From Planctomycetota bacterium (GTDB taxonomy: Bacteria > Planctomycetota > Phycisphaerae > UBA1845 > PWPN01): a stretch of DNA of 64,000 nt. Every line of letters starts with the position of its first letter. Positions within the stretch are counted from its first letter, which is position 1. Shown here one piece after another: positions 1-64,000 of this stretch. The position numbers were made by a program, and so were the translations under genes. The notes under the pieces were generated by a model, which was given only the letters and a program-made list of their open reading frames with translations, did not search any database and was not told the DNA's origin. The stretch spans positions 124,001-188,000 of the forward strand of contig JAKPHF010000077.1 in NCBI GenBank assembly GCA_029550525.1, in the 5' to 3' direction.

Positions 1-115
1 TTTCCATCAGCACCACGCCGGGAATGCCTAGTTCTTCGATGGCGTAACGATCCGCGGCACGGCACTGCTCGCGGGTCAGGACCGGCCACATGGGGGTTCG
101 CTTGACTGGCCGCAT
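1..115 (-). CDS. nnrE: NAD(P)H-hydrate epimerase (YjeF N-terminal domain), 5' part only, runs off the left edge
   Basis: Reverse complement from ATG at 115 reads MRPVKRTPMWPVLTREQCRAADRYAIEELGIPGVVLME, the typical YjeF_N start (..R..D..AIEE.GIPG.VLMENAG); purine-rich RBS upstream. Absent from the ORF track because truncated. Confidence 0.75.
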   Translation of the reverse strand, partial: MRPVKRTPMWPVLTREQCRAADRYAIEELGIPGVVLME

Positions 116-293
116 GGATTTCTCCCGACACATTCGCGTCAAACAGACGCTTGCCCGCACATAATCCACCAGCGAGATAATCTATCACCGGCCGCCGATT
201 ACTGTGAACTGAGTGGGCGACGTGCACAAAGCCCGGTTCTGTGAGGCCGGCAAGGTCGGATGCGTTGGACTGCGGATGGGCGTGGGATTGTGA

Positions 294-1085
294 ATGCATA
301 CCATGACGGCCCAAAGCTGGACTCACCTCCAGGATCTGCTGTTCGAAGGTTCATGGAACGCGGATCTGCAACGGTTTCGCTCGCCGTGGACCTTCCGAGG
401 ATTGGCCGATGCCGCGGCGACAGTGGAGACGGCGCTGGCACGCCTGGGCGGCGACCCAGCTGAAGTCGAGCCCCACTTGTTGCGGAACTTCATCAAGTAC
501 GCTCGCCGCGACGTGGTCGAAGTGGATTCTTTATGGCACTGGCTCAGCGTGGCTCGGCATCACGGCATGCCCACACGTCTGCTTGACTGGACGTACTCGC
601 CGCTGGTCGCCCTGCACTTCGCCACGGCCGAAATCGAGGACTTCGATTTGGACGGCGCCATTCTGGCCATCAATTACGAGCAAGCTCACCGGATCCTGCC
701 TCAACCGCTGGCCGCCGAGTTACAACGTGAAGGCGCGCACTCGTTCACCGCTGAGTTGCTCGCCGGCGTCGTGGCCAGCTTGGGGGACCTGGACCGGATG
801 GCCCCCGAGCCGTTCCTGCTGTTCTTCGAGCCGCCTTCGCTGGATGTGCGGATTGTCAACCAGTATGCGCTCTTTTCCGTTCTCTCCAGCCCTTCGGCGG
901 GATTGGACGCCTGGATGCAACAGCACCCTACGTTGTGCCGCAAAATCATCGTCCCCGCCAGCCTGAAGTGGGAAATCCGCGACAAGCTCGACCAGTGCAA
1001 CATCACCGAGCGTGTCCTGTTCCCCGGCCTCGACGGCCTGAGCAAGTGGCTGAAGCGCCATTACAGTCCGCGCCGGCGGACGTGA
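294..1085 (+). CDS. FRG domain-containing protein
   Basis: Contains WTFRGLADA... and HHGMPTRLLDWTYSPLVALHFA, the signature of FRG domains. Confidence 0.85.
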   Translation: MHTMTAQSWTHLQDLLFEGSWNADLQRFRSPWTFRGLADAAATVETALARLGGDPAEVEPHLLRNFIKYARRDVVEVDSLWHWLSVARHHGMPTRLLDWTYSPLVALHFATAEIEDFDLDGAILAINYEQAHRILPQPLAAELQREGAHSFTAELLAGVVASLGDLDRMAPEPFLLFFEPPSLDVRIVNQYALFSVLSSPSAGLDAWMQQHPTLCRKIIVPASLKWEIRDKLDQCNITERVLFPGLDGLSKWLKRHYSPRRRT

Positions 1086-1353
1086 TGCAAACGCCGGCCA
1101 CCGCTATCGCGAGCAGCAGATATCGCGCCGGATCGGAATCACGGCTCAGAGTAACCGACCAGCTTTCGACCCATGTCTTCCCCAGCCCGGTGACCAGCGG
1201 GGCTCCGATGCGACGTCCGTCCGTTCTACCGGTGTCGGGAAGCCGCCGACGAGTCTCATAATCATATATGGCCGGCGGGTGCAGGCTTGCCGCACGTGCA
1301 GGCAGGCGGCCCGCGCCGCAAGCCCCGCGAAACAGAGAAAGGATGTCCGTTCC

Positions 1354-2286
1354 ATGTTCCATCACGTGAAGAAGCTCCAATTCAACGCCCGTGTATCCGG
1401 CCCCGATCCGCGGTTCGCCAAACTCCTGCTGGAGCAGTTCGGCGGACCCAATGGCGAACTGAAGGCGGCCATGCAGTACTTCGTCCAGGCCTTCGGGGCC
1501 CGCCAGCCGTACCCCGACAAGTACGACTTGCTGATGGACGTCGCGACCGAGGAGTTGAGCCATCTCGAAGTGGTGGGGGCGACCATCACCATGCTCTGTG
1601 AAGGCGTCAACGCCGAGCTCAAGAATGCGGCCGAGCAGGCGGCGGTGGTTCGGCTGGCTCAGTCGAACACGCAAAAAGAAGAGCTGATGCACGCGGCCTT
1701 TGCGAACCCCGCGTTCATCGTCGAGAGCGGAGGCGGGCCGTTGCTGACCGACGCTCAGGGAACGCCCTGGAACGGCATGTACGTCAATGCCAACGGCGAC
1801 CTGACGGTGGATCTGCGCTCCAACATCGCTGCCGAGTCGCGAGCCAAGCTGGTCTACGAGTACCTGCTGCAGTTCACGGACGACCCATTCGTTCAGGAAA
1901 GCCTGCGCTTCCTCATGACTCGTGAGGTGTCGCACTTCCAGATGTTCACGGCCGCTCTCGATTCCATCAGCCCGAACTTCCCGCCGGGCGTGCTCCAGGG
2001 GGATCCGCGCTTCACCCACAAGTATTTCAACCTGTCCAAGGACGGCGATGCTCGCGGCGCGTGGAACCAGGGCCAGGGTCCGTGGCTGTCCGGCGAGGAG
2101 TGGGTCTACGTGGATGACCCGCTGCCGTACGTCGAGGACACGCGCGGCCTGATCGATGAATCCATCGAGGGTTCGAGCAAGTCGCCCGATCAGATCGAAA
2201 AAATGAACGAGCAACTGGCTCGCATCCGGTCGCAGGAGGTCCAGGAGGCGGTGCCTTCCGGCGCGAACCAGTGGTCGACGTACTGA
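1354..2286 (+). CDS. Manganese catalase family protein
   Basis: MFHHVKKLQFNARVSGPDPRFAKLLLEQFGGPNGELKAAMQYFVQAF...DVATEELSHLEVV matches Mn-catalase; agaaagg upstream of ATG 1354 favours this over the 1279 start. Confidence 0.92.
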   Translation: MFHHVKKLQFNARVSGPDPRFAKLLLEQFGGPNGELKAAMQYFVQAFGARQPYPDKYDLLMDVATEELSHLEVVGATITMLCEGVNAELKNAAEQAAVVRLAQSNTQKEELMHAAFANPAFIVESGGGPLLTDAQGTPWNGMYVNANGDLTVDLRSNIAAESRAKLVYEYLLQFTDDPFVQESLRFLMTREVSHFQMFTAALDSISPNFPPGVLQGDPRFTHKYFNLSKDGDARGAWNQGQGPWLSGEEWVYVDDPLPYVEDTRGLIDESIEGSSKSPDQIEKMNEQLARIRSQEVQEAVPSGANQWSTY

Positions 2287-2422
2287 AGAAGGCTTGAGAC
2301 CTGAGACTTGAGGCTTGAGGAAGGGCGGTTGAGTGCTTATCCTCAGTTCTCAGGACTCAGGTTTCGAGCGATGGAGCTCAGGACTCAAGTCCCAGGGCTC
2401 AAGCCTTTAGGGGAGCACCTTG

Positions 2423-2899
2423 ATGGAGCGGATCCAGGTGCATAGCAGCGCGTTCGGCCCGAATCAGCCCATTCCGCGCAAGCACACCGCGGATGGGCTG
2501 AACGTGTCGCCTCCGCTGACTTGGAACGCAGTGCCGGCCGGCGCGCAGGAACTCGTCATGATCGTCGATGATCCCGACGCTCCGCGGCCGCAGCCGTGGG
2601 TGCACTGGCTCATCTACAACATGCCCGCTACTGTGACGCGACTGCCCGAAGGCGTACCGCCCAGCCAACGCGTGCCCGATCCGCCTGGCGCGGTGCAGGG
2701 CAAGAACAGTTGGGGCAAGATCGGCTATGGCGGCCCCGAGCCGCCCAGGGGGCACGGCGTTCACCATTATCATTTCAAGATCTACGCCCTGGACACGCGG
2801 CTCAATCTGCCGCCGGGATTGGAGAAAGAACAGCTTCTCGCATCGATGCAAGGTCACGTCCTGGCCGAGGGCGAACTCGTCGGGACGTACGAGAGATAA
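2423..2899 (+). CDS. YbhB/YbcL family Raf kinase inhibitor-like protein (PEBP)
   Basis: SPPLTWNAVPAGAQELVMIVDDPDAPRPQPWVHWLIYNMP and YGGPEPPRGHGVHHYHFKIYALD are PEBP signatures. Confidence 0.93.
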   Translation: MERIQVHSSAFGPNQPIPRKHTADGLNVSPPLTWNAVPAGAQELVMIVDDPDAPRPQPWVHWLIYNMPATVTRLPEGVPPSQRVPDPPGAVQGKNSWGKIGYGGPEPPRGHGVHHYHFKIYALDTRLNLPPGLEKEQLLASMQGHVLAEGELVGTYER

Positions 2900-2901
2900 G
2901 C

Positions 2902-3639
2902 GTGCCCGATCATCGCGCCCATCGCGGCAGACATCCGGAAGACCTGCAAGCGTTCGCGCCCGAGATGCATCCCCGATTGCGGGCGGCCGTCTCGGACCTG
3001 TCCTGGCTGCTCAGCCGGGATTATGCCCCTCATTCGGCGCTCAAGATCGTGGGCGATCGTTACCGCCTCGTCGAACGGCAGCGAACGGCGGTGATGCGTT
3101 GCGCCTGTTCGGACGCTTCCTTGGCTCGCCGCCGTCAGCATCAGGTGCCGGTCTCCGCCGTGGCCGGTCGATTGCTCCTGATCGATGGCTACAACGTCCT
3201 GACCACCATTGAGGCGGCGCTGGCCGACGGCGTGGTGATCGTAGGGCGGGACGGCTGCTACCGCGACATGGCCAGTATGCACGGGACGTTCCGGCGAGTG
3301 AATGAGACCATCCCGGCCATCGAGTTACTGGGCGAAGCCATCGCCGAACATGGTCCGTCCGGGGTCGTGTGGTATCTGGATCGACCGGTCTCCAACAGTG
3401 GCCGGCTCGAGGCCAAGCTCCTGGAAATCGCGGGTCATCGTGGGTGGAACTGGGAGGTACAGATCGCGGTCAATCCCGATGCGGTTCTCTCGAGCACCGA
3501 CCGGATTGTGGCCACCGCCGACAGTGTCGTACTCGATCGGTGCGAGCGGTGGTTCAATCTCGCGCGGGAAGCGGTGGAGTGCCGAATACCGGACGCTCGG
3601 GTCGTCGATCTTCGCCCGGAGGACTCGCGACCCGGCTGA
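2902..3639 (+). CDS. DUF434 / DUF5616-like protein with NYN/PIN-like 'LLIDGYNVL' motif
   Basis: GTG start 2902, 2 nt after the PEBP stop; LRAAVSDLSWLLSRDYAPHSALKIVGDRYRLVERQRTAVMR resembles DUF434; GRLLLIDGYNVLTTIEAAL follows. Confidence 0.75.
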   Translation: MPDHRAHRGRHPEDLQAFAPEMHPRLRAAVSDLSWLLSRDYAPHSALKIVGDRYRLVERQRTAVMRCACSDASLARRRQHQVPVSAVAGRLLLIDGYNVLTTIEAALADGVVIVGRDGCYRDMASMHGTFRRVNETIPAIELLGEAIAEHGPSGVVWYLDRPVSNSGRLEAKLLEIAGHRGWNWEVQIAVNPDAVLSSTDRIVATADSVVLDRCERWFNLAREAVECRIPDARVVDLRPEDSRPG

Positions 3640-3909
3640 CTTTTTCAGGTCGGATGCGTCTGATAACACCGCCGGCGAGCGTTGTGTGGATGTCCCGCTC
3701 TTGGAGCGCGGCTCCACCTATCGTACACTCTAGGGCCGTTTCCGCATGTCAGAGGGCGGGCATCTGGCCGGCCTTGAGCGGTATGTCCGCCCCCCTGAGC
3801 TCGCCGTCCCCGCGAAAGCGGCTTGCAAGACCCGCGGGTTCCGGGCGGCGGCCGGGGATCCGCAAGTGATGCCTGACCGCTCCGCACGGTGCCGGGCCCG
3901 GGTGCAGCG

Positions 3910-5637
3910 ATGAGCGAAAAGACCATTCTGATCGCGAATCCTTGCGACGCCGAGCGAGCTTTACTGGCACATGCGCTGCGGGACAGCGGCTTCGCCGTGC
4001 TCCAGGCCGTCTGTGCCAAGGAGACCGTCGAAGTGGCGCTGACCAAGGGGGTCGATCTCATCCTCCTGGACGCGCTGGACTGGGAAATGCCCACCATGAC
4101 CACGCTGCACGTGCTCAAGCATCACGCGGGCACGCGTCGCATCCCGGTGGTCGTGTTCGGCAACCCGCGGACGAAAGAGGAAGTGACCGAGGCCGTCCAG
4201 AAGGGGGCAGCCTCCTGGATCGGCCGAAAAGGCTTCGATCTGGCCCGGTTCATCGAAAAGCTCCGGTCGGTGGCCGAACGCGGCGAGTCGCACGCAGCAC
4301 CGGCCGCCGACCGTGAGGCGAGCGTGGCCGTCCCGGCGACCGGTCTCGACAAGATCCAGCAGGCCACCCTGGTACAAGAGCTGACCCAAGCCGGTCCGCT
4401 GCCCGTGTTCGAATTCAGCGTGGTCGATGCCGTCACCACCACTTGTGCCAAGGATCAAGTGATCGAGCACGTCAGCAGCATCATCGGTCGGGACCCCGCC
4501 TTGGCCGTCGACGTGCTCTCCGTGGCCAATACGCGGCCCGCCAAAGGCCGAGCCATCACCGACCCGCGAGAGTGCGTGAACGAAGTGGGCGTGAAGGAGT
4601 TCTATCGTCTGATTGAATCCCTTCCGCCGTTGCGGCTCAACTTGGCCAGCATCTGGGACGCGGGCTACTTCTGGGCGCACAGCGTGGCGACGTCCCACAT
4701 CGCCGGATTGCTGTCGCGCCTGTTGGGACTGGCCAATCCCGCCGCCGCGGTCACCGCCGGGCTCCTGCACGACCTGGGCTACTACGTGCTGGCCAGCCAT
4801 TTCCCCAAGCATTACGGCGCTCTGTTCAGCGCCGGCATCGAGCTCGAATCGGTCGGTCCGGCATGGGAAAAGAGCGTGATCGGCGCCCATCACGGAGAGA
4901 TCGGCGGATGGGTGATGAATCATTACAGCCTGCCTCCGGTGCTGGCCGATGCTGCCTCCGTGCATCACGCCGGCGGTATGCTGGGTCAGACCGTGGCGCC
5001 GCTCTCGCGCCTCGTGACCTTGGTCGTGCAGGCGGCCGACTGCCTGGCCGCGACGCTGTTCCCCGCCGATCCGCCCTTGATGAGCCTGACTAATCCTTTC
5101 GAGGAGTTCGAATCCGTCCTCGACGAAAACTCCGTCAGTCCGGCGACGATCATCGACGGGTCGCGCAAGATCATCGCCGAGCTGGTGACCGAGATGACCT
5201 ACCTGTTCCCGCAATCACCGGCTCGGTCGTTCTTCTACCGGTCGGAGCCGTTGAACGAAGTCGCGTACTTCGCCCCGGCGGGACCGTCGCTCGACGTGTT
5301 CAAGCTCTTCCTGGAGGTTCGGTCGCGCGAACTGACCGTCCTGGATCGCCGCACGCTCACCAGTCTGCGGGCCGGCGTGCCCATGGTCGTGAATCTCAGC
5401 GGCGTTCGCGACCTCGCGGCTCAGATCGAGATTCTCACCTCGCTCATGGCGGCTCGCGTGACCGAGGGCCGGACGGGCGTCGTGCTCGTACCGGCGGCTT
5501 TGCCCGATCGCGCGGTTCAGGCTCTGATCTCGTCGTCCTGGCGGCTCGTACCGCTGCCCGCCCATTCCGGGCGTCTGGTGCGCTTTCTGGCCCGCGATCG
5601 GGCCGATGAACTCGCCGATTCCGTGTGGGCGGCGTGA
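3910..5637 (+). CDS. Response-regulator receiver plus HDOD domain signal-transduction protein
   Basis: N-terminal receiver-like MSEKTILIANPCDAERALLAHAL...VDLILLDALDWEMP; central HDOD (IIGRDPALAVDVLSVAN...HSVATSHIAGLLSRLLG..NPAAAVTAGLLHDLGYYVL). Confidence 0.85.
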   Translation: MSEKTILIANPCDAERALLAHALRDSGFAVLQAVCAKETVEVALTKGVDLILLDALDWEMPTMTTLHVLKHHAGTRRIPVVVFGNPRTKEEVTEAVQKGAASWIGRKGFDLARFIEKLRSVAERGESHAAPAADREASVAVPATGLDKIQQATLVQELTQAGPLPVFEFSVVDAVTTTCAKDQVIEHVSSIIGRDPALAVDVLSVANTRPAKGRAITDPRECVNEVGVKEFYRLIESLPPLRLNLASIWDAGYFWAHSVATSHIAGLLSRLLGLANPAAAVTAGLLHDLGYYVLASHFPKHYGALFSAGIELESVGPAWEKSVIGAHHGEIGGWVMNHYSLPPVLADAASVHHAGGMLGQTVAPLSRLVTLVVQAADCLAATLFPADPPLMSLTNPFEEFESVLDENSVSPATIIDGSRKIIAELVTEMTYLFPQSPARSFFYRSEPLNEVAYFAPAGPSLDVFKLFLEVRSRELTVLDRRTLTSLRAGVPMVVNLSGVRDLAAQIEILTSLMAARVTEGRTGVVLVPAALPDRAVQALISSSWRLVPLPAHSGRLVRFLARDRADELADSVWAA

Positions 5638-5681
5638 TGTCCCCCGGTTTGCGCGGCTCGGTTGAACCTCGCGCAAAGAAA

Positions 5682-5707
5682 AACCGCCGGCTCGAAAACC
5701 GGCGGTT
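5682..5707 (-). terminator. Intrinsic terminator downstream of the GH172 gene
   Basis: AACCGCCGG-N8-CCGGCGGTT stem followed on the minus strand by TTTCTTTG; lies in a convergent gap. Confidence 0.75.
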
Positions 5708-5739
5708 CATATCCGCTCATGCCTGCGATTCGTCCGCGA

Positions 5740-6882
5740 TCAGTTCACTTCCAGCTTGTCCTTGTCGGGCAGCTTGGGGAACGGTGCGTGCGGTTCGGTC
5801 TGATACCAGTAGGCGACCGAGCCGATATCATCCTGCAGCGGGAGGTAACGCCCGCCCGAACGCCAGCCCAGCGCCTGGATGGTCACCCTCAGATCGCTCT
5901 CGAACCGGATGGGGTCCGTAATATGCCAGCGATACAGGCCGAAGCGCTGCTGTGACTGGTAGGCTCCGTCCGGCCGGATCACCTGGGGCAGCCCGCTGTA
6001 AGGCGTGGTGAACTCCGTGTATTGCCCTTTTCGGTCGAAGTTGTACGAGCCGCAGAAGTAGTCTTCCGTGCCGGTTCCGCAGATGGTCGGCCACTCCTGG
6101 TCGCCGTCCATGTAGAACTTGATTTCGCCTTCGCCCCACCAGCCGACGTTGTTCACGCCCCAGGTCATGTAGGTGCCGACATAATGGCCCTTTCCCTTGA
6201 TGCCGTCCACGATGGTGTAGACTTCCTTGTAGGGCAGCGGGTTTACGCGGCGGAACTGGGCGTGGAAGTAGGCCTCGTCATCGGGGATGTCGGTGAGCGT
6301 GTAATCGATCTGGTAGTACACCGTCACGTCGTCGGTGGAGATGTTCTCCATGGTGATCCGGGCCGACTTGCGGAACGGCATCGTCCAGTAGCAGTTGAAC
6401 GCGCTGCCCGGATTGACGCAGACGGCCAGCGAGGACACCTGGGCGTACTGGCCCCAGCCGCAGGCAAAGAAGTCGCCCACCGGCACTTCGACCGAAGGTT
6501 CGGTCTCACCATCCCAGTACATCCGCAGGATGAGGAACCGCCAGTGTCCGGTCGGCGTCAGCCAAATGTGCTGGATCGCGCCGGACCCCTGGATGTCCGC
6601 CATGGTGAAGGTCTGGCCGGCTTTAATGCGAACCGAGGGGGACACTTTCCAGCCCCGGCCGAGCTCGCGAGCCGGACCCGCACCGGTGCCCTCGGTAGCC
6701 ATCCCGCCCTTGCCCTTCTCGCCGGTAAAGTTTTCAGGGGAAATCGAGCGGGTTTTCGCGTTAGACAGCTTCGACAGGTTCGCCATGCTCGTGCCCACCC
6801 CGTTGAAGTTGCCGGCCTTTTGGGCATACGCCGCGGGGAGCACCAGTGTCAGAGCCGTGAGCGCACAGACTGTTCTTCGCAT
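5740..6882 (-). CDS. Secreted DUF2961 / glycoside hydrolase family 172 protein
   Basis: Signal peptide MRRTVCALTALTLVLPAAYA; GSGAIQHIWLT, RMYWDGETEPSVEVPVGDFFACGWG, GTGTEDYFCGSYNF are DUF2961 hallmarks. Confidence 0.88.
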   Translation of the reverse strand: MRRTVCALTALTLVLPAAYAQKAGNFNGVGTSMANLSKLSNAKTRSISPENFTGEKGKGGMATEGTGAGPARELGRGWKVSPSVRIKAGQTFTMADIQGSGAIQHIWLTPTGHWRFLILRMYWDGETEPSVEVPVGDFFACGWGQYAQVSSLAVCVNPGSAFNCYWTMPFRKSARITMENISTDDVTVYYQIDYTLTDIPDDEAYFHAQFRRVNPLPYKEVYTIVDGIKGKGHYVGTYMTWGVNNVGWWGEGEIKFYMDGDQEWPTICGTGTEDYFCGSYNFDRKGQYTEFTTPYSGLPQVIRPDGAYQSQQRFGLYRWHITDPIRFESDLRVTIQALGWRSGGRYLPLQDDIGSVAYWYQTEPHAPFPKLPDKDKLEVN

Positions 6883-7001
6883 CGCGTCCTCCTTCACATG
6901 AAAAAAAGGGTTTATGACCGGCGGCATGGTAATCCAACTCTGCAAGCACGTCCACGCCGGCGAGGTGCGACCGTGAGGGATCCCGCGACACACCCCCGCC
7001 T

Positions 7002-7048
7002 CCCTTGTCAAGCTGAGGGCGGCTTCGCCGCCCTCAGCTTGACAAGGG
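7002..7048. repeat. Perfect 22-bp-stem inverted repeat (3-nt loop)
   Basis: CCCTTGTCAAGCTGAGGGCGGC-TTC-GCCGCCCTCAGCTTGACAAGGG. Confidence 0.95.
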
Positions 7049-7068
7049 GTATATTTTCTGGAGTTGGT

Positions 7069-7088
7069 CCGTGGGCTCACGCCCACGG
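7069..7088. repeat. Palindromic intergenic repeat CCGTGGGC-TCAC-GCCCACGG
   Basis: 8-bp perfect arms, 4-nt loop. Confidence 0.85.
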
Positions 7089-7123
7089 CTATTGACTTTG
7101 CGCCCTTTCTGGCGAGCAATTCG

Positions 7124-7182
7124 AGTCTCAGACCCCAGGACTCAGGACTCAAGTCTCAGGACTCAGAACTTATCCTCGAGCC
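7124..7182. repeat. Heptad array (CTCAGGA/CTCAAGT orientation), locus A2
   Basis: agtctca gacccca ggactca ggactca agtctca ggactca gaactta tcctcga. Confidence 0.9.
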
Positions 7183-7238
7183 CAGCGACCAGTCCCCGAT
7201 AGACGTGGCCAACATGTGGCACCCAGTCGTCGCGCCGC

Positions 7239-8477
7239 TCATGGTCGGCCGGTCAGGCTCTCACCCGCGAGCAGCCGGTCGATCTTGTAGCTCAGGTCCC
7301 GCTGGTTGACCATGCCCAGATGCACCGACTGGATGATGCCCTTGTCATCGATGAGCACCGTGCACGGGATGCCCTCGACGAAGTACTTCTCGGCGAGCCT
7401 CGGCTTGGTAGCGATGAGGTGCTTGAAGGTGATCTTGCGGCTCTCGAGCAGCTGTGTCACGTCCGCGGCTGCGGACGGCCCGTCGAGGTTCACGCCCACG
7501 ATGCTCACGGGTTTGTCGGCGTACTTGTCCGCCACATATTGCAGCGTGGGCATGGACATGATGCAGGGACCGCACCGCAACGACCAGAAGTCCAGCAGCA
7601 GCACGCGGCCCTTGAAATCGGCGAGGCTGGCCTCTTTGCCGTCGAGGTACTTGCCGGTGAACGCAACCGCCGGCTTGCCCACGAGCTTTTGTTGCATCTC
7701 CTGCGAGCTGGGCATTCGCAGCGCGGAGACCTTCTCCGCATATGAATCCGGTTTCACCGCGAAACGCTCGGGCCGGATTGGCTGGTTGACTCGCGCGTTT
7801 TTGAACCGAAGCCGCTGCACAAACTTGCGGAGGTTCATCTCTGGGACACTGGCCTGCGCCGCCTTCGTGTGGTCGTACACGATTTCGCCGATAAGTCCGG
7901 TGGCGTCGTCGAACCAGATCTCGGCAGGGATGTTCTTGCTGGTGCCGGTTACGCCGGTGATGCGCTTGCCGGGCGCGCCATCCAGCGGTTCGGAGCGGAT
8001 GGCGGTCAACTGGGCTTTGTCGCTCAGCAGATCCAGCGACGCACGGTCGCCTTCGACCACCAGCGCGAGCAGCGGGTGCTTGCTCTCGCGAAAGAATCCG
8101 AACTGGTTGAGCTGCAGGTCCTTCAGTTTGAGCGTCTGAGGGGCCGGACCTTCAGCGTACTGCATCCAGACTTCAACCCACTCGGTGAGCTTGTTGCCGT
8201 CGGACGCAATCCGGTAGAGCTCGGTCTGCAAGGCAATCTTGTTAGGCCGCTCGAAAGCCAGCGGCACTTCGGATGCGTCGGGTGCGTCCAGAGGCGGGTC
8301 GGCATCGATCTCCGTCCTGGCGATCAGCGTGTCCTCATAGGAGCGGGCGGTCTGGTACACCTGGACGGCCCGGTTCACCACCTGCTGTATCTCAGCCGCG
8401 GAATCGGCCGGGGCGGTAGCGGCCGCCGGCGAGGCCGCCAATTGCCAGGTGACCAGGGCGAGCGTGACTGGGGTCAT
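7239..8477 (-). CDS. Thioredoxin-fold (TlpA/ResA-like) protein with N-terminal lipoprotein-associated domain
   Basis: LADFKGRVLLLDFWSLRCGPCIMSMPTLQYVADKY...VEGIPCTVLIDDKGII; CGPC active site; N-terminal signal peptide. Confidence 0.88.
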   Translation of the reverse strand: MTPVTLALVTWQLAASPAAATAPADSAAEIQQVVNRAVQVYQTARSYEDTLIARTEIDADPPLDAPDASEVPLAFERPNKIALQTELYRIASDGNKLTEWVEVWMQYAEGPAPQTLKLKDLQLNQFGFFRESKHPLLALVVEGDRASLDLLSDKAQLTAIRSEPLDGAPGKRITGVTGTSKNIPAEIWFDDATGLIGEIVYDHTKAAQASVPEMNLRKFVQRLRFKNARVNQPIRPERFAVKPDSYAEKVSALRMPSSQEMQQKLVGKPAVAFTGKYLDGKEASLADFKGRVLLLDFWSLRCGPCIMSMPTLQYVADKYADKPVSIVGVNLDGPSAAADVTQLLESRKITFKHLIATKPRLAEKYFVEGIPCTVLIDDKGIIQSVHLGMVNQRDLSYKIDRLLAGESLTGRP

Positions 8478-8724
8478 TGCGTCTCCTTGTACACAATCGG
8501 GCGGAAACCCGCCGGGGCCCATATTGTGAAATTACGTCAGACCGGCGGGTCTGGTTGGCCCGAAGACTGTACCCTCCCGGGCGGGGCGGGCACAACCCCG
8601 CGGAAGCGTCCAGCCCCGTTTGGGGCAGGCTGGTGCACGTGGAGTCGTGAGAACGTCCGAGCCGTCGCATTCCGCCGGTCATCGCCGGGCTCGCCGAATG
8701 CTCGAGGCGGTTCTACGATCCGGT

Positions 8725-9375
8725 ATGAAGTTCTTCATCGATACCGCCAATCTCGACCAGATCCGCAAGTACCGGGACATGCATTTGGTGGACGGCGTCA
8801 CGACAAACCCGTCGCTGGCTGCCAAGGAGAACACGGATTTCCGCTCGCTGATCAAGACGATCTGCGATCTCGTGCAGGCCCCGGTCTCGGCTGAAGTGGT
8901 CTCGACACGAGCGGACGAAATGTTCGCCGAGGCCCGCGAACTGGCCGCCATCTCTCCGCACGTAGTGGTCAAGCTTCCGACCATCCCCGAGGGAATCAAA
9001 GCGCTGGCTCGTTGCGTGGAAGCCGGCATCCCGACCAACATGACGCTGGTGTTTCAGCCGCTTCAGGCTTTGATCGTGGCCAAGATCGGGGCGACGTATG
9101 TAAGCCCGTTCTTGGGTCGTCTCGACGATATCGGCCAGGACAGCATGGATGTGCTCAGCGTCATTCGCGAGATCTACGACAACTACGACTTTCAGACCAA
9201 GATCCTTGCGGCCAGTCTGCGTCATCCGCTGCATGTCGTGCAGGCGGCCCGGCTTGGCGCCGACGTGGCCACGCTGCCTCCCACCGTCTTTGATAAGTTG
9301 CTCGATCACCCATTGACCACCATCGGCCTGGAACGCTTCCTGGCCGACTGGGGGAAGATGAGGCCTGAGGCTTGA
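8725..9375 (+). CDS. Transaldolase / fructose-6-phosphate aldolase family
   Basis: MKFFIDTANLDQIRKYRDMHLVDGVTTNPSLAAKE...VVVKLPTIPEGIKAL...NMTLVFQPLQALIVAKIGATYVSPFLGRLDDIG. Confidence 0.95.
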   Translation: MKFFIDTANLDQIRKYRDMHLVDGVTTNPSLAAKENTDFRSLIKTICDLVQAPVSAEVVSTRADEMFAEARELAAISPHVVVKLPTIPEGIKALARCVEAGIPTNMTLVFQPLQALIVAKIGATYVSPFLGRLDDIGQDSMDVLSVIREIYDNYDFQTKILAASLRHPLHVVQAARLGADVATLPPTVFDKLLDHPLTTIGLERFLADWGKMRPEA

Positions 9376-9442
9376 GTCCTGAGGCGTGAGGCCATAGTCG
9401 TTAGTGTCATGTATATATCACTCAAGCCTCAAACCTCAAACC
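9362..9442. repeat. Inverted pair of heptad arrays, locus A3
   Basis: ggcctga ggcttga gtcctga ggcgtga ... cactcaa gcctcaa acctcaa acctg; the first array encodes the stop codon of the transaldolase gene. Confidence 0.9.
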
Positions 9443-9463
9443 TGTTCTGACGCTGAGAACTAA

Positions 9464-9493
9464 CCGCCGAGGACACAGAGGATCACAGAGGGG
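9464..9493. repeat. CACAGAGG-type intergenic repeat, locus B1
   Basis: accgccgaggacacagaggatcacagaggg. Confidence 0.8.
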
Positions 9494-9499
9494 GAGAGA

Positions 9500-9520
9500 C
9501 GCTTGAGACCTGAGCCCTGC
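9500..9520. repeat. Short heptad array, locus A3b
   Basis: cgcttga gacctga gccctgc. Confidence 0.75.
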
Positions 9521-9568
9521 GAAGGGATAGCTAATCGCATCACGAGCGTTGCCGTCGGCGCGATTTCG

Positions 9569-9600
9569 CCAGCCCCTAGCCCCCAGTCCCCAGCCCCTCA
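9569..9600. repeat. Third heptad family (AGCCCCY) array
   Basis: cagcccc tagcccc cagtccc cagcccc tca: exact 7-bp period. Confidence 0.85.
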
Positions 9601-11766
9601 CAATACCTTGATCACAACCAACGTAATGTCGTCGTCCTGGGGGCGGCCTTGGCGGAAGCGTTCGAGGGCGTCGGTGATCGAGCGGCAGATTTGCTCGGCC
9701 GATCCGTTCGCGGCGGCGCGGATCGCCTGGCGCAGTGAGTCTTTGCCGAAATGCTCGCCTTGGGGATTGCGGGCTTCCCAAATCCCGTCCGTGCCGAGGA
9801 CGATGATTTCTCCGGGCGAGAGATTGTCGCGGCGATACTCGCTGTAGGTCTCTTGCGGGTCGATGCCCAACGGCAGATCGCCGCCGTCGAGCTGGCCGAA
9901 CGTGTCGCGGTGCAGATCGTAGGTGATGGCCGGGTCGTGACCGGCGTTGGCCCAGCGGATGGATCGGCGCTCGCTGTCCACAACCGCATAGAACATGGTC
10001 ATGTACCGGCCGAGGGGCGTGTCCTGGCACAACAGTCGATTGACGCTTTGCATCAACTCGGACAGCGGCGGCTTTTGGCCCGCCCGGCTGCGAAGCAGGG
10101 CCCGGGCCGTGGTCATGAGCAGCGCTGCCGCAACCCCGTGGCCTGTCACGTCGCCCACCGCCACGCCCAGTTCGCGCGGGCCGGCCTCCGCCAGATCCAG
10201 GAAGTCGTAGTAATCGCCACCCGTTTCGTCGCAGTAGATGCTGCGCCCGGCCACGTCCAGTTTTTCGAATTGCGGCGGCTGTGCGGGCAGCAGGTTTTGC
10301 TGAACCTCCATGGCCAGCGCGAGCGACTGGCGCATGCGGATGCGATCCTCGAGTTGAGGCACCATGGCGTTGAATGCCTGCCCGAGTGCCCCGAGTTCGT
10401 CGCGGGTACGGACGCGGACGCGTGCGTCGAAGTCGCCCGCTGCCACTCGCCGGGCGCCTTCGACCAGTTCGCTGACCGGCCGCGTCACCGTGCGCGACCC
10501 GGCCAGCGAGATGCCCAACACCACCACCGCGACCACGCCGAGCGTGGCCACCGTCAAGCGCGACTGCGATCGCGTCAGCGACAAAACCGACTCTTCCGCG
10601 CGAATCGCCTCCGTCACCACCTCGGCTTGCGGTACGATCACCGTCAGGAACGCCCGCCGGCCCCAGATGGGGCTGTACGCCCACAGCGTGGGCTGGCCCT
10701 GGTACGCGAGTTGCCGAACGTTCGAGCGGCCCTCGTACATGTCGCGGATGATCAGCGCCGCGACGGCCGGGTCGTCGGGCGTGAGCCAGCTTCGGTCCGG
10801 TGGCGCGTGCCACTGCCCTTCGTGCTCGCGCTCGGCGGGCTCGGCCAAGACCAACATGCCCAGTTGCTCGGGCGTATACGCGGCCAGATCGAATTCTCGC
10901 GGCGCGCTCAGATCCCACGGCTCGTCCAGCGGTTCGAGTGCGGTCACCTTGGCGGTGGACGAGCCGAACCGCGGCAGCCTCGCCCGTTCGAGCAGAGCGG
11001 ATACCGTGATGTCGATTCCGGTGACGCCGGCGATCTGACCGTCCGGACCACGGACGGCCATGGCCGCGGTCAAAACGGTGCGCCGAGAAGTCGCGTCGGT
11101 ATAGGGCAAAGTCCAGACGACGTCCGAGCCCATCTTCGCTCGCGCGTACCAGCGCCGCTGCCTCGGGTCGTAGTCGACCGGGTAGCCGCCGTGGCCGGGA
11201 TACGAGCAGTGCACGCCGCTTTCGAGGCTGGTGAAGTGCCAGTGGAGCAGATCGCCGTACCTCTCCTGCAGAGCCCGGTATGTGGGCACGGCCTGGGCCA
11301 GGCGGAGCATGTCTTGTCGCGTGGATGACTGCAGCATGCCGGGAGGGAGCTTGAACACCGGCTCGTTCAGCGAGATGGGCACGGGCATGAAGTGCCGCCG
11401 ACCGATCACCCTCAGATGACGCGGCGAGAAGTTCAGATCCGGCGGCGGACGCTCGCCGTCAAAGTCCTCCGCCAGGTACAACTCGCGCTCGGGCGGCGAT
11501 TCGACCGCCAGGCACTTTTCCACTTCGCGAGCCTGCAGTTGCAGCGCCAGGTTGACCAGATTGCCTTCGCGGCCGATCAGTGCGGCCTTGTCGCTGACCA
11601 GTTGCTCCAGTTGCGTGCGAGTCAGTTGGGTCAGGCCGTGACGAGCTCGTGCCCCCAACTGCTCGCCCAAGCGGGCTGTGGCCCGGTTGGCCAGCAACGT
11701 GACCGTCGCCACCGGGACCAGCGCGATAGCCAGAAGCAGAAAGAGGAGTTTCCAGCGGATGGACAT
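9598..11766 (-). CDS. Membrane sensor PP2C-type (SpoIIE/RsbU) serine phosphatase with Cache and HAMP regions
   Basis: N-terminal TM, dCache-like periplasmic region, HAMP-like VTRPVSELVEGARRVAAGDFDARV, then AMEVQQNLLPAQPPQ...GGDYYDFLDL...GDVTGHGVAAALLM...LGTDGIWEARNPQGE. Confidence 0.92.
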   Translation of the reverse strand: MSIRWKLLFLLLAIALVPVATVTLLANRATARLGEQLGARARHGLTQLTRTQLEQLVSDKAALIGREGNLVNLALQLQAREVEKCLAVESPPERELYLAEDFDGERPPPDLNFSPRHLRVIGRRHFMPVPISLNEPVFKLPPGMLQSSTRQDMLRLAQAVPTYRALQERYGDLLHWHFTSLESGVHCSYPGHGGYPVDYDPRQRRWYARAKMGSDVVWTLPYTDATSRRTVLTAAMAVRGPDGQIAGVTGIDITVSALLERARLPRFGSSTAKVTALEPLDEPWDLSAPREFDLAAYTPEQLGMLVLAEPAEREHEGQWHAPPDRSWLTPDDPAVAALIIRDMYEGRSNVRQLAYQGQPTLWAYSPIWGRRAFLTVIVPQAEVVTEAIRAEESVLSLTRSQSRLTVATLGVVAVVVLGISLAGSRTVTRPVSELVEGARRVAAGDFDARVRVRTRDELGALGQAFNAMVPQLEDRIRMRQSLALAMEVQQNLLPAQPPQFEKLDVAGRSIYCDETGGDYYDFLDLAEAGPRELGVAVGDVTGHGVAAALLMTTARALLRSRAGQKPPLSELMQSVNRLLCQDTPLGRYMTMFYAVVDSERRSIRWANAGHDPAITYDLHRDTFGQLDGGDLPLGIDPQETYSEYRRDNLSPGEIIVLGTDGIWEARNPQGEHFGKDSLRQAIRAAANGSAEQICRSITDALERFRQGRPQDDDITLVVIKVL

Positions 11767-11950
11767 ACGTCAGGTCCGGGACCGAACAAACTGAAACAAT
11801 CCGGACGTACGCCGGGTCCGGTCCGCTGAGCATCATACTGCCGATTGGGATTGCTTTCACGTCGTGTACTGAATCGTTTTGGGCCTGGAAGGCCGAAGGC
11901 ACACCGGCGGGAGCCGGGTGCCGGTCAGAAGCGGCCTCGGAGCCAGGGCG

Positions 11951-12589
11951 TCAGCTCGCGGCTGGCTGCGTGGAAGGCGAGGGGGCCGGCTCGGCAGGAG
12001 GAACCGTGGCTGTGCCCGGATACCGCTGCAGGATGTCGGTCAGGATCGCTTGTTCCATCCAGCCGTCGCGCCCCAGGGGAATCCACCGCTCGATGTCGGT
12101 GGTTTTTTCCATCCGGCCGGTCGCGGTCGGGGCGGCAGGGCTGTAGAGCCGCAGGACGCCCGCCGGATTGTCCACCAGCCGTTCGGGCAGCGAATAGCGG
12201 TAGCGATTCACCTCGACCGTCAACTCGTATTCCGGCCGGGCGGTCGGCGTGATGGTCACGACCGCCTGCCGGCGGATCGGGTGCAGGTTGGCTTCCGCCC
12301 AAGCGTAGGCGGGCTGGGGCTGCGGCCGCCAGGGCTCGAACCACACGCCAGTGGTCTCGGGCCGCGTGGTGATCACGCCTTCGGCCCGGTCCTGGCGGTC
12401 GGGCTGGAGATAGTACTTGCGGAGCGTGTCGCCTGTCGCCTGCCAGAGGGCTTCGAATTGCTCGGGTGACCCGACGGTCACCCGCATGCTGGTCGGCGTC
12501 GTGGGCTCCATCGGGGCCGTGCAGCCCGTCAGCAACGCCGCCGCTGCCAGGATCGCCGTCATGCCATAGCCGATGGATCTGCTCGTCAT
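11951..12589 (-). CDS. Hypothetical lipoprotein
   Basis: Lipobox ILAAAALLTGC at N-terminus; no recognised domain. Confidence 0.65.
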   Translation of the reverse strand: MTSRSIGYGMTAILAAAALLTGCTAPMEPTTPTSMRVTVGSPEQFEALWQATGDTLRKYYLQPDRQDRAEGVITTRPETTGVWFEPWRPQPQPAYAWAEANLHPIRRQAVVTITPTARPEYELTVEVNRYRYSLPERLVDNPAGVLRLYSPAAPTATGRMEKTTDIERWIPLGRDGWMEQAILTDILQRYPGTATVPPAEPAPSPSTQPAAS

Positions 12590-12662
12590 GGCGGTTGTTA
12601 TACCCGTCCGGCCGCCCCGATGCCACTGCGGGGCGGGCGTCCCGCCCGCCTTCTTCCCGCAA

Positions 12663-13568
12663 CTACTTCCTGCCCTTCAGCGGCTGGCAGGTGGGGCAGA
12701 CGTGGGTGCCGCGGCCGGCCACGACGAACCGTTCGATGATGCCGCCGCAGGTGCGACAGGCCTGCCCTTGCCGGCCATAGACGCGATGGCGAGTCTGAAA
12801 CGTGCCGCGGGCGTTGTTCGCGTCGCGATAGTCGCTGATGCTCGAGCCGCCTGCCCGGATGGCTTCGGCGAGCACGTGGCGAATGGCCAGCCGTAACCGC
12901 CGCACCGCCTCGGGATCGAGATCGGCGGCCGGCGTCAGCGGGTGGATGCCCGCCCGGTGCAGCGCCTCATCGCAGTAGATGTTGCCCAGACCGCTGATGG
13001 GCAGCTGGTCCATGAGCAAGGCCTTGATCTGCCGCTTGCGAGCCAGGGCAGCTCCCAGCGCGGGCAGCGAAATCTTCAGCGGGTCGGCACCGATGGGAGG
13101 CAAACGCCGACCCTGCCAAGCCGCGCTTCGCGTCGACTCGTTTCCAACAGCCGTCTCATCAACCAGCCAGATGCCGCCGAACCGGCGGGGATCGCAGAAC
13201 CGAAGCTGAGCGTCTTGCCCGACCAAGGCGATCACCAGGTGCGTGTGCCGCTCCAGCGGCTCAGCGGAATCGATCACGATGAGACGCCCGGTCATGCCCA
13301 GGTGCACATACATGACCAGTTCGGACGGCGACTGTGCCCCTCGGCACGAGCGGCGTCGGGCGGTCTTGCTCTCGTCACGAAGGAGAATGCGAATCTGCTT
13401 GCCACAGCGGCGCACGTCGGCGATGTGCCGGCCGACCAGCCGTTCGATCGGTCCGCCGTTGCCGTGCACGATGTCGCGGCGATGCAGTGTGACGTGTGCG
13501 ATGGTCCGGCCCAGGATGCGGCGGGCCAAACCTCGGGCGACGGTCTCAACTTCAGGTAGCTCCGGCAC
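12663..13568 (-). CDS. mutM: Formamidopyrimidine-DNA glycosylase
   Basis: MPELPEVETVARGLARRI start; LPISGLGNIYCDEALHRAGIHP; C-terminal zinc finger CRTCGGIIERFVVAGRGTHVCPTCQ. Confidence 0.97.
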   Translation of the reverse strand: MPELPEVETVARGLARRILGRTIAHVTLHRRDIVHGNGGPIERLVGRHIADVRRCGKQIRILLRDESKTARRRSCRGAQSPSELVMYVHLGMTGRLIVIDSAEPLERHTHLVIALVGQDAQLRFCDPRRFGGIWLVDETAVGNESTRSAAWQGRRLPPIGADPLKISLPALGAALARKRQIKALLMDQLPISGLGNIYCDEALHRAGIHPLTPAADLDPEAVRRLRLAIRHVLAEAIRAGGSSISDYRDANNARGTFQTRHRVYGRQGQACRTCGGIIERFVVAGRGTHVCPTCQPLKGRK

Positions 13569-13603
13569 GCCAGATCTCGCTGCAGGTGAGGAACGCAGTT
13601 GTC

Positions 13604-14368
13604 TTACCGCTCTGCTGGTGCGGTTTCCGCAGGCATGGGTTCTGCGGGCGCGGTTCCGGCGGAGTCCGCTGCCGGAGCCGTCGTCACGGCGGACTGACCC
13701 GGGCCGAGTACGGCGGTGACCGCCTTGTCGATCTCGGTCGCGTAGTCGGGCTGGAATGGTTCAGCCGGTATGTTTGCCGACTCGACCGCCAGGCGCATCG
13801 CGTCAATGAACTGGTTGAGTTCCGCCTCGGTGAGCCGGTTGTGGCCGTCACGCTGCTTGGAGTTGTGTTCTCGCATCGGTACCAGCATCTCTTCGATCTG
13901 GCCGCGGGGAATGGCGCCCTCGGCGATGCCTCGCAGGAAACGGTCGAACAGGAGCATGGTCTCGGCTCGCTCGTCATCGGACTGCGGATGGGCCAGCTCG
14001 TACTGGTGTCGGATGGCTTCCACCTGTACGAGGTTAAAGAACGGACCGCTCGCCAGGTTGGTGAGAATCGCTTTGAACTGCGTGAAGCTCATGCGACCCT
14101 GCTCGAACGCATCGGCTACGCGCGTGATGTTGTGCTTCAACAGTGCCTTCTGCTCGGCGGGCAGGTCGGCCTTCTCGATTTCCGCGACCAGCGGTCCACG
14201 GGCGAAACTCGCCGCCCAGCGTGGAAAGTTGTACGCAACGTATGTGACCAGTCCGCCGCAGATCAGGATCAAGACCAGCAGGATGGTCCCGATGATCTTG
14301 AGCACGGGAATGCGATGGCGATGGGGCTGTGGATAGTGTTGTGACGGTGAGTATTGCTCATAATCCAT
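13604..14368 (-). CDS. Hypothetical single-pass membrane protein
   Basis: IPVLKIIGTILLVLILICGGLVTYVAY TM segment; codon usage consistent with coding. Confidence 0.6.
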   Translation of the reverse strand: MDYEQYSPSQHYPQPHRHRIPVLKIIGTILLVLILICGGLVTYVAYNFPRWAASFARGPLVAEIEKADLPAEQKALLKHNITRVADAFEQGRMSFTQFKAILTNLASGPFFNLVQVEAIRHQYELAHPQSDDERAETMLLFDRFLRGIAEGAIPRGQIEEMLVPMREHNSKQRDGHNRLTEAELNQFIDAMRLAVESANIPAEPFQPDYATEIDKAVTAVLGPGQSAVTTAPAADSAGTAPAEPMPAETAPAER

Positions 14369-14495
14369 GCTTCACCTCGCCCCTGATTCTACCCGTTCGA
14401 GCGGCCGAAGGCTCGCCTTCGTCGCCGGTCCTGACGCGAATGGCGGGATTCAGCGGGTCGCGGGAATGCGCTGGTCTGCTCACCCATAAGAACAG

Positions 14496-14530
14496 CGAGG
14501 GTGCAGGAGCCGGTGACTCCCGCACCCTCG
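14496..14530 (-). terminator. Hairpin downstream of the vWA/TSP3 gene
   Basis: CGAGGGTGC...GCACCCTCG stem. Confidence 0.5.
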
Positions 14531-14555
14531 CGGACGTTTTCGTGCCTTTTTTCCG

Positions 14556-17500
14556 TTATTGGCCGACCCGGATTTCGAACCGCGGGCCGGGCTGCATGGG
14601 CATGGAACTGCTGCCCGCGACGGAATAGCTGCCGTACGACAGCCACAGCTGGTACGTTCCGGGCACGCCGGCCACATGCAGCGTCAGCGTGGCCACCCTG
14701 GATGGACCGATGCCCATCTCCGCCGAGGCGACGCCGCCGATCGACGACAAGCCCACGAAGTAATCTTCGGCCGGTGTGTTCATCGGACCATGGAGATAGT
14801 CGAGTCCCGGCATGCCCGTCCAGGTGGTGGCGCCCGGTTCGAGGGCTTTGCTCGCACAGGCGGCGTCGCGAACCGTGCTCCGGCATACGATGCGGAGGCG
14901 GGAATCGCGAACCTCCCAGTCGAACAGGCCGGCGTTGTAGCGGCTCGGCAAGGGCTGCGTGCTCAGCCCCGCCCAGGTGAGCAGATCGGCCGCAGGAGTC
15001 CAGCCGGTGGCATCGACGGTGATGAGGTTAGCAGCGTCCACCGACGGCATTGCATCCCATGTTCTCAGCGGCTCGGTCGTGGCGACCACCACATCGACCA
15101 CGATCGTCCCGCCGGTCGCAGGCAGGTTCGCATGGAGATCATGGCCGCCATGCGTGACGAAGTAGGCGAAGACTCCTTGTTGCGGCGTCGGGAGGAGCTC
15201 GACCGGTTCTTCTTCGCAGAAGAGTAATCCCCTCAGCATGGGTTTGGCGAGGCTCAGCAGGCCGAAGCCTTGGAGGCCCTCGCCTTGGCCTTCATCCTCT
15301 TCCTCCTCGCACGCATCGCCGATGCCGTCCTGGTCGGTGTCGGCCTGATCCGCATTGGGGACGAACGGACAATTGTCGCATTCGTTCCCAATGCCGTCGC
15401 CATCATCATCGTCCTGCCAGGGGTTGTAGACCGTCAAACAATTGTCACAACTGTCGCCGACCCAATCGCAGTCGAAATCGGGCTGCCACAGGCCGTTCGG
15501 GTAAACAAAGCCGATCGTGGTCGCACATTCGCCGTCGGAATCACCGGTCTTGTACTCCACCAGCGGATTGGCCACGTCGACGCAGCAATCGCAGGCATCA
15601 CCGACGCCGTCCTCGTCCTGGTCAGCCTGGTCGGGATTGTACCACGGACAGTTGTCGCTCTCGTTGGCGACACCATCTCCGTCAATGTCGGGATCGCATG
15701 CATCACCCACAGAATCGCCGTCGGCATCCTCTTGATCGGGATTCGCGATCTCGGGACAGTTGTCCACGTGGTCGTAAAACCCATCCTCATCCGTGTCCGT
15801 CGGGGGCGGCGGGGGCGGCGGCGGTTCGCAGTCGGGATAGGGCACGATCGCCGGGCCTGCGGAACACTGGATGAATCCCGGCACGATCGCCGGCTCCGTC
15901 ACCGTTTGAAGGTCGGCGAGGCTGATGCTGTTATCCCCATCGATGTCCAGGACGGTGCAAGCAGGCAGGATGTTGCCGGCGTTCGCTGTGAGGCACAACT
16001 GCCACAGCCCGAAATCCACCTCGTCTATATCGCAGTCGTCGTCCAGATCGTACCGCTTCCAGGTCAGGCACTCGTCCGGGCTGGTGCTCCCGCAGTCGTC
16101 GCTGTAATAGGAGGATTCGTCCGCCCCCATGTCCACGCGGCAGTACCGCACCCGGGCATCGCCGTCAAAGTCCCATTTGGTCAAGAGTGACACGTCGCGA
16201 TCGCCCCGATCGAGGCACGGCGATCCACTCGCCAGGTGATAGTCGCTGCCGCCTAGGAACAACGGGTCTGCGCTGATGTTGCCGTATCCGGGAACCGGCG
16301 GCGTATCCTGGATGTTGGAGAAGATGGGCATTTTCCCCGTGAACGGCGCCCCGGAGTTCCCCCAGATGATGCAATTCTTCACCGTGGCCGACTGATGGCT
16401 GGAAACGCCGCCCCCGGTGTTGTCCAGGATGTTGCAGTTCACCAGCGACGGCATGCCGGACGACAAGTAAACGGCACTTCCGGATGGGCAGGTGTTCGCC
16501 TTCACGATACAGTTCGCGATGAGGCACGGACCCGAAGCGAAAATGCCCGCTCCGTTGTTCGCGGCAACGTTCCCGGCGATGGTACAGTTGCGGATCGTCG
16601 CGTCGCTGTCGTCGATCCGGATTCCCGCGCCGGCATCGTCGTTGCCCGTTCCGTCGGCCTGCCCGCCGGTGATGGTGAATCCGTCCAGCAGGACACCATT
16701 CTCGCTCTCGACGCGGACGACGTGGTAGCTGTTCCCCGTGCCGAAGTCGCCAGTCAGCGTCGTCACGTACTGGTGGATGTCGCGCTCGGTAGGATCAGAG
16801 GCGCCATAGCCGGCGAAGCCGCCGATCAGTTGAACGCAACCGGGCAACACGAAGGAGGCGTTTCGGTTCTGTGTGTAGCTCTGGGTGACGGGGTCCCAGT
16901 CGGCCCGGTACGTTCCCTGGCCCACCCAAATCACGTCGCCGGCTTGCGCGACCGCCAAGGCATCCTGGACGTGTCGAAACGCAGTGGCCCAGCTCTTGCC
17001 GTCGGCCGGGCCCTGGTTGCGACCGTCCACGAATATCCGGGCGTGGACCGGGCTTGGCCCGTTATCGAGATCGATGCCTCTGATCGTTCCGGCGGCCACG
17101 TCGCAAACATCGGGAATGTTGTTGTTGGGAGCGACGTCCACTCCGCACGCGTCCGGCGTGCCATCCGGACTGCAAGCTGCCTCGCCCCAGTGGTGGACAC
17201 TGCACCAGCATTGTGAGCAGAGCAACGTGAACTGCCGAACCGCCTGGCCGCCCGAGGGCTGAACCATGCTCTGGGCACAGTTGAAGTGCCCGATGTACTG
17301 ATCGAGAAAGGGCTGAGGCGCCGGAGCGTCGTATGTGTTGGCGAGCGTTCGGAGGAACGGCTCCGGCGTGTTCTCCGTGCGGCAGGCGCACGAGGCGTTG
17401 ACCAGCACCGTGCAGATCATCGCCGGAGGCATCCCGGCGGCGTAGCCCGTGCCGGTTCTGAGGGCCGTCGCCGCCTGGAGGGCGTACGGGATATCCGTAA

Positions 17501-18020
17501 CCGGAGTCGGCTCGCCGTCGGTGGACAGCACCACCAGCCGCTTGGTGCCATGAGCACGGGCGCGAAACTCGTCGATTGCCGCATACAGCGCCTCCGAGAT
17601 GGAGGTCGTACTGTTCATGTGCTTCATCTGCTCGATGGCCGAGATCAGCGCCGCCACGGTGGCCGGACCGTCGATGCGAGTCAGCGGAATCTCCACTCTC
17701 GCCGATTGCGAAAATTGAATGATCGAAATTGCCACCGAGCCATCCTGCGGGATGAATGCATGGGGCCCCGAAAGACAGTTGATGATCCCTTGCTTCTGCA
17801 GCATCCACGGTCCTGAAGCATCGGGCGGCAGACTGTTGGAGCTATCGACCAGGAAAATGATGTCGATGGTCTCGAGACCGGTTGCGCTCCCGGCGCCCAG
17901 GTTCAGTGGCGGCAACTGACTGTACTGCAGACTCACCTGCGAGGGTTCTTCCGCCGCGTACAGCGCAGAACAGATCAGTGCGGAGCCGAACAGGAGTGCC
18001 GTCGTGTGTGCTTTCAACAT
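14556..18020 (-). CDS. Large secreted mosaic protein: vWA, right-handed beta-helix, dockerin/EF-hand-like, TSP type-3 repeats
   Basis: Signal peptide; MIDAS IIFLVDSSNS; NCTIAGNVAANNGAGIFAS beta-helix repeats; DIDEVDFGLWQLCL / DIDGDNSISLADL; DTDEDGFYDHVDNCPEIANPDQEDADGDSVGDACD TSP3 repeats. Confidence 0.88.
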   Translation of the reverse strand: MLKAHTTALLFGSALICSALYAAEEPSQVSLQYSQLPPLNLGAGSATGLETIDIIFLVDSSNSLPPDASGPWMLQKQGIINCLSGPHAFIPQDGSVAISIIQFSQSARVEIPLTRIDGPATVAALISAIEQMKHMNSTTSISEALYAAIDEFRARAHGTKRLVVLSTDGEPTPVTDIPYALQAATALRTGTGYAAGMPPAMICTVLVNASCACRTENTPEPFLRTLANTYDAPAPQPFLDQYIGHFNCAQSMVQPSGGQAVRQFTLLCSQCWCSVHHWGEAACSPDGTPDACGVDVAPNNNIPDVCDVAAGTIRGIDLDNGPSPVHARIFVDGRNQGPADGKSWATAFRHVQDALAVAQAGDVIWVGQGTYRADWDPVTQSYTQNRNASFVLPGCVQLIGGFAGYGASDPTERDIHQYVTTLTGDFGTGNSYHVVRVESENGVLLDGFTITGGQADGTGNDDAGAGIRIDDSDATIRNCTIAGNVAANNGAGIFASGPCLIANCIVKANTCPSGSAVYLSSGMPSLVNCNILDNTGGGVSSHQSATVKNCIIWGNSGAPFTGKMPIFSNIQDTPPVPGYGNISADPLFLGGSDYHLASGSPCLDRGDRDVSLLTKWDFDGDARVRYCRVDMGADESSYYSDDCGSTSPDECLTWKRYDLDDDCDIDEVDFGLWQLCLTANAGNILPACTVLDIDGDNSISLADLQTVTEPAIVPGFIQCSAGPAIVPYPDCEPPPPPPPPTDTDEDGFYDHVDNCPEIANPDQEDADGDSVGDACDPDIDGDGVANESDNCPWYNPDQADQDEDGVGDACDCCVDVANPLVEYKTGDSDGECATTIGFVYPNGLWQPDFDCDWVGDSCDNCLTVYNPWQDDDDGDGIGNECDNCPFVPNADQADTDQDGIGDACEEEEDEGQGEGLQGFGLLSLAKPMLRGLLFCEEEPVELLPTPQQGVFAYFVTHGGHDLHANLPATGGTIVVDVVVATTEPLRTWDAMPSVDAANLITVDATGWTPAADLLTWAGLSTQPLPSRYNAGLFDWEVRDSRLRIVCRSTVRDAACASKALEPGATTWTGMPGLDYLHGPMNTPAEDYFVGLSSIGGVASAEMGIGPSRVATLTLHVAGVPGTYQLWLSYGSYSVAGSSSMPMQPGPRFEIRVGQ

Positions 18021-18080
18021 GTGTCATCTTCCTGAGATAGGCTGATCCCGAGCTAGAACCGTCTTCGCGCTCGATACTAA

Positions 18081-18741
18081 TTAGAACCGGCGAGACCGGA
18101 CTCGCCAAGCACGCCGGAAAGCCGATCCGCCGGCGAGCAGATACAACAGCAAAGAGGAAGGTTCCGGAGCCAGCACCAGCGACTCCAGAACACCCCTGAT
18201 CCGCACTCGGTCGGCCGCCTGAAAGTCGAGGCTGCGGTGCCGGAACAGCTCCAGTGGAGGGGGGCTGGTGGGAAGAGCATCGCTCGTGAAGACGCTGCCG
18301 TCGTAGCTGCTCAAGTTCACGACCAGCTCGGAGACCGACATCCCCATCGACTCGAATCCGATGGCCGTGATATCAAAAACGCTTCTGTGCCCTTCAACGT
18401 TCCGGATGCCGATGCCGCAATTGCTGCCGCTGACCGCCGCATGCCAATTGCCGACGACCAACGAGAAAACGGACGCCTCCGACGTGTACAATCCATACTT
18501 CGGGTTGTCGGGCCAGCTGTCCGGGACGGTTGGATCGAACGTGTAGGAGCCGACGAACGCATCTCCGGTCGCGACCAGTCCCGCCCAGTTATTGTCCGGA
18601 TCTTCCACTGTGTCGATGTGTCCCGCGAAACCAGTAGGTGAGCAGCACCTCCTGGGCCGCTTGAAGTCCTGGAGCAGGGATCGCGATGAGTGAAAAAACT
18701 GCGGTCAGCGTGACGCCGGGTGGAATGGGGCGCTGCTTCAT
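18081..18741 (-). pseudogene. PEP-CTERM sorting-domain protein with apparent +1 frameshift
   Basis: C-terminus APEPSSLLLYLLAGGSAFRRAWRVRSRRF is a PEP-CTERM signal. Signal peptide MKQRPIPPGVTLTAVFSLIAIPAPGLQAAQEVLLTYWF starts at ATG 18741 in a different frame; one extra base near TTTCGCGGG separates it from AGHIDTVEDPDNNW. Confidence 0.7.
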
Positions 18742-18957
18742 GTCCTCTTTCTCCGCGAATGAGTAAGGATCACTAGGTGATATATCCTGAACTCGGCCTC
18801 TATATTATCCAGGTCTGAATTTCTGTCCACCCCGCTGACGTTTAGACGGCATCCAGAAGATTGGTCGGACCTTTCACAAGCGCTAACCCATGGGCTGATG
18901 ATCGTTCGTCTTGCTGCCGACCGGCGGAGGCGCTTGCAGGGGCAGCAGCCGGGTTCT

Positions 18958-20151
18958 ATGTTTACCGCGTCGGGCCGTAGAGGATCGAGCGGAGTGCCCG
19001 GGAGGCAGCACGTGTCGGTTTCGGATCTGGCAGACGAATATTTCAACCGGTCGTACCGGACCGTCGCCGGAACGCCCCTGGAGGGCCTCCGCGTCTGTTA
19101 TGCCGTGTTCTCGCGAGAAACGGGCCGATTATGCGGCGTCGCCGACGTCCTCGACCTCGTTCGGCGGCGGGGCGGCCCGGGCGTGATCGTGCGGGGCAAG
19201 TCCGATGGCGATACGTTCAATCCGGGCGAAGTCGTCCTGACGCTCGAGGGACCGTTCGGCCAGTTGGTGACGCTGGAAACCGAGTACCTGGGCATGCTGT
19301 CCATATCCGGGGCGGCCTCGGAAATGGCTGCCCTGGTCGAAGCGGCGGGCGAAACCCAGGTGATCGACATGGCAGCCCGGCACTACCCGCCGGAACTACA
19401 GCCGCGGATCGCCTTGGCGGCCGCCGTAGGCGGAGCGGCCGGGACGAGTACGCCGGCCGGCTATGCCGAGGTCCATGCCCGATTCGGTATGGGCGGCGGA
19501 AAGATCCGCATCGGCCAGGGAACCTCCCGGAAGTTCAAGCTGTACGGCACGATCCCGCACGCCCTCAACGCGGTGTACGGAGGCAGCAGCGTGGACAGCG
19601 CGGCCGCCTACCACGAGCGGCATCCGCGGATTCCGCTCGTGCTGCTCATCGACTTTGAGGGCACGGAGCGAGACGTCATCTCGGCGGCCGTTCAGCGGTT
19701 CCACATGGACCTGTACGGCGTGCGTCTGGACGTACCCGCCAACCGCATCCACCAGGGCGGTCACGCTAAGCCTGTGCGGGCATTGGAGATGCGCATCCTT
19801 TCGAGCGTCGCCGACCGGGCCGCGGCCATGAAGGCGCTCGAGCGGTACGGGTTCGGCCCCGGTGTGACCATCGAATCGGTGTTCGCCGTCCGCGACTTGC
19901 TCGATTCGCTGAACGCCAAGCACACCAAGATCGTCGTAAGCAGTGGTTTCGACCTGGACAAGGTTCGGGCTTTTCGAGCTTGTCGTGCTCCCATGGACTT
20001 CATCGGGACCGGCTCGTGGGTCAGGTTCACCGCTTTCACCAGCGACATTGTCCGGATCTGGGAGGGCGGCGAGTGGAAAACCCGCTGCAAAGCCGGTCGG
20101 CTTGAGGAGTTACGCGAGTCGCCGGACCTGCCCGTGCTCCTGTCGACCTGA
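18958..20151 (+). CDS. Nicotinate phosphoribosyltransferase-like protein
   Basis: GAAGTSTPAGYAEVHARFGM, GTIPHALNAVYGG, LLIDFEGTERDVI, KIVVSSGFDLDKVRAF; start uncertain (18898, 18958 or GTG 19012). Confidence 0.8.
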   Translation: MFTASGRRGSSGVPGRQHVSVSDLADEYFNRSYRTVAGTPLEGLRVCYAVFSRETGRLCGVADVLDLVRRRGGPGVIVRGKSDGDTFNPGEVVLTLEGPFGQLVTLETEYLGMLSISGAASEMAALVEAAGETQVIDMAARHYPPELQPRIALAAAVGGAAGTSTPAGYAEVHARFGMGGGKIRIGQGTSRKFKLYGTIPHALNAVYGGSSVDSAAAYHERHPRIPLVLLIDFEGTERDVISAAVQRFHMDLYGVRLDVPANRIHQGGHAKPVRALEMRILSSVADRAAAMKALERYGFGPGVTIESVFAVRDLLDSLNAKHTKIVVSSGFDLDKVRAFRACRAPMDFIGTGSWVRFTAFTSDIVRIWEGGEWKTRCKAGRLEELRESPDLPVLLST

Positions 20152-20253
20152 TCCTTCGTCTTGCTGCCCGTAGCTCCGCCGATCCCGCGCCGGGGATTGG
20201 CGAGATTTCGGCCAAACCGTTATCATCTTGCCCCCGAAAGGGAGAGTATAGGC

Positions 20254-21351
20254 GTGGCCCGAATTGTTATTCTTATCACCATTGCTGCCGGCGCGGGCTG
20301 GCTCGGGTATACACGACTGGTCGTGAGCGAAACAGAAAAGCGGCCTGTGGTCGTCCCCACCTGGCCCAGCGACGACCCCGAGGTTTTGTTCAGTGCCCCG
20401 GGTGTCACGGAGCCGGCTTCCCGCACCATTCAAATCTTCAGCGAACTCCCCGGAACCATTGGCCGGCTGTACGTCCAGAGCGGCGACCGCATTCGCAAGG
20501 GTGACTTGCTCTTCGAACTGAGCAACGAAGTGCAGGCGGCCGAGGTCAAGCGGTGCGAGGCCCACCTGGACCGGGCCCGGGCTGAGTTGGCCAAGCTCGA
20601 AAGCTGGGACCGTCCCGAAGATCGCCAGGTGGCCCAGGGCCAGTGGGAGGAGAGCAAAGCGCTGCTCGAACATGCCGAGTTCGAGCTTCGACGCATCGAA
20701 GCCCTGGCCGCCAGTTCCGCCGCGTCTGAGAAGGAGATCAACGACGCCCGCAACGAGGTAGAGGTCTGCCGGTCGCGGGCGATGGCGGCCAAGGCCCGCT
20801 ACGATCGCTCGCAAGCCGGTCCGCGGCCCGAGGAACTCGCTTTGGCCCGGGCTCAAGTGGCTGAAGCCGAGTCCATGCTCGAAACCGCCCGCTGCCACTA
20901 CGAGAAGACCCGCGTGCGCAGCCCGATCGACGGCATCGTGATCTATCGCTTCCGCGAGCCGGGCGAGTCGGTGTTCCCCAACGTGCCGAGCCCGGTGCTC
21001 TCGATCGGCAACCGCGACGTGCTGCACGTCCGGGCTGACGTCGATGAGGCGGACATCGCCAAAGTGCGGATCGGCCAGAAGGTCTTCGCCACCTGCGACG
21101 CGTTCGGCGACCGGCGCTTCTACGGCAAAGTGGTGGAGATCGCACAGACGCTCGGCCGCAAGAACTTCCGCACCGACCGACCCAGCGAACGGGCGGACAC
21201 CAAGATCCTCGAAGTGGTCATCGCCCTGGACAACGGCCAGGAGATCCCCGTCGAACTCCAGATGTCCGTCTGGTTCCTGCGGGATGAATCGGCCCGCAAC
21301 GCGTCCGGACGTTCGCAGCCCTCGAGCCAGCCCTGGGGAGCGACGCGGTAG
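20254..21351 (+). CDS. HlyD/MFP-family periplasmic adaptor
   Basis: N-terminal TM; ELPGTIGRLYVQSGDRIRKGDLLFELSN; coiled coil; YEKTRVRSPIDGIVIYRFREPGESV. Confidence 0.88.
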   Translation: MARIVILITIAAGAGWLGYTRLVVSETEKRPVVVPTWPSDDPEVLFSAPGVTEPASRTIQIFSELPGTIGRLYVQSGDRIRKGDLLFELSNEVQAAEVKRCEAHLDRARAELAKLESWDRPEDRQVAQGQWEESKALLEHAEFELRRIEALAASSAASEKEINDARNEVEVCRSRAMAAKARYDRSQAGPRPEELALARAQVAEAESMLETARCHYEKTRVRSPIDGIVIYRFREPGESVFPNVPSPVLSIGNRDVLHVRADVDEADIAKVRIGQKVFATCDAFGDRRFYGKVVEIAQTLGRKNFRTDRPSERADTKILEVVIALDNGQEIPVELQMSVWFLRDESARNASGRSQPSSQPWGATR

Positions 21352-21488
21352 CACGTCTTGCGAGGGAAAGCCGATTCGGTGCGGCTCGGGCCGGCAACGA
21401 CGATTTATATATCCCTGGCGACGTCATGTTCGTCGATGGGAGCACGTGGCCATTTCGTATCGGTTGCTGCGGCCAAGTTGGCCTATTA

Positions 21489-21503
21489 TCCCACATAGTG
21501 GGA
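21489..21503. promoter_or_regulatory. Operator-like palindrome upstream of toxin-antitoxin remnant, abutting a TATTAT -10-like box
   Basis: TCCCAC-ATA-GTGGGA perfect inverted repeat; TATTAT at 21484-21489. Confidence 0.6.
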
Positions 21504-21510
21504 CGAATTA

Positions 21511-21689
21511 ATGCGATTGATCTTCGTCGAAACCAGGCCGTTCAGCGCAAGGCGAAAGGGCCGGATGAGCGACGAAGAGTACCGATCGCTTCAAGAAATG
21601 CTCCTCGTTGCCCCTGAGAGCTCAGGAGTCTGGTCGCCCAAGCGCGCAAAGAAGCAGTCCGACACATGTGGGCGAGAAAGCGGAGATAA
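21511..21689 (+). pseudogene. HigB/RelE-like toxin remnant (internal deletion)
   Basis: MRLIFVETRPFSARRKGRMSDEEYRSLQEMLLVAPESS resembles the toxin N-terminus; the C-terminal-like ELRSLVAQARKEAVRHMWARKRR* is in another frame right before the antitoxin; the middle of the fold is absent. Confidence 0.65.
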
Positions 21690-21691
21690 GT

Positions 21692-22096
21692 ATGGCCAAG
21701 GACTCTGAGCACATGAGTCTGGCCGATCAGCTCAAGGCGGGCCTGCAAGACAGCATTGCCTTTTCCCGAGGCGAGTTGACGTTGAAGACCACCGAGTTGC
21801 CGGCTCCGCCACCGTCGATGAGTGGTCGCCAGGTGGCGCGCCTGCGTCATGAGCTCAAGATGTCGCAAGCGGTGTTCGCCGCGGCACTGAACGTGTCGCC
21901 CAAAACCGTTCAGAGTTGGGAGCAAGGTGACCGTGAGCCGAGCGATGTCGCGCTGCGCATGCTTCAAGTCATGAAGGAACATCCCGGCATTCTCGACAGC
22001 ATCTTTCGGACGCCTGCGCGGGCGAAGAAGCAGGTTGCAACTCGCCGAACAGGTGGTGGTCGGCGTAAGCGGGCTGCCAGACGGGCGGCTTGCTGA
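21692..22096 (+). CDS. XRE-family HTH antitoxin (HigA-like)
   Basis: SGRQVARLRHELKMSQAVFAAALNVSPKTVQSWEQGDREPSDVALRMLQVM; ATG 21692 follows the toxin-remnant stop. Confidence 0.85.
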   Translation: MAKDSEHMSLADQLKAGLQDSIAFSRGELTLKTTELPAPPPSMSGRQVARLRHELKMSQAVFAAALNVSPKTVQSWEQGDREPSDVALRMLQVMKEHPGILDSIFRTPARAKKQVATRRTGGGRRKRAARRAAC

Positions 22097-22206
22097 CGTG
22101 GCGGGCGCCGGTCGGGGTTTGATCGGCAATCGGTGTGAAGCGTGATCGTGCCGATGCGGTGCGATGTGTGGAGCCGTGCGGCTCGGGCATCTCGAGGAGG
22201 CATCCG

Positions 22207-25119
22207 ATGAAGCTGAGGATAGTCTGCGGCGTTCTGGTCGTGATCTGGACGAGTGCGGCGGCGAGTGACGCAGCCACCCTCACGTCGGCCAAGCTGACGG
22301 CGCTGCCGGCGGTGCTGAACACACCGGACGGGCCGCGGCAACTGCTCGCCCTGGAAATCGAGAGCGACGGCCTAAACGATCTGACGTGCACGATCGCGGG
22401 CAAGGCTTGGGCCGAGCCGCAGGTGGTTTCCGCCGGCAACGTGGCCGGGGGCAAGCAGCGTGTCGAACTGCAAGTGCCGGTGGTGGCCGAGGCCGGTCCG
22501 GCGCGAGTCAAGCTGCAGAGCGGTTCGACGATGCACGAGTTTGACGCCACGCTCACCAAGCCCCGTTCCTGGGTCGTATACCTCGTGCAGCACACGCACA
22601 CGGACATCGGCTACACGTGGCGACAGAGCGAAATCCTGCCCGAGCACCTGCGCTACATCGACGAGACGCTCGATCTGTGCGACGCGACGGACCATTATCC
22701 CGATGACGCCAAATTTCGCTGGACCTGCGAAGTCTCATGGACCATCCGCGAATACCTGGCCCGCCGGCCGGCGCGGCAGATCGAGCGATTGAAGCGACGT
22801 TTGGCCGAAGGCCGCATCGAGCTGACCGGCATGTTCCTCAACATGTCGGAGATCGCCACCGAAAGCAGCCTGGCCGCCTCGCTCCAGCCGCTTCGCGCGA
22901 TCACTGCGGAACTCGGCGTGCCGATTCGCACGGCTATGCAGAACGACGTGAACGGCGCCGGCTGGTGCCTGCCCGATTATTTCAGCGGCATCGGCATCAA
23001 GTATTTGAGCATGGGCATCAACCGCACGCGGTCGATCCTGCCGTTCGACAAGCCGACCGTGTTCTGGTGGGAGTCGCCTTCCGGCAAGCGGACACTCGCC
23101 TATCGCTCCGACCATTACATGACGGCGAACTTCTGGGCACTCCACGACGGTCGGATGGACATCTTCGCCCCCAAGTGCGTGGAGTATCTAAAGTCGCTGG
23201 AAGACCGCCAATACCCGTTCGACCGGGTGACCGTCCAGTTCTCCGGCTATTTCACGGATAATTCACGGCCATCCACGCCCGCTTGCGATCTGGTCAAGAC
23301 TTGGAACGAGCGGTACGTCATTCCCAAACTGCGGATCGCGACGGCCGGCGAATTCTTGAGCTACGTCGAGACGCATCACGCCGACGCGCTGCCCGTGCAT
23401 CGCCGGGCCTGGCCCGACTGGTGGACTGACGGCTTCGGCTCGGCGGCGCGCGAGACGGCCGAGTCGCGCGAGACGCACGCGGGCCTGCAGACCACGCAGG
23501 GATTGCTCTCGCTGGCCAGGCTGCTGGGGACGAAGATGCCTGCCGGCCTGCCCCAGCGTGTGGCCGCCGTGCAGGAGCAACTGTTGTTCTATGATGAGCA
23601 CACCTTCGGCGCGGCAGGCAGCATTCTGGATCCTGGCGCGGAAAGCACCATGCTGCAGTGGGGCGAAAAGGGCGCCTACGTTTGGGAAGCGGTGAAGAAC
23701 GCGAGCTTGCTTCGCGAGGAGGCGTTCGGGGCCTTGGGTGGCTTTCTGCCCAAGTCATCTTCGCCGACGCTGGTCATCTTCAATACGCTCAGTTGGCCGC
23801 GAACGGGCATGGTCTCCGTCCTGCTCGACAGTGCCGTGCTGCCTCCGAACAAACAGGTTCGGCTCGTCGATCTGACCACCGGCGAACCCGTGCTCGTGCA
23901 GGGCCTGCACAACGGCTCACACGGCACGACTGCCGAGTTGTGGGTCCGGGACGTGCCGCCGCTGGGCTATAAGGCGTTTCGCGTCGAAGTGCTGGACGCC
24001 GAGCGCACGAACCTGCCGGCGCTGGATGCCCAAGCCGGCGTGTTGGAGAATCGCTTCTACAAGTTGACGCTCAACCCGCAGACGGGCGCGGTGGGCAGCC
24101 TGCGCGACAAGCGGACCGATCGCGAACTCGTGGACGCCAGCGCGGGGTGGAATCTCGGCCAGCTCATCTATGAGCGCATGACCACCAAGCGCGACGATAT
24201 CAAGCGGGACGGCTTCGACCGAACCAGCGTCCGCAACGTCAAGCTGCTCGACGGCGTGGCCGGCCCGATCTTCAGGTGCATTCGCTTCGAGGCGGCGCTC
24301 GACGGCTGCGCCGGAGACACCGGTGTACGTGGCGAGATCCGGCTATACGAGCCGGCTCCGCAAATCGAGTTTCACTTCGACGTCCGCAAGCTGCCCGTCG
24401 TCGAACCGGAGTCGCTGTACGTAGCCTTCCCCTTCCAGGCTGAAGATGCCCAGGTCGTGTACGAGGCCCAGGGCGGCTGTGTCACGCCCGGCCGCGACCA
24501 GTTGCCGGGCTCGTCGTCGGATTGGCAGACCGTCCAGCGTTACGCCGCGTTCCGCAATCCGCAAAGCCAGATCGTCTGGGCGAGCAATCGCGTTCCGCTC
24601 GTGCAATTCGGCGAGATCAACTTGGGTAAATGGCAGCCCGTCACGCAGATCGACAAGCCGCATCTGTACGCGTGGGTGATGAACAACTACTGGTTCACCA
24701 ATTTCCGCGCCACGCAGGAGGGCCAGTTCCGCTGGAGTCATCAGTTGACCTCGACTCCTGACACGACCAACACGGCTGCGACGCGTTTCGGGTGGGAGTC
24801 TTGCGTGCCGATGGCGGCTCGCGTGCTTCTGCCCGGCCGCGAGAACGGCCAGGCTGCCTCGCGCTCCATGCTCCGTTGCGATGCGGCCAATCTCCTGCTG
24901 ATCGAAGCGCGGCCGTCGACCGATGGCGACGGTATCGTGCTGCACTGGCGGGAGATCGAGGGCAAGCCGGCGACGTGGCACGTGGCGGATCAGCCCTTCG
25001 CGGCGAGTGTGGCCGGCGTCGATGAGGTGACCGTGCTCGAACAGCCCATCCGGTCCGGCGTGAGGTCGGTGTCGTTCGAGCCATACGAAGCCAAGTTTGT
25101 AAAGATCACGCTAAAGTGA
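22207..25119 (+). CDS. Secreted glycoside hydrolase family 38-like (alpha-mannosidase-type) protein
   Basis: Signal peptide; WVVYLVQHTHTDIGYTWRQSE, RWTCEVSWTIREYLARRPARQIERLKR, QNDVNGAGWCLPDYF. Confidence 0.85.
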   Translation: MKLRIVCGVLVVIWTSAAASDAATLTSAKLTALPAVLNTPDGPRQLLALEIESDGLNDLTCTIAGKAWAEPQVVSAGNVAGGKQRVELQVPVVAEAGPARVKLQSGSTMHEFDATLTKPRSWVVYLVQHTHTDIGYTWRQSEILPEHLRYIDETLDLCDATDHYPDDAKFRWTCEVSWTIREYLARRPARQIERLKRRLAEGRIELTGMFLNMSEIATESSLAASLQPLRAITAELGVPIRTAMQNDVNGAGWCLPDYFSGIGIKYLSMGINRTRSILPFDKPTVFWWESPSGKRTLAYRSDHYMTANFWALHDGRMDIFAPKCVEYLKSLEDRQYPFDRVTVQFSGYFTDNSRPSTPACDLVKTWNERYVIPKLRIATAGEFLSYVETHHADALPVHRRAWPDWWTDGFGSAARETAESRETHAGLQTTQGLLSLARLLGTKMPAGLPQRVAAVQEQLLFYDEHTFGAAGSILDPGAESTMLQWGEKGAYVWEAVKNASLLREEAFGALGGFLPKSSSPTLVIFNTLSWPRTGMVSVLLDSAVLPPNKQVRLVDLTTGEPVLVQGLHNGSHGTTAELWVRDVPPLGYKAFRVEVLDAERTNLPALDAQAGVLENRFYKLTLNPQTGAVGSLRDKRTDRELVDASAGWNLGQLIYERMTTKRDDIKRDGFDRTSVRNVKLLDGVAGPIFRCIRFEAALDGCAGDTGVRGEIRLYEPAPQIEFHFDVRKLPVVEPESLYVAFPFQAEDAQVVYEAQGGCVTPGRDQLPGSSSDWQTVQRYAAFRNPQSQIVWASNRVPLVQFGEINLGKWQPVTQIDKPHLYAWVMNNYWFTNFRATQEGQFRWSHQLTSTPDTTNTAATRFGWESCVPMAARVLLPGRENGQAASRSMLRCDAANLLLIEARPSTDGDGIVLHWREIEGKPATWHVADQPFAASVAGVDEVTVLEQPIRSGVRSVSFEPYEAKFVKITLK

Positions 25120-25215
25120 TCTCGCGCCGGCGAGCGGATCAGTCCGGTTACGGCGCACTGCGATCCGACGAGTCCCCATCGTGGTGCGGGCTGCCGGCTT
25201 GGCTCGGCAGGGGCT

Positions 25216-25965
25216 TCATCGCGCGGGATACTCGTACCACGCGAGTTGCGGCGGTGCGTTCTCGCATACGATCGCGCCGAAGTAGTCGGCATCCCATGCA
25301 AAGCTGCGCCCGAACAGAGGCGGCAGGTCGGGCAACCCCGCGGTGACGGTGAAAACATCGGCAAGAGGGGGGTCGGCTGGATCGATCTCGATGGCGTCCA
25401 GTGCGGTCCCGATGCCGGCCCCGGTGGCTTTGACCACTGCTTCCTTGCGCGTCCACAACCGCAGGAAGCACGCCGCCCGCTCTTGCGCCGGCCGGGTGTG
25501 CAGTACGGAGAGTTCCGCCTCTGACAGGACGGTCGCGGCCACCTCCTGCAGGTCCGGAATGTCGCGGTATTGCTCGATGTCCACGCCGATGTGCTCTTGT
25601 TGACCGACGCCCAGCAATCCCCAGTCGCCCGAGTGGCTCAGGTTGAACGACAGCGAGCCCACGCGTCCTGGACCGGCGAGCAACGGTTTACCCAGTGCGC
25701 CCGGCTGCAGCAGGACGTCCGCCGGTTTGCAATGCAGGTAACCGGCGAGCACCAGCCGAAGCGCCGCGTGGGCGACGATGTAGCGATGGCGGTCATGATC
25801 GAATCGAAACCGCGCCGCCTTGACGCGTTCCTCCGGGGATAGCAAATCATGCAACGCCGGCAGCGTCGCGTCCGGCGGGGACAAGTGTAGCCGCCATGCG
25901 TGCACGTGACCGGAATCGGGCGCTGGTGCGATGGCGGGAGTTTCGAGATAGGGGTCCATGGGCAC
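25216..25965 (-). CDS. 4'-phosphopantetheinyl transferase superfamily (Sfp-type)
   Basis: LSFNLSHSGDWGLLGVGQQEHIGVDIEQYRD and FLRLWTRKEAVVKATGAG motifs. Confidence 0.93.
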   Translation of the reverse strand: MPMDPYLETPAIAPAPDSGHVHAWRLHLSPPDATLPALHDLLSPEERVKAARFRFDHDRHRYIVAHAALRLVLAGYLHCKPADVLLQPGALGKPLLAGPGRVGSLSFNLSHSGDWGLLGVGQQEHIGVDIEQYRDIPDLQEVAATVLSEAELSVLHTRPAQERAACFLRLWTRKEAVVKATGAGIGTALDAIEIDPADPPLADVFTVTAGLPDLPPLFGRSFAWDADYFGAIVCENAPPQLAWYEYPAR

Positions 25966-26030
25966 GCATCTCCTGCGTGACTTGCTGCCATTATTCTATA
26001 GAATTGCAGACTCGGCGGAAACGTGGCGGA

Positions 26031-26065
26031 GACTTGAGTCCTGAGGCTTGAGTCTTGAGGCTTGA
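26031..26065. repeat. Heptad array (TGAGNCY), locus A4
   Basis: gacttga gtcctga ggcttga gtcttga ggcttga: five exact heptads. Confidence 0.93.
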
Positions 26066-26107
26066 AACCCGCACGCTTCCGCTCGATCGACAGCAAGGGC
26101 AAGAAAT

Positions 26108-27244
26108 ATGCGCAAGCTACGATTGTTTTCCCCCGGCCCGACCATGGTTCCTCCCGAAGTGACGGCAGCGATGGCTGGCCCGTTCGATCACCATCGGACG
26201 GCCGCTCACCGGGCCATCTTCCGCGAGGTCACCGAGAATCTGCAGTACGTGTTTCAGACGTCCGCTTCCGTGTGCATCGTGACCGGAAGCGGCACGGCCG
26301 CGATGGAATCGGCCATCGTGGGCGTCGGCGCTCCGAACAGCAAGGCGCTCGTACTCTGCGGCGGGAAGTTCGGCGAACGCTGGGCCAAGGTCTGCAAGTC
26401 GTACCGCATCAACCATGTCGCCCATCAGATGGAGTGGGGGACGGCCCCATCAGGCGAGTTGGTGGCAGAATTGCTGGCGAAGGACTCGGCCATCGACACG
26501 GTCATCGTGACGCACTGCGAGACGAGCACCGCCGCTGCTGCCGACCTGCAGGCCATCGCCGAGGTGACGCGCCGGCGTGATTGCCTGCTTGTCGTGGACG
26601 GGATCACCAGCGTGGGGGCGTTGCCGGTTCGCATGGACGAGTGGGGCGTGGACGTGGTGGTGACCAGTTCGCAGAAGGCGCTCATGACACCGCCCGGCCT
26701 GGGCTTCGTGGCGGTAAGCGAGCGGGCCTGGAAGCGCATCGACTCGTTCGCGTCGCCCGCGCTGTATCTGTGCCTCAAGGCGTATCGCCAGGGTTTTCCC
26801 ACGCAGGACCATCCGTACACGCCGGCCATCACGCTACTGCGCGGCCTGCAGGTGGCGTTGCGGATGATGCGTGAGGAAGGCATGGAGAACATCTGGCGGC
26901 GGACGGCGACGCTGGCCCGGGCCACGCGAGCGGCCGTCGAGGCCATGGGCCTGCGCGTGTTCGCTCGCAATCCCTCCGACTCGCTCACGGCCGTGTTGCT
27001 GCCCGAAGGTTTCGACGAGCCGACGTTCCGCCGGCGTTTGCGCGAGGAGTACGGGATCCTGGTGGCCGGCGGGCAGGATCAACTCAAGGGCCGCATCTTC
27101 CGCATCAACCACATGGGTTACGTGGACGCGACGGATACGCTTGGGGCAATCGCAGCCTTCGAAATGCTGCTGTCAGATATGGGTCACTCATTCCCACTGG
27201 GCGCCGGCGTAGCCGCAGCCATGCAAGCGGCGAAGGAGTCCTGA
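26108..27244 (+). CDS. Class-V aminotransferase (alanine-glyoxylate / serine-pyruvate type)
   Basis: FSPGPTMVPPEVTAAMAGPFDHHRT...TGSGTAAMESAI...DGITSVGALPVRMDEWGVDVVVTSSQKALMTPPGL (PLP lysine context). Confidence 0.93.
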   Translation: MRKLRLFSPGPTMVPPEVTAAMAGPFDHHRTAAHRAIFREVTENLQYVFQTSASVCIVTGSGTAAMESAIVGVGAPNSKALVLCGGKFGERWAKVCKSYRINHVAHQMEWGTAPSGELVAELLAKDSAIDTVIVTHCETSTAAAADLQAIAEVTRRRDCLLVVDGITSVGALPVRMDEWGVDVVVTSSQKALMTPPGLGFVAVSERAWKRIDSFASPALYLCLKAYRQGFPTQDHPYTPAITLLRGLQVALRMMREEGMENIWRRTATLARATRAAVEAMGLRVFARNPSDSLTAVLLPEGFDEPTFRRRLREEYGILVAGGQDQLKGRIFRINHMGYVDATDTLGAIAAFEMLLSDMGHSFPLGAGVAAAMQAAKES

Positions 27245-27304
27245 GGCCTAAGTCCTGAGACTTGAGGGCATCACTTGCTCAAGCCTCAGGACTCAAGTCT
27301 CAGC
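27238..27304. repeat. Inverted pair of heptad arrays, locus A5
   Basis: gtcctga ggcctaa gtcctga gacttga ... ctcaagc ctcagga ctcaagt ctcagc; the left array supplies the stop codon of the aminotransferase. Confidence 0.92.
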
Positions 27305-27311
27305 CCCGCTG

Positions 27312-28331
27312 TCAATTGGTGTCGGACAATTCCCACTGGTGGCGCTTGAGGGCGGCCACGATCTGCTCGGCCAGCTCGATGGCCGCCACGCCATCCTCCG
27401 CGGAGACCTCGGGCGGCCGACCGGACTGCAGCGCGGTGATGAACGATTGCAATTCCGCCCGCAGCGGCTCGACGTCGTCCACCTGCAACGGCTCGACCTT
27501 GACCATCTGGCTGAAATCGACGCCGGCCAATTGTGATAGATCCTTGGCGTCATGCTCGCGGGCGAGCTTCAGCAGGTCCAGGTTGGCGTCCTTCTTCACC
27601 GCGATGCCGTTCTTCTTCTGGTAATCGAGCGACAGGTAGGCCTCTTCACTGAAGACGCGGATCTTCCGCTCGGTCTTGAGGGCCAGCCGCGAAGCGGTCA
27701 GGTTGGCCACGCAGCCGTTGTCGAACGTGACCCACGCGTTGGCGACGTCCTCGTGCCGGGCGAGCACGCGCACGCCCACCGCCTCGACCTGCACCGGTTT
27801 GGCCCGCACGAGCGAGAGCACGACGTCGATGTCGTGGATCATCATGTCCATGACCACGCCGATGTCGGCCGAACGGAACGTGAACGGGCTGATGCGGTGC
27901 GTTTCGATGAATTTGGGCGCGACCTCCATGCGGTGCAGGGCCCGCACGACGGGGTTGAACCGCTCGGTGTGGCCGACCTGCAGAAGGGCGTTGTGCTCGC
28001 GGGCCAGGCGATGCAGGAGTCGACCCGTTTCGCTGTCGGGAGCCAGCGGCTTTTCGATGAGCACGGCGGCGCCGGTTTCGATGAACGGCCGCGCGACCTG
28101 CAGGTGAGCCATGGTGGGCACGGCCACGCTGACGGCCTGCACCTTGCCCAGCAGCGGCTCGATCGAGTCGTAAGCCTGCGTCTGGTACGTATCAGCCAGT
28201 TCCTGTGCCCGCTTCAGGTCCAGATCGACGATGCCCACGAGCTGCGTCTCGGGCATCTCGTGGTAGACGCGCACGTGATGGCGGCCCATGTGGCCGGTAC
28301 CGACGACCGCGACGGGGATAGGTTTGCTCAC
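27312..28331 (-). CDS. Gfo/Idh/MocA-family oxidoreductase, GnnA-like by context
   Basis: VAVVGTGHMGRHHVRVYHEMPETQLVGIVDLD, VLIEKPLAPD, VGHTERFNPVV; start overlaps the lpxA stop by 4 nt. Confidence 0.88.
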   Translation of the reverse strand: MSKPIPVAVVGTGHMGRHHVRVYHEMPETQLVGIVDLDLKRAQELADTYQTQAYDSIEPLLGKVQAVSVAVPTMAHLQVARPFIETGAAVLIEKPLAPDSETGRLLHRLAREHNALLQVGHTERFNPVVRALHRMEVAPKFIETHRISPFTFRSADIGVVMDMMIHDIDVVLSLVRAKPVQVEAVGVRVLARHEDVANAWVTFDNGCVANLTASRLALKTERKIRVFSEEAYLSLDYQKKNGIAVKKDANLDLLKLAREHDAKDLSQLAGVDFSQMVKVEPLQVDDVEPLRAELQSFITALQSGRPPEVSAEDGVAAIELAEQIVAALKRHQWELSDTN

Positions 28332-29200
28332 GAGCAGGACTCCGTTTCTTTATTCTTCCGGTAATACCGGGCCCGATCGGCGTCGGTGTCTCGGCGGTAT
28401 CGTTCGCGCTTGCGTCCGTAGACCCCCTGATCCATGCTTTCACGGACGGACCGGCAGAGGTACTCGACCTCTTCGGTGAGCGGCCCGCTGCTTTCCAGTC
28501 GCGCAAGACGTTCCTGGATGGTCGCTCCGTATTCTTCCGCTCGCTTGCCGAACAGAATGCGATACGCGTCCCGGATACTCCGGATCCGCTCCTCGTCCAT
28601 TCCCCATCGCCGCAGTCCGGTCAGGTTGTAACCACGAATCGCGCCGGGATCGCCGCCCCAGATCATGAACGGCGGCACGTCGTTGGGGATGCGGGCCATG
28701 CCCGCGATGTAAGACAGCCGGCCGATGGTCGTGAAGTGATGGACACCCACGAGTCCGCCCATGGTCACCTGGTCTTCGAGCTCGACGTGTCCGGCCAGCT
28801 GCACCGCGTTGGACAGGATGCAATAGTCGCCCACGATGACGTCGTGCGCGATGTGCACGTAGGCCATGAACCGGTTGTGCGAGCCGATGCGGGTCACTCC
28901 GCCGGCGACTTCGGTTCCGCGGTTGGCGGTGACGCACTCGCGGAAGACGTTGTCGTCCCCGACGATGAGACGGGTCTCCTCCCCGCGGTACTTGAGGTCC
29001 TGCGGATCCTCGCCGATGACCGTTCCGGCAAAGAAGACGTTCTGTTTGCCGCAAACCGCGCCGCCGGTGATGGTGACGTTATTGCGAAGTTCGCAATCAT
29101 CGCCCAGCACCACGCGGGGGCCGACGTAGCAGTGCGGACCGATGCGGACGCTGCGGCCCAACTCGGCAGTCTTATCGACGTACGCTAAGGGGTGTATCAT
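28328..29200 (-). CDS. lpxA: Acyl-[ACP]--UDP-N-acetylglucosamine O-acyltransferase
   Basis: MIHPLAYVDKTAELGRSVRIGPHCYVGP, hexapeptide repeats, FMAYVHIAHDVIVGDYCILSNAVQLAGHVELED. Confidence 0.95.
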   Translation of the reverse strand: MIHPLAYVDKTAELGRSVRIGPHCYVGPRVVLGDDCELRNNVTITGGAVCGKQNVFFAGTVIGEDPQDLKYRGEETRLIVGDDNVFRECVTANRGTEVAGGVTRIGSHNRFMAYVHIAHDVIVGDYCILSNAVQLAGHVELEDQVTMGGLVGVHHFTTIGRLSYIAGMARIPNDVPPFMIWGGDPGAIRGYNLTGLRRWGMDEERIRSIRDAYRILFGKRAEEYGATIQERLARLESSGPLTEEVEYLCRSVRESMDQGVYGRKRERYRRDTDADRARYYRKNKETESCS

Positions 29201-29222
29201 CTAGCACTCACTGTTGGATCTT

Positions 29223-30539
29223 TCAGAGCGGGTCGGCATCCACCATCATGAACTTGATGTCCGCCTCGGCGACTTGGGCGTCTCCGACCCTGGCCGTGCA
29301 CGCCACGTGCCCGGTTCTGGACTTGAGCCGCAACGCGCGGGCTTCCAGAATCAACTGATCGCCCGGCGTGACCGGCCGACGAAACTTGACCTTATCGAGG
29401 CTGAGGAGAACGGCCACCTTGCCCGTGTGCTCCAGTTCCCGCGAGAGCAGCAGGCCGCCCAGCTGGGCCATCGCCTCGATGATCAGCACACCCGGCATGA
29501 TCGGATGGCCCGGATAGTGTCCGGTGAAGAATTCCTCGTTCGCGCTGACGTTCTTCACCCCCACGGCGTACTCGCCGGGATCCAGCTTGATCACCCGGTC
29601 CACCATCAGGAATGGGTAACGATGCGGGAGAATGCGCTGGATCTGGCGAATGTCGAACACCGGCTCGGCAGTGAGGCTCTTGCCCAGGCTTTGGGCTTCC
29701 TGCAACTCGCGCAGACGCCGCACGAGATCGTGGTTCAGCGAGTGGCCCGACTGACGGGCGAACACGTTCCCCACGATGAACTTGCCGAACAGGAACAAAT
29801 CGCCGATGAGGTCCAGTATCTTGTGGCGGACGCACTCGTTCGGGAAGCGCAGCTCATTCTGGATAGGCCCGTCGGGACCGAAAACCAGGATGTCGTCGTA
29901 CGTCAGGTGCGTGCCCAGGCCGGCGGCTCGGAACTGAGCGGCCTCCTGCTCCAGCACGAACGTCCGAGCCGACGCCAGTTCACGCTCGAAGTTCTCCGGT
30001 GTCAACCGGAACTTGTAGATCTGGTGGCCGATCGGCCCTTCCGGTCCGTAGTTCAGATCGTAAATGATCTCCAGGACGTCCTCGCCCTCGTTGCCCGGCG
30101 TGGCCATCACGTAGCTTTGGCCCTCGGCGACGCGGACGGTCTCGGGCACGCGGAAGACTTCCCGCGGCTTGTCGAGCGTGCGAATGCCCGACTCCTTGAG
30201 CTTCTCGAAGAACACCCGCGAGCTGCCGTCCATGGCGGGCACTTCGTTGGCGTTGAGCTCGACGTAGACGTTGTCGATGCCCAAGCCGGCCAGGGCCGAC
30301 ATGCAGTGCTCGATGGTCTCGATCTGCACCGAGCCGTTGCGGATGGAGGTCCGCCGCATGCGCTTGGCGACGCTTTCGACCACGCCCGGGATGTGGATGG
30401 GGGGCTTTTGGTCGTAACGGACGAACACGATGCCGGTGTCGGCGGGAGCGGGCTGAAACCGCAGGGTCGCGGGCTCCCCGGTGAACAGGCCGCGCCCGGA
30501 CAGCTCGACAGGCTTGTCAATGGTCTGCTGTGGCTTCAA
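29223..30539 (-). CDS. lpxC/fabZ: Bifunctional UDP-3-O-acyl-GlcNAc deacetylase / (3R)-hydroxyacyl-ACP dehydratase
   Basis: LpxC zinc-site contexts QIETIEHCMSALAGLGIDN, GHSLNHDLV, HKILDLIGDLFLFG fused to FabZ ILPHRYPFLMVDRV...GHYPGHPIMPGVLIIEAMAQLGG. Confidence 0.95.
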   Translation of the reverse strand: MKPQQTIDKPVELSGRGLFTGEPATLRFQPAPADTGIVFVRYDQKPPIHIPGVVESVAKRMRRTSIRNGSVQIETIEHCMSALAGLGIDNVYVELNANEVPAMDGSSRVFFEKLKESGIRTLDKPREVFRVPETVRVAEGQSYVMATPGNEGEDVLEIIYDLNYGPEGPIGHQIYKFRLTPENFERELASARTFVLEQEAAQFRAAGLGTHLTYDDILVFGPDGPIQNELRFPNECVRHKILDLIGDLFLFGKFIVGNVFARQSGHSLNHDLVRRLRELQEAQSLGKSLTAEPVFDIRQIQRILPHRYPFLMVDRVIKLDPGEYAVGVKNVSANEEFFTGHYPGHPIMPGVLIIEAMAQLGGLLLSRELEHTGKVAVLLSLDKVKFRRPVTPGDQLILEARALRLKSRTGHVACTARVGDAQVAEADIKFMMVDADPL

Positions 30540-31560
30540 GCTGCTCGACTCGTTTCGTTAATACCTTGACCTGCTCGTACAACGAGTGCAGCCGGCGAAT
30601 GTTGCCCCGCTCGCGCAGCCACTGTTCCTGCTCGACGGCAGGCATGCCGATCACCGTGGTGCCCGCCGGTACGTCTTTGGAGATGCACGCACAAGCCGCC
30701 GACTGTACCCCGTCGTTCAAGACAATATGGTCCCTCACCCCGACTTTGCCTCCCAGCACCACGCCTCGACCAAGGCGAGCGCTGCCGGCAATACCGCACT
30801 GGGCCACGAGCAGGCAGCCCGGGCCAATCTGCACATTATGGGCAACCTGGACCAGGTTATCAATCTTGGTGCCTCGTCCGACCCGCGTTGTGCCGAACTT
30901 GGCACGGTCGATGGCGCAGTTGGCCCCGATTTCGACGTCGTCCTCGATGGTTACGGTGCCGATCTGCGGGATTTTGACGTGCCGGCCTTCCGTGTACTGG
31001 TAGCCGAAACCGTCCGCGCCCACGGTCGTATTGGGGTGAATAATAACGCGGTTGCCGATAATGCAGCGCTCACGGATGACCACGCCGGGCCAGATCTCGC
31101 AGTCAGACCCGATAACCGTGTCCTCGCCGATGAACACGTTCCCGTGCAGGACGGTGTTGTCACCGATGGTCGCTCCGGCCGAGACCACCGCGCCGGGGCC
31201 GATGGCGACGTTGGCTCCCAACTGAGCCCGGTCGTCCACGACGGCCCGGGGATGAACGCCGGGGGCCGGCCGGGGCACCGGCGGCGCGAACCGCTCGAGG
31301 ACGTGGATGATGGCGATCTCCGGGTTGCGCACGAGAACGGCCGGCATGGGCGTCGGACCGTAGGTCTCGGGCACCAGCACCGCCGAGGCCTGGCTGCGGG
31401 CCAGGTCGCGGGCGTACTTCTCATGCGCGAGCCAGGTGATCTGGCCGGGGCGGGCCTCGGCGATGCCGCAGACGCTGTCGATCTTCACCGTCGCATCACC
31501 GCGAACCGCCCCGTTCACCCACTTGGCGATCTCGGCGAGAGAAAACGTTTTGTCCGACAT
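30517..31560 (-). CDS. lpxD: UDP-3-O-(3-hydroxyacyl)glucosamine N-acyltransferase
   Basis: LpxD N-terminal domain and hexapeptide repeats; VIIHPNTTVGADGFGYQYTEGRHVKIPQIGTV; overlaps lpxC start by about 22 nt. Confidence 0.94.
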   Translation of the reverse strand: MSDKTFSLAEIAKWVNGAVRGDATVKIDSVCGIAEARPGQITWLAHEKYARDLARSQASAVLVPETYGPTPMPAVLVRNPEIAIIHVLERFAPPVPRPAPGVHPRAVVDDRAQLGANVAIGPGAVVSAGATIGDNTVLHGNVFIGEDTVIGSDCEIWPGVVIRERCIIGNRVIIHPNTTVGADGFGYQYTEGRHVKIPQIGTVTIEDDVEIGANCAIDRAKFGTTRVGRGTKIDNLVQVAHNVQIGPGCLLVAQCGIAGSARLGRGVVLGGKVGVRDHIVLNDGVQSAACACISKDVPAGTTVIGMPAVEQEQWLRERGNIRRLHSLYEQVKVLTKRVEQLEATADH

Positions 31561-31580
31561 TGGGGAACATCCACACAAGA

Positions 31581-32237
31581 CTATTTGTTGAATTCGATCG
31601 CCGCCGCGCCGCCTCGTCGGTGGAACTCGGCGTTCAGGTTCGCCAGCACTTCCTCGGTCAGATCAATCTCCGGGCTGGGATCGGCATAGACGACTTTGAT
31701 GTTGAGGATCTGGGCGAGCAGCGCTTTGGAGTCGCCGACGTCACCCTTGAGATGCTCCCGCGTGAGCACCACGTCCACACCGTGGGCCTTGGCGACCTTC
31801 TCGATCTCGGCGATCATCATCTGGTACGTGCGCAGGACCCATCGCTTGTGGCTCTCGCCGATTTCTTCGCGCTGGAGCTGGCGCCAGACCTCGTTCTCCA
31901 GAATCATCCGCTTGACCTTGGCGTTCTGCTTGTACCAGTCGGCGCTGTCGGGCGCGAAGGCCTGCAGCGCCTCCTGCTCGGCCTGGGCTTCGCGGCCGCG
32001 CCGCTCGGCTTCTTCGCTCAGTGACTTGGTGTGGGCGTCGAGCTTCTTGTTGAGCACCACCGTCTGCTCGAACGTGTCAAAGACCTTGACGATATCCACT
32101 ACCGCGATCCGCGTGGCCCGGCCCGTGCTTGCCGCCGGCTTGTTCTGGGCCGACGCCGAGTTCACCGCCGTCGCCGCCACCCAGGCGGCTCCCGCTACCA
32201 CCACTACCGCCACCGTATTCGTGCTCAGTTTCATCAT
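31581..32237 (-). CDS. OmpH/Skp family periplasmic chaperone
   Basis: Signal peptide MMKLSTNTVAVVVVAGAAWVAATAVNSASA; RIAVVDIVKVFDTFEQTVVLNKKLDA; coiled coil; upstream of lpxD. Confidence 0.82.
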   Translation of the reverse strand: MMKLSTNTVAVVVVAGAAWVAATAVNSASAQNKPAASTGRATRIAVVDIVKVFDTFEQTVVLNKKLDAHTKSLSEEAERRGREAQAEQEALQAFAPDSADWYKQNAKVKRMILENEVWRQLQREEIGESHKRWVLRTYQMMIAEIEKVAKAHGVDVVLTREHLKGDVGDSKALLAQILNIKVVYADPSPEIDLTEEVLANLNAEFHRRGGAAAIEFNK

Positions 32238-32431
32238 TCGACTCCCTTGCCGGGTTGGTGTATCAGGCGTCCGTTCCATCTGCCCCGGAGGCTCGTCCGG
32301 AGCCGGCGGCCGGCTTGAACCGCCGACCTGCCAAAAGCCTGGTTATTAGACCCGCCCGGACGGACGTCCGCAAGCGAGCAACGGCTCTCGGCTTGGTGTC
32401 GGGGCTGGCGGGAAGATAGGATGGAGGAGCG

Positions 32432-33112
32432 ATGGAACGACTTCAGCTCGTGCTCGCCATCCTGTTTTTTGTCGCGATCTACGCTTGCGTGATCGCCATG
32501 GTCCGGGCGCAGACGCGAAACGCTGACGGCACACCTCGCGCTGCGAAGAAGCGACAGAAGTACACGATTGCGTTGTTCTGCTTGCTGCTTCTGCACAACG
32601 TGTTTTCCTTATCCCTGGGCAACCCGCCATCGGCCCTCATCATCGTTAACCTGTTGTTGCTCGGCGGGGGGCTGCTCTGGCTCGTGTACAACCTGTCCCG
32701 GCCGCCCCGCGAGGCCGAGGCGCGGGCCAACTACCGTGCCAGGCCGGATCTCTGCGGGTGCTGCGACTATGACCTGACCGGCAATACGAGCGGCGTCTGT
32801 CCCGAATGCGGCTGGAAGCTCAACAATGATTTGTTGCCGATGGACAGTCCCCGTTGGGCGATCTGGTGGCGCGGCTGGCGTATCGAGTCACTCGAGAATT
32901 GGAGGCGAACGCTGGTTCTGTGCGTCGCATGGATGCTTGGGTTCGTCGTCGTGTCCGTCATCTTCTTCTGGAGACTGGGGCTCTTGTGGCCGCTAGCGGG
33001 TATGACTGCATTCGTGGCTGTGCATTTCGCGCTGAACGCCGTTCGTGTTTGGCAGTACGGGCGGAGTCACTCATCCGGTTCCACTCAACCGCTCGGCTCC
33101 CAACTCCGATAG
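32432..33112 (+). CDS. Membrane protein with planctomycete-type zinc ribbon
   Basis: LCGCCDYDLTGNTSGVCPECGW plus at least four hydrophobic segments. Confidence 0.7.
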   Translation: MERLQLVLAILFFVAIYACVIAMVRAQTRNADGTPRAAKKRQKYTIALFCLLLLHNVFSLSLGNPPSALIIVNLLLLGGGLLWLVYNLSRPPREAEARANYRARPDLCGCCDYDLTGNTSGVCPECGWKLNNDLLPMDSPRWAIWWRGWRIESLENWRRTLVLCVAWMLGFVVVSVIFFWRLGLLWPLAGMTAFVAVHFALNAVRVWQYGRSHSSGSTQPLGSQLR

Positions 33113-33154
33113 ACACAGGTGGCCGAGCAAGCTATCCAGCGCAGCGCCGCTGCC

Positions 33155-33188
33155 ACTCAAGTCTCAGGACTCAAGCCTCAGGTCTTTC
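33155..33188. repeat. Heptad array, locus A6
   Basis: actcaa gtctcag gactcaa gcctcag gtct in a convergent gap. Confidence 0.9.
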
Positions 33189-33190
33189 TC

Positions 33191-34150
33191 TCACCGACGC
33201 TGCAACGGCAGCTCGACCAGCCAGATCCGCATGTGCCGCAAATGCTGCATGTGGGCTTCGCCGTCCTCGCCGGCACAGCCCCACAATTTGAATTGACCTT
33301 TGGCTGCACGGGAGATGACGTGCACGGGGGAATCGGCGATCGGCTCGTCGCTCGACTTGCGGTCGGCTCCGATGTGAGTCAGCAGGTCGTCGGCGGTTTC
33401 GATGGTGCTGGCGTACGAACCTGGCACGAGATACGTGTGTGTCAGGATGAACGTCTTACGGCCCTCGGCGGCCGCCCGTGCGAATCGCCGAAACTCCTGC
33501 ATATGGGCCGGATTCACACGCCGCACGCGTGCGGGAGCCGTGGCCGGAGCGTCCTTTTGCGGAGTCGCGTTTTGCGAACTGGATGGCGGCTGCGCGTCGG
33601 CATCCTCCACATACCCCGCGTAGATCGAGTCAAGCATGCACAGCCCGTCGATCCGATCGAAGTACCGTTCCTGTTGAAGCAGCTCGCGAACCGCGCCGTA
33701 CCCGGCGCTGAACGAGGAAACGCAGACCTTTCGCCAGGCCGCCCCCGGCGGAACGATATTCTCGCGTTCAAGCCGCGACAGAGCGGCAGCCAGCGCTTGT
33801 GCAAACAAGTCGGGGTTTTGTTTCATCGGCGTCGAATAGGCCGCCGAGAGCCCCGGATAGTTGATGATGAGCACAGCTGCATTGAGGCGGGCCGCTTCCA
33901 CGTTGCGGCCGACCGTCGCCGGATCGCCGTGGAAATGCACGAGCAGGTCTATCTCGCGATCGGCGGGCCGAAACGATTCGGGAATGAACAGCGTGCCGGT
34001 CTCGAGCGGGATAAACCGGCCGGCGGGCGGCGGTGGAGCGGGACGGCTCGCCGAAGGGTTGGCGGAATTCGACGTGGCTGCCACGAGGGCGGTCGCCAGC
34101 GACAGCACGCACGCGGGCACGATCGCATGTCGCAGCCGTTTGTGGGGCAT
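33191..34150 (-). CDS. Secreted alpha/beta-hydrolase-like protein
   Basis: Signal peptide; IDLLVHFHGDPATVGRNV, VCVSSFSAGYGAVRELL (GxSxG-like SFSAGYG). Confidence 0.6.
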   Translation of the reverse strand: MPHKRLRHAIVPACVLSLATALVAATSNSANPSASRPAPPPPAGRFIPLETGTLFIPESFRPADREIDLLVHFHGDPATVGRNVEAARLNAAVLIINYPGLSAAYSTPMKQNPDLFAQALAAALSRLERENIVPPGAAWRKVCVSSFSAGYGAVRELLQQERYFDRIDGLCMLDSIYAGYVEDADAQPPSSSQNATPQKDAPATAPARVRRVNPAHMQEFRRFARAAAEGRKTFILTHTYLVPGSYASTIETADDLLTHIGADRKSSDEPIADSPVHVISRAAKGQFKLWGCAGEDGEAHMQHLRHMRIWLVELPLQRR

Positions 34151-34154
34151 CGTA

Positions 34155-34931
34155 TCACCTCGGTTCATATGGGAAGTGTTCATCGATGGGAGTGGTGGCC
34201 AACTCGTGGAGGAACGTCGCGATCCGCTCGCAGCACAACGCGAGATAGGCCCGGCCTTTTTCGGCCGTGGCGTGCGAGGAATCGGCCGTCGCGCAGTGAT
34301 CGTTCAGCTTGGAGAAGTCGCGGCTGCTCTGTGCCCAGCCTCGGCGCAGGGCTTCGAAACGCCACGCCGGCGTGCGGCCATCGCCTGCGACGTTCGGTTC
34401 GACCAACTCGGGAAACAGGGCCATCGTGACCGACGCCTCCATCTCACCGGCATGCTCATCAGGCAGCGTGAAGATCTCCCGGTAGCGGTCCATGCCCACG
34501 AGCCACCAGTTGCATTGGAAGACGAACACGTCCAGGTCGGATTGGATCTGCCGGATGAGCGGCTTGAAGTCGTTGCCGCCATGGCCGTTGATGATCACGA
34601 TCTTGCGGATCCCGTGATGTCGTAGTGACGTAATAATATCTCGGACGAGGGTGTCGAGCGTGGCTTGCGACACATGGATGGTCAACGGAAACGCCATCAG
34701 ATTGCAGTCCGCGCCGTAGGGGATGACGGGCAGGCAGATGACGGACTCACATTTGGACCAGGCCATCTGGCAGGCCGTGCGGGCCACGTATGTAGCAAGC
34801 AAGAAATCCTGACCCTCGGGCAGATGGCGGTTGTGAGCCTCGGTGGCGCCGATAGGCAGGACGGCTACTTCGTACTTGCGCTGGGAAAGACGATGCAGAT
34901 TGGTCGAAGCGAGATCCCATTCGTTGATCAT
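34155..34931 (-). CDS. Creatininase family protein
   Basis: VAVLPIGATEAHNRHLPEGQD, IVIINGHGGND, DEHAGEMEASVTMALFPELV. Confidence 0.92.
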   Translation of the reverse strand: MINEWDLASTNLHRLSQRKYEVAVLPIGATEAHNRHLPEGQDFLLATYVARTACQMAWSKCESVICLPVIPYGADCNLMAFPLTIHVSQATLDTLVRDIITSLRHHGIRKIVIINGHGGNDFKPLIRQIQSDLDVFVFQCNWWLVGMDRYREIFTLPDEHAGEMEASVTMALFPELVEPNVAGDGRTPAWRFEALRRGWAQSSRDFSKLNDHCATADSSHATAEKGRAYLALCCERIATFLHELATTPIDEHFPYEPR

Positions 34932-35122
34932 GAACGGCTGTCCTTTCGAGTGGATGCTGCGGGCTCGTCAGCAGCGGGAATGCGGACGAGCGCGGTTTGC
35001 GAAAAGATTCTACCGAATCACGGCCGCGGACGCCAAGCCCCATCGCTCGCTGGGCGCGGGGGATCGAAACGTTCGATCAGACAGGTACGCACTGTGTGAC
35101 GCAATTATGTCTCCTGTTCCCG

Positions 35123-36586
35123 TCAGGGTTGTATCGGGACGAGGCCGCTTCGATCGGCCTCGGTGCCGGTGTTCTCGAGAAAGTCATCGATCATTCTTGC
35201 GCTCGGTTGGACCCGGCCGACTCCGGCGAGTTCGTGAGCTCGGAGCCGCAGTTCCGCCAGCGGGTCGTCACCCCGCGGCGGCAGATCGTCGGCCAGGTGC
35301 GAGAACATCTCGTATCCGATCACGATCGCGCCGGTTTCCACGTTTCGCCAGATTTCAACCAGTCGAGCCTCCAACGGCCAGTCGAGCGTGCTGCACGTCT
35401 CGATCTCGAGGTAGCCGCCTCGGTTGGTGACGCGATTGCGGTGCAAATGTCCGGCCAGGTGCAATACGACGGCCGGATAAGCGTTCAAGAGTTCGCGAAA
35501 TCCATCCGCGTCGATGGCCGTGCCGTACAGCGGTTCGAGCGTGCCGCTCGGATGGTGCGACGCGACGATGATCGTTTCGCCGCGTGACGAAGCAGCCTCC
35601 AGTTCGGCGATGAACCAGTCGAGTTGCTCGGCTGAGATGCAGCCATCGTGCGAGATAGCGGTCATGTGTACGTTTGGCCGGTCGGACGTGAACAGGCCAA
35701 TCAACCGCAAGCCCGGCACCGGTGAAACGCTGTACCAGGGCGGGCCACCCGCAGCAAATCCGTGGCCGGTCGGACTCGTGCGACCGAGTTGCAGCCTGGC
35801 GATGAATTCCTCGTTGCTGAAGTACGCCCGTTCCGCTGAGGGTACGACCGGCACGGGCCAACTGAACAACTCGGGCGGGCCGGGGTTGGCGGGAGTGATG
35901 CGACCATGTGTGAAACTGCCGGTCGGGTTGAGCACACTGGGCAGAAACACGCCCAGCCGAGGCTGGAGCGGAAGTACGGCCACTCGCTCGTCGAACAACA
36001 TGCTGATGGGAAACACGCCCAGGGCATAGACGTCGTGGTTGCCGAGCAGTGCGTACCACGGAATGGAGGGCAACTCGCCGTGAACGCTGTGCTGGTATAG
36101 ACCTTGCGCTGCGAAAGGTGCGTGCGGATCGAGCCAGGGCTCGGGCCGGCTTTCGATCGGGCGATCGTCGGGCCCCGACGCGGGGTTCACAAGGCCACCC
36201 TCCATGACCGTCATGAACCACTCTAACTCGTTTTGCTGCACGTTATCGCAGGCGTCGCCCGTGTGGATCAGAAAGTCGATCGTCCGGCCGGAGGCGTGGA
36301 TGCGGTTGGCCGCACGAATGGTTCCGTCGAGGAGTTGCGTCGAGTAGCTTTCCCATTCTCTCCACGCACTCGAAACCAGACTGTGGGCGCCGGTAAATCG
36401 CGCGGGTGATTCTTCGTCGACAATGTGGGTATCGGTGAGATGGACAAACCGGGCAACCAACTCCAGCCCATCCTGCGCGACGATCTGTCGTCGATCCGAC
36501 AGAAGTGAAACCTCCGCTGGCTCGCAGCCGCCGCCGATCAAGAAAGGCATTGCACACACAAGTAGCCCGATACGGATTCCGTTCAT
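35123..36586 (-). CDS. Secreted calcineurin-like metallophosphoesterase
   Basis: LIGGGC lipobox-like N-terminus; FVHLTDTHIVDE, HTGDACDN, LLGNHDVYALG, ASHHPSG, LHLAGHLHRN. Confidence 0.85.
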   Translation of the reverse strand: MNGIRIGLLVCAMPFLIGGGCEPAEVSLLSDRRQIVAQDGLELVARFVHLTDTHIVDEESPARFTGAHSLVSSAWREWESYSTQLLDGTIRAANRIHASGRTIDFLIHTGDACDNVQQNELEWFMTVMEGGLVNPASGPDDRPIESRPEPWLDPHAPFAAQGLYQHSVHGELPSIPWYALLGNHDVYALGVFPISMLFDERVAVLPLQPRLGVFLPSVLNPTGSFTHGRITPANPGPPELFSWPVPVVPSAERAYFSNEEFIARLQLGRTSPTGHGFAAGGPPWYSVSPVPGLRLIGLFTSDRPNVHMTAISHDGCISAEQLDWFIAELEAASSRGETIIVASHHPSGTLEPLYGTAIDADGFRELLNAYPAVVLHLAGHLHRNRVTNRGGYLEIETCSTLDWPLEARLVEIWRNVETGAIVIGYEMFSHLADDLPPRGDDPLAELRLRAHELAGVGRVQPSARMIDDFLENTGTEADRSGLVPIQP

Positions 36587-36704
36587 CGTTTTGTCACTCA
36601 AAACAAGAAAGTTCTTGACGAAACGCGGCGAACAGCTTACGGAAATGTGGCCGTTCCTGCTATAATCGAGCCTTTCCCGTGGGAAGAGGATTGCGGTACT
36701 TACC

Positions 36705-39036
<2,332 letters not shown>

Positions 39037-39069
39037 AACCTGCGGGAATCACCCCTTCCTGATCGACAC

Positions 39070-39104
39070 AAAGCCCAGGGCAACCCTGCCCTGGGCTTTC
39101 TTGC
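39070..39104 (+). terminator. Intrinsic terminator of gap
   Basis: AAAGCCCAGGGCA-ACCC-TGCCCTGGGCTTT followed by CTTGC. Confidence 0.85.
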
Positions 39105-39341
39105 TTTGTACGTGTGCCATGGCCCGCTACAATGTCCGTGGGAGCAAGTTCCATGCTGACCCTTCGACAAAGTGCCGAAGAGCGCGGGGTTGTGAAGCGC
39201 ATGCGTCATCGGCAATCCGCTCATCTCGGTTGATGCAGAGCGAATACCCCGCGAGACTGTTCTGCTGAATCAGTTCTCCCGCCTGCTCGGGGTGAACTAC
39301 ATGCGACGGCCGCACGTTCTTCTCACGCCCGCTCATTCGGC

Positions 39342-40742
39342 TCACTCGGTCGGTTTCGGTTGCAGGTCGAGACGGTCGAACCGGACGACGAAGTTCCGGT
39401 CGGCGAGCGTGCCGGCTTTGCCCGCCAGCGCCATCCGCTCGAACGTCTCACGCGTTATGGCCGACCATTCCAGGCATCTCGCGTCGTCGGGAATGCAGAA
39501 GTTGTGCATGTAACCGCCGGTGAAGACGCGGGTGATGGCGTAGCCGCACGGATAATCGCTTGCCGATGCCGTCTCGACGTACGGCAGGTTCCCTGTTTGC
39601 GCGGCCCAATACCCGACGAAGTTGCGGTGGACGTGCCCGGCAAATACGCCCGCGACACGGCCATGCTCCGAGAAGAGTTGGGCCAGCCGGCGGGCCTGCG
39701 GTTCGGGCACATCCTGGAGACGGCCGGTCGCAAACTTCAACGCCCGGGCCGCTGAGCGGCCGCCCATCTTCTGCAGCAGGCTGCTGCCTGCCTTGATGGC
39801 ATGGTTCGAGAGCGCATCGTCCGACGAGCGGGCTAGAACCGGTTGAATGGGCCGGTGCAGAAAAACAAACGTCCACATCTCGCGATGCTTCTGGAGATCC
39901 TCGGCGAGCCAGCGAACCTGATCCTCGCGTGCCTGATTCGGGCCTCCCAACAGCGGCTCCGTATCCAGAATGACGAAGTGGTATCCTTCATGGTCGAAGC
40001 TGTACCACGGGTGTTGCAGGCCGAATGTCCGTATCAGTTGCTCCGGCCGGTCGTGATTGCCTCGAACGACATAGCATGGGGCAGTTAATTGGCCCAGCAC
40101 GTCGCGGGCGATCCGAAACTCGCTTGCGTCCAGGCCATGCGTCACATCGCCTTTGACGATGGTGAACGCACACATTGCCGAGTTGATCTCGCCGATTGCC
40201 GGCTCAATGGCCACCTGCCAAAGCGGAACCTGCGGTTCCCGCCAACTCACACCGGGGAACTCGATTCGTCCGCCCGCCAGCGTGACACGCCCCACGATCT
40301 CCCGGCCGAAGTGCGTATCCGTGAGCGTGGCGAAGGCGAACAACTCGCGCCCGGGCGGCGGCGTCAACGTGGTGAACGACTGGTTCGCCGGAGCCTCGCC
40401 CGATTCGTCCGCACGTTGGCAAACAAAGTAGTACTTCGTGCCCGGTTGCAGGCCAGTTAAACGGCACTGATGGAAGCGGCGGGGGCCGCCGGCTTCACGC
40501 GCGATATGGTCGAGGCGGTCTCGCTTCGTGCCGAAGCGGACGATCCCGTCTTCCGGCTGGGCCGTTTCCCAGGTGATGGCGGCCATCGTGTCCGTCACGG
40601 TCATGACCTCGATTCGCCGCATCACCGGTTCGGATATCGTGGCATCAGCTTCGAAGGTCACCTGGGTGCCACGCACCGAGGCCGGCCGACCGATCGGAAT
40701 GACCGAGGCAAGAACGACGATCGTGATCCGGTGAGCGCTCAC
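39342..40742 (-). CDS. Metallophosphoesterase with N-terminal fibronectin-III-like domain
   Basis: Fn3-like ITWETAQPEDGIVRFGTKRD...LTGLQPGTKYYFVCQ; phosphoesterase ATLTDTHFG, VKGDVTHG, VRGNHDRPE, FLHRPIQP, GVFAGHVHRN. GTG start at 40742 is inferred. Confidence 0.83.
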   Translation of the reverse strand: MSAHRITIVVLASVIPIGRPASVRGTQVTFEADATISEPVMRRIEVMTVTDTMAAITWETAQPEDGIVRFGTKRDRLDHIAREAGGPRRFHQCRLTGLQPGTKYYFVCQRADESGEAPANQSFTTLTPPPGRELFAFATLTDTHFGREIVGRVTLAGGRIEFPGVSWREPQVPLWQVAIEPAIGEINSAMCAFTIVKGDVTHGLDASEFRIARDVLGQLTAPCYVVRGNHDRPEQLIRTFGLQHPWYSFDHEGYHFVILDTEPLLGGPNQAREDQVRWLAEDLQKHREMWTFVFLHRPIQPVLARSSDDALSNHAIKAGSSLLQKMGGRSAARALKFATGRLQDVPEPQARRLAQLFSEHGRVAGVFAGHVHRNFVGYWAAQTGNLPYVETASASDYPCGYAITRVFTGGYMHNFCIPDDARCLEWSAITRETFERMALAGKAGTLADRNFVVRFDRLDLQPKPTE

Positions 40743-40802
40743 TCCGGTTTCCTCCAGCTGGGGCGATGGGGCCTGCCATTGTACTGTCTGTCCGGCTGTA
40801 GT

Positions 40803-41609
40803 ATGAATGTGGCGGATTTCAGGCCGCCCCGACACTGGGGATTTCGGTTGACCCATGTGTTCCACATTCTCAGATCAAAAGGACATCGACGGGGCTCTGG
40901 CAAACCACGCAGAACAGGCTCCGGCGGGTCTATGGGCTCGCCTCAATGGTCGCAGCAGGAAGTGCTCGATCTGATCGGCAGCCGTCCGCCGGATTTCGAC
41001 CCTGGCATGTCGTACAGCTACAGCAACGGGGGATATTACCTGCTCGGCGTCATCGTCGAACGGGCGACCAAACGCGCGTTTCAAGATCTGCTCGAGGAGT
41101 ATTTTCTGAACCGCAAAGGCCTCGTGAACACGGAGATCATTGCTGGTTCGACCTCCGGTTCACCCACCCATTTCTACTCCATCCCGGAGCCGGACAGCGA
41201 GCTCACCGATGTGACACGCTGGGACTGGTCTTGGGACTGGACGTCGGGAGCCGGCGTGACCACCGTCGGTGACATGCTTCAGTTTCTCGATCTGCTGTTC
41301 GTCGAGGGCCTGCTGTCGCCCGGATCCATGCAGGAGATGACGACGGTTACCAGTCCGGCGAACCGGTACGGATTCGGCATGAACATCAAGACCTACCAGG
41401 ACAAGGTCCTGTACACCCACTGGGGAGCGGGTGCTGGTACCCTCTGCGCCTGGGTGTACCTGCCCGACATTCAGTCCGGCCTGTTCGTCGCCGTCAATCG
41501 TCTCGACATGGCCGATCCGCTGACCCCTGCTTATGCGTTCCAGGAGGTCATCGATCGCGCGTGCGATCTACTGATTTCGCGGGCGCAGCAGATCGCCGAA
41601 GCCGACTGA
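40803..41609 (+). pseudogene. 5'-truncated serine beta-lactamase-like (class C / esterase) gene
   Basis: WSQQEVLDLIGSRPPDFDPGMSYSYSNGGYYLLGVIVERAT carries the YxN motif; no SxxK motif region precedes it before the divergent phosphoesterase gene. Confidence 0.65.
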
Positions 41610-41916
41610 TCGGCGGTCCTGGCGCTGGTTCTCGGGCCGTCCGCCGGGCTTCGGCCGTCCGCCCGCATCCGTTGTATCTCGCTGGAAACCCTGCTTCGGC
41701 GGGCCGATTGGGGCCCGCCGACTGGATTCACAACCCCGCTTTTTGTATGAATATGAACCGGTCCGGGGCCGCTCCGGCGCGGGGGTGGCTTTCGGCAGCC
41801 GATGCGTTCTACATTCCCAAGACCGGACAACGCCAGCGGGGATCTGTCAAGCCACGCTGAACACCAGGAATCCGGCGAGTCCGCGGACTCGCCCCACGAA
41901 AGGCGGAAGGACCATC

Positions 41917-43155
41917 ATGGCCAAGAAGACGATTGCAGACGTGGATGTCAAGGGCAAACGCGTCCTCATGCGGGTGGACTTCAACGTTCCCCAGGACGAC
42001 AAGGGCAACATCACCGACGACAACCGGATCGTCAAAGCCCTGCCCAGCATCCAGCACGTGATCAACAACGGCGGCAAGCTCATCCTCATGAGCCACCTGG
42101 GCCGGCCCGAGGGCAAGGATCGCGCCGCCGACGCCCGCTACACCATCAAGCCCGCCGCCGATCGCCTCAGCCAGTTGCTGGGCAAGCCGGTCAAGTTTGC
42201 GAGCGAGGCCGTCGGCCCCGTGGCCGAGAAGGCCGTCGCCGAACTGAAGGACGGCGATGTGCTCATGCTCGAGAACGTGCGGTTCTACGAGGCCGAGCAG
42301 ATCAAGGACAAGAAGGCCAAGGATGATCCGAGCCTCAAGGCCAAAAAGGAGGAGTTCGCCAAGCAGTTGGCCGCTTTCGGCGATATTTACGTCAATGACG
42401 CGTTCGGTACCTGCCATCGCGACAACGCCAGCATGCTGACCGTCCCGCAGCAGATGGCCGGCAAGCCCAAGGTCGTCGGCTTCCTTGTCGAGAAGGAACT
42501 GCAGTACCTGGGCGAGGCGCTGAACAATCCCAAGCGGCCGTTCGTGGCCATCCTGGGCGGCAAGAAGGTCTCCGACAAGATCGGCGTCATCGAGGCGTTG
42601 CTCGGCAAGTGCGACACCGTTCTCATCGGTGGCGCCATGCAGTACACCTTCATGCTTGCTCAGGGCAAGAAGGTTGGCGGCAGCCTGGTCGAGCCCGACA
42701 AGGTGGATGAAGCCAAGCGTCTGCTCCAGTTGGGTGGGTCCAAGCTCAAGCTGCCCGTGGACGTGACCACGGCGGCGAAGCTCGAGGCCGGCGTGGCCAC
42801 GCAGGTCGCCGAGGGCGACATTCCTGACGGCATGCAGGGCTTCGACATCGGCCCCAAGACCGTAGCCGAGTACAAGAAGATCATCGCCGGGGCCAAGACG
42901 GTGGCCTGGAACGGCCCCATGGGCGTCTTCGAGGTTCCGCCGTTCGACAAGGGCACCAACGAGATCGCCCAGGCTCTCGTCGAGGCGACCCGGAACGGCG
43001 CGATTACCGTCATCGGCGGCGGCGACAGCGCCTCGGCCATCGAAAAGGCCGGCCTGAGCGATAAGGTCAGTCACGTCAGCACTGGCGGCGGCGCCAGCCT
43101 CGAGTTCATGGAGGGCAAGCCCTTCAAGGCCGTCGAAGTGCTCGACGACAAATAA
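41917..43155 (+). CDS. pgk: Phosphoglycerate kinase
   Basis: [87 protein letters not shown]. Confidence 0.98.
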
Positions 43156-43184
43156 TTGGCGCCTACCTCAGCAGTCGACACCAG

Positions 43185-43212
43185 CGAGCGGCGGGGCTTG
43201 ACCCCGCCGCTT
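43185..43212. repeat. GC-rich palindromic intergenic repeat GCGGCGGGGCTTGACCCCGCCGC (family D)
   Basis: Same core at 54881-54910 and 56494-56525. Confidence 0.85.
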
Positions 43213-43357
43213 CTGTTCAAACGCAGTGTGCTCTCCTCTTGATACCCCCGGATCGGGTCCACCTCCGCCGTTTTGCTTCGCGGTGAGTTCGCGTTCCTCT
43301 CGTGAAAACCGGGGGCGCGGCTCGATTCGTGGGGCTTTTGCGGGTATCTTGATCGCT

Positions 43358-44041
43358 ATGACCGACTGGCGACTCGCATCTCCGCGGATTCGGATGGCTC
43401 CCTCGCTGCTGGCGGCGGACTTTGCCCGGCTGATCGACGACGTGTCGAAGGTCGAGGCGGCCGGCTGCGAGATTTTGCACCTGGACATCATGGACGGGCA
43501 CTTCGTGCCCAACATCAGCTTCGGCGTGCCGGTGATCGAGAAGTTGCGGCCCGTGTCGAAGATGTTCTTCGACACACATCTCATGATCACCGACCCCATC
43601 AAGTATGCCGAGCCGTTCGTCAAGGCGGGCTCGGATCTGCTGACCTTCCACATCGAGGTGACCAACGAGCCGAGGCGGGTGATAGAACACATCCGCTCGC
43701 TGGGGGCGAACGTGGCGGTCTGCCTCAACCCGGACACGCCGCCGGCGGCCATCGAGTCCATCGTGAGCGAGGTGGACATGGTCCTGGTCATGAGCGTCTG
43801 GCCGGGCTTCGGCGGGCAGAAGTTCATGCCTAGCGCTGTGGACAAGCTTCGGCAGGTCCGGGCCATGCTGCGGCCGGACCAGCGACTGGAGGTGGACGGC
43901 GGCATCGCCCCGGCGACGATCGCGGATTGTGCCCGTGCGGGAGCCGACACGCTGGTGGCCGGCTCGGCGGTGTTCGGACAGCCCGACCCGGCGGGGGCCA
44001 TGCACGAGTTGCAGCGTCTGGCCGAGGCCGCTTGCCGTTGA
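43358..44041 (+). CDS. rpe: Ribulose-phosphate 3-epimerase
   Basis: APSLLAADFARLIDDVSKVEAAGCEILHLDIMDGHFVPNISFG; VLVMSVWPGFGGQKFM; VDGGIAP. Confidence 0.97.
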   Translation: MTDWRLASPRIRMAPSLLAADFARLIDDVSKVEAAGCEILHLDIMDGHFVPNISFGVPVIEKLRPVSKMFFDTHLMITDPIKYAEPFVKAGSDLLTFHIEVTNEPRRVIEHIRSLGANVAVCLNPDTPPAAIESIVSEVDMVLVMSVWPGFGGQKFMPSAVDKLRQVRAMLRPDQRLEVDGGIAPATIADCARAGADTLVAGSAVFGQPDPAGAMHELQRLAEAACR

Positions 44042-44299
44042 AGACGCCCGCTGCCGATCGAACCAACGGGGCATGGGGCGAACCTTGACCGGACTTCTGG
44101 GCCGACTTTAGAATACCCCCGCCCGGCGGAGTCCACGGCAGGACATGCAACCGATCCTGCGGCGAGACCGCTCAGTGCCGATTGTCAACGCGTTTGTGGC
44201 TACAGGCCCAACCTGCGGGGCACGGTGACGCCCGGAGAACTCTGCCCAGCCTTAACGTTCTCGATAGCCAGGGCTTACGACAAGAATAGGGACAAGCTT

Positions 44300-47275
44300 A
44301 TGTTTGGATATCGTGGCGCGTCTGGCCTGGTGGTTGCGGCGACTGTCCTGCTCGTCTCATCGTTTCCGTTACTGACGGGCCAGGGTTGCGCCGGTAACGG
44401 CGTGGAGGCCATCCCGGGCGGGCTCTATGAAAACACGACCGGTAACCAAGGTCCCAGCTTCCGGTTTACCGCCCCGGTCGGAACCGTCCAGGCCGAAATC
44501 GGCGACGTGGTCTTCATCTCCTGGACCGACAGCGATCCCGACGACGACGCCCAGATCTCGATCTTGCTCGACCCTGACGCGCAGCCCACCAATGGTAATG
44601 AGGTTCCGGTCGCCACGGGCATCTCCGAAGACGACCCGACCAACTCCTTGTGGCTGGACACGGGTGCCTACGGGTTGCAACCGGGCAGCTATCGCATCAT
44701 CGCCCGCATCAATGACGGCGTGAACCCCGAGGTGATGGCGGCGGCGACCGGCCAACTCAATCTTTTCAAGCCCGGCACGGTCCCGGGTAACGTGTCACCG
44801 ACCATTGTGGTTGCCGAGCCTGCGCGCTCGATCAGTGCCTCCGAAGGTACATCGGTGACCATCACGTATTGCGGCAACGACCGGGACGGCGGTGAAGGCG
44901 GGATCGTCGCCGACGTTCTCATCGTGCTCGACCAGGACAAAGATCCGCTGAACGACCTTTTCGGCGAGATCGACTACAGGAGCTCGGAAGGATCGCAGCT
45001 GCTGGCCGAGATCTGCGCCGGCGATCTGCCGACCGTCGTCAACGGGGCAGTTCTGCTGGCTTGTGCCAAGGACGACAAATGCACAGATCCCGTTAACGGG
45101 ACGAACTTCGAGTTCGTGGTCGACGCCACACGGATTCCTCAGCCCCTGGGCGGCGAGCCTTACAAAGTCCGCGTCAGCATGTGGGATCACACCAACCCTC
45201 CTGTTCACGCGTATGCGAGCGGCACGTTCAGTTTGACCGGCCTGGCATCGGGTGTGGTGGACTTGGGTGAGGTTGGCCGCACGACAGCCGGCGCCCGACT
45301 GCTCGGCTTCGATACCGGCGGCCGCCTGGGATACACCGGCACTTCGCTCGGCGATTTCGACGGCGACGGCGCTGACGATTTCATCGTGGTCGCCCGGTGG
45401 GGCCGCCCGTTCGAACGCGGGAACGTAGGCTCGGCCTATCTCGTGTACGGCATGCCGGGCCAACGCTTCGGTGGCGACGTGCACATGAACAGCTTCGGGA
45501 CCGAGTATCGGGGATGCTCATTTGCCAGCGGACATGCCGGTCCGTGGTACAAGTACTCCTACTATTACGGTGGCAATAGTTCGACGGAGACGGTGACCGA
45601 CGGAATCGTCGCCGTCTCGACGATCGAGGATCTCTCCGGTGACGGACGGCCCGAAATCCTGTTCGGCCTGCCTTACGCCGAAGGTTGGTGGGACTACCAC
45701 GACGACGATCCTTGCGATGAGGACGGTCGCTGCTACGACGACGGCATGCCCAACCCGCTCATGACCGAGGAAGGTAACGACGACATAGGGGCGTGGGACT
45801 ACCGCGAAGGGTGGGTGACCGAAACGATCGACGACGTTGAGTACCAGTATCTCTGTTCGAACGACGGCGACCTCTTCAACAACACGCCCTTGAATCAGGG
45901 CTACATCATCTATCTGCCCAGCCAGAACCAGATGGAGGACAATGTCCTGGACATCTCGCTCGCCGGGCAGTTCGATCCGGACCCCATCACGACGGACGAA
46001 GGCACTTCCATGGGCAGTGGTGCGGTGCCTCAGGGCGCCCGGCTGCGCGGGGCGTGGTTCTCGTGGGGCCAGTTGGGTCAGAGGGGCTGGGAGCTGGACT
46101 TCTACAACCAGTTCGGCCGAACGCTCGGTTCCATGCCGGATCTCAGCTCCGGCGGGGTGGATCCGCGCCGTGACGGACGTTCCGAGCTTCTCATCTCGTT
46201 GCCCAACAGCTACCAGAAGCGCGGATCGATCCTGCTCACCTGGGGGATCGATCTGGTCGGGTACGTCGACCAGGAGGTCAAGTCGCTCCCGGATTACCGC
46301 AAGACCAATACCGATCCGTGCTACCGTTCGGTGTGGTATCCGCCGTCGCGAGAGATCTATGGCGCGGCGCCAGGTGATGAGTTCGGTTATGGCAACCGTG
46401 CGGGTGACATCAACCGCGACGGGCATCAGGATATTCTCGCCGGTGCCCCCGGTGCCGATCACGATGGTGCGGTGGATGCGGGCACGGTCTACGTGATCTA
46501 CGGCCGGCTCGATTTCGGCAACCTGGACCTGAGTCAGGCCGTCGATCCCAACGATCCGAACCGCCTGTACATCCCGCGTCTCGAGATTCGCGGGACGAAC
46601 ACCGGCGATCGGTTCGGTGAAATCCACACCATGCTGGGGGATGCGGACAAGGACGGACGCGATGACTTCGCCTTTGCCTCGCCGCTGGCCGACGGGCCCG
46701 GTGGGGCGGACTGCGGATTCATCGGCATCGTCTTCGGCGATCCCAAGCTGACCGGTGAGAACATCTTTTACGTCAGCGACGTTGGGAGCAAGAAGCTTCG
46801 CGGCTGTGCCATTTACGGTTCGCAGCGCGGCGGGCACGCGGGGCATTCCATCGCGAACGTCGGCGACTTCAACGGCGATGGCTACACTGACTTGCTCATC
46901 TGTGCCCCCAACGAGGTGCGTTCCATCCGCGGCCAGAACCGTCGCGGCGTGGCGTACCTGGTGTTCGGCGGACTGCATCTGGATCTCTCGAACAACCCGA
47001 ACCGGGCCTACTACTCGTTGAGCGAAGTCGGTACGGAGGCGTTGCCGGGCATCGTCTTTGTGAGCCCCTACGCCCAGGCTTCCGCCGACGAGGCCACCAT
47101 CGACTGGGTCGGCGCTGCCGGCGACGTGGATGGCGACGGGTTCGCTGACATCCTCCTCGGCGTGAGCGAAGCCGATTTCGTCAACCCGCTCGACCCCACC
47201 CAGCGACGAAACGACGCCGGCGAGGTCTACCTCGTGTATGGCAACAACTCCGGCACCAATGTCGTGAACCGGTGA
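44300..47275 (+). CDS. Secreted lipoprotein-like FG-GAP (integrin-type beta-propeller) repeat protein
   Basis: Signal peptide ending PLLTGQGCAG; FG-GAP repeats such as GDFDGDGADDFIVVA, GDINRDGHQDILAGAP, GDADKDGRDDFAFASP, GDFNGDGYTDLLICAP, GDVDGDGFADILLGV. Confidence 0.9.
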   Translation: MFGYRGASGLVVAATVLLVSSFPLLTGQGCAGNGVEAIPGGLYENTTGNQGPSFRFTAPVGTVQAEIGDVVFISWTDSDPDDDAQISILLDPDAQPTNGNEVPVATGISEDDPTNSLWLDTGAYGLQPGSYRIIARINDGVNPEVMAAATGQLNLFKPGTVPGNVSPTIVVAEPARSISASEGTSVTITYCGNDRDGGEGGIVADVLIVLDQDKDPLNDLFGEIDYRSSEGSQLLAEICAGDLPTVVNGAVLLACAKDDKCTDPVNGTNFEFVVDATRIPQPLGGEPYKVRVSMWDHTNPPVHAYASGTFSLTGLASGVVDLGEVGRTTAGARLLGFDTGGRLGYTGTSLGDFDGDGADDFIVVARWGRPFERGNVGSAYLVYGMPGQRFGGDVHMNSFGTEYRGCSFASGHAGPWYKYSYYYGGNSSTETVTDGIVAVSTIEDLSGDGRPEILFGLPYAEGWWDYHDDDPCDEDGRCYDDGMPNPLMTEEGNDDIGAWDYREGWVTETIDDVEYQYLCSNDGDLFNNTPLNQGYIIYLPSQNQMEDNVLDISLAGQFDPDPITTDEGTSMGSGAVPQGARLRGAWFSWGQLGQRGWELDFYNQFGRTLGSMPDLSSGGVDPRRDGRSELLISLPNSYQKRGSILLTWGIDLVGYVDQEVKSLPDYRKTNTDPCYRSVWYPPSREIYGAAPGDEFGYGNRAGDINRDGHQDILAGAPGADHDGAVDAGTVYVIYGRLDFGNLDLSQAVDPNDPNRLYIPRLEIRGTNTGDRFGEIHTMLGDADKDGRDDFAFASPLADGPGGADCGFIGIVFGDPKLTGENIFYVSDVGSKKLRGCAIYGSQRGGHAGHSIANVGDFNGDGYTDLLICAPNEVRSIRGQNRRGVAYLVFGGLHLDLSNNPNRAYYSLSEVGTEALPGIVFVSPYAQASADEATIDWVGAAGDVDGDGFADILLGVSEADFVNPLDPTQRRNDAGEVYLVYGNNSGTNVVNR

Positions 47276-47306
47276 TCGCCGTACACCCGCTCCTGATAGA
47301 TTGACT

Positions 47307-47339
47307 GCCGGCCCCCGACCCACGGGGGCCGGCTTTTTT
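47307..47339 (+). terminator. Intrinsic terminator of the FG-GAP gene
   Basis: GCCGGCCCCCG-ACCCA-CGGGGGCCGGC followed by TTTTTTA. Confidence 0.92.
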
Positions 47340-47386
47340 ATGGAACGCGGCCTGACCTGGCGGCCCGAATCGATTATGTTCTTGGC

Positions 47387-47911
47387 ATGAACCTCGTTCT
47401 GGTCGGATATCGAGGCAGCGGCAAAACGACCGTCGGCCGTGCGCTGGCTGAGCGACTGGGTTGGCCCTTTCTGGACACGGACCAGCTCATCGAGCAGCGG
47501 ATGGGCAAGACCATCCGGGAGATCTACGCCGATCGCGGCGAGCCGGGCTTCCGGGAACTCGAGGCCGAGGTCGTCGCCGAGGCGGCGCGGCTGGACCGTC
47601 ACGTGATCAGTACCGGAGGGGGCGTGGTGCTGCGCGAAGACAACGTCCGTGCCCTGCGAGCCACGGGCCAGCTCATCTACTTGACTGCTCCGCCCGAGAT
47701 CCTCTGGCACCGCATCTACGGCGACGCCCACCGGCACGTGACTCGGCTGCCCATGGACCCCAAGACCGGGCTCCAACAGGTCCGGAACGCACTCATCGAG
47801 CGAGACCCTATCTATCGGCAGGCATCGCACTGGATCGTGGATACCCACGGATGCGACATCGAGAGCGTGCTGAATCGTGTGCTCTGGCTCACGGGTTTGA
47901 CCACCGCATAG
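47387..47911 (+). CDS. aroK: Shikimate kinase
   Basis: MNLVLVGYRGSGKTTVGRALAERLGWPFLDTDQLIEQRMGKTI...STGGGVVLREDN. Confidence 0.96.
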   Translation: MNLVLVGYRGSGKTTVGRALAERLGWPFLDTDQLIEQRMGKTIREIYADRGEPGFRELEAEVVAEAARLDRHVISTGGGVVLREDNVRALRATGQLIYLTAPPEILWHRIYGDAHRHVTRLPMDPKTGLQQVRNALIERDPIYRQASHWIVDTHGCDIESVLNRVLWLTGLTTA

Positions 47912-48008
47912 ACTCGTTCCGCTGACGTCAGCCGTTTTGAACCACAGATGGCATTGACGACCACAGATGAAGTGAAGATTCGTCGTGTCTTCCGCCTTCA
48001 AGAAAACG

Positions 48009-48090
48009 AACCACAGGGGGCACAGAGGAGCACAGTGGTCGGCAGATCGGGCTCTCTCCTCTGTGTCCCTCTGCGTCCTCTGTGGTTAGT
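48009..48090. repeat. Inverted CACAGAGG-type repeat, locus B2
   Basis: gaaccacagggggcacagaggagcacag ... ctctgtgtccctctgcgtcctctgtggtt; related ACCACAGATG units at about 47939-47972. Confidence 0.9.
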
Positions 48091-48175
48091 TTATTCGAAG
48101 ATGCGAGCTGCCATTATTTCGCAGCTTCGTGCAGATGGTCCGGCTCATGGTGGTCAGGTCTTCCTTGACTCTTGC

Positions 48176-48212
48176 TTCAGGTCTGAAGCCTCAAGCCTCA
48201 GGTCCCAGGCCT
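48176..48212. repeat. Heptad array, locus A7
   Basis: ttcaggt ctgaagc ctcaagc ctcaggt cccaggc ctt. Confidence 0.85.
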
Positions 48213-48373
48213 TCTTCCCTCACGCCGTAGCGCCCTTTCTGATCGTCTTTTCGGCGGCACACCGGCTGACCGGTCGATCGACGCGTTCATATGATGCGTG
48301 ATGAAACGCGCGTCGGCAGCGTGAGTCGGCGTGGACGGCCCAAAGGAGTCGCAAGACAGAAAGGAAGTGGTGT

Positions 48374-49024
48374 ATGAAGACGAAGCTGGCGGCAACGCTC
48401 GGCGTGATCGCATTGGTGGTTCCGTTTGTACTCGCGCAGCAGGCAACCGAGGAGCGCGAAACGGGGCGGGAGCAGGATCGGCCGTTGTTACAACCGCGGC
48501 AGCCCGGTCAGACCGGCCAGACGGGGCAAGCCGGCCGGATCGGCGCGGGGCGCGAGAAGGACATCGACCAGTCCTATCTCAAGCACCAGATCCAAAACAA
48601 CCTGTTCGAGGAACAGGCGGCCAAGCTGGTGGCCGAGAAAGCGCCCGATGACAGCGTCAAGCAGTTCGCTCAACGCCTGCAGGAGGAACATCGCGAGAAC
48701 AACCAGCAGCTCAAGCAGATCGCCCAGCAAAAGCAAATGCAGGTGCCCACACAGATGGCTCAGTGGCAGCAGAGCCTCCTCCAGGAGATGCAGCAACTGG
48801 ATCCCGAAACGCTCCAGCGGGAGTTTTTGTTCGGCACCGTCGCGTGTCATCACCGGAACGTCCTGACCAACAAGTTCGCCGCTCAGAAGTGCCAGGACAA
48901 CGACGTCAAACAGTTCGCCGCACGGACGCTGCCCACGCTGCAGCAGCATCTGCAACAGGCCAACCGTCTGACGCAGCAGGTCACCGGCATCAGCCCGGAG
49001 GCCCCCGGCGTGGCTGGACGCTGA
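48374..49024 (+). CDS. DUF4142 domain-containing exported protein
   Basis: Signal peptide; FEEQAAKLVAEKAPDDSVKQFAQRLQEEHRENNQQLKQIAQQ; ferritin-like helical pattern. Confidence 0.82.
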   Translation: MKTKLAATLGVIALVVPFVLAQQATEERETGREQDRPLLQPRQPGQTGQTGQAGRIGAGREKDIDQSYLKHQIQNNLFEEQAAKLVAEKAPDDSVKQFAQRLQEEHRENNQQLKQIAQQKQMQVPTQMAQWQQSLLQEMQQLDPETLQREFLFGTVACHHRNVLTNKFAAQKCQDNDVKQFAARTLPTLQQHLQQANRLTQQVTGISPEAPGVAGR

Positions 49025-49056
49025 TTTTTCACGTTTCGTTTCTCGAGTTCTGAATG

Positions 49057-49089
49057 CGAGGAGGTTGATCCACCGGGTCAACCTCCTCG
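49057..49089 (+). terminator. Hairpin terminator after the DUF4142 gene
   Basis: CGAGGAGGTTGA-N9-TCAACCTCCTCG then TTTCG. Confidence 0.7.
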
Positions 49090-49238
49090 TTTCGCATCCG
49101 CGCTTGGCCGGACCCATCGGCCGGCCGCGGGCCTCGGTTCCTGCTCCTGGGTCCGCCTGTGGCTGACAATCCGCCGCGTCGCCGCTATTCTGGTGCATGA
49201 CGAGTTCGGGTTCGAACCTGTTTTCACGAGAGGACGTC

Positions 49239-50525
49239 ATGTACCTGTACTGCGGGCAGTCCCGGCTGCACGGCCCGGTCGATATCCCGGGGTCGAAATC
49301 CCACACCATCCGAGCGGTCACGTTCTGCTCGCTCGCCGACGGTGAAAGCACCATCCGCGAGCCGCTCAGCTCGGCCGACACGCAGGCTGCCGTGGACACC
49401 TGGCGCGCCCTGGGAGCGGAGATCGAGGTCGAGCCCGGCCTCTGGCGCGTTCGCGGCACCGGCGGCGAGCCGGCGACGCCGGGCGATTTTATTGACGTGA
49501 AGAACTCGGGTACGACGCTGCGGCTTGCGGTCGGAGCGGCGGCTCTGCTGCGCGAAGGCTACGCCGGCTTCACCGGCGACCATCAGATCCGTCGCCGGCC
49601 GATCGGTCCGCTGGCGTGCTCGCTGAACGATCTTGGGGCGAAAGTCTTCCTCATGCGGAACAACGGGTGCCCGCCGTTGGTGGTGGGGGGGCGCCTCCGC
49701 GGCGGGCGCACGAGCATCGAGGCCGTCACCAGTCAATACCTGAGCAGTCTGCTCATCTGCACGCCGCTGGCCGACGGCGACAGCGTCATCGACGTCCCTC
49801 TGCTCAACGAGCAACCCTACGTCCACATCACGCTGGACTGGCTCGCCCGCATGGGAGCCGTGCTCGAACGCGATGAACTGCGGCAGTTCCGCGTGCCCGG
49901 ACGCCAGCGCTATCGGGCGACCGACGTGCGAGTGGCGGCGGACTTCTCCTCGGCCACGTTCTTCCTGGCCGCCGGTGCCCTGGGCGACAATGACGTGCTC
50001 GTCCGCGGCTTGGACATGAACGATCCACAGGGCGACAAAGCCGTCGTCGAGTACCTGCAACGCATGGGCGCGAGCGTGGAGTTCCTGCCCGAGGGCATTC
50101 GCGTCCGCCCCGGCACGCTGACCGGTTGTGAAATCGACATGAACGCCACGCCTGACGCTCTGCCCATGATGGCGGTGGTCGGCTGCTTCGCGCGAGGTAC
50201 GACCCGGCTGGTCAACGTGCCCCAGGCCCGCCTGAAGGAGACGGATCGCATCGCGGTCATGGCGGCCGAGCTGGGGAAGATGGGGGCGCGAATCAAGGAG
50301 TTGCCCGACGGATTGATCATCGAGCAGAGCGATTTGCGGCCCGCCGCGGTCAGCGGGCATGACGATCATCGGGTGGTCATGGCGCTGGCTGTTGCCGGGT
50401 GCTGCATCCCGAGCGGCACGCGCATCGATACCGCCGAGGCCATGTCGGTCACGTTCCCGACGTTCGTCGAATGCCTGACCGGCCTGGGCGGCGACGTTCG
50501 GCTGGAGGGGACTGCCCGATCATGA
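49239..50525 (+). CDS. aroA: 3-phosphoshikimate 1-carboxyvinyltransferase (EPSP synthase)
   Basis: VDIPGSKSHTIRAVTFCSLADGES; VKNSGTTLRL; ARLKETDRIAVMAAELGKMGA; HDDHRVVMALAVA. Confidence 0.96.
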   Translation: MYLYCGQSRLHGPVDIPGSKSHTIRAVTFCSLADGESTIREPLSSADTQAAVDTWRALGAEIEVEPGLWRVRGTGGEPATPGDFIDVKNSGTTLRLAVGAAALLREGYAGFTGDHQIRRRPIGPLACSLNDLGAKVFLMRNNGCPPLVVGGRLRGGRTSIEAVTSQYLSSLLICTPLADGDSVIDVPLLNEQPYVHITLDWLARMGAVLERDELRQFRVPGRQRYRATDVRVAADFSSATFFLAAGALGDNDVLVRGLDMNDPQGDKAVVEYLQRMGASVEFLPEGIRVRPGTLTGCEIDMNATPDALPMMAVVGCFARGTTRLVNVPQARLKETDRIAVMAAELGKMGARIKELPDGLIIEQSDLRPAAVSGHDDHRVVMALAVAGCCIPSGTRIDTAEAMSVTFPTFVECLTGLGGDVRLEGTARS

Positions 50526-51172
50526 CGTCCCAGCAGGCCGGCACGACCGAACTCATCCTCATCCGGCACGGCGAGACGGTCTGGAATCGCGAGGGACGCT
50601 GGCAAGGGCACCTCGATAGCGAGCTCACGCCCGTCGGTCTGCGGCAGGCCGAGGCCGTCGCTCGTCGGCTGGCCCGAGTGGACTTCGTCGCGCTGTACAG
50701 CAGCGACCTGGGCCGGGCCAGGCGGACGGCGGAATGTATCGCCGCCGCGAGTGGCCGGCCGTTGCAGACCGATTCCGGCCTGCGTGAACGAGCGCTCGGC
50801 GTGTTTCAGGGGCTCAGGCTCGACAAGATCCACCAACGCTTTCCGCACGAGTTCGAACGCTTTCGGCGGCGCGACCCCGATCACGTCATTCCTGAGGGCG
50901 AGAGCCTTCGCGACAAACACGAACGAGCCGTCGCATGTCTCGAGCGCATCGCCCGGACGCACGCCGGCAATCGTGTCGTTATTGTGACACATGGCGGCGT
51001 GCTCGACAGTGCTTTTCGACTGGCCCTGGAGTTGCCGTTGTCAATTCCGCGAAGATGGGTGCTCTACAACGGCAGCCTCAATACGTTCTTCCGGGACGAC
51101 AACGGCTGGAGCCTGGGCACCTGGGGCGACATCAGCCACCTCGACCACGCCGGTACGCTGGACGACTACTGA
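50522..51172 (+). CDS. Histidine phosphatase family protein (phosphoglycerate mutase-like)
   Basis: LILIRHGETVWNREGRWQGHLDSELTPVGLRQA; VIVTHGGVLDS; ATGA overlap with aroA stop. Confidence 0.94.
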   Translation: MTSQQAGTTELILIRHGETVWNREGRWQGHLDSELTPVGLRQAEAVARRLARVDFVALYSSDLGRARRTAECIAAASGRPLQTDSGLRERALGVFQGLRLDKIHQRFPHEFERFRRRDPDHVIPEGESLRDKHERAVACLERIARTHAGNRVVIVTHGGVLDSAFRLALELPLSIPRRWVLYNGSLNTFFRDDNGWSLGTWGDISHLDHAGTLDDY

Positions 51173-51176
51173 GACG

Positions 51177-51240
51177 GGGGGCGGGCGTCCCGCCCGCCTC
51201 GCAGGCGGGCAAGATGCCCGCCCCCCAAGAGGGCAAGATG
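51177..51240. repeat. GGGCGGGCGTCCCGCCCGCC-type palindromic repeat (family E)
   Basis: ggggggcgggcgtcccgcccgcctcgcaggcgggcaagatgcccgccccccaagagggcaagatg; shorter core at 12628-12650. Confidence 0.85.
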
Positions 51241-51264
51241 TTGGGACCCTCGATGCGTGGCCGG

Positions 51265-52797
51265 TCAGCGGGTGGTGAACGAGTAGAGACGCCCCGGCGG
51301 TTGAACGGTGAAACGCAGGCGCGGCGTCTTGCCGGCGGCGAGCGAGCCTGCCGACCGGCCATTGAACTTCACGACGTGTTCGAGCGAATCGCCCTGAATC
51401 TCGGCCTTGCCGACCACGTCGCCGGCGGAATCGAGCAACTCGACGGTGACCGGCCCGACGGCGTTAACCAGCAGATCGTCGCCTTTCAGCTCGAGCGGGC
51501 AAGTGGTGACACTACCCTCGTCGATTGAGACGAACCCGTCCGGCCGCAGACGCGCCCGGAAGATGCCGCCCCCCATCAGCCGCTCGCCGCGCGGGTGATT
51601 CTTGCCCCACGATGAAGCGCTGTAGTAGAAGATCAATTCGTTGCCGATTCGCAGCGGAGGCGTGCTGAAATCGCTGATGTAACCGCCGTCGTTTCGGCCG
51701 CCGTTGCCGCCTTCCGGGCCGTTGGGGATAAACACTTCGGGCACGCCGCTGTCGTTCAAGTAGGGTACTTTGCTCCAGTTCAACGCGTCGCGGCTGACCA
51801 CCAGCTTCAGGAACGCACAACCGGCCGACGAATGGGGATAGTTGCCGCGCGGGTGGAAGATCTTGAGCGTTCCCAGCCACAACGGACCGTAACGCCAGGC
51901 CGTGCTCGCGTAGTACTCGTCGAACTCGGTATCGCCGTTACGGTAGTCATTGGGCGGCAGCAGAGCGATCCGCTCGATCCGATCGGTGTCCACCGGCTCG
52001 TCGAGCCGATCGAGCCACAGATACGCACGGCTGCGGTGATTGTTGCCCGCCTTGTAGCCGTCGTGATTGAAGAACTTGAAGATACCCAGGTACTTGCCGG
52101 TCTGTTCGTCGTAGGAGAAGAGCGTCACGTCGCCGGGGCCGCGGACGATCTTGCCGTCCTGGTGGATCTCGCGGCAGCTCGTGTCGCCGGGGCCGGCGAA
52201 TCCATTGACCACCTGGCGGCCGCGCTCCCAGGTCTTGCCGTCTCGGGACTGGACATAGAAGATGCCTTCCAGATCGTTGCCCCAGTTGGCGAACCAGGCC
52301 CAGCCCTTGTAGGGGTACTGGTCATCCGCCCGGTCGTACATGCACGAGAACAAGTCGATCTCGCGATTACCGGCAGCGTTGATGGCCTTATCGCGTGGCA
52401 CATCGCCGAGATCGGTGTCGAGGTGGACCGGATCGAGCTCGCCCCAGTTCATGCCGTCCGACGACAGTACCCGATACATCTGCCGTGACGGGAATTCCTG
52501 GACGAACATCACGTACTGCTTGAGCCGGGTGTCAAACACAATGCTGCCGTACGCGAGGAGACTGGTGTTGGGCGGCGAAGCGATGATCGGCTCCTGGCCG
52601 CCGTGGTCCTTGATGGGCTGGTGGAGCGTGCGGATCGGTCCCTGTTCCGATTCGATGATCGCGTTGTCGATGAATAACTGCGGCACACCCGGCTGCACGA
52701 CAATCGGTTTGTCTGTCGCTGCGCGCGATGACGTCGTCGAGAGGGCCGCCATCACGATCGCGATCGCCCCAATTTTCGAGATGCGTGCTCGCGTCAT
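51265..52797 (-). CDS. Secreted beta-propeller glycosidase-like protein (GH43/GH32-like)
   Basis: Signal peptide MTRARISKIGAIAIVMAALSTTSSRA; QPGVPQLFIDNAIIESEQGPIRTLHQP; SRDGKTWERGRQVV; FIFYYSAS-type blade patterns. Confidence 0.68.
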   Translation of the reverse strand: MTRARISKIGAIAIVMAALSTTSSRAATDKPIVVQPGVPQLFIDNAIIESEQGPIRTLHQPIKDHGGQEPIIASPPNTSLLAYGSIVFDTRLKQYVMFVQEFPSRQMYRVLSSDGMNWGELDPVHLDTDLGDVPRDKAINAAGNREIDLFSCMYDRADDQYPYKGWAWFANWGNDLEGIFYVQSRDGKTWERGRQVVNGFAGPGDTSCREIHQDGKIVRGPGDVTLFSYDEQTGKYLGIFKFFNHDGYKAGNNHRSRAYLWLDRLDEPVDTDRIERIALLPPNDYRNGDTEFDEYYASTAWRYGPLWLGTLKIFHPRGNYPHSSAGCAFLKLVVSRDALNWSKVPYLNDSGVPEVFIPNGPEGGNGGRNDGGYISDFSTPPLRIGNELIFYYSASSWGKNHPRGERLMGGGIFRARLRPDGFVSIDEGSVTTCPLELKGDDLLVNAVGPVTVELLDSAGDVVGKAEIQGDSLEHVVKFNGRSAGSLAAGKTPRLRFTVQPPGRLYSFTTR

Positions 52798-52828
52798 GCC
52801 AATCTCCGGAATGGACGGGATTCGGGAA

Positions 52829-52846
52829 TCGGAACAATATTTCCGA
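52829..52846. promoter_or_regulatory. Operator-like inverted repeat in a divergent promoter region
   Basis: TCGGAA-CAATAT-TTCCGA; preceded by GATTC-GG-GAATC at 52819-52830. Confidence 0.4.
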
Positions 52847-52990
52847 GCGTCAGTTAGCGTTCGGATGCCCGCGTGCGAGCATTGACGCCAGTCGCCGCAT
52901 AGTCTACAAAGTTGGGAATTATGCGTCAACAAAGCGGTCCGATTCCGGACGAGGGCGCGAGGCAATGCGTGCAATCGCAAGGAGAACGAC

Positions 52991-54778
52991 ATGGTGTGCA
53001 GCACTGGGCGTGTGATAGGTTTTGTAGCCCTCTCGGCAATTGCCGCGGAGTGCACGATCGCCTTGGCCTCGCCGCCGCCGGCACCGGCAGCCGAAGATTG
53101 GCGCAATCTCCGTAACGGCATCGTCCTGCCGGATGAGGGCTACTGCGACCAGCCCTACGTCGTTATCACGCACGACGGTAACTGGCTGTGCACCATGACC
53201 ACCGGCAAAGGCATCGAAGGGCAGCGCGGCCAACACGTGGTCGCCACCATCAGCACGGACCGGGGCAAGACCTGGTCGCCGCTGATCGACATCGAACCCG
53301 CCGATGGCCCCGAAGCGTCGTGGGCCATGCCTCTGCTCACGCCCAGCGGCCGCGTTTATGTCTTCTATGACTACAACGGCGATCGCATAAACACGCTGGG
53401 CGATCGCAAGGACATCCGCGCCGACATGCTCGGCTGGTACGTGTACAAGTACTCCGACGACCACGGTCGAACCTGGTCCAAGGAGCGTTATCGTCTGCCC
53501 GTGCGCATGACGCCCTGTGATTACGAGAACGACTTTCAGGGCAAGGTGCAGATGCTCTGGGGCATCGGCAAGCCGGTGATTGCGGGCGATTCGGTGATCT
53601 TCGGCTTCAGCAAGATCTGCAAGTACCTCATCGAACGTTCGGAGGGCTGGTTCTTTCGCTCGGACAACATCTTGACCGAGTCGGATCCGGCCAAAATCGA
53701 GTGGCAAATGCTGCCGGAGGGCGACATCGGCTTGCGGTCGCCGACAGGCGGCCCCATCGCTGAGGAGCAGAACCTGGTCGTGCTGAGCGACGGCACGTTG
53801 TACACCATGTACCGCACGGTCGAAGGCCATCCCTGCCACGCCTACAGCTTCGACGGCGGCCGGACGTGGACGCCGCCCGAGTTTGCGACGTACACGCCGG
53901 GCGGACAACGCATCAAGCATCCGCGAGCCTGCCCGCGTCTGTGGAAGACGCAAAACGGCAAGTATCTCTTCTGGTTCCACAATAACGGTGGCAAAGATTA
54001 CGAACGTCGCAACCCGGCCTGGATCAGCGGCGGCATCGAACGCGACGGTCGCATCCACTGGTCGCAGCCCGAGATCCTGCTGTACGACCCTGAGCCGACG
54101 GTTCGCACGAGCTATCCGGACCTGATCGAGGACCAGGGTCGCTACTGGGTGACCGAAACGCAGAAGGAAGTCGCCCGGATTCACGAGATCGACGCTTCGC
54201 TGCTGGAGGGGATGTGGAATCAGGGCACGGTCAAGACGTTGACTCAGCAGGGATTGGCCGTCAGTGCCACGAGCGAACAGATCGCCTCCGGCAAGCTGGC
54301 GATGCCTAAGATTCCGCTGTTGCGCGGCGTGGCCGGCCTGACCGTCGAGTTGCGCTTCGCGTTGAATGACATTTCCGCGGGCCAGGTTCTGCTGGATTCG
54401 CGCGATGCGACAGGCAAGGGCTTCGTGGTGAAGACCGCCGATGCGGCTGCACTGCGCATCGAATTGAGCGACGGTAGCACGACCGCGTTCTGGGACAGCG
54501 ATCCCGGCACGATTCAAACCGGCCGAACGCATCATGTCGCGATCATTGTCGATGCCGGTCCGCGAATCATCAGCTACGTGATCGACGGCAAGCTCTGCGA
54601 CGGCGGCGATGCACGGCCCTACGGCTGGGGCCGCTTCAGTCCGCACCTGCTGGACATCAACGGCGACAAGGAGGTTCGCGTCGGCCCGACCCTGAAGCAG
54701 GCCGCCAAGGCCATCCGGATCTACACCCGCGCGCTCCGCACGTCGGAGGCGATCGCCAATTATCTTTCGGGGGAGTGA
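52991..54778 (+). CDS. Secreted sialidase/BNR-repeat protein with C-terminal LamG/concanavalin-like domain
   Basis: Signal peptide; STDRGKTWSPL, SDDHGRTWSKERY, SFDGGRTWTPPEF Asp-box motifs; C-terminal LamG-like GLTVELRFALNDISAGQVLLDSRDATGKGFVVK. Confidence 0.82.
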   Translation: MVCSTGRVIGFVALSAIAAECTIALASPPPAPAAEDWRNLRNGIVLPDEGYCDQPYVVITHDGNWLCTMTTGKGIEGQRGQHVVATISTDRGKTWSPLIDIEPADGPEASWAMPLLTPSGRVYVFYDYNGDRINTLGDRKDIRADMLGWYVYKYSDDHGRTWSKERYRLPVRMTPCDYENDFQGKVQMLWGIGKPVIAGDSVIFGFSKICKYLIERSEGWFFRSDNILTESDPAKIEWQMLPEGDIGLRSPTGGPIAEEQNLVVLSDGTLYTMYRTVEGHPCHAYSFDGGRTWTPPEFATYTPGGQRIKHPRACPRLWKTQNGKYLFWFHNNGGKDYERRNPAWISGGIERDGRIHWSQPEILLYDPEPTVRTSYPDLIEDQGRYWVTETQKEVARIHEIDASLLEGMWNQGTVKTLTQQGLAVSATSEQIASGKLAMPKIPLLRGVAGLTVELRFALNDISAGQVLLDSRDATGKGFVVKTADAAALRIELSDGSTTAFWDSDPGTIQTGRTHHVAIIVDAGPRIISYVIDGKLCDGGDARPYGWGRFSPHLLDINGDKEVRVGPTLKQAAKAIRIYTRALRTSEAIANYLSGE

Positions 54779-54780
54779 GA

Positions 54781-54946
54781 GAAGCTGTGAGCTATGAGCT
54801 GTGAGCCGGAGAATGCACTGGGGGCGGATCCGTGCCGACTTCGGGTTTCGCGAGAGAGGAGCGGATTGACGGTGGAATGAGACGGCGGGGTCAAGCCCCG
54901 CCGCTCGCTGGCTCATAGCTCAAAGCCCATAGCTCATAGCTTCTGT
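54781..54946. repeat. Inverted pair of GAGCTRT heptad arrays enclosing a GC palindrome (families C and D)
   Basis: gctgtga gctatga gctgtga gcc ... ctcatag ctcaaag cccatag ctcatag ctt, with gacggcggggtcaagccccgccgctcgctgg inside. Confidence 0.92.
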
Positions 54947-54949
54947 AGT

Positions 54950-55945
54950 TCACGCGTGCAGTTCGACGATATCTCGGTCGTGCAACACGTGCGAGGTGTG
55001 CACCTGCTGGCCCGAGTGGCTCGAACTGCCCCAGACTCGCGCGAACTTGAGATTCTCGGCGAGGTCTTTGTGGATCATCCGCGCCAGCTCGCCCACCGTG
55101 CTGTTAGTGGGCAGCACGAACGGTTTTTCCTTGTCTGCCGGCTTGCCCGGTTCCTTGGCGTAGATCCGCACGACGTCCAGCATGATGAAGAGCCGATGCA
55201 TCATCTCGGCCAGCCCCTCGCCCGTCGCCGCCGAAACAGCCAACATCTCCGGATATTTGGGACCCAGTTCCTGAAGTACGGCAAACGTGTCCATGGCACC
55301 GGGCAGGTCGCACTTGTTGCACACGATCAGCCCTTTCGGGCCGACTCGCATGTAGTCGCCTTCGTCCTCCTCATCCGGCGGATCGAACGTGATCTCGTGC
55401 CGGGCCAGGGCGGCGATGAGCGCTTCGAGATCCTCCAGCACGCTCGGCAAGCCGAGATCCGCCACCAACAGCACGATGTGCGTGTGCCGGATCGCGTTGA
55501 TCAGCGCGGGCAGGAGACTTTCGGGAGCGACGGGCGGCAGGTCCACCAGCTCGATGGGCACATCCTCGTGGTAGGCCATGCCCGGCGTGGGCAGGGCGGT
55601 GCCGTACGGAAAGTCCGTGATCTTGACCGGGGCCTTGGTGAGCCGTCCGACGATGGACGACTTGCCGCAGTTGGGCAAGCCCAGCAGCAGGGCTTGCCCG
55701 GCCCCTTGGGGAGGCAGGCTGTACGGATCCACGCCCGCGCCGCTCTTTTTGGCGGCTCGCTGCTGGCCGGCTTCCTTGAGCTCCTTGATCTTGCGCTTGA
55801 GGTCGGCCTGCTTCTTCTCGCTGGCCTTGTGCTTGGGGATGGTCCGCAGCATCTCCTCCAGCGCGGCCAGCTTCTCCGCCGGCGTGCGGGCCTGGCGATA
55901 CTTGCGGTCCGCCTCGAAGTATTCCGGGGTGAGGTTTAGCGCCAT
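54950..55945 (-). CDS. DRG/Obg-family GTPase with C-terminal TGS domain
   Basis: G1 LLGLPNCGKSSIVGRLTKA, DFPYGTALPTPGM, NKCDLPG, SAATGEGLAEM; TGS-like IHKDLAENLKFARVWGSSSHSGQQVHTSHVLHDRDIVELH. Confidence 0.88.
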   Translation of the reverse strand: MALNLTPEYFEADRKYRQARTPAEKLAALEEMLRTIPKHKASEKKQADLKRKIKELKEAGQQRAAKKSGAGVDPYSLPPQGAGQALLLGLPNCGKSSIVGRLTKAPVKITDFPYGTALPTPGMAYHEDVPIELVDLPPVAPESLLPALINAIRHTHIVLLVADLGLPSVLEDLEALIAALARHEITFDPPDEEDEGDYMRVGPKGLIVCNKCDLPGAMDTFAVLQELGPKYPEMLAVSAATGEGLAEMMHRLFIMLDVVRIYAKEPGKPADKEKPFVLPTNSTVGELARMIHKDLAENLKFARVWGSSSHSGQQVHTSHVLHDRDIVELHA

Positions 55946-56042
55946 GGCGACGGATTATACCACGGGCGGGGAGAGAAAAAGATGATGCGGCGACGGGGCG
56001 ACACAGTGACGCGGCGAGAGGATGAAGATGAAGAGACGCCGG

Positions 56043-56288
56043 TTATCGTATGGCCCAGACGCCGGGGCGCGGGGCGTGACGGCGGAGGGATCGTTGGAGC
56101 TGCAGGAGGCGGATCTTGGCGAGCAAGGCGGTGGCCGCTCCGGTGAGCGTCAGTGCCGTCAACATGCTTGTGACCGCCACGCCGTCGGAGCTGGCCGACA
56201 GCGCTGCCGTGACCAACATCACGACCAGACCCACGTGGAACAGCATTCGAAAGCGGGTCACTCGCTCCTGCATGGGGCCGTCCTCCAC
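56043..56288 (-). CDS. Small two-helix membrane protein
   Basis: FRMLFHVGLVVMLVTAALSA and VTSMLTALTLTGAATALLAKI hydrophobic segments; start could be ATG 56273. Confidence 0.4.
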   Translation of the reverse strand: MEDGPMQERVTRFRMLFHVGLVVMLVTAALSASSDGVAVTSMLTALTLTGAATALLAKIRLLQLQRSLRRHAPRPGVWAIR

Positions 56289-56423
56289 GGCGTACAGGCT
56301 TTCCTTCGGGATGTATCGACCCGATGACGGGAAAAACTTCAGAGTGCCACGGTTTTTATAGCGCCCGGCGGGACTGGGGGCGAGTCGGATTGAAAGAGGG
56401 ACGGGTTACGGTCGCATGATCCC

Positions 56424-56488
56424 GGACCGGGATCGGAGAAACGGGCGCGGCGAGGTCAAGGACCGGGATGGAAGAAATGGGCACGGCG
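56424..56488. repeat. Imperfect tandem repeat
   Basis: gaccgggatcggagaaacgggcgcggcg and gaccgggatggaagaaatgggcacggcg, 37 bp apart start to start. Confidence 0.85.
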
Positions 56489-56550
56489 CAAAGAGACGGC
56501 GGGGACAAGCCCCGCCGCTCGCTTGGTCTTCTCAATTGGGGGCGAATGCC

Positions 56551-57777
56551 CTAGTTGGCTTTGCCGCGGTTGAAGAGGATATAGGCGCCGGTCTTGCCCG
56601 CCACCGCGATGTCCAGTCGGCCGTCGCCGTCGAGGTCGGCGGTGCGGATCTGCATGCCCGTGCCCACGCCGTCATCGAAGCTGATGGTGTCGCGGGTGAA
56701 CGTGCGGGATGCCGGATCCCAGATGAAGCGGAACAGGCACATCGGTTCGGCTGAGCCGGGGTCGCCGTCGCCGTGGCCGCGCCATCGCTTGCCGGTGATC
56801 ATCTCGAACTTGCCGTCTCCGTCGAGGTCGGCCCAGGTCAGGCAGTGGCTTTGCGAGAAGCTGTTGTCGATCTCGTGTTTGATCCAGGTAGGCTCACCAT
56901 TTTCGGCCGGACCCTGCTCGAGCCAGATGATGCCGTAATCATGACCCTTGCCCATGATGATGTCGTTCTTGCCATCACCCGTAAGATCCAGGATCAGACC
57001 CGGCAGACTGGAGTGATCGAGGGAAATCGGCATCGAGTGGAACTTCCAGGGCGTTCGGAACGGCCGCCGGGCCGGCTGCTCGAACCAGCCCTTGGGCACG
57101 AGGATGTCGGGCTTCTTGTCGCCGTTGATGTCGCCGACGGCAATGCCGTGACCCGTGCCGGGCCCGCCGAGATGAACGACCGTGAACCTGGGCTCCTTGC
57201 CGGGCCGCATGCGGATGACGGTCATTGGCTTGTCGCGATCCCAACTGTTGACGATGATCTCCGGCGCTCCGCGGCCGTCGAGGTCCAGCAGGAGCGTGCC
57301 TTCACAGCAATTCTGGCCTTCGGCAATCAGGTGCTGCTTCCAGAGCACCCCTTTCTCAAGGCCTTCCTTGCCGGGGTTCTCGTACCAATAGATCTTGTCC
57401 GAGAACCACGACCCGCTGATGATGTCGGTCCAACCATCACCGTTCACGTCGAAGGCGTGCTCGCCGTTGCTGTCGGCGAATTCCTTGTTGAGTACCTGGT
57501 CCATCTTGCGGACCGGCCGGGGCTTGAAGTCGGGTGCTGCATACCATTCCGGCCCGGCGGTGATGTCGAGTTTGCCGTCGTTGTTCACGTCGAACACGGC
57601 AATGCCTTCGTTGAGGTGGTCGCTGAGCTGGTGCTTCTCCCACTTGATTGAGGGCGGGGCCGGTACTTCTTTGGGCGGAGCCGTTGATTTGCGAGGCATG
57701 TTCGGCGCCATCTGCGCGGCGTAGCACAACCCGGGTGCGACCAGCAGCCAGGTCCATCGGAAGGTCTTGATACTCAT
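56551..57777 (-). CDS. Secreted FG-GAP/VCBS repeat protein
   Basis: IAVFDVNNDGKLDITAGPEWY, FDVNGDGWTDIISGSWF, GDINGDKKPDILVPKGW, LDLTGDGKNDIIMGKG, ADLDGDGRLDIAVAGKTG. Confidence 0.92.
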   Translation of the reverse strand: MSIKTFRWTWLLVAPGLCYAAQMAPNMPRKSTAPPKEVPAPPSIKWEKHQLSDHLNEGIAVFDVNNDGKLDITAGPEWYAAPDFKPRPVRKMDQVLNKEFADSNGEHAFDVNGDGWTDIISGSWFSDKIYWYENPGKEGLEKGVLWKQHLIAEGQNCCEGTLLLDLDGRGAPEIIVNSWDRDKPMTVIRMRPGKEPRFTVVHLGGPGTGHGIAVGDINGDKKPDILVPKGWFEQPARRPFRTPWKFHSMPISLDHSSLPGLILDLTGDGKNDIIMGKGHDYGIIWLEQGPAENGEPTWIKHEIDNSFSQSHCLTWADLDGDGKFEMITGKRWRGHGDGDPGSAEPMCLFRFIWDPASRTFTRDTISFDDGVGTGMQIRTADLDGDGRLDIAVAGKTGAYILFNRGKAN

Positions 57778-57899
57778 GTTGCAGCTCCGTCAGCAAAAAA
57801 CGAGGCGAGTCGCGAAGACCGCGCCCGACCCCGGAAGGCCGGCCGACGATCGGCCGGGCGGCTTCATGTTGGCTCTGCGGGCGGCGGGCGTCAAGCAGT

Positions 57900-57935
57900 G
57901 AGGCCGGCTCGCCCGTGAGAGCGCGAGCCGGCCTC
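57900..57935 (-). terminator. Hairpin downstream of the TSP3 remnant
   Basis: GAGGCCGGCTCG ... CGAGCCGGCCTC perfect 12-bp arms; no clear U-tract. Confidence 0.5.
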
Positions 57936-57964
57936 GTCAGGTAGGAGCAACGGTCCGGGTGCAG

Positions 57965-58335
57965 TTACCGGCGTCGCCGCAGTGGTACGAGGGTCAGGCA
58001 GAGCAGCAGGCCGGCCAGCGTTTCGGCGAGACCGGCGCCGCAGAATCCCAGCAGAGGCCGATCATCCCCATTCGGGGGCGTTTCATGTCCCGCCGGATCG
58101 GCCGGATCGTCCGGATCCTCCGGCGTGTCGTCGCCGGAGTCATCCGGATTCTGGATCGCGCAGCCGTCGGCATCGACCGACGCGCCTGAGCTGGTTCCCG
58201 GGCACAGGTCGCGGTCATCAGGCACGCCGTCGCCATCTGCGTCGAGCGACGGGGCGGGGCAACCGTCGGTGGTCACAGCGGTTCCGACCGGCGTCCCCGG
58301 ACACGCATCATCGCCATCCGGGAGGCCGTCGTGCC
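57965..58335 (-). pseudogene. 5'-truncated TSP3-repeat surface protein with C-terminal sorting-like tail
   Basis: DGLPDGDDACPGTPVGTAVTTDGCPAPSLDADGDGVPDDRDLCPGTS...GFCGAGLAETLAGLLLCLTLVPLRRRR; no signal peptide or N-terminal domain before the divergent ferredoxin gene. Confidence 0.55.
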
Positions 58336-58444
58336 GGCGGTTCGCGATTTTTCTGCGAACTTGACGGTCGTCAATGCCTGGCCTGCTCGACGGCGGCATA
58401 ATGCTCGCATACAAAGCCGGGTAGCCCGGCAAGGAGAGTTCCCG

Positions 58445-59302
58445 ATGATTCGCGACATCGTGCTGATCGACGAAGAGAAATGCGACGGTTGCGGCTTGTG
58501 CGTCCCGGCGTGCGAGGAGGGCGCCATCCGGATCGTCGATGGCAAGGCTCGGCTGGTGGCGGACCGGCTGTGCGACGGCCTGGGGGCCTGCCTGGGCCAT
58601 TGCCCGAAAGGCGCGATTCGCATCGAAAAGCGGGAAGCCGACGATTTTGACGAGCACGCGGTGAAGGCTCACCTGGCCGGGCGCGACGAGTGGAACCCAT
58701 CCGTTTCCGGACCGGATGCTTTCCCAGGGAGGAGCTTGTCGTCTCCGGAGGCACCGGCTGTGCGCGGTTGCGAGCATCAAAACGTTTCGGCCACTCCCGC
58801 CCACGCGCATGGGGGCGGATGTCCTTCGCAGCGATTTGCGCGTCTGGGCGCGCGTGCGTCGGCTGCTCGCATGAATGAGGCCGGCTCGATCGCATCCGGT
58901 GGGCTTTCGGAATTGGCGCAGTGGCCGGTTCAACTGAGACTGCTGCCGCCGCGTGCTCCGGTGTTCCAGGACGCGGATCTTCTGTTGGCCGCCGACTGTG
59001 TGCCGTTCGCGCTGCCGGACTTCCACGCGCAGTTGTTGCGGGGCCGTGCTCTGGCCATCGCCTGTCCCAAGCTCGACGACACGAGCACGTACCTGGCCAA
59101 ACTCACCGAGATCATCGCCGCCAACCGGATTCGCAGCATCACGGTCGTGCACATGGAGGTACCGTGCTGCACGGGCATTCTGATGCTGGCGTTACAGGCG
59201 CGGGCCAACAGCGGCGTGGACGTGCCCATCGAAGACGTGGTCGTGAGCGTGCGCGGCGAGATTATTCGGCGGCGGCAGATCCCGGCCGAAGCCGCCGTCT
59301 GA
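58445..59302 (+). CDS. 2[4Fe-4S] ferredoxin-type protein
   Basis: EEKCDGCGLCVPACEEGAIRIVDGKARLVADRLCDGLGACLGHCPKGAIRI; aaggagag RBS. Confidence 0.88.
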   Translation: MIRDIVLIDEEKCDGCGLCVPACEEGAIRIVDGKARLVADRLCDGLGACLGHCPKGAIRIEKREADDFDEHAVKAHLAGRDEWNPSVSGPDAFPGRSLSSPEAPAVRGCEHQNVSATPAHAHGGGCPSQRFARLGARASAARMNEAGSIASGGLSELAQWPVQLRLLPPRAPVFQDADLLLAADCVPFALPDFHAQLLRGRALAIACPKLDDTSTYLAKLTEIIAANRIRSITVVHMEVPCCTGILMLALQARANSGVDVPIEDVVVSVRGEIIRRRQIPAEAAV

Positions 59303-59343
59303 TCGTGCCGGGGGAGGCGCGCATCACGCACGTGGAGTCAGAC

Positions 59344-59426
59344 TAACCACAGAGGACGCAGAGGGTCACAGAGGAGAAGGCCCGATGTGAGCCTCTCTGT
59401 GTTCCTCTGTGCCTCTCTGTGGTTCA
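59344..59426. repeat. Inverted CACAGAGG-type repeat, locus B3
   Basis: taaccacagaggacgcagagggtcacagaggag ... cctctctgtgttcctctgtgcctctctgtggtt. Confidence 0.93.
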
Positions 59427-59521
59427 TTTTTTCTGAAGCCACGGACCAATGGCAAATGCAGGCAGGATGCCTTGTACCACGCTCACTCCTGAGGCAAGCG
59501 AGACGCCCGCCCCCCGGGCAG

Positions 59522-60256
59522 TCAGTCGTCGCAGGCTGCGTCGGGTGGAACGGCGGGACCAGTGGCACAGAGCTCGAAGGCATCCAGATCGTCGGCGTCG
59601 ATGTCGTTGTCGCCGCGCGGGTAATCGGGCGGTTCCGGCCGATTGAAGCATTCGCAGCCGGCGCCGATTCCCACGTGGCCGGGCGACAGGCAACGCTGCA
59701 CGATTCCGAAATCCACCTGGTCGACGTCGCCGTCACCGTCGGCGTCCGCGTAGGGCTCGTGGCAGAGCGGCCAATCGAACGCGACGAACGCAACGGGATG
59801 ATCCAGGTTGATCCAGCCGGCGTTTTCGGCCCAGGCCCATCCGCGCAGGCGGCGAGCAGAAAAGTCCACCCGGCACAAGCTGCCGCCGCCTGGGATCGTA
59901 GGGTCACCGAAGTTGATCCAGCCGATGTTCTCGCCCCAGGCCAGGCCCGACAGGTTTCCGGTCACAGGATCGACGTTCACGCCGAAGTCGGTGCCGTCGA
60001 GGTTGCCGTAAGCGTGGCCGGAAGCCGGGGCGCCGTCGCCCAGATGGATCCATCCAGCGTTCTCCGCCCAAACGGAGCCGGACAAAATCGTGGGCAGGAC
60101 CCGGACACCGGTCGCGCCGTCGGGGCTGTGGAAGCTCAGCCATCCGAGGTTCTCGGCCCAGCCATGGCTGTTCTCGATCGCGATGTTGCTCGCGGAGCCC
60201 GCGACCGCGGTGCCATAAAACAGGCACAACAGGATTGCGCACGATTGCCGGCACAC
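59522..60256 (-). CDS. Secreted protein with four WxENxGW repeats and dockerin/EF-hand-like C-terminus
   Basis: Signal peptide VCRQSCAILLCLFYGTAVAG; WAENLGWLSF, WAENAGWIHLG, WGENIGWINFG, WAENAGWINLD; DADGDGDVDQVDFGIVQRCL / DNDIDADDLDAFELC. Confidence 0.75.
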   Translation of the reverse strand: MCRQSCAILLCLFYGTAVAGSASNIAIENSHGWAENLGWLSFHSPDGATGVRVLPTILSGSVWAENAGWIHLGDGAPASGHAYGNLDGTDFGVNVDPVTGNLSGLAWGENIGWINFGDPTIPGGGSLCRVDFSARRLRGWAWAENAGWINLDHPVAFVAFDWPLCHEPYADADGDGDVDQVDFGIVQRCLSPGHVGIGAGCECFNRPEPPDYPRGDNDIDADDLDAFELCATGPAVPPDAACDD

Positions 60257-60276
60257 GCGGAGGCTCCTTGGTTTGC

Positions 60277-61302
60277 TCAATAGATGAAGTTGGCCCACGG
60301 ATGGCTGGCCGCAGCCACCGCACTCACATCGCCGACACCCGCGACGCTGACCAGCGGGCCGTAGCTGTTGCCCGCAGCGATCGAATAGTCCTGACCGTTT
60401 CCGGAGGCGGCGTTGCGCAACAGTAGGTTGGAGGTGCCCGTAACGTAAAACCCTTTGCCGCCGCCCATCGCCTGGCATTCGCGGATCACGTTGCGAGCGG
60501 CGCGGACGTGGAAGCCCGCCACGCTGCAGTTGACGGCCGCGCTTGTGCGGATGGTCGCGTTGGCATCGCAGGCAAAGCCGGTCGCACACTGCACGGACGA
60601 GCAATCCTGTGCGCATGAGCCGGTGTCGATGAGCTCGAAGCCGATGCCGTTCGAGCTGGCCGCCACGCAGGCTTGAATCATGCTGCCGCCGGCCGCCCGT
60701 ACACCCGTCGTGCAGTCAACGGTTCGGCAATGCGAGACCTGGCTCCGGAGACCGGCATTGATTCCCATCTCCATACATTCGCGGATGGTGCAGAGGTGGA
60801 CGAAGCCGGCGGGCCCGACCTTGATGCCGATATGGCCATTCTGGGCGACCTGCACCCGCTCGACGATGCATTCCGTGGACTGGCCCAGGTCGATGCCGTG
60901 CGTCCGCCAGCCGATCACTCGGCCGTTGTGGATCGTAATGCGGCGCCAAGCGTAGGTCGCGGCGATGCCGCTGATGCTGTACAGCCCACCGACGATGCTG
61001 AAGCCGCACAAGTCCACGGTCACATCGTCGCACGCGATCTCCAGACCGTTCATGCCCGGCTGGCCCAGGATGTCGGCGGTAAGGTAGTAGGCTCCGGGTT
61101 CCTGCACGACGTACAGCGAGTTGGCCGAACCGCTCAACGTCTGAACGGGCGTGCGGGGTTCGACCTGGTCCAGCCGCTTCATGGTCGGGCCGATCGGCCC
61201 GGGCGGCGGGTTGAGGTCGCCGGCCTTCGCTGCGCCGGCCAGGAGGGAGCTACCGGCCAGTCCCAGGCCGGCCAGCAACGTGCGGCGTTCGAGTGGTGCC
61301 AT
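60277..61302 (-). CDS. Exported right-handed parallel beta-helix protein
   Basis: Tat-like MAPLERRTLLAGLGLAGSSLLAGAAKA; repeated short blades (GIKVGPAGFVHLCTIRECMEMGINAGLRSQVSHCRTVDCTTGVRAAGGSMI). Confidence 0.8.
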   Translation of the reverse strand: MAPLERRTLLAGLGLAGSSLLAGAAKAGDLNPPPGPIGPTMKRLDQVEPRTPVQTLSGSANSLYVVQEPGAYYLTADILGQPGMNGLEIACDDVTVDLCGFSIVGGLYSISGIAATYAWRRITIHNGRVIGWRTHGIDLGQSTECIVERVQVAQNGHIGIKVGPAGFVHLCTIRECMEMGINAGLRSQVSHCRTVDCTTGVRAAGGSMIQACVAASSNGIGFELIDTGSCAQDCSSVQCATGFACDANATIRTSAAVNCSVAGFHVRAARNVIRECQAMGGGKGFYVTGTSNLLLRNAASGNGQDYSIAAGNSYGPLVSVAGVGDVSAVAAASHPWANFIY

Positions 61303-61698
61303 GCTGCTTTGTCCTCGCGACCTGCGGCCCTCGTTTCGCACGCATGTGGGCCGGCACTCAGTCATAAGTCCGGGTTGCTGCTGCGGCCAGACCGTCAAAT
61401 GTGTCCGGCCGTGGCGACCGGGCGTGATCTCGGAATGACGCGTTTAGGTCACCTTATCGATCCAGCCGCGCGCTGGTGCAAGCATCGACAGGCCAGCGAA
61501 TTGCGTCCGGGCGGGTCGGGGCGACGAACGTCCGGCTGGCACCGGTGACGGAAGGGCGAGTAGGTTTCCGGAACGCATTTTCCGGGCAAAACCAACCCGG
61601 TCGCGGACCTGAACAGCGGCCGAACTCCCGGGGGCAGGCGCAAATCCTCGCGGAGCGGGGATGCGAGACCGATACAACTATGGTATAATTGTGCACGC

Positions 61699-62139
61699 AT
61701 GCGGTATATCTGCGCGGGATTGGTACTGGTGGCCATGGTCGGCGTCATCTCTCCGGGGGTGGCGAGGACCTGCTGCGCCCAGACGTCCAACTGCACGTGC
61801 TGCTGCTGTGAGCAGCACGGCGACGAGGCCGATGCTTCGCTCGCCGTGGCCGGTACGGCCGACGAGCAGCACTCCTGCCCCGGTTGCCCCAAACCCGCCC
61901 CGCGTGACGAATCGTCGGATTCCTCCGACGATTCGACCGGCGGCAGCCCGCAGTCCGCACCCAAGTCGCATCACTGCAACGGTTGCGGTGTGCTGAACTG
62001 CGCCAAGACCGTTGTCTTCTTCCGGCCGGCGCTGACGAGTCTGACGCCGGCGCCGGTGGATTTCATCGTCATCACGTCCGAGGCTCCGCCTGCGAGTCTC
62101 GCCTTGAACGCTCCGCTTCGTCCGCCTCGATCGGCCTGA
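61699..62139 (+). CDS. Cys/His-rich small exported protein
   Basis: Signal peptide MRYICAGLVLVAMVGVISPGVA; TCCAQTSNCTCCCCEQHGDEAD, HSCPGCP, HHCNGCGVLNCAK. Confidence 0.65.
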   Translation: MRYICAGLVLVAMVGVISPGVARTCCAQTSNCTCCCCEQHGDEADASLAVAGTADEQHSCPGCPKPAPRDESSDSSDDSTGGSPQSAPKSHHCNGCGVLNCAKTVVFFRPALTSLTPAPVDFIVITSEAPPASLALNAPLRPPRSA

Positions 62140-62270
62140 TCATTCCGGCGCTTCTCCTTTTTTACAGGCATGACTCCGCGCGCCCGCGGTTCGTTGTGAC
62201 CACGCCCTGGTTGCGCGAAAAGCACTTGCGGTAAAGCCGTGGCGCGGGGTTCGATCGAGGGAAACCGACC

Positions 62271-63863
62271 ATGGGACAAGGACCGGATTTAGGTCTGCTC
62301 AGGCGCACCGCCCAGCCGGCGAGCGCCACGGCAGGGGAGACATATCGCATGGTGAGTGAGGACCCGCCGCCACGCCGTTGGAAGACGCGGGTACTCGTGC
62401 CGGCGAGCGTGTTGGTGGCGGCGCTGGGCATCCTGGCGTTTGCCGCGCGGGGGGCGCTACGGCCCGCCGTGGCCGTCGAGATCGTGCCCACGGTGGCTCG
62501 CACGGGTGTGCAGGCGGCGGGTACGGCCGTCGTGCAGGCCCCCGGCTGGGTCGAGCCCGACCCGTTTTTCATCTCCGTCAGCGCGTTGGCCGACGGCGTG
62601 GTGCAGGAAGTGACCGTGCTCGAAGGCGACACCGTCACCAAAGGCCAAGTGGTGGCCCGGCTGGTGCCGGACGAGGCGAAGCTGGCCCTCGGGCGGGCCG
62701 AAGCCGAGCTGCGCGAGCACGAAGCGCACCTGCGAACCGCTCAGGCACTCGTGCGCGAAGCGGAGCGGAATTGGGAGCATCCCATTGAGCTGAGGCGCAA
62801 GGTGGCGACCACCGAGGCCCTGCTGGCCGAGAAGAAGGCCGAACTCGACCAGTGGCCGGCGCTGGTCGAGGCGGAGCGGGCGAAGCTGGCCGAGTTGCAG
62901 GACGCCTACGATCGCGTTCGCCGTGCGCGGGCCGACTCGCAAGGGGCGTTGTCCGAGCAGGAGCTGGTGCGGGCGCAGCAGCAATACGAAGGGCAGAAGG
63001 CTGTTCTGGCCAGCACGGAAGCTCGCAAGACGATCCTCGAAGCACAGATTCGCAATCTCGAAGCGGAGTTACAGGCGGCCAGGGAAGCACTCGAACTGCG
63101 GATCGCCGATACTCGAGCGCTCGACGAGGCCAAGGCTCGGTTGGCCGAAGCCGAGTCGGCAGTGCAGCGAGCCCGTGCCGCTCGCGACGAGGCGAAGCTG
63201 CGGCTCGACCGGATGGAGATCCGCTCGCCAGTGGACGGCGTCGTGAGTCAGCGGCTGGTTCAGCCCGGCTCCAACTTGATGCTGAATACCGACATGCCCA
63301 CCGGTTCGCAGGTCATGCGGTTATATGACCCGCGGAAGCTGCAGGTTCGCGTGGACGTACCGTTGTCCGAGGCCGCGCTGGTTCGCGTGGGCCAGCCGGC
63401 CGAAATCGTGGTGGGCTCGTTGCCCAACCGCACGTTTACCGGCCAGGTGACACGCGTGGTTCACGAAGCGGACATCCAGAAGAACACGTTGCAATTCAAG
63501 GTGGCTATCCATGATCCGGCACCTGAGATCAAGCCGGAGATGCTGGCTCGGGTGAAGTTTCTCGCTCCTCCCACCACGCAGCCTGCCGAGACGGCGGTTC
63601 TTTTCGTGCCGTCGCAGTTGGTGCGGCAGACGGCGGACGGGACGGCGGTCTGGCTGTACGACCAGGCCAACAAGCGGGCCGAGTTTCGTCCGGTCGTGCT
63701 GGGCACGGCTCGGTACGAGGACGCGGTCGAGGTGCGAGAGGGGCTGCGGCTGGGCGACTGGCTGATCGCCAACCCGCCGGCCGACTTGAAGCCGGGGGAC
63801 GCGGTGCGCGTCGTCGGCGAGGCCAGGAACGGCCACGCGGCACACCATGGAGGACAATCATGA
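62271..63863 (+). CDS. HlyD/MacA-family efflux adaptor
   Basis: Single TM; VSALADGVVQEVTVLEGDTVTKGQVVARLVPDEAKLAL; long coiled coil; LRLDRMEIRSPVDGVVSQRLVQPGSNL. Confidence 0.88.
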   Translation: MGQGPDLGLLRRTAQPASATAGETYRMVSEDPPPRRWKTRVLVPASVLVAALGILAFAARGALRPAVAVEIVPTVARTGVQAAGTAVVQAPGWVEPDPFFISVSALADGVVQEVTVLEGDTVTKGQVVARLVPDEAKLALGRAEAELREHEAHLRTAQALVREAERNWEHPIELRRKVATTEALLAEKKAELDQWPALVEAERAKLAELQDAYDRVRRARADSQGALSEQELVRAQQQYEGQKAVLASTEARKTILEAQIRNLEAELQAAREALELRIADTRALDEAKARLAEAESAVQRARAARDEAKLRLDRMEIRSPVDGVVSQRLVQPGSNLMLNTDMPTGSQVMRLYDPRKLQVRVDVPLSEAALVRVGQPAEIVVGSLPNRTFTGQVTRVVHEADIQKNTLQFKVAIHDPAPEIKPEMLARVKFLAPPTTQPAETAVLFVPSQLVRQTADGTAVWLYDQANKRAEFRPVVLGTARYEDAVEVREGLRLGDWLIANPPADLKPGDAVRVVGEARNGHAAHHGGQS

Positions 63864-64000
63864 GTTTGATCAGTTGCAGAAAACTGACGCGAACATATCG
63901 ACGGGGCGACATCGAGATCACGCCCCTTTCGAAGCTGGATCTCGACGTGGAAGAAGGCGAATTCCTCGCGCTCATGGGCCCCAGCGGCAGCGGCAAGACC
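63860..64000 (+). CDS. ABC transporter ATP-binding protein, partial at right edge
   Basis: MSLISCRKLTRTYRRGDIEITPLSKLDLDVEEGEFLALMGPSGSGKT; Walker A present; ATGA overlap with adaptor. Not in the ORF track because truncated. Confidence 0.92.
   Translation, partial: MSLISCRKLTRTYRRGDIEITPLSKLDLDVEEGEFLALMGPSGSGKT

Follow-up and report, generated by a model that had tools for sequence, protein, structure and literature searches.

A decaying higBA2-type toxin-antitoxin module in a Planctomycetota genome, with toxin remnants, an intact antitoxin and a candidate operator

A stretch of 64 kb (hereafter the window; C28:124001-188000) from a Planctomycetota metagenome bin (5.8 Mb, 82 contigs, 5.9% contamination) contains a toxin-antitoxin locus in which the toxin gene is reduced to two remnants, while the antitoxin gene is whole. 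Very probably, a higBA2-type operon, itself probably transferred in, has lost its toxin by a net deletion of about 178 nt, and the antitoxin HigA persists and probably still represses its own expression. The locus is best read as an ordinary decaying higBA2 module, and decay of this known kind is common and expected. The original prediction, made from the sequence of the window, had described a HigB/RelE-like toxin that lacks the middle of its fold next to an intact XRE antitoxin; the finding is real and was read correctly. New here is a palindrome shortly before the toxin start, which is very probably the operator of HigA. The locus illustrates clearly how such pairs decay, with the toxin lost before the antitoxin and its operator. 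Comparison with relatives also ties the recognition helix of HigA2 to the operator sequence, a relation open to experiment in a phylum that has received little study.

Table 1. Features of the higBA2 locus and its neighbours (window positions).
Feature	Position	Strand	Basis or remark
Nicotinate phosphoribosyltransferase-like gene	18898-20151		Neighbour of the locus
HlyD-type membrane fusion protein gene	20161-21351		Flanks the locus
Probable HigA operator, TCCCAC-ATA-GTGGGA	21489-21503	.	Position in relatives and covariation with recognition helix
HigB2 N-terminus remnant, 38 codons	21511-21624	+	Profile positions 2-37, iE 3.7e-9
HigB2 C-terminus remnant and stop codon, other frame	21618-21689	+	Profile positions 97-116, iE 0.0064
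Deletion junction stretch, where the remnants overlap	21618-21627	+	Ends of both profile matches
Intact HigA2-type antitoxin gene, 134 aa	21692-22096	+	PDB HigA-2 and Pfam HTH_3 matches
GH38 alpha-mannosidase-like gene	22135-25119		Flanks the locus

Toxin remnants and the deletion between them

The open reading frame at 21511-21708 encodes 65 aa, opens with MRLIFVETRPFSARRKGRMSDEEYRSLQEMLLVAPESS, and begins like a HigB/RelE toxin, more exactly like HigB2, when compared with a profile built from the toxins of 10 intact relatives (Table 1). Beyond 21624 the open frame continues out of the toxin frame, and against the HigB-2 structures in the PDB the encoded protein gives a weak match (E 0.03, residues 1-41). 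A second segment, ELRSLVAQARKEAVRHMWARKRR, resembles the end of the toxin and lies in another frame, its TAA ending 2 nt ahead of the antitoxin ATG. This segment scores 24.9 against the profile, compared with 16.4 and 13.3 for the remaining two reading frames of that DNA, and 17 of 5000 shuffles reach its score. Since a few other loci give unrelated matches that are about as good, the score by itself is not decisive, and it is the order, the position and the spacing to HigA that make the segment convincing as a toxin tail. Neither fragment matched a curated family in Pfam or NCBIfam.

Between the two remnants, about 60 codons (profile positions about 38-96) are missing. This middle part includes the conserved core and the majority of the positions at which intact toxins do not vary. 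The gene, its tail also being out of frame, does not encode the whole fold of a functional HigB2/RelE toxin with its basic core motifs (GGLRKxR, KGKRGG, R, K). In intact relatives (L028, L030, L004 and others), a toxin of about 120 aa stands directly before HigA; that of L028 is similar to HigB-2 structures (2e-23) and to Pfam RelE (PF06296, 2.7e-7). The start codons of toxin and antitoxin lie 181 nt apart in the window and 359 nt apart in both L028 and L030. The net loss of about 178 nt relative to these two equals 1 modulo 3, which agrees with the change of frame between the remnants, and the comparison thus supports an internal, frame-disrupting deletion that left the antitoxin intact. The relatives searched include no close copy of the locus that still has the missing part and could serve to place the deletion ends exactly; microhomology at the junction was dropped as a clue for the same reason, and the toxin may have decayed stepwise rather than by one deletion.

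Two other accounts of the broken toxin gene were considered. One is that the deletion is an artefact of assembly and that the toxin gene is in reality whole, a concern raised by the source, which is a metagenome bin with some contamination. This is very unlikely, as the contig measures at least 188 kb and the locus lies deep within it, a search of the rest of the host genome did not turn up the missing core, and the frame is lost, whereas a collapse needs a repeat to act on. The other account takes the 65-aa frame as a distinct small protein that is still expressed from the promoter at the operator and acts as a novel small toxin or as a leader translationally coupled to HigA; the frame begins just behind the candidate operator and shares 17 nt with the start of HigA, which would allow such coupling. 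It is the least probable of the explanations weighed here, given that its last 27 residues are outside the toxin frame and that it has none of the residues invariant in the core of intact toxins. Moreover, neither the toxin matches from 200 relatives nor the genes that precede HigA across the sampled phylum include one of this 65-aa form. Loss of the toxin by deletion remains the preferred reading.

The antitoxin and its candidate operator

The antitoxin frame is whole from its ATG to its stop, and its product matches the Vibrio cholerae HigA-2 structures (PDB 5j9i/5jaa) over residues 10-104 with an E value of about 3e-11, as well as Pfam HTH_3 above threshold (8e-8). The homology extends across a disordered, toxin-binding-like N-terminal segment and the XRE helix-turn-helix domain, as in HigA2-type antitoxins, and a basic tail follows. 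The N-terminal segment, SRGELTLKTTELP, is preserved as in relatives that are paired with a toxin. The closest relatives share 48-59% identity with the window HigA, which clusters in the HigA tree with L028, L030 and L002 (support 99/98). The Arg/Lys-rich C-terminal tail (window 22000-22093, about 30 residues) reaches past the end of V. cholerae HigA2, and similar basic tails are present in L028, L030 and L029.

No second HigA2 and no other HigB2-like toxin was found in the host genome; two weak matches (E 0.6-0.7) in the search for a resident HigB2 partner were dismissed. The window HigA is accordingly an orphan antitoxin, intact beside toxin remnants and lacking a HigB2-type partner among those searched for in the genome, and without a HigB2 paralogue a role against a resident HigB2 is unlikely.

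The palindrome TCCCACATAGTGGGA forms a perfect 6-bp inverted repeat 22 nt ahead of the toxin ATG. By itself it is unremarkable, as 45 perfect 6-3-6 inverted repeats occur in the 64 kb. Relatives have palindromes at the equivalent place, however, and the sequence of their arms tracks the recognition helix of HigA: KTVQSWE helices mostly go with TCCTAC or TCCCAC arms, TLQNWE helices with TACGCC and EKWE helices with TACCC, and the arms in L003 and L117 are identical to those in the window. From the shared position and this covariation, the palindrome is very probably the retained operator of HigA, a candidate identified by comparison of sequences. When the host genome was searched for further sites like TCCCACNNNGTGGGA with at most one mismatch, one other was found, L058 1501-1515 (G000:C26:15989-16003). 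It precedes the mraZ-rsmH start of the dcw cluster and most likely reflects the GTGGGA boxes of MraZ rather than a HigA target, and no HigA regulon emerged from the search.

In V. cholerae higBA2, which comprises the HigB2 mRNase toxin and the HigA2 antitoxin (PDB 5jaa, 5j9i, 8a0x), the toxin gene likewise comes first and the homologous HigA is preceded by a single inverted-repeat operator ahead of the toxin, TGTACGC(N)5GCGTACA, compared with the candidate TCCCA(N)5TGGGA in the window. The V. cholerae operator was footprinted and reaches over the -10 element, and the base contacts of HigA2 include Arg68, Glu71 and Asn72 (PMC11006873). The half-sites and the recognition-helix residues differ between the two systems, and in contrast to that of V. 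cholerae the window toxin gene is out of frame and lacks its core. A candidate operator before the toxin gene is thus seen in the window at the level of sequence. A scan of the locus for promoters (sigma-70 consensus) and terminators found neither, so that the promoter is one that we infer.

The deletion spared the antitoxin gene, its start and the candidate operator, and retention of the latter favors autoregulation. A HigA dimer would most likely bind the palindrome and repress its own promoter. Left without a partner, HigA could have persisted because toxin-first loss is harmless and the deletion is still young, or because some selection remains.

Relatives, recurrence of toxin loss and origin

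The Planctomycetota loci L028, L030, L004 and L003 have the same recognition helix as the window, the same type of operator and an antitoxin placed directly behind the toxin, at the HigA identities given above. Unlike the window, all four have a toxin gene of full length (about 118-120 aa), that of L003 matching the profile from position 14 onward. HigA2 is patchy, with a match in 29 of the 200 genomes searched, the host included, and in the host's family just one other genome has a match, a weak one. Close relatives of the HlyD-like and GH38 genes that flank the locus (in the stretch 18898-25119) are kept in same-family genomes, never side by side, and two of these genomes have both without HigA. 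This distribution fits acquisition of the operon by transfer. A clean empty site that would date the insertion was not found when flanking genes were compared in G004 and G008, since these genes, conserved in both, are found there either on different contigs or some 20 kb from each other.

Toxin loss has recurred: the toxin is broken or missing in 12 of the 54 HigA loci compared, the window locus counted, a figure to be read with the caution that some frameshifts among the relatives' bins may be sequencing errors. The HigA tree requires 11 changes of toxin state, and branches with good support make at least seven of these unavoidable; a lasting clade of toxin-less HigA was rejected, as losses are scattered over the tree. 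Each intact toxin found has HigA behind it, and the only toxin remnant without HigA, in L100, contains three stops. Loss of the toxin with retention of the antitoxin is the asymmetry to be expected from the way toxin-antitoxin pairs work, and many orphan antitoxins have been described (PMC7192599, PMC7354431). Klebsiella pneumoniae antitoxins are kept beside disrupted or missing toxins (PMC7192599), and a Caulobacter parE pseudogene and a frameshifted yacB of Shigella stand beside retained antitoxins (cited in PMC7354431). These degraded type II systems belong to other families and organisms, and the window locus additionally keeps a candidate operator.

Might selection instead maintain HigA for anti-addiction, as a protein that neutralises HigB2 borne on plasmids or phages? 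Such roles have been proposed for orphan antitoxins (PMC7354431, PMC7192599), HigA2-like antitoxins occur on plasmids, and the toxin-binding-like segment of the window HigA is retained. Anti-addiction has been shown by experiment for the chromosomal CcdA of Erwinia chrysanthemi (cited in PMC7354431), and by analogy the window HigA, also chromosomal, could neutralise an incoming toxin. An anti-addiction role is therefore possible in view of the sequence, but selection for it is unlikely, because the plasmid and phage relatives are distant (less than 60% identity) and the scatter of toxin-less HigA fits transient remnants. It is similarly doubtful that solitary, operator-keeping HigA2 (in the window and in L019) have been selected repeatedly as immunity factors or regulators in the Planctomycetota and neighbouring phyla; of the two, the window HigA also keeps the toxin-binding-like segment. 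The ordinary decaying module remains the reading favored here.

Further stages of decay are visible among the relatives. In L019 (HigA at about 3001) the toxin gene is gone, a perfect operator TGTCCTACCTGGTAGGACAT is retained, and the toxin-binding-like segment of HigA is altered (DEKQLVETRRS). All that L014 retains of the toxin is a piece resembling its tail (VKELKRVYGE), and in L043 a remnant of the toxin C-terminus is left. L031 (HigA at about 1501), in which the toxin is gone, an operator-like remnant is present and the antitoxin carries an in-frame stop, has gone further along the same course.
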